From a virus, in the IMG/VR virus record IMGVR_UViG_3300029258_001146, positions 1-27,069 of that record: a stretch of 27,069 nt of DNA. One strand, given 5' to 3'. The notes beneath the pieces are model-generated. The model did no database searches, was not told where the DNA came from, and saw only the letters and a list, made by a program, of their open reading frames with translations. The number at the start of each line of letters is the position of its first letter. The stretch's first letter is position 1. Below are positions 1 through 27,069 of this stretch, piece by piece. Both the position numbers and the translations under genes were made by a program.

Positions 1-304
1 ACGGATGCAAGTCCTTATCACGCATCTCCTTCGCAAACCGAAATTTCAAATTGTCAATAGGGTCTTTCAGGTTAAAGTAAATCGGCTCTTCCGATATCGT
101 TACCCCCCATGTCATTTCCCCATACATATTGTAATTAACCTTGTCGCTCTTGTCAAACTTAATCTGTCTGTACCTTCCATCCCTATCACGATACTCCGAA
201 AACTTAATAGGAGCATTGTGCCTCACAAACTCCTTGTTTCTCCTAATAACACCAAAGGTAATCTCATCTTCTACCACCTGTGTCTTTGCTTTGTTACTCG
301 CCAT
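1..304 (-). CDS. Partial hypothetical protein downstream of the major capsid gene
   Basis: The minus strand is open from an ATG at 304-302 to the edge of the window, giving about 101 residues with no stop, so the C-terminus lies outside. The N-terminus reads MASNKAKTQVVEDEITFGVI and is followed by a mixed charged and aromatic segment (roughly residues 20-75) containing KFSEYRDRDGRYRQIKF. There is no signal peptide or membrane helix. It is the next gene after the major capsid protein in the leftward virion operon, but an intrinsic terminator lies between them. By position it could be a head-completion, decoration or tail gene. I do not recognise the family, so the function is left open. Confidence 0.7.
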   Translation of the reverse strand, partial: MASNKAKTQVVEDEITFGVIRRNKEFVRHNAPIKFSEYRDRDGRYRQIKFDKSDKVNYNMYGEMTWGVTISEEPIYFNLKDPIDNLKFRFAKEMRDKDLHP

Positions 305-325
305 TTTTGTCTATTATATTTTCTA

Positions 326-363
326 AAAATAAAAAAGTGGTGAGGGTATATCTACCCCCACCA
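326..363 (-). terminator. Rho-independent terminator after the capsid gene
   Basis: Positions 338-348 and 353-363 form an 11-bp stem (GGTGAGGGTA against TACCCCCACC plus one outer pair) with one A-C mismatch and a TATC loop. Read on the minus strand it is followed directly by TTTTTTATTTTT (complement of 325-336), the expected U tract. It begins 14 nt past the capsid stop codon at 377. Placed inside the structural operon, it could produce excess capsid message over the downstream gene. Confidence 0.85.
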
Positions 364-376
364 TTATATAATCCTT

Positions 377-1777
377 TTAGGATGCCGCAACAGCTTTCAG
401 CGATGCAGTTTCTTCGGGATTGAACACCGCAAGCATATGCTCACTCAAATAGTGTTCTTTGTGTCCGTCATAACCGCTCGCAGCCCACATTGGCGCACCG
501 CTTTCAGGTGAAATCATACCCGCTTCGTATTTCGCAATGAAGCGTCTGTCACCACGACCTTGTGCGTCAACTCGGTAAGCAGAAGCAATGTTCTGACCCT
601 GACCCGCAGCGTATACAGGGAAGAAGTACATATCGTATGCAGAACTATCTTTACCCTCAATTTGTGTACCTACGTGGATGCGTGGGTCAATGAACAGCAT
701 ATTCGGCATGAGAACAACATCTTTACCCATGAAAGAATAAGATTTGAATTGCTCACCAACCTCAATCTCCTTACCCGCAACAGCGTTGTAGAATAAGGTT
801 TTGTAGCCTTCCTTGAAGTCATCACGCATGGCAGCATCAAATGCTCTTGCTCCGTAACCGTCACCTGTGTGTGCAGTAATCTTGGCGTAGGTAGCAGCAC
901 CACCGAACTCAATCAGCGATACAATCCTGTCCTTGATTTTTTCCACCAAGTTGCTGTTGTAAGGAACGTAAGTGTCAGAGTTAGCACCCGCAGTCTGCTC
1001 AATGTAACCAGCACCTGAAACGATGGGGTTGCCCTCGTCATCAGTCATCCAAGTTGAACCATTGTCAGTAGTAGTCTTTTGACCAAACCACCTTTGTTGC
1101 TCCAACTCCCATTGGTGCTGTTCCAAAAGTTGTTTCTGATAGTTGAAAAACCAATACTTAGAACCATCAGTAGGGTTAGTTACCCATGTAACAGTAGTAA
1201 GCAGAGAGTTGTCAACATCCAAAGACTTACGTGCAATGGTGAACCAGTTGTGATACCAGTCAAGACCAGCTACACGACCATAGCCTTGCTTAGAGCCATT
1301 AGGGAATTTAGTTCCAATATGACCCGCCTTTTTGTTTACCGCAAATTCAGAGGTAGGTACTGTAACAACGCTTTTCAGTTTCACGCTGTAACCGCCTGTA
1401 ACCTTTGTAGGTACAGATACTACCTGAACTACATAGCCGCCCTGTGTTTTCAAAGAGTCACCCAATGCAGGGGCATTTTGAGTCAGAGCAATCAAAGTAC
1501 CATCGGATGCAGTAGAACCACTTACATAACCCCTGAAGACAATAGGAGCAAATGGTCTTTGTTGTACCGCCCAAGATACGTTGTCATTGGCAAGACGTAA
1601 ACGTCCTGTGCCATCGCTTCCAAATGCGGAAGTCATAAAGTTCATTGTATACCCCTTTTGTGCAAAATGCAAGGTATCAATAACCTGTGGCTTTTTGTTT
1701 AGGTTGGCAATCAGGTTGTTCTCCGTCAAACAGACAGAAGAATCGTATGTTGCCTCACTGTATTGTAAGTTATACAT
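377..1777 (-). CDS. Major capsid protein (putative, HK97-like)
   Basis: This 466-aa soluble protein is assigned as the major capsid protein. The evidence is mostly context: it is the last of the ordered set TerL, portal, acidic scaffold-like protein and this gene, the classical head-module order. Its length suits an HK97-fold capsid subunit. The sequence has long beta-rich stretches (about residues 60-160) and a helix around residues 280-290 (VEKIKDRIVSLIEF) that could be a spine helix. Gly/Ala/Tyr-rich strands occupy the C-terminal half. There is no signal peptide, transmembrane helix or coiled coil. A strong terminator follows it. The ATG at 1777 sits 40 nt beyond the upstream stop. I saw no diagnostic motif, so structure prediction would be needed to prove the fold. 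Confidence 0.75.
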   Translation of the reverse strand: MYNLQYSEATYDSSVCLTENNLIANLNKKPQVIDTLHFAQKGYTMNFMTSAFGSDGTGRLRLANDNVSWAVQQRPFAPIVFRGYVSGSTASDGTLIALTQNAPALGDSLKTQGGYVVQVVSVPTKVTGGYSVKLKSVVTVPTSEFAVNKKAGHIGTKFPNGSKQGYGRVAGLDWYHNWFTIARKSLDVDNSLLTTVTWVTNPTDGSKYWFFNYQKQLLEQHQWELEQQRWFGQKTTTDNGSTWMTDDEGNPIVSGAGYIEQTAGANSDTYVPYNSNLVEKIKDRIVSLIEFGGAATYAKITAHTGDGYGARAFDAAMRDDFKEGYKTLFYNAVAGKEIEVGEQFKSYSFMGKDVVLMPNMLFIDPRIHVGTQIEGKDSSAYDMYFFPVYAAGQGQNIASAYRVDAQGRGDRRFIAKYEAGMISPESGAPMWAASGYDGHKEHYLSEHMLAVFNPEETASLKAVAAS

Positions 1778-1817
1778 GGTTTTCTTTTTTTCGTTTTTTC
1801 GTTATCAATTTTGTAGG

Positions 1818-2804
1818 TTAGAACCATCCAACAACAGAACCCTTCTTGCCGTTTCCTTCCGATGCCGCCCGCACACCATCAGATGAATTTCGCAAGCCCT
1901 TCAAAAGCTCCTCCGCCTTCTCGCCCTTACCTTTCTGAACAAGCCCTTTTATGATACCGTCCTTACTACGTATAAACTGCGCTAACTCAATCATCCTTTC
2001 AGGATTTCCCTTAAAGGCTTCTTCGGTGATAGTGTTTATATCCTTTTGGAAAGAACCAGTTGTGATGTACTTTGTCATCTCTGTTTTCCATCGGGTAACA
2101 CCATCCGTATCTTTTGCTACCTTGAAACCAAAAACCTTTTCAGTTTCTCCAATAGCCTTCGATACATTGTTATTCACAGTAGATACGAAGCTCAACTCCT
2201 TATCTCGTGCTTGTTTTCTCTCGTTCTCCATCGCAATAGTCCGTTCCTTTATAGAACCCTTTATGCTATTACGAACCTTAATGGCTTCAATCTCTAAATT
2301 GCCATTCTTTTCCAACGCACTTATAGTCTTGTCAATATCTTCTTTACTCCAACCTAAAGCCTCGTATTCCGCTTTCAAAAGGTTTTCATCGCTATAACTT
2401 AAATATGTCTTTAAGTTTGCAACTACCTTATCTGTCGCATCTACAAAAACTTCCTTCGGTTTCGCAGCTTCTAAGAACTCCTCTTCACTCGTGGCTTTAA
2501 TGCCTAGCTTTTTAGCACCAACAGCCCACCATTCATCTTCACTCGGCTCATCATCGTTTTCCTTTACAGTCTCTTCTGACTTTGCCTCTTCCTTCTTATC
2601 GCCATCCTCATCTTCTTCATCACCGAAATTCATCCAATCAGATACCGTAATATCATCATCGTCATCCTCATCTGATGCCACCTCTGCGTTCTCCGCCTTT
2701 GGTGTTTCACTTTTCGCCTCAACAGCCGTTTCAGTTGTTTCAGTTGTTTCAGCCTTTACTTCTTCTGCCTGCTCTAATGCAGTCTTTTCAATATTTTCTG
2801 CCAT
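1818..2804 (-). CDS. Acidic scaffolding-like head protein
   Basis: A 328-aa protein with an extremely acidic N-terminal half: residues 1-110 are rich in Glu, Asp, Thr and Ser, including a run of five Asp near residue 50 and EEDEDGDKKEEAK after it. This part is probably disordered. The C-terminal half (about 160-328) is helical and Lys-rich and ends in GKKGSVVGWF. Highly charged helical proteins between portal and capsid genes are typically internal scaffolds that guide procapsid assembly, sometimes with a protease domain. No Ser-His-Asp protease motif is apparent here. The call is inferred from position and composition. It lies 54 nt after the portal gene, with a candidate -7 promoter box in the gap. 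Confidence 0.6.
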   Translation of the reverse strand: MAENIEKTALEQAEEVKAETTETTETAVEAKSETPKAENAEVASDEDDDDDITVSDWMNFGDEEDEDGDKKEEAKSEETVKENDDEPSEDEWWAVGAKKLGIKATSEEEFLEAAKPKEVFVDATDKVVANLKTYLSYSDENLLKAEYEALGWSKEDIDKTISALEKNGNLEIEAIKVRNSIKGSIKERTIAMENERKQARDKELSFVSTVNNNVSKAIGETEKVFGFKVAKDTDGVTRWKTEMTKYITTGSFQKDINTITEEAFKGNPERMIELAQFIRSKDGIIKGLVQKGKGEKAEELLKGLRNSSDGVRAASEGNGKKGSVVGWF

Positions 2805-2824
2805 AATTTATAATCGTTAATGCA

Positions 2825-2832
2825 CAAATTTA
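2825..2832 (-). promoter_or_regulatory. Candidate -7 box upstream of the scaffold-capsid pair
   Basis: On the minus strand this reads TAAATTTG, a full match to the Bacteroidota -7 consensus TAnnTTTG, about 20 nt before the scaffold ATG. The only TTTG upstream is 8 nt away (2841-2844), too close for a normal -33 element. Treat it as a weak candidate for extra scaffold and capsid transcription. Confidence 0.3.
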
Positions 2833-2858
2833 TACCACTTCAAATAAAAACAGCCCTA

Positions 2859-5111
2859 TTAGCGTTTGGGTATGTCACTTTTTTTCATTTCATTTTTTAA
2901 AGCAATTTGCCTCTCTTGCTGTGCCGCACCGATTTCTTCTACATTTTCGTCATGCTCTATCTCCATGCGCTTTACATTTTCCTTAGCCTCTTTGTTTATC
3001 TGTGCCACCGCTATCGGGGTTTCTCCCTTAATCCTAACTTCTTCGCCTTTCAATGCCACCTCTTGCTGTTTCGCTTGTGCCATAGCTTGTTGTGTAGCCA
3101 TCTGCTCTTGTTGCATTTGTTGCTGTTGCTTGCGAATTTCACTCATACCCTTTTTCACAATAGCACGTTTTTCCGAGGCGTTTTGACCTTCTTCCATTTC
3201 CATTAGCACGTCTATAAATTCCGCACCACCACTCTGTAACGCCAACTGTGAAAGTGTTTCCAATCGCTGAATAGCTTTTTCATCACTCGCATCGTTCTTC
3301 ACAAATATGCCGTACTCGTAGTTTGCCATATCAGAAGTTACTTTCATGGGAATTATCTCTTTGTCGCTTAACCATACTTTTACATCCCCCTCTTTCCACC
3401 ATGTTTTCATCTTATCAGCGGCATCGTTCAAAGACATCTCTACCGCCCTTTTAATGTCATAGTAGATAGGGGCTGCACTTGTTGCACTCTGTACCAAGTT
3501 GGCTTGTACGTTACCCACCAACTCATCGCCACGCAAAAAGCCTTGTGCCGCAGGGTTTGTACCCACCAACCGATATGCCGTTTGCTCTATAAGTCCAACG
3601 TACTGAATTAGGTACTGTAACGAACTCGATAGCCCCAAGTCAATAGCCTGTTGCATACCACGCTCATCACTCAACATACCCTTATCCTCTGTCCATTCCC
3701 GAACAATTAAACCTTTGTGTTTTGCATGAAATAGCCACTTTTCATTCGACCATCCCGAAGGTTTGTTGTGCATCCATAGTTCAATAGCTTTGCCACCAGC
3801 TTGTGCCAATAACCTCTCTATATGAAACCACCCAATACTGTACTCTATCTGCAAAGGAGCAAGGATGGTCATTAGTGCTAACATCGGGTTTTTCTGTACA
3901 CCATACAACTGTAAAGGCACTCTACCATAGCCGTACCTCTCACTCCTGAATTGGTCTTTTACCCTGCCGTGCTTCAATAACATTTGATGCCCCACCATTG
4001 TCGCTTCACGCAAATCATAAAACGGCACTTTCTCTAATTCGTCTTTTTTCTTTTTGCTTAACTCTACATAATCTTCTTCTGTAATCTTTTTGTAGAAGTA
4101 AGAGTTATCGTCAAACTTGTTTTTGCTTTTCTTGATGTACATATGGCTCAAACTACGCCACTCCATTTCCACTACCAATACCTTAGCATCTTCTTGACCG
4201 ATATTACGGTAGAAATAGTCTATACCAAAGCCATCATACCAGTTTGAGTTCTGTACATACAACGAATTAAACTCCGAAGCCGTCATGTTTTGTAGCTTCT
4301 CTAATTCATCGACTTGCTTGTCGGTCAACTGATAGCTGTCTAATACCGAAGGAATAGATAACCAACGCATTGTAAGCCAACCGTCCCCCCACCTCACATC
4401 ATCGTCATCGCTTTTCATCATTACAAAAGCATCCTGTGGCATTACCCTTTCAGGTACAGGGTCGTTGTTTACTCGCCTATTAATACCCAAAAATCCACCT
4501 GTAATCAGGTAACTCTCTAATCCCTTTTTCACAAACTCCTTAAAATCGTAATTGGTCATTAGGTAGTTAATACCATTGAGCATAAAATCTTCCGCAGCTT
4601 CACGTATCTTCATCTGCTCCAATTTCTTTAAGTCATCAGGTAGTCCCAATGACCGCTCCTCAACAGGTATCTGTATGCCTAATTGCTCCTCTATATCCAC
4701 AATGGCTTTCTTAGCAATTTTCTCTGCCATGATAGCCGCCTTCCTTTCTTGTTTTGCTAATACCGCTTCTCTATTTATTATCTCTACGCTGACATTTATC
4801 TTTTGGGAAACATACTCGCCTATCCTTTGCTGTATCAGCGGAAATGCTAATTGGTAGTTCCTAAAGATTGCTTGTACCGTTAGGGTAGGGTCTGCGTTCC
4901 CTTCGGGGTACATTAGGTAGTTAAACTCATCCTCGCCTATATCGCCTTGATACACACGCCAGTTTCTATTCATTAAATCCCTCTGTGCTATTGCCGATGG
5001 GCTTTGGTATAGCGATAGTCCGTAGTAGATGTTTTTCCTGTACCACTCTTCGTTCTTTTGGCTTTCAGGAATGTTCTGCTTCGGTTTCGTGATGTTTAGT
5101 GAATTTGCCAT
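2859..5111 (-). CDS. Portal protein
   Basis: A 750-aa protein immediately downstream of TerL, overlapping it by 1 nt (TAATG junction), where phage portals are normally encoded. The portal forms the dodecameric ring at the DNA-entry vertex, binding the terminase outside and the scaffold inside. The body (about residues 20-600) is a mixed alpha/beta protein with many aromatic residues, for example YRKNIYYGLSLYQSP near residue 25 and RYGYGRVPLQLYGVQKNPM in the middle. Residues from about 655 to 750 form a Gln/Lys/Glu-rich helical tail (IRKQQQQMQQEQMATQQAMA and on) resembling the C-terminal coiled coil or barrel of long podovirus-type portals. The length fits the large portals of crAss-like phages. 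The call is from context and composition. Confidence 0.8.
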   Translation of the reverse strand: MANSLNITKPKQNIPESQKNEEWYRKNIYYGLSLYQSPSAIAQRDLMNRNWRVYQGDIGEDEFNYLMYPEGNADPTLTVQAIFRNYQLAFPLIQQRIGEYVSQKINVSVEIINREAVLAKQERKAAIMAEKIAKKAIVDIEEQLGIQIPVEERSLGLPDDLKKLEQMKIREAAEDFMLNGINYLMTNYDFKEFVKKGLESYLITGGFLGINRRVNNDPVPERVMPQDAFVMMKSDDDDVRWGDGWLTMRWLSIPSVLDSYQLTDKQVDELEKLQNMTASEFNSLYVQNSNWYDGFGIDYFYRNIGQEDAKVLVVEMEWRSLSHMYIKKSKNKFDDNSYFYKKITEEDYVELSKKKKDELEKVPFYDLREATMVGHQMLLKHGRVKDQFRSERYGYGRVPLQLYGVQKNPMLALMTILAPLQIEYSIGWFHIERLLAQAGGKAIELWMHNKPSGWSNEKWLFHAKHKGLIVREWTEDKGMLSDERGMQQAIDLGLSSSLQYLIQYVGLIEQTAYRLVGTNPAAQGFLRGDELVGNVQANLVQSATSAAPIYYDIKRAVEMSLNDAADKMKTWWKEGDVKVWLSDKEIIPMKVTSDMANYEYGIFVKNDASDEKAIQRLETLSQLALQSGGAEFIDVLMEMEEGQNASEKRAIVKKGMSEIRKQQQQMQQEQMATQQAMAQAKQQEVALKGEEVRIKGETPIAVAQINKEAKENVKRMEIEHDENVEEIGAAQQERQIALKNEMKKSDIPKR

Positions 5112-7066
5112 TATCTGTCTTTGACTGTTGTTTGACTCTGTTTACCGTAAAAGAAATGGTCATCGGAAACACAAACCAATTTGCCGTTACGCCTAACATA
5201 TTGCGCTCCAAATGGTCTTTGTATTTCGTCACCATGCTTATCTTCCTTAGCAACCCTTCTTTTTGCATTTAGGTCGCTATCATACAAAAGGCAATAACCA
5301 AAGGCTATCGCTATATCCGTGTTCGCTGCACCCCACTTCCGCAAGTCTTGCAGCAACCGCAAAAATAATATACTTTCGGGATGTGCCTTCAAATATGTGT
5401 CGAGATGATTAGATAAATTCACTTTTACCCCTTCCGTTGGTGAAATACCGTACCTGTTCTTCTGGTTTGTCCTTGCGCTTACCTCGTTTGTGGGAATAGG
5501 GGCTAATACTTTATAGTCCGCTGACCACTCTTTAAACTTAGCAAATAGCTGCGTGTCGGTATCTTCCACCAATAGTTTACAGTCGTAATACCTTGCTATC
5601 TTGTACAAGTTATTGTAGAACACATCCTTGTCTTGAAACTTCTTACCCACCTCAAACACCGTTGCTGTGGGTCGGTCTACGTATTCCAAAACAGGCATTT
5701 CACACTCTTCCGATATGCCTATAAACCGCTTGTAGATAATACAAGCACCCATACTATCTGTTTCTACCGTTTCTACTTTGTTGTATGGGTCAACGCCTCC
5801 AACGTACAAATTGCTGTACTTTACATTGCTTTCTAAGTGCTTGGGGTGTTGGTAAATAAGCATCGCCCCTTTAGGGTTGGGATGCCACTCTACTTCACCG
5901 CCAAAGTTGCGCATCCACTTTAGGTCGCCACGCTCTAACAGTCCGTGCTCCTTTGTTCGGGCATTGAACCGCTTATCGGCTTTAATGGTTTTTATTTGGT
6001 CGTTTATTATTCCTAACGGTAATATACCACCACTCTTGCGCATCCAAAAGTGTTCGGGTTCTGATGGATATTCCTGCTGACGTTGGGCTAATGCCAATTT
6101 ATCATTCTCAACAGGCTTGTACATCTTTTCGTCTATCCACTTCTGCGCACCCTGTTCATCACTCTTGCCTGTATTGTAGTCTATAAATCCATGTAATGCT
6201 TTTCGAGCGTAGACTTCAAACTTGATTAAGTTTAGGTCGTCTGCCATGTCGTACATCTTCTCGTAATCGTTATCCTTGCTGTCAAACGATTTTGCCGTAC
6301 CACCGTATATCATTGTTCCAAACTGCGTATCCCCACGCATGAAGGTCGCCAAGTTTTTGTTGTGGATGGTGAGAAGTTTATTGATAAGACCGCACTCATC
6401 GTAGAACGCCCACGACAAACGCAAGGAGTTAAAGCCGTCTATGATTTTGTTGAAGTTGGGTCTAAAGTGTATTACCGAGCGTATGCCACTTTCCTTTTCA
6501 GGCATCCGCTCCCCTGATGGCAACACCTCCTGTGATGAAATACCAAACTTCCAATAGTCCTCGTTTTTCCGTATTGTGCCACCCATTAATTCCAATGGCA
6601 AACGGTTGTACATTTCGTTAAGAACTAATTTGTCCTTTTCCATGTACTTAGGAATAGCAGTTCCAACACCCACTTCCGAACCCTCATAAAATACTACCTC
6701 ATGCAATATTGCCTGACCCAAACAGTCGTATGTAATACCCTTTTCACGAGCTTTTGGGAGTATAATACCCTTGTGTTCCCTCTTTGCTTGTTCAAATATT
6801 TCAGATAGCTCGTGGTCTAAGTCACGGTAGTAGGGGTGTGAAATTTCCTCCCTTACCCCATCGGACATTTTTATCTTGCAGAAGTTTAGGTAAAAGTAGT
6901 ATCTCCCTGCAATACGCTCATACCCATCGGGTTTATATCCATACAAACACCGATTGTACTGCTCATCCCACCATTGCCAATACTCGCTTGCAGGGTCGTC
7001 TGACCGCTGAAAATTAGGTATGCCGTTGTAGATTACAGGTTGATATGCCTTATGAACGTGCTTCAT
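5111..7066 (-). CDS. terL: Terminase large subunit (DNA-packaging ATPase-nuclease)
   Basis: A 651-aa two-domain packaging motor. The ATPase half has a deviant Walker A at about residues 103-113 (LPKAREKGITY), Walker B at 217-224 (LSWAFYDE, with the catalytic Glu after Asp) and a coupling-motif-like GTMIYGGTAKS near 250-260. The RNase H-like nuclease half has candidate metal ligands Asp426 (YVGGVDPYN), Glu501/Asp502 (LVEDTD) and Asp584 (NTDIAIAFGY), the usual three-acid layout. An N-terminal extension rich in aromatics (about 28-62, including YYFYLNFCKIKM) recalls crAss-like terminases. The motor cuts concatemeric DNA and drives it through the portal. It overlaps the portal gene by 1 nt and the upstream gene by 17 nt, which suggests translational coupling. 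Confidence 0.92.
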   Translation of the reverse strand: MKHVHKAYQPVIYNGIPNFQRSDDPASEYWQWWDEQYNRCLYGYKPDGYERIAGRYYFYLNFCKIKMSDGVREEISHPYYRDLDHELSEIFEQAKREHKGIILPKAREKGITYDCLGQAILHEVVFYEGSEVGVGTAIPKYMEKDKLVLNEMYNRLPLELMGGTIRKNEDYWKFGISSQEVLPSGERMPEKESGIRSVIHFRPNFNKIIDGFNSLRLSWAFYDECGLINKLLTIHNKNLATFMRGDTQFGTMIYGGTAKSFDSKDNDYEKMYDMADDLNLIKFEVYARKALHGFIDYNTGKSDEQGAQKWIDEKMYKPVENDKLALAQRQQEYPSEPEHFWMRKSGGILPLGIINDQIKTIKADKRFNARTKEHGLLERGDLKWMRNFGGEVEWHPNPKGAMLIYQHPKHLESNVKYSNLYVGGVDPYNKVETVETDSMGACIIYKRFIGISEECEMPVLEYVDRPTATVFEVGKKFQDKDVFYNNLYKIARYYDCKLLVEDTDTQLFAKFKEWSADYKVLAPIPTNEVSARTNQKNRYGISPTEGVKVNLSNHLDTYLKAHPESILFLRLLQDLRKWGAANTDIAIAFGYCLLYDSDLNAKRRVAKEDKHGDEIQRPFGAQYVRRNGKLVCVSDDHFFYGKQSQTTVKDR

Positions 7067-7598
7067 TCTTTGCTCTCTGTAACCATGTGTAGTAGTGGTT
7101 TTCTACCTTGTTGCCCCTATTTTTGCTTTCTTGTGTTATGCGTTTCAGCACCTTATCCTGCAACCTGTCTATCTCTTTTTCCGCCCTCTGTTGCATTTCG
7201 GTAGCCTTGATAATACGCTCTACGTCTTTTTTGTCATCACCCATTGAGTGAATGATATTCAGTTCACGAGTGAATACGTCCAAAATGTTACGCTGTGAGT
7301 TAAGCTGTTCTACCAAGTGGTCATACTGTATTTCGTTGTACAGCATAACAGCCAAGTCTATATCCGATTTTGCAACAATACCTTCCCCTGTCTTTGTCTT
7401 TAGCATTGTCTTTGCTAAGTCCTTACGCCTGTCTATGGGTTGAGAGTATAGGGGGGAGTTGTAGTCTGTTATCCACGCCACATAGGTCATTTCCACCTGT
7501 GATAGCTTTTTAAACTGTGGATACCATGCCGTTCTTTCATCATCTACCAATCCATCTTCCGTTGTTTCAAACAACAATGGTCTTTTAATATCTGCCAT
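7050..7598 (-). CDS. Hypothetical helical protein, first gene of the virion operon
   Basis: A 182-aa protein whose C-terminal half (about residues 85-170) is strongly helical and charged, with heptad-like spacing in the KDVERIIKATEMQQRAEKEI region. It overlaps the TerL start by 17 nt and is the promoter-proximal gene of the leftward operon. That position is often held by a small terminase subunit. However, I see no helix-turn-helix at the N-terminus, which instead reads like a globular beta/helix segment (RTAWYPQFKKLSQVEMTYVAWI). A packaging-related role is therefore plausible but not shown. Confidence 0.75.
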   Translation of the reverse strand: MADIKRPLLFETTEDGLVDDERTAWYPQFKKLSQVEMTYVAWITDYNSPLYSQPIDRRKDLAKTMLKTKTGEGIVAKSDIDLAVMLYNEIQYDHLVEQLNSQRNILDVFTRELNIIHSMGDDKKDVERIIKATEMQQRAEKEIDRLQDKVLKRITQESKNRGNKVENHYYTWLQRAKNEARS

Positions 7599-7626
7599 AA
7601 AATTCCTTTAACTTTGCCAAAGACTT

Positions 7627-7655
7627 CAAAAATAAAAAAAGTTATACAAAACAAA
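7627..7655 (-). promoter_or_regulatory. Leftward promoter for the virion operon
   Basis: Read on the minus strand, 7634-7627 is TATTTTTG, a full TAnnTTTG -7 match. TTTG lies at 7655-7652, 17 nt upstream. The -7 box ends about 28 nt before the ATG at 7598. The spacing is slightly shorter than the 19-20 nt seen at the best promoters in this window. Confidence 0.55.
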
Positions 7656-7662
7656 CTGTTTA

Positions 7663-7694
7663 TTAGGTTGAATAATAATATTTGCTTACCTTTG
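7663..7694 (+). promoter_or_regulatory. Rightward promoter for the early replication operon
   Basis: TACCTTTG at 7687-7694 matches the -7 consensus, and TTAG at 7663-7666 (one mismatch to TTTG) sits 20 nt upstream. The first rightward ATG is at 7723. Together with the leftward promoter it makes this 124-nt gap a divergent control region, so a regulator bound here could switch both transcription directions. Confidence 0.6.
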
Positions 7695-7722
7695 TGTAAA
7701 TACTTCACAAACAAACAATAAA

Positions 7723-8001
7723 ATGAGTACACTTGACCTCGACCTGCACAAGCAACGAAAGGCGTTAGGCTTGTCGCTAAACCAAATGGCTGTATTGGTA
7801 GAAATACACAATTCAATAATTCAAGACCAATGGCAAGGAGAATATTCAACAATCCCAAAAAGAGTTTTTGCGGAAAGGCTTGACCTTTCACAAAAGAGTA
7901 TATTCAACATACTTAATTCTTTGGAAGCGTTTGGCTACATAGAAAGGATTGGTGAAAATGGTTACATAAAAGTAACTGATAAGGCATATAACACAAAATA
8001 A
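7723..8001 (+). CDS. Small winged-helix DNA-binding protein
   Basis: This 92-aa protein looks like a winged helix-turn-helix. Helical residues 20-35 are followed by the turn segment FAERLDLSQKSIFNILNSLE (about residues 47-66) and a wing GYIERIGENGYIKVTDKAY. This is the classic 'recognise, pair, then beta-hairpin' layout of replication-initiator N-domains and MarR/GntR-like regulators. It is the first gene rightward of the divergent promoter region, with the promoter about 30 nt upstream, so it may be a regulator of the divergent switch or a replication accessory factor. The function is inferred from fold and place. It is followed after only 5 nt by another small winged-helix gene. Confidence 0.72.
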   Translation: MSTLDLDLHKQRKALGLSLNQMAVLVEIHNSIIQDQWQGEYSTIPKRVFAERLDLSQKSIFNILNSLEAFGYIERIGENGYIKVTDKAYNTK

Positions 8002-8006
8002 CAAAA

Positions 8007-8270
8007 ATGGAAATAATGAATAGCGTAGTTAATGACAAGTCTTTGTCTTTAGAGGCAAAAGGTCTTTTGTTCTGTCTTTTGAGTTTTGGCGAAGATTACA
8101 AGATTTTGAAGAAAAACCTTTACACCGAATTTGGTCAAAGGCGTGGAACGATTGATAGGGTTTTCAAAGAGTTGCAAGATAGTGGTTATATTATCTCTGC
8201 AAAAACATCAAACGGTATTGAGTTTGAATGGAAACACAAAATTAATTTTGGTAAAATACAAAACCAATAA
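8007..8270 (+). CDS. Small winged-helix protein, DnaD/initiator-like N-domain
   Basis: An 87-aa protein beginning MEIMNSVVNDKSLSLEAKGL, the usual opening of DnaD-like and replisome-organiser N-terminal domains, in which 'L..eAKgL...Ll' forms the first helix. The segment GQRRGTIDRVFKELQDSGYI (about residues 47-66) would be the turn, recognition helix and start of the wing. It has no second domain, so it is a stand-alone DNA-binding module. It sits between another winged-helix gene and the replication initiator, 9 nt before the latter. A second in-frame ATG three codons on (8016) is an alternative start. A role in replication start or its control is inferred. Confidence 0.7.
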   Translation: MEIMNSVVNDKSLSLEAKGLLFCLLSFGEDYKILKKNLYTEFGQRRGTIDRVFKELQDSGYIISAKTSNGIEFEWKHKINFGKIQNQ

Positions 8271-8279
8271 AATCAAAGC

Positions 8280-9092
8280 ATGGACACAGGATGGATTAAA
8301 CTTCACAGAAGAATGATTAAATGGGAGTGGTACTCTGACGGAAATACCTTTAGAGTTTTTATGCACTTGCTATTAACTGCGAACTATGAAGATAGCCGAT
8401 ACAAAGGGTATTTAATACCTCGTGGAAGTGTAGTAATTGGTAGACAAAAATTGGCTAAAACCCTTACTATTACTGAACAGTCTGTTCGCACAGCAATAAA
8501 TCATCTAAAATCAACCAACGAAATAACCATCAAGGTAACCAACAAATTTTCTATCGCAACCATTGTAAACTATGACTTTTATCAAGATGTAGACGATGAA
8601 ATAACCAGCAAATCAACCATCAATCTAACACCCTATCAACCAACAACTAACCAACAACTAACCACATCTAAAGAAGTAAAGAATATAAGAAGTAAAGAAA
8701 TAAAGAATAATATATTGTCCGAAAATTCTGAAAATGACAAATTAGCACAACATGACAACATTGGGGATACAGCATCAACCTCTGAAATGGTGTTAGTAGC
8801 CAATATAGATTCCGCCCCGCCCGATTTTTCGGAATTTTGGCAAGCCTATCCTCGCAAGACGCAAAAGGTGGTTGCTGAAAAAGCGTGGAACAAATTAAAA
8901 GATGAAGAAAAATTTGTAGCCTTAGAGAAGATTGACGATTTTTGCAAGGGTAAGGAGATGCAATTTATAGCACACCCAAGCACGTACATAAACCAAAAGC
9001 GGTGGGAAGATGAAGTTATCGAACCCACAAAGAAAGTTGAACAAGCAAATGTTAGTAAACAGTACATACCTGAAAGAGATGATTGGGTTTGA
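8280..9092 (+). CDS. Replication initiator / replisome organiser
   Basis: A 270-aa protein of the phage replisome-organiser type. The N-terminus MDTGWIKLHRRMIKWEWY leads into a winged-helix domain, with LAKTLTITEQSVRTAINHLK (about 60-79) as the turn and recognition helix. A low-complexity Thr/Asn/Gln/Lys linker follows (about 115-175). The C-terminal domain opens with DFSEFWQAYPRKTQKVVAEK, the familiar 'FW.aYPrk' motif of these proteins, which usually contacts helicase or loader. Such proteins bind iterons in their own gene, melt the origin and load the helicase. Matching iteron-like repeats lie in the linker-coding DNA. The next gene encodes the primase-helicase, the expected partner. Confidence 0.82.
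   Translation: MDTGWIKLHRRMIKWEWYSDGNTFRVFMHLLLTANYEDSRYKGYLIPRGSVVIGRQKLAKTLTITEQSVRTAINHLKSTNEITIKVTNKFSIATIVNYDFYQDVDDEITSKSTINLTPYQPTTNQQLTTSKEVKNIRSKEIKNNILSENSENDKLAQHDNIGDTASTSEMVLVANIDSAPPDFSEFWQAYPRKTQKVVAEKAWNKLKDEEKFVALEKIDDFCKGKEMQFIAHPSTYINQKRWEDEVIEPTKKVEQANVSKQYIPERDDWV
8513..8716 (+). other. Candidate replication origin inside the initiator gene
   Basis: AACCAAC occurs at 8513, 8537, 8638 and 8649, with further AACCA cores at 8615 and 8660. The copies at 8638-8648 and 8649-8659 are a perfect 11-bp tandem repeat (AACCAACAACT) with a partial third. Directly downstream, the 13-bp sequence AAGAAGTAAAGAA is repeated at 8671-8683 and 8687-8699, in a stretch almost free of C that continues to about 8716. 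Iterons followed by an easily melted A-rich tract, all within the initiator gene, match the lambda O type of origin. No protein binding can be shown from sequence. Confidence 0.5.
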
Positions 9093-9103
9093 AAAATAAT
9101 ATT

Positions 9104-10888
9104 ATGCCGACAGTAACGATATTTGAGAGTATGTATTCCAAAGAGCCGAAATACATAACCGTAGAAAAGGCTCTGAAAAGGATAAAAGATTGTAAGCAGT
9201 CCGAAAAGACAAACGCCATACGCAATGCCATAGACAAAAAAAAGCGTGAATTGCTAAAGCAGGGTTTACCGATAGTCCTGTGGTCGGGTAAGTTTCCCGC
9301 CGAAAGAACAGATGCAAGCATTGTCGAACACAGCGGATTTTTGGTATTAGACTTTGACAATATCGGCACAGGTGATGAGCTTAGGGACTACCAAACAGAA
9401 CTAATTTCCAAAGACTTCATCTACTCTTGTTGGGTATCACCATCGGGTAACGGTCTAAAGGCACTTGTCAGAATTGCACAGCCAAAGATGCACCGAGCGC
9501 ACTTTGAAGCACTGCAAGAAGAAATGCCCGAAATAGACAAATCAGGGATTAACGAAAGCCGTATATGCTTTGAAAGTTGCGACCCCGATATTTACATAAA
9601 CCCAAAGGCTGTTGTTTACACCAAAACAACCAAATTTGAGAAGATTGAGCAATTTGACGTTTTAAGCGAGTATGAGAGCATTTTTACCAATTTGCTTACT
9701 TGGTTAGCCAACAAGGGAGATAGTTTCGTAGAGGGCGAAAGAAACCTATTTCTGTACAAGTTAGCATCGGCTTGCTGTCGCTTTGGTATTCCACAGGATG
9801 TAACAGAGGGTTTATTTCTAAATCGGTTTGATGTTAGGGGTACGGATTTTACAAAAGGAGAAACCACACGAACCATAAAGTCTGCCTACAAATTCAATCA
9901 ACTTGGCACAGCGGTATTTGAAAGGGAGACGCTGATTGATAAGATTACACGAAAAGAGGTAGAGGTTGATGCTTCTATTTACGATGAAAATGTAAGACCA
10001 AGAGATGTTGTTTACGGTCTTGACGTGAAGGGTGATGCTATAAAAATCTACAACGAAGGGTATGGTTTTGTGCATGGTGTTGGGTTGGAGGAACTTGATA
10101 GTCACTTCAAAATGAAGCGAGGTGAGGTTACGTTGCTTTCAGGCTATGGTAACTACGGGAAATCGAATTACATGAAATGGTACAAATTGCTACACAGCAT
10201 AAAGCACGGTTCTAAGTTTGCCATATTTGCTCCCGAAGATAACCCTGCACAAGAGTTTTATCACGACCTTACAGAGATATACTTAAGTTGTGATTGCACA
10301 CCTAATAACCCGAATAGACCATCACAGAAAGTGTATGAAATGGCTTATGACTTTGTTTCAAGTAGGTTTTTTTATATCTACCCTGAGTCATTAAGTCCGA
10401 CCCCTGCATATGTAAAAGAACGGTTCTTGGAATTGATAATAAAAGAGGGTATAGACGGCTGTATTATTGACCCTTTCAACCAGATGACAAACGATTATGC
10501 AACATTTGGTGGTCGTTCCGACCAATATTTAGAGGGTATATTGGGAGATTTTGATAGATTTGCGGTATCTAACAATGTTTATTTTTGGATTGTTGCGCAC
10601 CCTACAAAAGCATATAAAGACAGCACAGGTAATTACCCATGCCCCGATGTTTATGACATGGCGGGTGGTGCTATGTGGAATAACAAGATGTACAATATTT
10701 TAATTTATCACAGACCTAACCATCAAACAGACCCTATGTCAACAGCTTGCGAATTACACACAAAGAAGATAAAAAGACAAAAAATAGTCGGGAAAAAGGG
10801 TACTGTTCATTTTGAATATTACAGAAGCAAAAGAAGATATGTTTTTGACGGCGTAGACCCTTATTTAGAAGCGTTTAAGAATTTTTAA
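9104..10888 (+). CDS. Primase-helicase fusion (BT4734-like primase + RecA-type helicase)
   Basis: About 594 aa from the ATG at 9104, which follows the initiator stop by 11 nt. A TTG at 9083 is possible but overlaps the upstream gene. Numbering here is from the TTG. The N-terminal part (about 8-180) looks like the BT4734/VirE_N primase-polymerase family: acidic pair Asp90/Asp92 in FLVLDFDNI, SPSGNGLKALVRI at 119-131, and the ESR..FESCDPDIYINPKAV block near 158-176. A linker of PriCT-like type follows (about 215-270). The C-terminal RecA fold has Walker A GYGNYGKS (354-361), Walker B GCIIDPFNQ (459-467) and VAHPTK (504-509). The protein would unwind the fork and prime it, like T7 gp4 or Twinkle but with a different primase. 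Confidence 0.85.
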   Translation: MPTVTIFESMYSKEPKYITVEKALKRIKDCKQSEKTNAIRNAIDKKKRELLKQGLPIVLWSGKFPAERTDASIVEHSGFLVLDFDNIGTGDELRDYQTELISKDFIYSCWVSPSGNGLKALVRIAQPKMHRAHFEALQEEMPEIDKSGINESRICFESCDPDIYINPKAVVYTKTTKFEKIEQFDVLSEYESIFTNLLTWLANKGDSFVEGERNLFLYKLASACCRFGIPQDVTEGLFLNRFDVRGTDFTKGETTRTIKSAYKFNQLGTAVFERETLIDKITRKEVEVDASIYDENVRPRDVVYGLDVKGDAIKIYNEGYGFVHGVGLEELDSHFKMKRGEVTLLSGYGNYGKSNYMKWYKLLHSIKHGSKFAIFAPEDNPAQEFYHDLTEIYLSCDCTPNNPNRPSQKVYEMAYDFVSSRFFYIYPESLSPTPAYVKERFLELIIKEGIDGCIIDPFNQMTNDYATFGGRSDQYLEGILGDFDRFAVSNNVYFWIVAHPTKAYKDSTGNYPCPDVYDMAGGAMWNNKMYNILIYHRPNHQTDPMSTACELHTKKIKRQKIVGKKGTVHFEYYRSKRRYVFDGVDPYLEAFKNF

Positions 10889-10910
10889 TAGCAAAACAAC
10901 AAACAAAAAC

Positions 10911-11204
10911 ATGGAACAATTTACTTATGAAAGAAACGGTGTAGAGTACACTTTCAACTTTAACCCCGAACTATACGGATATCCGTATGTAGCGTGTCAG
11001 TGTACCAATGTAAAGTTCCGCAGAACAACAGACGACAGCATGATAGAACTGTGGTTTAACAGAAACGGTGAGAATATGACACTTAATTTCTACGAAGCAG
11101 AGGGTGGAGAATATAAGCGTAAAAACCAAGTAAAGGAACTATTCCCTGAAAATCATATATCTTTAGGTTCTATTTTAGACAAATACAACGCTAACTACGC
11201 ATGA
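10911..11204 (+). CDS. Hypothetical protein upstream of the endolysin
   Basis: A 97-aa soluble protein with beta-rich, aromatic character in its first 70 residues (FTYERNGVEYTFNFNPELYG, then FRRTTDDSMIELWFNRNGE) and a short charged helix at the end. It has no signal peptide, no membrane segment and no recognisable motif. It starts 22 nt after the primase-helicase and overlaps the amidase gene by 4 nt (ATGA), which suggests coupled translation with it. The family is not recognised. Confidence 0.7.
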   Translation: MEQFTYERNGVEYTFNFNPELYGYPYVACQCTNVKFRRTTDDSMIELWFNRNGENMTLNFYEAEGGEYKRKNQVKELFPENHISLGSILDKYNANYA

Positions 11205-11686
11205 GCAAACCACTAACCTACTTAGTCATACATTGTACCGCTACCCCTGAAGGTAGGGATGTAACATCAGACGAAATAAGGCGCTGGCATACATCACCAC
11301 CACCGAAAGGTAGAGGTTGGAAACAGGTAGGATATGCCGATATGATACACTTGGACGGAAGAGTTGAAAATTTAGTGCCTTACAATGACGATGATATTGT
11401 TGATGTTTGGGAAATAACCAACGGAGCAAGCGGAATAAACAGCATCAGCAGGCACGTTGTCTACGTTGGCGGAGTAGACGCTAATGACGTGAAAAAGGCG
11501 AGAGATACACGCACATGGTTGCAGGAATTGGCAATGATAAAATACGTCAAGGAAACCATTGCACGGCATCCCAATATCAAGGTAGCGGGTCATAATCAAT
11601 TTGCAAAAAAGGCTTGCCCTTCGTTTGACGTCCCAAAGTGGTTGAGTGCTATTGGCATACCTAAAAAAAATATTTACATCAAATAA
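11201..11686 (+). CDS. N-acetylmuramoyl-L-alanine amidase (endolysin, T7 lysozyme type)
   Basis: A 161-aa single-domain amidase_2 enzyme that would cut the bond between N-acetylmuramic acid and L-alanine in peptidoglycan to free progeny virions. His11 in YLVIHCTAT, His131 in VAGHNQF and Cys139 in KKACPSFD form the zinc site. Tyr45 (VGYADMIH) and Lys137 correspond to the catalytic residues of T7 lysozyme. The His131-Cys139 spacing of 8 and the Lys two residues before the Cys match T7 (His122, Lys128, Cys130). There is no signal peptide, so release needs a holin or similar. There is no cell-wall-binding domain. It overlaps the previous gene by 4 nt. In T7 the homologue also inhibits RNA polymerase, but nothing here tests that. 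Confidence 0.93.
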   Translation: MSKPLTYLVIHCTATPEGRDVTSDEIRRWHTSPPPKGRGWKQVGYADMIHLDGRVENLVPYNDDDIVDVWEITNGASGINSISRHVVYVGGVDANDVKKARDTRTWLQELAMIKYVKETIARHPNIKVAGHNQFAKKACPSFDVPKWLSAIGIPKKNIYIK

Positions 11687-11693
11687 ACCATAA

Positions 11694-11975
11694 ATGAAAA
11701 AAATACTAAGTATTATTAACGGCTGGTGGAACTATGTGTTCCCAAATAAGGAAACCGAGAAAATGGCAGCAGAACGTGCTACTATCTGTGGCAACTGCGT
11801 ACACAAAAGAATGTCATTCACGGATATAATCAAAGACAGGCGTAACCCACAAATATCGGGTAAGCATTGTGAGATATGCCTTTGCCCTTTGGCTACCAAG
11901 ATACGGTCATGGGAAGAAAGCTGTGCTTTGGATGAGCCTAAGTGGAACGCAAGAGTAAAGCCTAAAAGAAGGTAA
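11694..11975 (+). CDS. Cys-rich, probably zinc-binding small protein
   Basis: A 93-aa protein with a hydrophobic, Trp-containing start (MKKILSIINGWWNYVFPNKE), then CGNC near residues 32-35, HCEICLC near 58-64 and a last Cys in WEESCALDEPKW. The paired Cys suggest one or two zinc knuckles, and the C-terminus is basic (RVKPKRR). It follows the amidase by 7 nt, so it shares its transcript. I recognise the general layout from Bacteroidota phage hypothetical proteins but know no function. It could be a lysis partner or an unrelated zinc protein. The N-terminal hydrophobic stretch is too short and mixed to be a confident membrane anchor. Confidence 0.7.
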   Translation: MKKILSIINGWWNYVFPNKETEKMAAERATICGNCVHKRMSFTDIIKDRRNPQISGKHCEICLCPLATKIRSWEESCALDEPKWNARVKPKRR

Positions 11976-11998
11976 CTGGCGTATGAACTATTAAGTGG

Positions 11999-12060
11999 CA
12001 ATACAAAATCCTATTCACTACCTTGTCGGACAAGATTAACAAGCAGTTAGGGTTGTATTG
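11999..12060 (+). other. Nested inverted repeats, candidate structured RNA
   Basis: Three nested pairings can be drawn: CAATACAA (11999-12006) with TTGTATTG (12053-12060), CCTA (12010-12013) with TAGG (12048-12051), and an apical CTTGT (12022-12026) with ACAAG (12030-12034). The segment lies in the non-coding stretch after the Cys-rich gene. There is no U tract after it, so it is not a simple terminator. A regulatory RNA element, or the 5' leader of the small genes that follow, is possible. Confidence 0.4.
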
Positions 12061-12063
12061 AGA
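12033..12063 (+). repeat. Copy 1 of a diverged 31-nt repeat
   Basis: It shares the pattern ACAAGC-G-T--G-TTGTATT-AGAAAA with 12509-12539, and nearly all differences are purine-purine or pyrimidine-pyrimidine changes. It overlaps the 3' side of the nested inverted repeat. Both copies lie shortly upstream of small genes. Confidence 0.45.
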
Positions 12064-12080
12064 AAATAACTGGTAAGTAT

Positions 12081-12134
12081 ATGATTAGTGCCTTGTATGA
12101 AAAAATCAACGTTAACGGTAAAAAAGGCACTTAA
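12081..12134 (+). CDS. Possible 17-aa micro-ORF (MISALYEKINVNGKKGT)
   Basis: ATG at 12081, stop at 12132-12134. The stop shares its last base with the ATG of the next micro-ORF (TAATG). The reading frame runs through an inverted repeat, AGTGCCTT (12087-12094) with AAGGCACT (12124-12131), whose hairpin would enclose most of it. It is too short to judge by composition. It may be a leader peptide or chance. Confidence 0.25.
   Translation: MISALYEKINVNGKKGT
12087..12131 (+). repeat. 8-bp inverted repeat with palindromic loop
   Basis: AGTGCCTT at 12087-12094 pairs perfectly with AAGGCACT at 12124-12131. The intervening loop contains the palindrome CGTTAACG (12110-12117). It could fold as RNA or bind a dimeric protein as DNA. 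Confidence 0.45.
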
Positions 12135-12172
12135 TGTATGAAATAACCAACATTAAAAAAACCAAAATATGA
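12134..12172 (+). CDS. Possible 12-aa micro-ORF (MYEITNIKKTKI)
   Basis: It starts on the last base of the previous stop (TAATG) and ends by overlapping the next gene's start (ATGA at 12169-12172). It could serve to pass ribosomes into the 64-aa gene. Only the overlaps support it. Confidence 0.22.
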   Translation: MYEITNIKKTKI

Positions 12173-12363
12173 TTATTCATTGTACAATTAACGAAAAAAA
12201 CGAAATAAAGCCTAAAAATGAAACCAAGGCTATAAAAGTCGAATATATCCAAAATGGTGGGTACTGGGCAAAATGGTATGAGGCTTACAATAATAAACAC
12301 GCAAAGGCTTTGTTTATGGAAGAACATATCGACTTCGAATATTTTCGATGCAAAACGTATTAA
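12169..12363 (+). CDS. Small hypothetical protein (64 aa)
   Basis: A 64-aa basic, aromatic-rich protein: MIIHCTINEKNEIKPKNETK, then a helix with YWAKWYEAYNNKHAKALFME (about residues 32-51) and a short end DFEYFRCKTY. There is no membrane segment or recognisable motif. It sits in a run of tiny reading frames joined by overlapping stop/start signals. The coherent amphipathic helix makes it more convincing than its micro-ORF neighbours. Function unknown. Confidence 0.5.
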   Translation: MIIHCTINEKNEIKPKNETKAIKVEYIQNGGYWAKWYEAYNNKHAKALFMEEHIDFEYFRCKTY

Positions 12364-12502
12364 ATGCACCACAACAGTCGTATAAAACACGGTTCTCACT
12401 AATGAACACTAAACTATTGATAACCGATAAAAACAACCAAAAGCCAAAGGGCAACGAAGGGAAATGAACATTGTAATGTTTTTTAGGCGACTTGAAAAAT
12501 AA
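12364..12502 (+). other. Chain of three micro-ORFs
   Basis: Immediately after the stop at 12363, ATG 12364 opens 12 codons to a stop at 12400-12402. That stop overlaps ATG 12402 (21 codons, MNTKLLITDKNNQKPKGNEG and one more), whose stop at 12465-12467 overlaps ATG 12464 (12 codons, MNIVMFFRRLEK, stop 12500-12502). Each is too short to assess alone. The repeated overlaps are what stands out. Confidence 0.22.
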
Positions 12503-12508
12503 CAGTTA

Positions 12509-12539
12509 TATACAAGCGGCTGAGATTGTATTAAGAAAA
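12509..12539 (+). repeat. Copy 2 of a diverged 31-nt repeat
   Basis: Related to 12033-12063 through ACAAGC-G-T--G-TTGTATT-AGAAAA. It ends 2 nt before the ATG at 12542, so it forms the whole translation-initiation region of that gene. Confidence 0.45.
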
Positions 12540-12541
12540 AT

Positions 12542-12748
12542 ATGAATAAGTACACAAGAAAAGCGGTATTTATTTGCTTGAAGAAATACGACCACACAGC
12601 AAATGAACAAGACTTTATAGAAGTTACCGAATGGAAAAATGGTGAGGGGTTTGATGTTGAAATAGTAGGTAAGTTAAGCACAAGGTTTCAATTAACTTGG
12701 GGCGAATACACCGCTTTGAAGAAGTTGATAAAAAAACTTGACAGTTAG
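12542..12748 (+). CDS. Small hypothetical protein (68 aa)
   Basis: A 68-aa protein with a likely beta-beta-helix layout: KAVFICLKKY, then FIEVTEWKNGEGFDVEIVGK, then LTWGEYTALKKLIKKLDS as a C-terminal amphipathic helix. The balanced composition and clear secondary-structure pattern support a real gene. It is preceded by the 31-nt repeat and followed 18 nt downstream by a 9-bp hairpin. Function not recognised. Confidence 0.6.
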   Translation: MNKYTRKAVFICLKKYDHTANEQDFIEVTEWKNGEGFDVEIVGKLSTRFQLTWGEYTALKKLIKKLDS

Positions 12749-12765
12749 TGTTACTGTTATACATT

Positions 12766-12794
12766 GTTGTAAAATCGTTTTAATGTTTTACAAC
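12766..12794 (+). terminator. Hairpin after the 68-aa gene, possible terminator
   Basis: GTTGTAAAA (12766-12774) and TTTTACAAC (12786-12794) form a perfect 9-bp stem with an 11-nt loop. It lies 18 nt after a stop and before the next promoter region, where a terminator would be expected. No run of T follows, so intrinsic termination would be weak. It could instead be a protein-binding site. Confidence 0.4.
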
Positions 12795-12882
12795 TTGTTG
12801 CTAAACGTAGTTCAAAAAATTGCACCAACCACAAACAACCAAAAACCAATAAGATATAACAAATTTTGTCCCAACTATTTAC

Positions 12883-12890
12883 TATATTTG
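12883..12890 (+). promoter_or_regulatory. Candidate -7 box upstream of the co-chaperonin
   Basis: TATATTTG matches TAnnTTTG. The nearest TTTG (12865-12868) is 14 nt upstream, shorter than the normal 19-20. It lies 88 nt before the ATG at 12979, leaving a leader that contains three tandem heptamers. Confidence 0.4.
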
Positions 12891-12937
12891 GTGCAAATTA
12901 TTTAAACAGAAAGCGATTAGTTCAAAATTTTGTGCTA

Positions 12938-12958
12938 AATTCGCAATTCGCAATTCGC
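12938..12958 (+). repeat. Three tandem heptamers (AATTCGC) before the co-chaperonin gene
   Basis: AATTCGC occurs three times without a gap at 12938-12944, 12945-12951 and 12952-12958, followed by the near-copy AAATCG. The array ends 20 nt before the ATG at 12979. It may be an operator, or slipped-strand variable DNA that tunes spacing. Confidence 0.7.
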
Positions 12959-12978
12959 AAATCGTAAAATATTTAAAC

Positions 12979-13269
12979 ATGAAGTTACTAAGAAACCTAA
13001 TATTTGTAGAACCAGAAGATGTTAAGAAGTTTAATTATGGGCTTATAATGGCGGATTTAGGGACTACCTCTGTCGCTCCTGTGGTCGGGACAATAACCTA
13101 CAAAGCCGATAAGGCAAGAGATGTGAAGGTTGGGGATATGGTTGTATTCGAGCGTGGCGTAGGACTGAAACACGAAATAGACGAAAAAGAGATGCTGTTA
13201 ATGAGGGAAACCGATATAATGGCTATTATTCCAAAAGATTGCGTATATTCGCAAAAATATCTTGTATGA
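12979..13269 (+). CDS. GroES-like co-chaperonin (Cpn10)
   Basis: A 96-aa protein with the Cpn10 layout. The N-terminal strand LLRNLIFVEPED matches 'DRVLVkP.e', and the mobile-loop region NYGLIMADLGTTSV stands where GroES has 'GGIilP'. After it come the core APVVGTITYKADKARDVKVGDMVVFERG (G-x-V near 37-40, VKVGD-VvF near 50-57) and the end EMLLMRETDIMAIIP, the usual 'llireeDilaii'. GroES caps GroEL during folding, and phages such as T4 (gp31) encode a version needed to fold their capsid protein. It overlaps the next gene, a virion-type protein, by 4 nt, which fits a role in virion assembly. The mobile loop is short and divergent, so interaction with host GroEL is inferred. Confidence 0.85.
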   Translation: MKLLRNLIFVEPEDVKKFNYGLIMADLGTTSVAPVVGTITYKADKARDVKVGDMVVFERGVGLKHEIDEKEMLLMRETDIMAIIPKDCVYSQKYLV

Positions 13270-13940
13270 CAGCACATGAATGGTGTGTAAGGCTTAGAAG
13301 GGCGGTACAACGTGGTGGCGTAGCATCAGATGATGCGAGAATGACACTTCGTTATCTTTATTCCCTGCTTAACACATACCGAAATACCAACATAAAGTAT
13401 TCAACCGACTTTGGTAAAGAAAGCACGTTACTGAAATACGTGGAACAAGACTACGGTGCTCGTAAGCTATGCGAGGTGGATAAAGCCGAAAACCCATTGT
13501 ACGTATGGGGGTGTAAGGTAAAAAAGGTGTGTAGTGTTCCTACGTTCCTGTCTTTGCCTAAACACAGAGCAATAACCTATGTGGGTATAATTGATAGGGC
13601 GTTACCGTTTATGTATGCCGAGCCAACGGATATAGCGGTAAAGAAAAAGACAAAGATTGGTGCTATGTTCAACTTTTGGTATTTGCGTGGAGGCGATATT
13701 TATGTTGCCCCCTCCGACCAATTAGAGGATATTGAGGTAATAGATATTCGTGGTGTTTTTGCTGACCCATCGGAGGTAGACGATAGGATAAACCCCGACT
13801 TTGATGTAGAGGGCTATACAGTAGACTATCCTATGCTTACTACCACAGAAGATGAAGTGGTGCGTTTTGTTTTACAAGAATTGGGTCTTACAATACAGAC
13901 CCCGACAGATTTACAAAACAATTCAAGGGACGATACCTAA
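13266..13940 (+). CDS. Ring/connector-like virion protein
   Basis: 224 aa from the ATG at 13266, which overlaps the co-chaperonin stop as ATGA. An upstream in-frame TTG is less likely. The N-terminus is helical (TAHEWCVRLRRAVQRGGVAS, then DDARMTLRYLYSLLNTYRN). A beta-rich centre follows (about 80-165), and a helix (EDEVVRFVLQELGLTI) precedes the polar tail ending NNSRDDT. This overall pattern, including 'sDDaRlt.RYiYsLLn', a GC-x-V segment after 'vDkAE.P' and the 'nN..Dd' tail, is one I associate with ring or head-tail connector proteins of crAss-like and other Bacteroidota phages. It would sit below the portal. The assignment is from recalled similarity and should be checked by profile search. 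It is encoded on the strand opposite the portal and capsid genes. Confidence 0.6.
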   Translation: MTAHEWCVRLRRAVQRGGVASDDARMTLRYLYSLLNTYRNTNIKYSTDFGKESTLLKYVEQDYGARKLCEVDKAENPLYVWGCKVKKVCSVPTFLSLPKHRAITYVGIIDRALPFMYAEPTDIAVKKKTKIGAMFNFWYLRGGDIYVAPSDQLEDIEVIDIRGVFADPSEVDDRINPDFDVEGYTVDYPMLTTTEDEVVRFVLQELGLTIQTPTDLQNNSRDDT

Positions 13941-13956
13941 GTGCTAAGAAACAAAA

Positions 13957-14517
13957 ATGTTAGAAAGAGATATTATTTCCCAAATAGCAAGGGAAGAAAA
14001 TTTAGACGAAAAATTAGTAAAAGGTTATATTCGTTCCTTTTGGGAAGGAATACGTTTAAGTGCTGAAAAGTTTGAACCTATTGCCATAAAAGACATTTGC
14101 GAGTTCAGGCTACACAAATACATATTTAAGTACAAAGCATTGGGTCAGGACGTTCCTATGCCTGACGGCATCCGTAAAGCCATAGAGGATGCTAAGAAAA
14201 CAACGTACAACAGTAGAAAAAGAGTAGGCGATTTACAGCACTATCAAGTAAGTAGCAATACGTACCGATTAGGGTGGATAAAAAGCCTTGTCGGGGATGA
14301 GGATTTATTGGTTAAGCCTGTGGTTGAAATGGTATCAGAAACGGTAAGGGGTAAGAAGATATGGCGTTGGGGTGTTATTTCTGCCGATATAGAAGAAGTT
14401 ACCTCCGAGCAGTACACATCTACTGGTTCTGTTTTTTCATGGCTTAAACGAAAGAACTTGATACCTATTGCTACCCCCAAGGGGTTGCATAGGATATGTA
14501 AATATTACTCGGAATGA
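13957..14517 (+). CDS. HU/IHF-like N-domain protein
   Basis: A 186-aa protein. Residues 1-60 resemble the start of HU/IHF: two amphipathic helices (ERDIISQIAREENLDEKLVK and YIRSFWEGIRLSAE) followed by a strand pair PIAIKDICEFRLHKYIFKYK where HU has 'v.l.gfG.F'. The DNA-binding arms are not clearly present. The second half (about 100-186) is basic with a possible winged-helix end (SVFSWLKRKNLIPIATPKGL). crAss-like phages keep an IHF-like gene among their structural genes, and this one follows the ring-like gene by 16 nt, which agrees. It may be a DNA-binding or virion-associated protein. The HU-fold call is moderate. Confidence 0.55.
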   Translation: MLERDIISQIAREENLDEKLVKGYIRSFWEGIRLSAEKFEPIAIKDICEFRLHKYIFKYKALGQDVPMPDGIRKAIEDAKKTTYNSRKRVGDLQHYQVSSNTYRLGWIKSLVGDEDLLVKPVVEMVSETVRGKKIWRWGVISADIEEVTSEQYTSTGSVFSWLKRKNLIPIATPKGLHRICKYYSE

Positions 14518-14518
14518 T

Positions 14519-14549
14519 TTTGTATTTTGAGTATCAATTATTAATTTTG
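14519..14549 (+). promoter_or_regulatory. Strong Bacteroidota-type promoter
   Basis: TTTG at 14519-14522, a 19-nt spacer and TAATTTTG at 14542-14549 match the full consensus. The -7 box ends 16 nt before the ATG at 14566. It gives the membrane protein and glycosyltransferase genes their own transcript. Confidence 0.75.
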
Positions 14550-14565
14550 TAACAAACTAACAACT

Positions 14566-14934
14566 ATGACAGAAATTGTAACATTGCTTTTATTCTTTAT
14601 TTCAGGTGCTTCTTACGGCATCACACAAGGATTGCTCTTTCACTACAAAGAGTATGAAAAGTACAACCTTAACCCCTTGTTTTGGAATCCTGAAATATCG
14701 TGGAAGAACAAGTATAAGGCGGGTTCAACAACTGAGCCTGCATTTTGGGGTAGCACTACTATTCTTGCATGGACTACTGATGCCTATCATTTGTTCAGCA
14801 CTATCAGCAGGTTTATTCTTATTGCCTGTGCGGTGTTTTTGCCTTGCTTTGATTTTACAGTAATAGAATTAATCTTTGTGTTTATTGCTTTTTATGGGTC
14901 GTGGATGTTGGGTTTTCACACAACGTATAAGTAA
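14566..14934 (+). CDS. Small integral membrane protein
   Basis: A 122-aa protein with a hydrophobic N-terminal helix (IVTLLLFFISGASYGITQGLL, about residues 4-24), a polar aromatic loop (HYKEYEKYNLNPLFWNPEIS, about 26-45) and two more hydrophobic segments (about 78-95, ISRFILIACAVFLPCF, and about 96-116, VIELIFVFIAFYGSWMLGF). It is the first gene after a consensus promoter and lies 14 nt before two glycosyltransferase genes. It might anchor or assist glycan modification, or alter the host envelope, but no family is recognised. Confidence 0.72.
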   Translation: MTEIVTLLLFFISGASYGITQGLLFHYKEYEKYNLNPLFWNPEISWKNKYKAGSTTEPAFWGSTTILAWTTDAYHLFSTISRFILIACAVFLPCFDFTVIELIFVFIAFYGSWMLGFHTTYK

Positions 14935-14948
14935 ATTAGATTAGGAAT

Positions 14949-15920
14949 ATGAAGAAAGTAAACTTATGGACACCACACCCTACCGATGGTACTTCTTTTT
15001 ACCGTGCGTGGGGAGTGTTTAACCAAATAGCAAGAAAAGAAAACTTGCCTATTGTTTTTGAAAATTCCAATAAAGGGTCATGGAGCGACTTTACAGGTTA
15101 CGACCTTATCTTCATGCACCGCCCCCACGATAAAAGCCATGTGCGATACTGTCAACTTGCAAAGCGGTACACAAAAATATGGATGGACTGGGATGATGAT
15201 ATACTCAATATACCCACCGACAACCCCACACATGACGCATACAAGACGAACTCTATTGTAGAGTTAGTACAGTTAGCCGACATGATAACGACAAGCACAG
15301 AGCCTCTAATGGATAGCTACAACGCTAATGGTGAGGTAATACAGAACTACATTCCCTTAGACGTTACCTACAATAAACCTATGCGTACCGATAAGTTTCG
15401 CATAGTATGGCGTGGTAGCAATACCCACGACTTAGACTTCTTTGACAATATGCCCGAACTGTTGAAATTTCTTAATGGTAAAAAAGACATAGAGTTTGTA
15501 TTTATTGGGGATGTTTCACCTATCTGCATAAGAGAGGTCAACAGGCATTGTGGTATTAGGAAGATAAAAGGCATGGACACATCTACCTACTTTGAATTTT
15601 TACAAGGAAAACAAATTGGCGATGTCTTGTACGTTCCATTGAACGAAAGCCTGTTTAACAAAAGCAAAAGCGATTGCGCTGTATTGGAGGGGTTAGTAAA
15701 TGGAATGTTAAGCATAACTCCTGAATGGAATAACTCCGATACCTATGCCTACAAAAAAGGTGGATTGCACCTTGCGCTTAATCAGGCGTACAACACATGG
15801 AGGGATGGATATGCCGCAATGTCGGATGAGGTAGTAACCCAACAGAAAAAAGCACAGGAAAGGGCAAAAACAAATTATCACAAGCGTTTAAATATTCTAA
15901 AAACAATGTTATCTTTGTAA
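14949..15920 (+). CDS. Glycosyltransferase, GT-B fold (GT4-like)
   Basis: A 323-aa soluble enzyme of GT-B type. The N-terminal Rossmann-like half has VNLWTPHPTDGTSFYRAWGV (about 4-23) and DLIFMHRPH, followed by an acid cluster DWDDDIL (about 80-86). The C-terminal half starts with KFRIVWRGSNTHDLDFF (about 149-165), then FVFIGDVSP and the region DCAVLEGLVNGM (about 242-253), where Glu247 fits the donor-binding acidic residue of GT4 enzymes. It would move an activated sugar to an unknown acceptor, perhaps virion protein, modified DNA base or host surface glycan. It is paired with a second, GT-A-type transferase 3 nt downstream, suggesting stepwise addition of two sugars. Confidence 0.8.
   Translation: MKKVNLWTPHPTDGTSFYRAWGVFNQIARKENLPIVFENSNKGSWSDFTGYDLIFMHRPHDKSHVRYCQLAKRYTKIWMDWDDDILNIPTDNPTHDAYKTNSIVELVQLADMITTSTEPLMDSYNANGEVIQNYIPLDVTYNKPMRTDKFRIVWRGSNTHDLDFFDNMPELLKFLNGKKDIEFVFIGDVSPICIREVNRHCGIRKIKGMDTSTYFEFLQGKQIGDVLYVPLNESLFNKSKSDCAVLEGLVNGMLSITPEWNNSDTYAYKKGGLHLALNQAYNTWRDGYAAMSDEVVTQQKKAQERAKTNYHKRLNILKTMLSL
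15887..15917 (+). promoter_or_regulatory. Possible internal promoter for the second glycosyltransferase
   Basis: TATCTTTG at 15910-15917 matches the -7 box, with TTTA (one mismatch) at 15887-15890 and a 19-nt spacer. It overlaps the last codons of the upstream gene and lies 6 nt before the ATG at 15924. This would leave almost no leader, so it is weak. Confidence 0.3.
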
Positions 15921-15923
15921 CAC

Positions 15924-16697
15924 ATGGCGTTAATAAACATGGCTGTTTATGATACAGTCGAAAACAGAAGAACAGATTACACTCGGCAGACATTAGAAAG
16001 TTTGCAAAAAAGGGTAGATTTCAACAAGCACAGGCTTGTAGTAATAGACAACGATAGCTGCAAGGCTACAAAGCAACTGCTATCTCATATGCAGACACGC
16101 ATGGGGTTCACCCTGATAACCAACCAACAAAACGTGGGGACTGCCAAAGCCATTAATCAAGGCTTGGCTCTCCGCAATGTTGGGGAAAACGCTATAAAAA
16201 TGGATAACGATGTTGTTGTTCACAGTGATGGGTGGGTAGACTTAATGGAAGAGGCTATTGCAAGAGAACCCAAGATAGGCATTATTGGATTAAAGCGCAG
16301 GGATTTAGATGAAAGCCCACACAGAACAGATTGGGCGCAAAGTAAATTACACATGATACCGCAAGAAAAGGGTCAGCGGTGGATAGTAGTAGAGAAGTGC
16401 CGACACATAATGGGTACTTGCACAATGTTTTCCTCTGCACTTATTGACAGAATTGGCGGTCTGTATCAGCTGGATGGGGTGTATGGTTTTGACGATAGCC
16501 TATACAGCGTCCGTTCCTCGATTGCAGGCTTTTGGAACGTCTTTTTGTGTGGTGTGGATTTAGACCACGTAGACGCAGGTGGCGATGATTACACGCAATG
16601 GAAAGTGCGTTATGCAACAGAATTTATGCCTAAGTACACACAGGCGATACAAGACTATCGTGATGGCGTTAAAGATATTTTTCACAAAATCAAATAA
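15924..16697 (+). CDS. Glycosyltransferase, GT-A fold (GT2-like)
   Basis: A 257-aa enzyme with GT2 features. HRLVVIDNDS (about 36-45) is the first strand with its nucleotide-binding Asp. NVGTAKAINQGL (70-81) is the conserved 'N.G.a.a.N.G' helix. KMDNDVVV (92-99) carries the DxD-type metal motif, GTCTMFSSALIDRIGGL (164-180) is the acceptor-side segment, and GFDDSLYS (188-195) stands in for the catalytic-base ED motif. A conserved-looking His follows in VDLDHVDAGG. It starts 3 nt after the GT4-like gene. An ATG five codons later is an alternative start. The two enzymes probably act on the same glycan. Substrate unknown. Confidence 0.82.
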   Translation: MALINMAVYDTVENRRTDYTRQTLESLQKRVDFNKHRLVVIDNDSCKATKQLLSHMQTRMGFTLITNQQNVGTAKAINQGLALRNVGENAIKMDNDVVVHSDGWVDLMEEAIAREPKIGIIGLKRRDLDESPHRTDWAQSKLHMIPQEKGQRWIVVEKCRHIMGTCTMFSSALIDRIGGLYQLDGVYGFDDSLYSVRSSIAGFWNVFLCGVDLDHVDAGGDDYTQWKVRYATEFMPKYTQAIQDYRDGVKDIFHKIK

Positions 16698-16705
16698 TAA
16701 AAACA

Positions 16706-17059
16706 ATGGTAAGATTAACATCAATTAAGGCTGACGTTTCAAAGTTAAAGCATCAGATTACAAAGACCTCAAAAGGCACAGAAGTAATACAGTTCCCAAT
16801 AGACCAGTTCTATCGTGGAGAGAAAGGCATTTACTTAGACCTTATGGGAGAGGTGAATGACAGCGTAGACCAATACGGCAATAACGGCGGTGTTTGGCTT
16901 GGTCAAACTAAAGAACAGCGTGTGAGTGGCGAAAAAAAGGTATATTTGGGCAATACAAGGGTAATATGGTCTGGAGAGGCTACTGAAAAGAGTGGTGGTA
17001 AAAATAATAGCACCCCCGCATCAAGTAGTTCTGAGGATGATGGAGACCTACCTTTTTAA
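16706..17059 (+). CDS. ssb: Single-stranded DNA-binding protein
   Basis: A 117-aa protein whose C-terminus shows the SSB hallmark: a Gly/Asn/Ser-rich flexible linker (about 95-109, GGKNNSTPASSSS) followed by an acidic tip EDDGDLPF, the protein-docking tail seen in bacterial and phage SSBs. The N-terminal 90 residues are compact and beta-rich, compatible with an OB fold (VIQFPIDQFYRGEKGIYLDL, then GVWLGQTKEQRVSG and KVYLGNTRVIWSG). It would coat single-stranded DNA at forks and recruit partners through the tail. It heads a closely spaced operon containing a RusA resolvase and an exonuclease. The body does not obviously match E. coli SSB. Confidence 0.75.
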   Translation: MVRLTSIKADVSKLKHQITKTSKGTEVIQFPIDQFYRGEKGIYLDLMGEVNDSVDQYGNNGGVWLGQTKEQRVSGEKKVYLGNTRVIWSGEATEKSGGKNNSTPASSSSEDDGDLPF

Positions 17060-17068
17060 TGCAAGGCT

Positions 17069-17377
17069 ATGGTAAGTAAATATACAGAAAAGATGCGCAT
17101 GGCTGCAAGGTCATGGGAGGAGAACCCTGAAATGAAAACGGTGTGGCTACGCACCGCAGAGCGTATCGTAGAAGAAATGCACGAAGAACTCCTTACGTCT
17201 GTTTGCACAATGGTGTCAAATATGCCTACATATGCGGTAATAAACGAAACCGATATTCAGGACATTGGGGATGAAGAAAACTATATCCCTAATGTTCAAG
17301 CATCGGTACTGAAAGAGGATTTGATTAACGGCATAAACAAACTAAAAAGAGATGGTAAAAGTAGCGGTATGGAATGA
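17069..17377 (+). CDS. Hypothetical helical protein
   Basis: A 102-aa, mostly helical protein with a Trp/Glu-rich first helix region (MRMAARSWEENPEMKTVWLR, about residues 9-28, then TAERIVEEMHEELLTSVCTM) and an acidic middle. There is no membrane segment or motif. It sits 9 nt after the SSB and its end overlaps the next gene by 26 nt. Family not recognised; operon context suggests a DNA-metabolism accessory role. Confidence 0.65.
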   Translation: MVSKYTEKMRMAARSWEENPEMKTVWLRTAERIVEEMHEELLTSVCTMVSNMPTYAVINETDIQDIGDEENYIPNVQASVLKEDLINGINKLKRDGKSSGME

Positions 17378-17732
17378 TAAGGGCAATCGCATGGAAAACC
17401 CTGTGGTATATGAGGGGGAGTTTCGGCAGTACAAAAAGGACAATTACACCACGTTCTTTGTGATACGCAATCCTGAAACACACGAAAGCGTGATACCCCC
17501 CTTGTATAACTTCGGCAGACCTATATTTATGAAAGAGCAAAACGGCACTTTTGAGATGGGTTTTATTGGCGAGAATTGGGAGTATGACAATAACCAAAAG
17601 GTAGTGTACAAGCAAAGGTGGGATATTACTTTTGGCGAAGAAGATAGGGGCGATGATGACGTTGTGATTGCCGAAACAATATCGGTAGCCAATTCTCCTA
17701 AGATTTACAATGACGATGACCTTTTGCTATAA
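17352..17732 (+). CDS. Hypothetical beta-rich protein with acidic tail
   Basis: A 126-aa protein rich in beta-prone, aromatic stretches (VVYEGEFRQYKKDNYTTFFV, then FEMGFIGENWEYDNNQKVVY) and ending in an acidic tail IYNDDDLLL, loosely similar in style to the SSB tail two genes upstream. An OB-like or SSB-partner role is possible but unproven. The ATG at 17352 gives a 26-nt overlap with the previous gene. ATG 17391 would avoid it but would remove the strand VKVAVWNDKG. Confidence 0.62.
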   Translation: MVKVAVWNDKGNRMENPVVYEGEFRQYKKDNYTTFFVIRNPETHESVIPPLYNFGRPIFMKEQNGTFEMGFIGENWEYDNNQKVVYKQRWDITFGEEDRGDDDVVIAETISVANSPKIYNDDDLLL

Positions 17733-17740
17733 AGGACAGA

Positions 17741-18184
17741 ATGGACGAACAGGCATTTAGAAAGTGTGTAAAGGCAAAGGGTCGTTCAATACCGTTTGCT
17801 AAAACAGACGGCACAATAGAAAATGCACTGTGGATGGGAGATGTAAAGCTGATACTGCACAATGGCGTTGTTACTTGCAAAGACCAAGACTATGCGGACT
17901 TATCGCCTAATGGTAGAACGATTACCTCTCAAAGATATTTGTCGCAGATGAAAAAAGCGGTCATGGAAGCGGACATACAAGAGATAAATACCCCTGATTT
18001 TTTTAAGAAGCGGATAAAAGGTGTTTGTAGATTTGGGGATATGTTGCATAAAAAAATCACGGAAGAAGATAAGATAACGATTTTGAAGGAGTTGCAGACA
18101 AAAAGCCCTCGACAGGTAGCCCTTGAATGGGATTTATCAGAATGGTATTGTAAAAGTTTATATTATAACAACAAAAAAAAATAA
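17741..18184 (+). CDS. Hypothetical protein
   Basis: A 147-aa basic protein. Residues 1-60 look like a small beta domain (LWMGDVKLILHNGVVTCKDQ). Residues 90-147 are helical and Lys-rich, ending LEWDLSEWYCKSLYYNNKKK. The end region TKSPRQVALEWDLSEWYCKS could be a helix-turn-helix (KSPRQVALEWDLSE as the turn), which would make it DNA-binding, but this is tentative. It lies 8 nt after the previous gene and 6 nt before the DnaA-like gene, in the replication and recombination operon. Confidence 0.6.
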   Translation: MDEQAFRKCVKAKGRSIPFAKTDGTIENALWMGDVKLILHNGVVTCKDQDYADLSPNGRTITSQRYLSQMKKAVMEADIQEINTPDFFKKRIKGVCRFGDMLHKKITEEDKITILKELQTKSPRQVALEWDLSEWYCKSLYYNNKKK

Positions 18185-18190
18185 ATTATT

Positions 18191-18685
18191 ATGGCATGGA
18201 GTGTATTAAACCCCGTAGGCAAAGCAAAGCCCAAAGAAGTAGATTGGAAAGAACGGTATAAGACATTATTAGCATCTTTTGACTACAAAGAGCTAAAAAG
18301 ATTAAAACAACAGAACAAGGTATTATCAAGCAAGGTTAAAGAGTTGTCGTACTTGTTGTCTATACACAGACAACCAACCAATAATACTCCGCTTGATGAG
18401 GTAGATGTTATGGTTGCAGACCTGCACAAAGTACCGTTAAAGAATGTTTATAAAAAGCACGGCAAAGGCAATAGTCGCACTAAGCATATTTTGCGATTTA
18501 TTGCTTATCATGGTTACAATATGTCGCTGAAAAATGTAGGTTGGAGATATGGTCATACAAGCCATGGTAATATTACAAAGGCAATAAGCAAGGTTATAGC
18601 GTGGTATCAGACAGGGCAGCTAACGGATACCGAAATCACCCTAATAAAGACCTATACCAAAGAGAACATATTTGATGGTTTATAA
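18191..18685 (+). CDS. Stand-alone DnaA domain-IV-like DNA-binding protein
   Basis: A 164-aa protein. Residues 15-58 form a Lys/Glu/Leu-rich helix, a likely coiled coil (YKELKRLKQQNKVLSSKVKE). Residues 68-140 resemble the C-terminal DNA-binding domain of DnaA: DVMVADLHKVPLKNVYKKHG stands for 'va..f.v...dl..ksR', then TKHILRFIAYHGYNMSLKNV for the long 'ar.iamyLar..t..s...IG' helix, and WRYGHTSHGNITKAISKV (118-135) for the signature 'fGgrdHsTV.hA..ki'. The AAA+ ATPase domain is entirely missing, so it cannot initiate by itself. It may bind DnaA-box-like sites in phage or host DNA. It follows an unknown gene by 6 nt inside the replication operon. Confidence 0.68.
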   Translation: MAWSVLNPVGKAKPKEVDWKERYKTLLASFDYKELKRLKQQNKVLSSKVKELSYLLSIHRQPTNNTPLDEVDVMVADLHKVPLKNVYKKHGKGNSRTKHILRFIAYHGYNMSLKNVGWRYGHTSHGNITKAISKVIAWYQTGQLTDTEITLIKTYTKENIFDGL

Positions 18686-18697
18686 AAATAAAAACAC

Positions 18698-18940
18698 ATG
18701 AAACTACACGAATCAGCAATTTTGCATATGCTTGTAAAAACGGGGTTAACGATTGGAGCAAACAGGGCGTTTGCCGTCAATGCCGATGCAAGCATGGACG
18801 AGGATATTATCCCAGAACAGGCAAAGCAAATACACTTGTTATTCTCTAAGTACATTAAGTTCCCCGAAGATGAGTACGACCTTACCATCTTCCCTGATAA
18901 TTCGGATGATTTAGAGGAAGAAGAAGATGAGGAGGATTGA
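18698..18940 (+). CDS. Small acidic hypothetical protein
   Basis: An 80-aa protein with a hydrophobic, helical start (ESAILHMLVKTGLTIGANRA, about residues 5-24) and an extremely acidic end, the last 14 residues being mostly Glu and Asp. Its 3' end overlaps the RusA gene by 14 nt, so the acidic tail codons also encode the RusA start. It could be a DNA mimic or a partner of a DNA-binding neighbour, but nothing proves it. Confidence 0.6.
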   Translation: MKLHESAILHMLVKTGLTIGANRAFAVNADASMDEDIIPEQAKQIHLLFSKYIKFPEDEYDLTIFPDNSDDLEEEEDEED

Positions 18941-19256
18941 TATAAAGCCATTAAGCGTTAATAAAGCGTGGAAGGGGAGGCGGATAAAGACAAAGGAGTA
19001 CAAGGCGTATGAGAAAACGCTATTGCTTTTGTTGCCAAAGAACTACAAAATGCCGACACCCCCTTACCACATAGAATACACCTTTGGCTTTAGTAGCGTG
19101 TTATCTGATGTTGACAATCCTGTAAAATTGGTACAAGACATACTACAAAAAAAGTACAAATTCAACGATAAAGACGTTTTTTCCTTTTGCGCCACAAAAG
19201 AAAAGGTTGACAAGGGGAAGGAGTATATTTCATTTGAAATCACATCCATAACCTAA
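18927..19256 (+). CDS. rusA: RusA-family Holliday junction resolvase
   Basis: A 109-aa nuclease of RusA size. The N-terminal KPLSVNKAWKGRRIKTKEY matches the family start 'P.s.N..wr......s..y'. The catalytic block SDVDNPVKLVQDIL carries Asp61, Asp63 and Lys67, spaced as E. coli RusA Asp70, Asp72 and Lys76. Asp81/Asp83 in FNDKDV supplies the third acid, 20-22 residues on against 21 in RusA. The dimeric enzyme resolves four-way junctions, important for recombination-dependent replication and for clearing branches before packaging. It overlaps the acidic protein gene by 14 nt and is followed by an exonuclease gene. Confidence 0.9.
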   Translation: MRRIDIKPLSVNKAWKGRRIKTKEYKAYEKTLLLLLPKNYKMPTPPYHIEYTFGFSSVLSDVDNPVKLVQDILQKKYKFNDKDVFSFCATKEKVDKGKEYISFEITSIT

Positions 19257-19266
19257 AAAGACAACA

Positions 19267-20244
19267 ATGAATTGGGAGACCCATCATTCGGCGATTATAA
19301 AATTATCCGCAAAAGGATTAAGTTCTTCTGAAATTCTGAAAGAGTTAAAAAAAGACAATCCTAAATTAATATTTTCTACTTCTTCGGCAGAAAGAATTAT
19401 TAGGAGAATAGTAAGCGAAAACCAAGGTATTATCAACCAACTTATCTCCAAGAAAAACATGGATAACTGCAAAGTGCTGGTCTTTGATATTGAAACCTAC
19501 CCTTTCTTAGCTTACTCTTTCAATAAGTGGAAAACAAATATCAGCGATGACTTTATCGTACATGATTGGGGTATGTTGTGTTGGTCGGCAAAGTGGTTAT
19601 TTTCCGATGAGGTAATGTCTGATAGAATGACACAGGAGGAGCTAAATAACTTAGACGACAGTAGAATTTCACGCTCTATATGGGAACTGATAAACGAGGC
19701 GGAAGTTTTAATTGCACACAATGGCGTGAAGTTCGATATTAAGAAGGTCAATACACGGTTCTTGGAACATGGTATTGGCAGACCCTCTCCCTATCAGGTC
19801 ATAGATACATTAATCCATGTGCGCAAAAGATTTTCTATTACCTCTAACAGGTTGGACTATATCGCTAAAAACTTCTTTGGCATAGAGGGCAAGCTAAAGA
19901 CCGAACAGGGGCTATGGCGTAGGTGTATGGATAAGGACTACGAGGCTTTGGAGTTTATGGATGAGTACTGCCAACAAGACGTAAAGGTCTTGGAAGATGT
20001 TTACTTGCTTATGAGAGCATGGATAAGCCCACACCCTAACTTGGCACTATTGTCTATTACAGACAGCGAGGGGTGTCCCGTGTGCCTTTCTGATAAAAGA
20101 GAGTACACTAACACTACCTACAACACTTATGTGAATAGGTATGAGGCTTACAGGTGCTTGAATTGCGGTCATATTTATAGAAGCAGGACATCACTCACGC
20201 CATTACGAGATAATAAGGGGATGAAAGTAAGTACGCCTAATTAA
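19267..20244 (+). CDS. DEDD 3'-5' exonuclease with C-terminal zinc ribbon
   Basis: A 325-aa protein with three parts. Residues 5-60 look like a helix-turn-helix (LSAKGLSSSEILKELKKDNP). Residues 68-255 form an RNase H-like exonuclease: KVLVFDIETYP gives Asp74 and Glu76, IAHNGVKFDIKKVNTRF gives Asp157, and YCQQDVKVLED gives Tyr234 and Asp238, the DEDDy set. Residues 265-305 hold a zinc ribbon with C270-x2-C273 and C297-x2-C300. It resembles the YprB/RNase_H_2-type nucleases and PolB proofreading domains, but has no polymerase domain. It would trim DNA or RNA 3' ends in replication or recombination. The fusion of DNA-binding, nuclease and zinc parts is complete and in frame. Confidence 0.85.
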   Translation: MNWETHHSAIIKLSAKGLSSSEILKELKKDNPKLIFSTSSAERIIRRIVSENQGIINQLISKKNMDNCKVLVFDIETYPFLAYSFNKWKTNISDDFIVHDWGMLCWSAKWLFSDEVMSDRMTQEELNNLDDSRISRSIWELINEAEVLIAHNGVKFDIKKVNTRFLEHGIGRPSPYQVIDTLIHVRKRFSITSNRLDYIAKNFFGIEGKLKTEQGLWRRCMDKDYEALEFMDEYCQQDVKVLEDVYLLMRAWISPHPNLALLSITDSEGCPVCLSDKREYTNTTYNTYVNRYEAYRCLNCGHIYRSRTSLTPLRDNKGMKVSTPN

Positions 20245-20249
20245 GTACA

Positions 20250-20471
20250 ATGAAGTTGGATGAAATAGAAGCCTATCTTAAAGATGCGGAGTTGCCCGAA
20301 TATATACAGTTATCAAACGTTGAAAAGGTAACAAGTGTGCAAAAATTTGTAAATTCGCACATTAGCATACTAAGAGCTAATAGCGGTAAAAGGACATTTC
20401 TACCCTACTACAACAGGCTATTGGCGTTGGTGAAAATATTACAACATGATAATAGAAGTACCCCCCTTTAA
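20250..20471 (+). CDS. Small helical hypothetical protein
   Basis: A 73-aa all-helical protein: LDEIEAYLKDAELPEYIQLS, then KVTSVQKFVNSHISILRANS and a last helix PYYNRLLALVKILQHDN. The pattern 'ayL...elP..iql.....i....kFv.sh...l' recalls a small domain family common in Bacteroidota phages (possibly DUF6965), cited from memory. It starts 5 nt after the exonuclease stop and overlaps the next gene by 26 nt. No role can be deduced. Confidence 0.65.
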   Translation: MKLDEIEAYLKDAELPEYIQLSNVEKVTSVQKFVNSHISILRANSGKRTFLPYYNRLLALVKILQHDNRSTPL

Positions 20472-20988
20472 AGTAGAAGTAGATACCATGTACATGACTG
20501 ACTTTAAGACAGGTGGCGTGGAAGAGGGGTATGTGCAAGCAATCAAAGTAAACAACAATGACTGTATACGCTTTTTAGTTCACACAGAGTTCAATGCCAT
20601 CTATTCGTGGCTGCCATTAGAGGCTATATACTACGATAAGAAAAATGGGGATGCTAAGTTGGCAACCAATGTTCTCCAGCCCTACACTTGTTTAGAAGCC
20701 CCTGCTCAATACTTTGTCATACGCTCCATAGAAAACCAAAAGGTAAAAGTCTTTTTAGACAAAGATTACGAGGCTGTTTACCTATTTACAATAGACTACA
20801 TGGGGGATGGATTAGCATCCGACCCTGTACAGAGTAAGACCCACAATGTATGTTTTCTAAAGGATAGCAACCAAATATGTGCTGTTCCTAACAATAAGAT
20901 GCTTGTATTAGGTAGCTACATCAGCGATAATACAGACATTCCTAAGCACTACAAACGGCAGACAAGAAGATACTTTGCAGGGGAGTAA
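20446..20988 (+). CDS. Hypothetical protein, end of the replication operon
   Basis: A 180-aa protein with alternating beta-prone segments, for example IIEVPPFKVEVDTMYMTD at the start and QKVKVFLDKDYEAVYLFTID near residues 98-117, and a basic end (KHYKRQTRRYFAGE). There is no membrane helix or catalytic motif. It is the last gene before the convergent SGNH-like gene. Its stop lies 9 nt from that gene's stop, so transcripts from both sides meet here. Family not recognised. Confidence 0.65.
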   Translation: MIIEVPPFKVEVDTMYMTDFKTGGVEEGYVQAIKVNNNDCIRFLVHTEFNAIYSWLPLEAIYYDKKNGDAKLATNVLQPYTCLEAPAQYFVIRSIENQKVKVFLDKDYEAVYLFTIDYMGDGLASDPVQSKTHNVCFLKDSNQICAVPNNKMLVLGSYISDNTDIPKHYKRQTRRYFAGE

Positions 20989-21001
20989 AGTGTACCTTTA
21001 C
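20985..21001. terminator. Short hairpin between convergent genes
   Basis: GTAAAG (20985-20990) and CTTTAC (20996-21001) form a 6-bp stem with a 5-nt loop, overlapping both gene ends. It might serve transcripts arriving from both sides, but there is no U tract and the stem is weak. Confidence 0.3.
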
Positions 21002-21732
21002 ACAAACCACAAAAACTGTGAGTAGTAATCAAAGACCTTACCACCCCAGTAGGTTTCACCCTCTGCGGAGTAGTGTACTAAATCCTCTTTGTATTGGTCA
21101 ATAGATGTATGAATGTTGCCATTAGGTTTATTGCCATCAGTCCAAAGATAACACCTATCGTTGATAAAGACAGGGTGTCTTTTGCGGAACTGTTCCACCA
21201 CCCATCTGTTTGCCCATCCTGTGTGGTAACATGAAGGCTCGGAGTGCTTTGTTTTTTCGGGTAAATAGTTGTAAGTTCTTGATGCTAAATCTATTTGTTT
21301 AACATTAGGGAAATAATCTTCTGTTACCTCTATGAATTTCACTATCTTATCCCTAAGCGATAGGGGGCTATCAGGAAATGTTGCAGCCCTATCACGGAGG
21401 TCGTCTTGCATAGTCCATACAACGGTAATATCCTCCTTAGCGATTTGTAGAGAAGCGAGTGTTTTATCGGCTTGTTTCCATACAGAGGATAATGGGTTCA
21501 TCCATTCGTTAATATCCTTTGATGGTATGCAGAGGTTTACTATTTTTGTGTCTTTATCTTTTGACAGGGCTATCATTTTATCGGCTATTTGTTTGGGTAC
21601 GGAAGCACCTACAAAAGCGATTACAGGTTTTTGGATAAACGGACGCTTTGCCCAAAATTTATTGGTAGTTCCTAATGATGTCTTACACCCTTCGTAAGAC
21701 CCTTTTTTGTTTAATGGAGTTGCTGTAAACAT
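20998..21732 (-). CDS. SGNH/GDSL-hydrolase-like protein
   Basis: A 244-aa protein resembling SGNH hydrolases. PVIAFVGASVPKQIADKM (about 36-53) could hold block I with Ser44. ITVVWTMQDD (102-111) fits block III in position. VKQIDLASRTYNYL (about 144-157), CYHTGWANRWVVEQF (168-182) and CYLWTDGNKPNG (194-205) follow the pattern 'dlsSRtY...ePyaYe.GfavkWli.....pyLWadG' of a known SGNH subgroup. The block V pair is Asp217 and His220 in EDLVHYSAEG. These enzymes usually remove acyl groups from glycans or lipids. It is the only minus-strand gene right of 7.6 kb, so it may be independently acquired. There is no signal peptide. The nucleophile block is not canonical GDS, so activity is uncertain. Confidence 0.6.
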   Translation of the reverse strand: MFTATPLNKKGSYEGCKTSLGTTNKFWAKRPFIQKPVIAFVGASVPKQIADKMIALSKDKDTKIVNLCIPSKDINEWMNPLSSVWKQADKTLASLQIAKEDITVVWTMQDDLRDRAATFPDSPLSLRDKIVKFIEVTEDYFPNVKQIDLASRTYNYLPEKTKHSEPSCYHTGWANRWVVEQFRKRHPVFINDRCYLWTDGNKPNGNIHTSIDQYKEDLVHYSAEGETYWGGKVFDYYSQFLWFV

Positions 21733-21775
21733 GGGTTAAAGATAAGCATAAATAATTATTTTTTAATTCTATAAT

Positions 21776-21806
21776 TTTGATTTTTGGAAAGTATTTTGTA
21801 TTTTTG
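21776..21806 (+). promoter_or_regulatory. Textbook Bacteroidota promoter
   Basis: TTTG at 21776-21779, a 19-nt spacer and TATTTTTG at 21799-21806 match the consensus exactly. The ATG at 21819 lies 12 nt after the -7 box. It drives the nuclease, HNH and winged-helix group, diverging from the SGNH-like gene. Confidence 0.8.
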
Positions 21807-21818
21807 TGCAATAGCATT

Positions 21819-22163
21819 ATGAATTACAATAGCGATTTTAAGTATGACTTAAAGGTTGGTAAAGTAAAGGAGTTTGAATTAGATAAAATATTTAATTCCA
21901 AAGCTATTGAGGTAAAATATGATTTAAAGGCACTTGAAACCAAAAATGTTTTTGTAGAATATTTTAGTAGGGACAAGCCAAGCGGAATAGCTAAAACAAT
22001 GGCTGATTATTATTGCTTTTGTTTTGGTGATACATTTCATCTCATAGAAACATCGTTATTAAAAGAAAGATGTAGGAAATACATTGGCACAGACAGGGAT
22101 AGGTTAGCGGGTGATAACAACACATCAAAAGGGATATTATTGCCTATAAACGAATTATTTTAA
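21819..22163 (+). CDS. PD-(D/E)XK-like nuclease
   Basis: 114 aa from the ATG at 21819. An in-frame TTG at 21777 would start inside the promoter. The segment AIEVKYDLKALETKNVFVEY (about 29-48) contains Glu31-x-Lys33, the E-x-K half of the PD-(D/E)XK active site. It is followed by the substrate-side stretch SGIAKTMADYY (about 55-65), the pattern 'iEvK.D......T.N.fiEy...gk.SGi..T.Ad.y' that I associate with small phage nucleases. The upstream acidic metal ligand is probably one of Asp5, Asp10 or Glu18/20. The small size suggests a dimer. It is followed after 4 nt by an HNH nuclease gene. Confidence 0.68.
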   Translation: MNYNSDFKYDLKVGKVKEFELDKIFNSKAIEVKYDLKALETKNVFVEYFSRDKPSGIAKTMADYYCFCFGDTFHLIETSLLKERCRKYIGTDRDRLAGDNNTSKGILLPINELF

Positions 22164-22167
22164 CAAT

Positions 22168-22569
22168 ATGGCTAACCATTGCAAACAGTGTGGAGATAAG
22201 TTTATTCCTAAGTACAAGACAACAGAAATGTTTTGTAGTTCCATCTGTTCTGTATTGTATAAAAAAGAAAGGTATAAGGGTAAGAAGAAAAAACCAATAA
22301 AGAAAGTAAGCGATAAAAGACGTTCGCAGCTATACACCTACTTCATGATGAAGAAAGCATACATGGATAAGCATAGCGTGTGTGTAGTGTGTAATGCTAA
22401 AGACGCTACGGACATACATCATATGAAGGGAAGAGAAAATGAGTTATTATTGGATATTAATTATTGGTTGCCTGTGTGTAGGGGGTGTCATCGTAAGATA
22501 ACAGACGACAGCACATGGGCTATCCGCATGGGTTATTCATACAAGCGGAATGGGCAGGCAGACCTATAA
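22168..22569 (+). CDS. HNH endonuclease with N-terminal zinc knuckle
   Basis: A 133-aa protein with two parts. Residues 5-30 hold a zinc ribbon, CKQCGDKF at 5-12 and FCSSICS further on. A basic linker follows (KGKKKKPIKKVSDKRR). The C-terminal part is an HNH domain: CVVCNAKDATDIHHMKGR (HH as the metal/catalytic His pair), NYWLPVCRGCHRKI with the second zinc Cys pair, and WAIRMGYS. HNH proteins of this type nick or cut DNA in packaging, homing or host-genome degradation. It is away from TerL, so a packaging role is less likely here. It overlaps the next gene by 20 nt. Confidence 0.85.
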   Translation: MANHCKQCGDKFIPKYKTTEMFCSSICSVLYKKERYKGKKKKPIKKVSDKRRSQLYTYFMMKKAYMDKHSVCVVCNAKDATDIHHMKGRENELLLDINYWLPVCRGCHRKITDDSTWAIRMGYSYKRNGQADL

Positions 22570-22981
22570 GACAACACGACAAACTATAAACACCGATACT
22601 GGCGAGGTCACACAAATTGACAAATGGTATCGCAAGGCTTATGATGCCGACAACTTTATAAAGCTGATGGTAGATAGCTTGCACCGCTTGCTTGTATTGA
22701 CAAAAGGGGAGTATGATGTTCTAATAGGGAGTATACGGTTTGTAGACTTTGACAGCACTTTCAGAGCAGATGCAAGGTATAAGGAAATATTGGGTAGTAT
22801 CACGGATAAGAACGCCACTTCCATTTCCAACATTTTATCGTCATTGGTAAAGAAGGGGGTTTTGTATAGGGTTAGTAGGGGGACTTATGAGTTGAACCCA
22901 CAGATTATGTGGAAAGGTTCGGAGGTTAATAGGATGAAAAGGGTAGCGTATTACAAAGAGATTGCGCTAAGGGAAAAGTAA
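22550..22981 (+). CDS. RepL-like winged-helix protein
   Basis: A 143-aa protein matching the RepL/replication-protein winged-helix pattern. The start TYKTTRQTINTDTGEVTQID is followed by a helical part with the Arg/Asp-rich segment FDSTFRADARYKEILGS. The turn and recognition helix are TDKNATSISNILSSLVKKGV (about 85-104), and the wing is YRVSRGTYELNPQIMWKG (about 106-123), the common 'L.r.srG.Y.lNP.i.wkG' ending of plasmid RepL proteins. It may regulate or help initiate replication, or be a repurposed plasmid initiator. It overlaps the HNH gene by 20 nt and is followed by a perfect palindrome at 22993-23013. Confidence 0.78.
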   Translation: MGRQTYKTTRQTINTDTGEVTQIDKWYRKAYDADNFIKLMVDSLHRLLVLTKGEYDVLIGSIRFVDFDSTFRADARYKEILGSITDKNATSISNILSSLVKKGVLYRVSRGTYELNPQIMWKGSEVNRMKRVAYYKEIALREK

Positions 22982-22992
22982 AGCTATGCGCA

Positions 22993-23013
22993 AAGTACCA
23001 AAAATTGGTACTT
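22993..23013. promoter_or_regulatory. Perfect 9-bp palindrome, possible operator
   Basis: AAGTACCAA (22993-23001) and TTGGTACTT (23005-23013) are exact inverted repeats separated by AAA. The site lies 12 nt after the RepL-like stop and 34 nt before the membrane-protein ATG at 23048. No T run follows on either strand, so an operator for a dimeric protein is more likely than a terminator. The RepL-like protein is an obvious candidate binder. Confidence 0.5.
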
Positions 23014-23047
23014 ATTGCAAAAAATAAATGTGAAAAAAAGTACAAAT

Positions 23048-23242
23048 ATGATTTCAGAAAAAAAAATAATTAAACAAATTATTTACGGCATACTATGTAT
23101 TGCTTTCTACATCGGCATGCTTTACGAAGTTGTACGACTATCCGAACTGCACGAGGTGTCTACCATGCTAATTGTGTACACGGTAGGAGCAATAGTGTTT
23201 AGTGTGTTGGTACTGAGGCAGCAGATAATTGATGACCTGTAA
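23048..23242 (+). CDS. Small two-helix membrane protein, possible holin
   Basis: 64 aa from the ATG at 23048. A TTG 33 nt upstream would extend it through the spacer. It has a short basic N-terminus (MISEKKIIKQ) and two hydrophobic helices: IIYGILCIAFYIGMLYEVV (about 10-29) and MLIVYTVGAIVFSVLVLR (about 39-56), with an acidic loop between them and a short polar tail. Two-helix proteins of this size include class II holins, which would release the amidase encoded 11 kb away. No holin signature is visible and it is not near the endolysin, so this is a suggestion only. Confidence 0.62.
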   Translation: MISEKKIIKQIIYGILCIAFYIGMLYEVVRLSELHEVSTMLIVYTVGAIVFSVLVLRQQIIDDL

Positions 23243-23289
23243 TCGGAAAATATGCTATTATATGCCTATAATTTTACAAACATAAAACA

Positions 23290-23517
23290 ATGAAAGACAA
23301 AACACCGCTCCAAACACTTGACGATTGGCTGGCATTTCAGATGCAGAACGCTACGCCCCATTCAAGCTACGTATTTGGACTTGTAAGGGGTCAGGTCGAA
23401 CAGTTAAAAATAATTGAACAGAGGGCAATAGAACACGCATACGTGGCAGGTTTTGCACAAGCGGATACCTACGAAACACCAAAGGACTATTTTGAAGAAA
23501 AGTATGGCAATGATTGA
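23290..23517 (+). CDS. Small hypothetical protein
   Basis: A 75-aa soluble, helical protein (LQTLDDWLAFQMQNATPHSS, VFGLVRGQVEQLKIIEQRAI) with an acidic C-terminus (DYFEEKYGND). No motif is recognised. It overlaps the methyltransferase start by 8-14 nt, depending on which ATG is used there, suggesting translational coupling to it. It might be a partner or regulator of the methyltransferase, but only position says so. Confidence 0.6.
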   Translation: MKDKTPLQTLDDWLAFQMQNATPHSSYVFGLVRGQVEQLKIIEQRAIEHAYVAGFAQADTYETPKDYFEEKYGND

Positions 23518-24220
23518 ATTAAATAAAATATACAATGAAAGCAATCTTGATACAATGGCAAGGATGCCAGATAATTTTATTGACTTAACGGTTACTTCAC
23601 CGCCTTACAATTTAGGAGCAAAGCATCATACTGGTAATAATGTCTTTAAAGCATATGACGAATACATTGACGATATACCAGAGCATGAATATCAAGCGCA
23701 ACAAATAAAGGTGCTGAACGAAATTTACAGAGCAACAAAACAAGGTGGAAGTTTGATGTATAACCACAAAAACAGAATTAAGAATGGAAAGCAAATAACG
23801 CCTTATGAGTGGCTTTTGAAAACTGAATGGACTTTGAAGCAGGAAGTAGTTTGGTTTAATCGCTCACAAAACTTTGATAAGTGCAGATTTTATCCAATGA
23901 CTGAAAGAATTTATTGGCTATCAAAAGGAACAAATACCAATTTTATAAACGCTATAAACCAACACGATTTAATAAAAAATACAGGCGAAGGCACAAACAA
24001 AGAGCATAAAAGGTCTTTTCCTGTAAAATTGGTTCAAAGATTTATTATGTGTTTTCCAAACGCAAATATAATTTACGACCCGTATATTGGTACGGGAACA
24101 ACTGCAATAGCAGCAATTCAAGAAAAAAGAAATTATGTTGGGTCTGAAATATCAAAAAACTATTGCGAACTTGCTGAAAAAAGGATTGCACCATATTTAG
24201 CACAAAAAACTTTATTTTGA
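23510..24220 (+). CDS. DNA methyltransferase (N4-cytosine/N6-adenine, beta class)
   Basis: About 236 aa from ATG 23510 (ATG 23504 adds two residues). It has the N6_N4_Mtase layout with catalytic motif IV first and the cofactor site last. TVTSPPYNLG (about 27-36) is motif IV of the S-P-P-Y type, common in N4-cytosine enzymes. IIYDPYIGTGTTAIAA (about 187-202) is motif I for S-adenosylmethionine, followed by NYVGSEISKNYCELAEKR, where Glu in GSEIS is the adenosine-binding acid. All motifs are intact. No restriction gene is next to it, so it looks like an orphan phage methyltransferase protecting DNA from host restriction or marking phage DNA. It overlaps the preceding small gene. Confidence 0.9.
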   Translation: MIELNKIYNESNLDTMARMPDNFIDLTVTSPPYNLGAKHHTGNNVFKAYDEYIDDIPEHEYQAQQIKVLNEIYRATKQGGSLMYNHKNRIKNGKQITPYEWLLKTEWTLKQEVVWFNRSQNFDKCRFYPMTERIYWLSKGTNTNFINAINQHDLIKNTGEGTNKEHKRSFPVKLVQRFIMCFPNANIIYDPYIGTGTTAIAAIQEKRNYVGSEISKNYCELAEKRIAPYLAQKTLF

Positions 24221-24247
24221 AAGGAAGTATAAAACAGAAAAAGAACA

Positions 24248-24703
24248 ATGATAGATAAATACACCTTAGAACAAGTAACAATGGCTGTTAATCATTGGAG
24301 TATGTGCAAGGTGGAAGCACCATACATAGAGGCGTTTTTAGACCGCACACCAATAGAACACGCACAAAAAGAAAGTACACCCTCTACCGAGGCTGAAAAT
24401 ACACCCTCTAAAGAAAGTGAAAGTATACTTTCTACCGAAAGCAAAAGTACGCCCCCTACTAAAAGTGAGAGTACGCCCCCCTACAACTATGTAGACCCCC
24501 CACACTACACAGTCGGTTCAATAGAGGTAATAGACATGATGGTAAGGATATGGGGAGAACAAAGGGTAGCTGATTATTGCGAGATAAACGCCTTTAAATA
24601 CCGTATGAGAATTGGCAAAAAACCACACCAAACATTAGAACAAGAACTTAAAAAGGCTATATGGTACGAGGATAAGGCTAAAGAACTAAGAAGTAAAATG
24701 TAA
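24248..24703 (+). CDS. DUF3310-like protein with octapeptide repeats
   Basis: A 151-aa protein in three parts. Residues 1-40 are helical (YTLEQVTMAVNHWSMCKVEA). Residues 43-78 are four and a half copies of an 8-residue Ser/Thr/Pro/Glu repeat of the form S-T-P-S-T-E-S-E. Residues 79-151 match the DUF3310 pattern: DPPHYTVGSIEVIDMMVRIW, then CEINAFKYRMRIGKKP and LKKAIWYEDKAKEL, as in 'HY....iEvid.......a....nafKY..R.g.K......dl.KA.wY'. T7 gp1.7, a nucleotide kinase, is to my recollection in this family. A nucleotide-related role is possible. It lies 27 nt after the methyltransferase and ends the gene block before a long non-coding region. Confidence 0.78.
   Translation: MIDKYTLEQVTMAVNHWSMCKVEAPYIEAFLDRTPIEHAQKESTPSTEAENTPSKESESILSTESKSTPPTKSESTPPYNYVDPPHYTVGSIEVIDMMVRIWGEQRVADYCEINAFKYRMRIGKKPHQTLEQELKKAIWYEDKAKELRSKM
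24374..24481 (+). repeat. 24-bp coding tandem repeat (4.5 units)
   Basis: Units of 24 bp built around 'AGTAC(A/G)CC(C/T)(C/T)CTAC' encode the octapeptides at residues 43-50, 51-58, 59-66 and 67-74 plus a half unit. The units have diverged but keep frame and the Ser-Thr-Pro core. The region probably forms a flexible, extended linker. Confidence 0.8.
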
Positions 24704-24774
24704 TACCAATAAGTGCAAAAATAGTGCGCAAATGTGACGATACAAATACACCCTAAAATACACTAAAAAAGGGA

Positions 24775-24845
24775 GAAGTTCATCACACAGAGTAACTATA
24801 CACATCCCCACAATGAACTTCAATACTCCACACAATGAAGTTCTC
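24775..24845. repeat. Inverted and direct AAGTTC repeats
   Basis: GAAGTTCAT (24775-24783) is the exact reverse complement of ATGAACTTC (24813-24821). A third copy, ATGAAGTTCTC, follows at 24835-24845. The second and third copies are both preceded by CACA. The set could form a hairpin or three half-sites for a DNA-binding protein. Confidence 0.65.
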
Positions 24846-24996
24846 TAACACAACTAATTGAAAACCATACATTTAATTAGTTTATTCCTTCTCTTCTATC
24901 TGTACCGTTAACCAAAATACCAAATTATGCTATTTTGTAACACAATGCTGTTATAGCGCAAATACACGCTCACAGGCATAAACACCCACTGTATGA

Positions 24997-25153
24997 CACA
25001 TTACCCCACTCGTATGCTAAAGTTGCTTAGAACGTCTTAAAATGCGTAATAGAGGGTAGTGGGTAGAAAAATCATGTGACAGACAGTTTGTAGGATAATG
25101 TGTGTTTTAGGATAGTGGGGGAAAAATTATGTGTGTGTTAAGATAGTGGGGAG
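24997..25153. repeat. Direct repeats around GATAGTGGGG, with one inverted copy
   Basis: Related units are AGGGTAGTGGG...AAAAATCATGTG (from 25053), AGGATAATGTG (from 25092), AGGATAGTGGGGG...AATTATGTG (from 25109) and AAGATAGTGGGGAG (25140-25153). CACATTACCCCACT at 24997-25010 is an inverted relative (AGTGGGGTAATGTG). The repeated G-runs look like an array of protein sites rather than terminators. Confidence 0.6.
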
Positions 25154-25449
25154 TACCCCCCGCATTCGCCCCCGCCCACCACCAAACCGAAAGCACCCCC
25201 AAGCTGTTTTTATATACGTTTTTGCATTTTCAAAATCGAAAATTGTAGAACCTACTTTTGACCCGACAATATGAAAAGCTAAAATGAAACGAGATGCTCT
25301 GCTCTTCGCCTCCACTCCTTTGTGGTAACTTTGTTCTGTCGGTCAAGGGAAGAGAAAAAGCGCAGGGACTCCCCCTCCCCTCCACAAACACACACAAACA
25401 CCACCACCACAAGCCACACGATTTTTTTTGCAATTATTTTTGTATTTTA

Positions 25450-25481
25450 TTTGGTAAATTAAATACTAAATATTACCTTTG
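25450..25481 (+). promoter_or_regulatory. Promoter A (TTTG-N20-TACCTTTG)
   Basis: TTTG at 25450-25453 and TACCTTTG at 25474-25481 are separated by 20 nt. The ATG at 25518 is 36 nt downstream. The flanks (TTTTATTTGG before, and the same -7 box) are nearly identical to promoter B at 26650-26681. Confidence 0.8.
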
Positions 25482-25517
25482 TATTGCTTGCAGGTAGTAA
25501 GCATAAAACAAGTTATT

Positions 25518-25859
25518 ATGAAAGTTATAAATGGTGTTAAAATCGTTATGGGTGTTAATGGCAAACCCGAATTCCACATTCCATCTGGTATGACTGGTGC
25601 TGCTTTTACAGAGTGGCGCAGGGACAACTCGGGGGCTATTGCTGCGGCTATTGATTCTATGAGTGTACCTGTTGCTTCTGATTCGGTTACAGATAGTAAT
25701 GCCCCTATTGCTTCGCCTGTTAAAGTGGTGACTATTGGCAAAGTAGTGGTAATTGTTTCAGATGGCAAGTTGTCTTTTAAACTGCCAGATGGCATGACGG
25801 CTAAAGGATTGGTGCAATGGAAACGCCGCAATGCCGCTATTCTATCTGATTTACTATAA
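25518..25859 (+). CDS. Small protein made of an internal duplication
   Basis: 113 aa from the ATG at 25518. An upstream in-frame TTG at 25479 overlaps the promoter. Two halves match each other: residues 7-41 (VKIVMGVNGKPEFHIPSGMT, then TEWRRDNSGAI) and 74-108 (GKVVVIVSDGKLSFKLPDGM, then VQWKRRNAAIL). The shared pattern is 'vkiv..vnGk..f.iP.GMt......eW.Rr..aai', and a Ser/Ala/Val-rich linker joins them. Each half would be a beta-hairpin plus a helix with Trp and basic residues, so the protein may bind nucleic acid or act as a built-in dimer. Family unknown. It has its own promoter and is followed by a hairpin. Confidence 0.7.
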   Translation: MKVINGVKIVMGVNGKPEFHIPSGMTGAAFTEWRRDNSGAIAAAIDSMSVPVASDSVTDSNAPIASPVKVVTIGKVVVIVSDGKLSFKLPDGMTAKGLVQWKRRNAAILSDLL

Positions 25860-25871
25860 ACCAAAACAGGG

Positions 25872-25895
25872 GTGCGGCTGTAACGCACATTTTTA
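25872..25895 (+). terminator. Small hairpin with U-rich tail
   Basis: GTGCG (25872-25876) pairs with CGCAC (25884-25888) around a 7-nt loop, followed by ATTTTTAAT. It lies 12 nt after the stop at 25859 and before the next gene at 25910. A weak intrinsic terminator or attenuator is plausible. Confidence 0.45.
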
Positions 25896-25909
25896 ATCAC
25901 TAAAACAAT

Positions 25910-26320
25910 ATGAAAATCGAACAAAGAAACGCATTTAACTACATTCAGCACATTAAAACACTGTGCTACCTTTCTGGGAAATCTTCTATTGAAGAGGTTA
26001 AAAATTTAGCTTATTCAGTCGAAGGCGAGGAAGTCTATAATAAACTGCTACGCATTGAGCGCAAAGCCAACAGACTGGCAGTAAATTATTGCAATGGAGA
26101 TATAAACGATGAAACATGGGAGAGGCTATCTGAGCGCTATCAAAAGCAAGCTGAAAAGCTGTTGCCCCGTGCTGAACTCTACGGTGGTATTATTTTTAAC
26201 GGTGACCCTCGTGGATACACGTTAAAGATGTCAGAAGCAGCACAACAAGCAATAAGAGGCGCAGGGCTTTCTTCTTATTCTGACTGGGGCGGATATTTTA
26301 TAATTGCTCCCGATTTTTAA
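25910..26320 (+). CDS. Conserved hypothetical protein (DPRGY...DWGGYFIIAPDF)
   Basis: A 136-aa protein. The first 90 residues are helical (RIERKANRLAVNYCNGDIND, ERLSERYQKQAEKLLPRAEL). The C-terminal part carries GGIIFNGDPRGYTLKMSEAA and ends SDWGGYFIIAPDF. I recognise this 'NgDPRGY.LK' plus 'DWGGYgiiaPdf' signature from hypothetical proteins common in phages and mobile elements of several groups. No function is known to me. It follows the duplicated-domain gene after a hairpin and is followed by a long stem-loop, like a self-contained expression unit. Confidence 0.75.
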   Translation: MKIEQRNAFNYIQHIKTLCYLSGKSSIEEVKNLAYSVEGEEVYNKLLRIERKANRLAVNYCNGDINDETWERLSERYQKQAEKLLPRAELYGGIIFNGDPRGYTLKMSEAAQQAIRGAGLSSYSDWGGYFIIAPDF

Positions 26321-26332
26321 TCAAATACTCAA

Positions 26333-26374
26333 CCACCTTCGCCCCGCTCCGTAACTGGTGCGGGGTATTGGTGG
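26333..26374. other. Long two-part stem-loop after the DWGGY gene
   Basis: An outer stem CCACC (26333-26337) with GGTGG (26370-26374) and an inner stem CCCCGC (26342-26347) with GCGGGG (26360-26365) are separated by a symmetrical 4-nt internal loop and capped by a 12-nt loop. It lies 12 nt after the stop at 26320. A run of A rather than T follows, so it may act as mRNA 3'-end protection or a non-canonical terminator. Confidence 0.6.
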
Positions 26375-26405
26375 CAAAAAAATTAATAAACTAAAATAAA
26401 AACAA

Positions 26406-26624
26406 ATGAAAAAACTAACAAAAAAGCAAAAAGCAGTAAAAAAATTAAATAAAATTGGTGTTTATAGCTTAAATGATATTGACAGCCAAAAGGATTTTGA
26501 CAATACAAAGATGAGCAGATTTGATTGGCTGCAGAAAAAAGTAGGAGAACAGGCGGTATGGATTATGAATGATGTCGCCTTAATGGAGTTTATGAAATCA
26601 AAAAAAAGTAAAAATCTAAGATAA
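26406..26624 (+). CDS. Small Lys-rich hypothetical protein
   Basis: A 72-aa, strongly basic protein with a Lys-rich start (MKKLTKKQKAVKKLNKIGVY) and a helix containing FDWLQKKVGEQAVWIMNDVA. The basic ends suggest nucleic-acid contact, but no motif is seen. It lies 32 nt after the stem-loop and has no clear promoter of its own, so it may depend on read-through from upstream. Confidence 0.6.
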   Translation: MKKLTKKQKAVKKLNKIGVYSLNDIDSQKDFDNTKMSRFDWLQKKVGEQAVWIMNDVALMEFMKSKKSKNLR

Positions 26625-26649
26625 CGTTAAACATTTTTTTTATTTTTTA

Positions 26650-26681
26650 TTTGGCATTATAAATACAAATTTATACCTTTG
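26650..26681 (+). promoter_or_regulatory. Promoter B (TTTG-N20-TACCTTTG)
   Basis: TTTG at 26650-26653, 20-nt spacer, TACCTTTG at 26674-26681. The ATG at 26711 is 29 nt downstream. It is nearly the twin of promoter A at 25450-25481 in both boxes and spacing. Confidence 0.8.
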
Positions 26682-26710
26682 CTTTTATTCACTAATTAAA
26701 ACTAAATAAC

Positions 26711-26995
26711 ATGATGTACACAAAAGAAACACTAAAAGACATTAAGACGGCAAGCGATGTGAAATATGCGCTTCCCGAAAGTAGCTATTTTTTTAGCCGT
26801 GACACTATGCGCTTTTTTGGCGATAAAATGACATCTTTTGGCGTGAAATGGGATGACGGTAAAAGAATTTTATACCGCAAACCTTCGGCGATGGTAAACG
26901 TATTTGGCACATGGAAGAGGGCAGGCAACGAATTCTCAAGAAAATGGGAAATCGTACCAAAATTTGACCACATAGAATTGATACCACTTAATTAA
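26711..26995 (+). CDS. Conserved hypothetical protein (SYFFSRDTMRFFGDKM)
   Basis: A 94-aa protein with the stretch SSYFFSRDTMRFFGDKMTSF (about residues 24-43), then a beta-rich end (KRILYRKPSAMVNVFGTWKR, KWEIVPKFDHIELIPLN). The 'YFF.rdtmrFFGdkm.sfgv' signature is familiar to me from hypothetical proteins of phages and conjugative elements, without known function. A second ATG directly after the first makes 26714 an equally good start. It has its own promoter 29 nt upstream and a branched terminator about 10 nt downstream, so it is an independent unit. Confidence 0.75.
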   Translation: MMYTKETLKDIKTASDVKYALPESSYFFSRDTMRFFGDKMTSFGVKWDDGKRILYRKPSAMVNVFGTWKRAGNEFSRKWEIVPKFDHIELIPLN

Positions 26996-27003
26996 ACCAC
27001 CTA

Positions 27004-27058
27004 TCCCGTTCCACCTTAGGGGTGCGCTGGTTCATGACCAAAACGGGAGCTATTTTTT
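27004..27058 (+). terminator. Branched (three-way) terminator-like structure
   Basis: The outer stem TCCCGTT (27004-27010) pairs with AACGGGA (27042-27048). Inside are two small arms: CACC (27012-27015) with GGTG (27021-27024), and TGGT (27028-27031) with ACCA (27037-27040). Six T follow at 27053-27058. Position just after the stop at 26995 and the U tract support termination. The branched top is unusual. Confidence 0.65.
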
Positions 27059-27069
27059 AACCAATAAAC

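Follow-up and report, generated by a model that had tools for sequence, protein, structure and literature searches.

The window analysed here, a linear virus record of 27,069 bases taken at its full length, is a genome fragment of a Crassvirales-related phage, and it contains one long non-coding gap that is probably a transcription boundary: a terminator or insulator that would close the upstream operon, followed by a promoter for a group of small orphan genes. The role of the gap is most likely ordinary gene regulation and not a new system of replication origin, packaging or recombination. The initial annotation had regarded the gap as a candidate cis-acting system, and a cis-acting role is supported by the consensus promoter, the hairpins and the extremely strand-asymmetric C-rich tracts that we located in it. 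The gap and its flanking genes are as follows.

24248 to 24703, plus strand: DUF3310 gene (PF11753, E 2e-11), the last gene of the upstream block.
24704 to 25517, no strand assigned: non-coding region, delimited by the list of gaps and by codon scores.
25518 to 25859, plus strand: small orphan gene that opens the downstream block, with its ATG at 25518.

The gap extends over 814 bp, from the DUF3310 stop codon (24703) to the ATG at 25518, and is by far the largest in the window, where the next gaps measure 230, 193 and 178 bp and the median is 9 bp. The codon scores of its stop-to-stop frames (at least 25 aa) ranged from -0.14 to 0.07 in comparison to 0.09-0.33 for the genes of the window, and neither these scores nor a family search of the frames tested revealed any hidden protein, which agrees with the original description of a 0.8-kb non-coding stretch in a packed genome. 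The unusual length of the gap could also be that of a decayed gene or a recent insertion without function, and the 12-base ACAATATGAAAA at 25266 does match the gene start at 25905. However, we detected no coding signal and no plasmid or phage homology, the frames tested matched no family, and such an explanation appears quite unlikely; the decayed gene that had been put forward as a possible refutation thus remained unsupported.

The crAss-type capsid, portal, terminase and ring proteins by which Crassvirales are recognised were all present. Judging from these sequences, the phage is a distant, undescribed crAss-like lineage from the environment: its terminase was only about 21-25% identical to those of crAss phages among the phage records, and the nearest larger terminase group among the viral contigs reached 31-36%. 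The plus-strand genes include those for a DnaD/O-like replication initiator, a primase/helicase, the crAss ring protein (PF25702), a RepL-family protein, a DNA methyltransferase and the DUF3310 protein, and the capsid, portal and terminase genes lie on the other strand.

0.4 to 7.6 kb, minus strand: genes including those for the major capsid protein (PF23898), the portal (phrog_6547) and the large terminase (phrog_6681).

The genes of the downstream block are small and have no recognised relatives. For the first of them (25518-25859) we found no family above chance and no relative among the viral contigs; its protein carries an internal duplication (IPSGMTGAAFTEWRRDN / LPDGMTAKGLVQWKRRN). Elsewhere in the window, the region 11976-12978 has a cassette-like layout that combines small genes with three long gaps, and a motif recurs in it (CAAGCAGTTAGGGTTGTATTGAGA at 12040, CAAGCGGCTGAGATTGTATTAAGA at 12513). 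Further on, 37 bases (12758-12794) containing the palindrome TTGTAAAATCGTTTTAATGTTTTACAA are 97% identical to positions 5166-5202 of contig L006, which otherwise matches the window weakly, in DUF3310 and a short stretch of an HNH protein. In addition, 85 bases of the window (19484-19568) are missing from the otherwise 99.9% identical record L027; the RNase H-like gene at 19267-20244 is out of frame without them, and the difference is either an assembly error or a real variant.

Immediately behind the upstream block, the gap contains exactly three AAGTTC-type sites in both orientations, as initially counted: GAAGTTC at 24775 (plus), 24815 (minus) and 24837 (plus). We rejected the idea that this cluster is an operator array, since the count alone was unexceptional: 13 other clusters of three 7-mers occurred in the window, and shuffling the region produced one in 33 of 500 cases. 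The three sites are the arms of hairpins that lie directly downstream of the last stop codon in the long plus-strand operon.

24772 to 24847, plus strand: hairpin region with three GAAGTTC arms and two pairing modes, fold -16 kcal/mol.
24852 to 24882, plus strand: A/T-rich hairpin with a pyrimidine-rich stretch behind it, z -4.35.
24765 to 24821, minus strand: intrinsic-terminator-like hairpin (24821-24775; stem -15.8 kcal/mol) followed by T6 (24770-24765).

The plus-strand hairpins, which lack a clean U run, had fold z-scores from -3.7 to -5.2. The segment 24770-24890, including the next stem, folded at -22.6 kcal/mol (z -3.7), and within 24808-24850 alone, where the second and third GAAGTTC sites pair, the z-score was -4.0. 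Located 70-180 bases past the last stop codon of the block, these hairpins occupy the usual position of a terminator. On the minus strand we found the stable stem and U run expected of an intrinsic terminator, the T6 beginning four bases on and the loop and stem being longer than usual. The size of the gap and the strong fold at 24770-24890 could also speak for a structured non-coding RNA of a new type. However, an Rfam search of the gap gave no match up to E 1 and the fold z-scores were near zero across 24920-25240, and we consider such an RNA very improbable. Strong hairpins were also seen between or after the small genes, at 26321-26405 (-27.6 kcal/mol) and at 26990-27060 (-16.9 kcal/mol), the latter followed by a T run in the manner of an intrinsic terminator.

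The C-rich block noticed in the initial annotation is real, at about 25156-25200 and 25369-25420, and belongs to a wider set of tracts on both strands.

24796 to 24873, plus strand: first rut-like tract, C/G 5.75.
25046 to 25123, minus strand: rut-like tract, complementary to most of the G-rich GATAGTGGGG repeats, C/G 9.33, the highest on that strand of the window.
25156 to 25235, plus strand: C-rich tract with 32 C and 9 G.
25369 to 25446, plus strand: second rut-like tract, just ahead of the promoter, C/G 7.5.

When the C-minus-G excess was calculated for 80-base segments of the whole 27 kb, the top segments of both strands lay in the gap, at 25361-25440 (plus) and at 25075-25154 (minus), the latter being the complement of the GATAGTGGGG repeats. 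Shuffles of the region reached the minus-strand excess in 0 of 500 cases and the plus-strand excess in 7 of 500. Rut-like tracts were scored by the rule of RhoTermPredict (PMC6407284), which was established for E. coli, B. subtilis and Salmonella and looks for a 78-nt tract with more C than G and a C every 11-13 nt. Such tracts were found at 24796-24873 (plus), 25369-25446 (plus) and 25046-25123 (minus), and by C/G the gap holds number 1 of the minus strand and numbers 2 and 5 of the plus strand. The match is only suggestive because the rule is permissive: 3335 plus-strand and 3745 minus-strand 78-nt segments of the record pass its loose spacing requirement. The minus-strand tract was essentially unstructured, and the plus-strand tracts folded weakly. 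Taken together, these features suggest that the tracts are candidate Rho-dependent terminators. They resemble the terminators with C>G rut sites (PMC6407284) in being untranslated, C-rich, G-poor, little structured and regularly spaced in C over 78 nt, and the first tract overlaps at its end with a hairpin (24852-24882); this stem is A/T-rich, whereas the published rule expects a GC-rich stem within 150 nt downstream. They differ in that the rule was built on bacteria outside Bacteroidetes, and the tracts here are terminators by prediction.

At the other end of the gap, next to the small genes, lies a putative promoter, a near-copy of which occurs further downstream.

25450 to 25481, plus strand: Bacteroidetes-type promoter by consensus match, TTTG-N20-TACCTTTG (equivalent to TTTGG-N19-TACCTTTG).
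26650 to 26681, plus strand: second promoter of the same type by pattern match, a near-copy ahead of the gene at 26711.

Sigma-ABfr promoters, the main promoters of Bacteroides, have the consensus TTTG at about -33 and TAnnTTTG at -7 (PMC7366714). In the gap, TACCTTTG at 25474-25481 fits the -7 element, and TTTG at 25450-25453, 20 nt before it, fits the -33 element; by consensus, 25450-25481 would be a textbook Bacteroidetes promoter. The pattern TTTGG-N17-22-TACCTTTG occurred twice in the window versus 0.01 times expected, both sites lying at most 40 bases ahead of gene starts of the small block, and a scan for sigma-70-type promoters yielded no more than chance. The likeness to Bacteroides sigma-ABfr promoters (PMC7366714) thus consists in both elements, about 20 nt apart, and in the presence of two such sites ahead of small genes; here, however, the promoters are phage-borne and putative.

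Behind the stop codon, hairpins with a C-rich tract come first, then the repeats, C-rich tracts, the promoter and the small genes, and this arrangement suggests that one transcript ends in the gap and the next begins there, with protection against read-through in both directions. The transcript of the long plus-strand block would continue beyond the DUF3310 gene through untranslated 3' RNA that contains hairpins, formed by the AAGTTC arms and by the A/T-rich stem, along with rut-like stretches rich in C and poor in G, and host Rho and the hairpins could stop it there. The second rut-like tract may insulate the presumably strong host-type promoter at 25450-25481, from which the small orphan genes would be transcribed as a unit of their own. 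The G-rich GATAGTGGGG repeats are the complement of the minus-strand C-rich tract, which together with the hairpin and T6 (24821-24765) could stop antisense transcription coming from the opposite direction. On the other hand, a gap of 814 bp would be a long one for a simple boundary, and no minus-strand promoter that needs an antisense terminator was established.

The repeats themselves exceed what is expected by chance, as judged against dinucleotide shuffles of the region.

25039 to 25064, plus strand: weak third copy of the 26-nt repeat, 69% identical.
25095 to 25120, plus strand: 26-nt repeat with GATAGTGGGG, reference copy.
25126 to 25151, plus strand: 26-nt repeat with GATAGTGGGG, 88% identical, 31 bp on.

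The strongest direct match within the gap was the pair at 25095 and 25126, with a score of 18.5 against a shuffle mean of 10.4 (reached by 0 of 200 shuffles). The number of 6- to 8-mer pairs on both strands was reached by 0-1 of 500 shuffles, and there was no excess of exact repeats of at least 10 nt over shuffles. The overall short-repeat excess is consequently real, but the four direct repeats of the initial annotation were a generous count: GATAGTGGGG has two exact copies (25111 and 25142), the third site is GGTAGTGGGT at 25055 with two mismatches, and the fourth (25094) has three. Its inverted relative was found as CATTGTGGGG at 24806 (2 mismatches) and ACGAGTGGGG at 25004 (3 mismatches).

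It is possible that the two 88% identical repeats serve some separate function. Since Crassvirales carry virion RNA polymerases that transcribe early genes (PMC10136315) and the repeats lie upstream of small orphan genes, GATAGTGGGG could be a promoter element, arrayed for the phage's own polymerase ahead of an early block. However, we found no further copy of the element in the window or in that part of the close relative that was fetched, and an exact pattern scan of the viral contigs detected none; a host-type promoter is already present in the gap, and no polymerase gene was seen in this fragment. We regard such an array as very unlikely.

The main functional rival of the transcription boundary is a replication origin, because a RepL-family gene (22550-22981; PF05732, E 3.5e-8, above the curated cut-off) lies 1.7 kb upstream; the 26-nt repeats would then be initiator sites for its product. 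This possibility fits a large gap that has repeats and differs in composition between its strands. Nevertheless, the region contains no DnaA box, the repeats, with only two good copies, do not amount to an iteron array, and the cumulative GC skew, a check proposed at the outset, has its minimum near 7.8 kb and no large-scale inversion at the gap. A better-looking origin candidate exists at 8.5-8.7 kb, where tandem repeats adjoin AT-rich DNA near the skew minimum, in the initiator gene at 8.3-9.1 kb. In phage P1, the repL origin is located within the repL gene itself. The nearby RepL-family gene recalls the P1 lytic replicon and RepL plasmids, whereas here the gap lies 1.7 kb downstream and is without the origin features tested. 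An origin served by the RepL-family protein is accordingly given little credence, and the earlier suggestion of a second origin gained no positive support, although the RepL-family gene leaves it some plausibility. Packaging start and recombination site, proposed alongside it, gained no positive support either: the gap is 17 kb from the terminase genes, and no recombinase was among the proteins searched. A broader reading, in which the 26-nt GATAGTGGGG repeats and the switch from G to C at 25154 mark a start site of this undescribed crAss-like lineage's own, be it RepL-origin initiator sites or virion-polymerase early promoters, is likewise considered unlikely.

Two observations on replication genes stand apart from the gap. 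The RepL-family (PF05732) plasmid replication protein co-occurs with a DnaD/O-like initiator in a crAss-like fragment. Inside the initiator gene, 8508-8729, close to where the GC skew reaches its minimum, contains direct repeats, a perfect tandem of the 11-bp AACCAACAACT (x2.5), a tandem of the 8-bp TAAAGAAG (x4.9) and a palindrome rich in A and T; by analogy, it resembles a lambda-type origin within an initiator gene.

No relatives spanning the gap were found among near and distant phage records, plasmids, genome contigs or viral contigs, the last scanned by protein, repeat pattern and profile. Close viral contigs (L014-L018, 83-96% DNA identity) do not reach 24.7-25.5 kb, and L013, 99.9% identical over 19.5 kb, ends at window position 20086. 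The best phage-record match to the gap, to Bacteroides phages BT566P1, BT566P2 and BT638P2 (37 bp, E 0.2), falls inside an annotated gene in the record inspected and was taken as chance; methyltransferase matches were discarded as well, as they led to unrelated gene neighbourhoods. Of seven records of distant relatives, whose terminases are 32-36% identical, five contain a gap of 0.47-0.67 kb upstream of that gene.

L141, 6995 to 7668: gap upstream of terminase.
L136, 1407 to 1943: gap upstream of terminase.
L139, 1855 to 2445: gap upstream of terminase.
L147, 1808 to 2282: gap upstream of terminase.
L149, 14211 to 14679: gap upstream of terminase.

These gaps neither support nor refute the transcription boundary because they share no visible sequence with the window and lie in another place.

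Crassvirales are reported to be transcribed in early, middle and late modules and to contain blocks of short genes of unknown function (PMC10136315). The gap resembles the borders of such modules in that it belongs to a related virus group and adjoins a block of short unknown genes; unlike them, it comes from a phage whose terminase is only 21-26% identical to those of the crAss phages compared, and the likeness is one of gene layout and not of border sequence. If the transcription boundary is correct, it would help to delimit gene blocks in an undescribed environmental crAss-like lineage by showing where one transcript ends and where a host-type promoter precedes the orphan genes, and the paired C-rich tracts would offer a case in which Rho-type termination could be tested for a Bacteroidetes phage.
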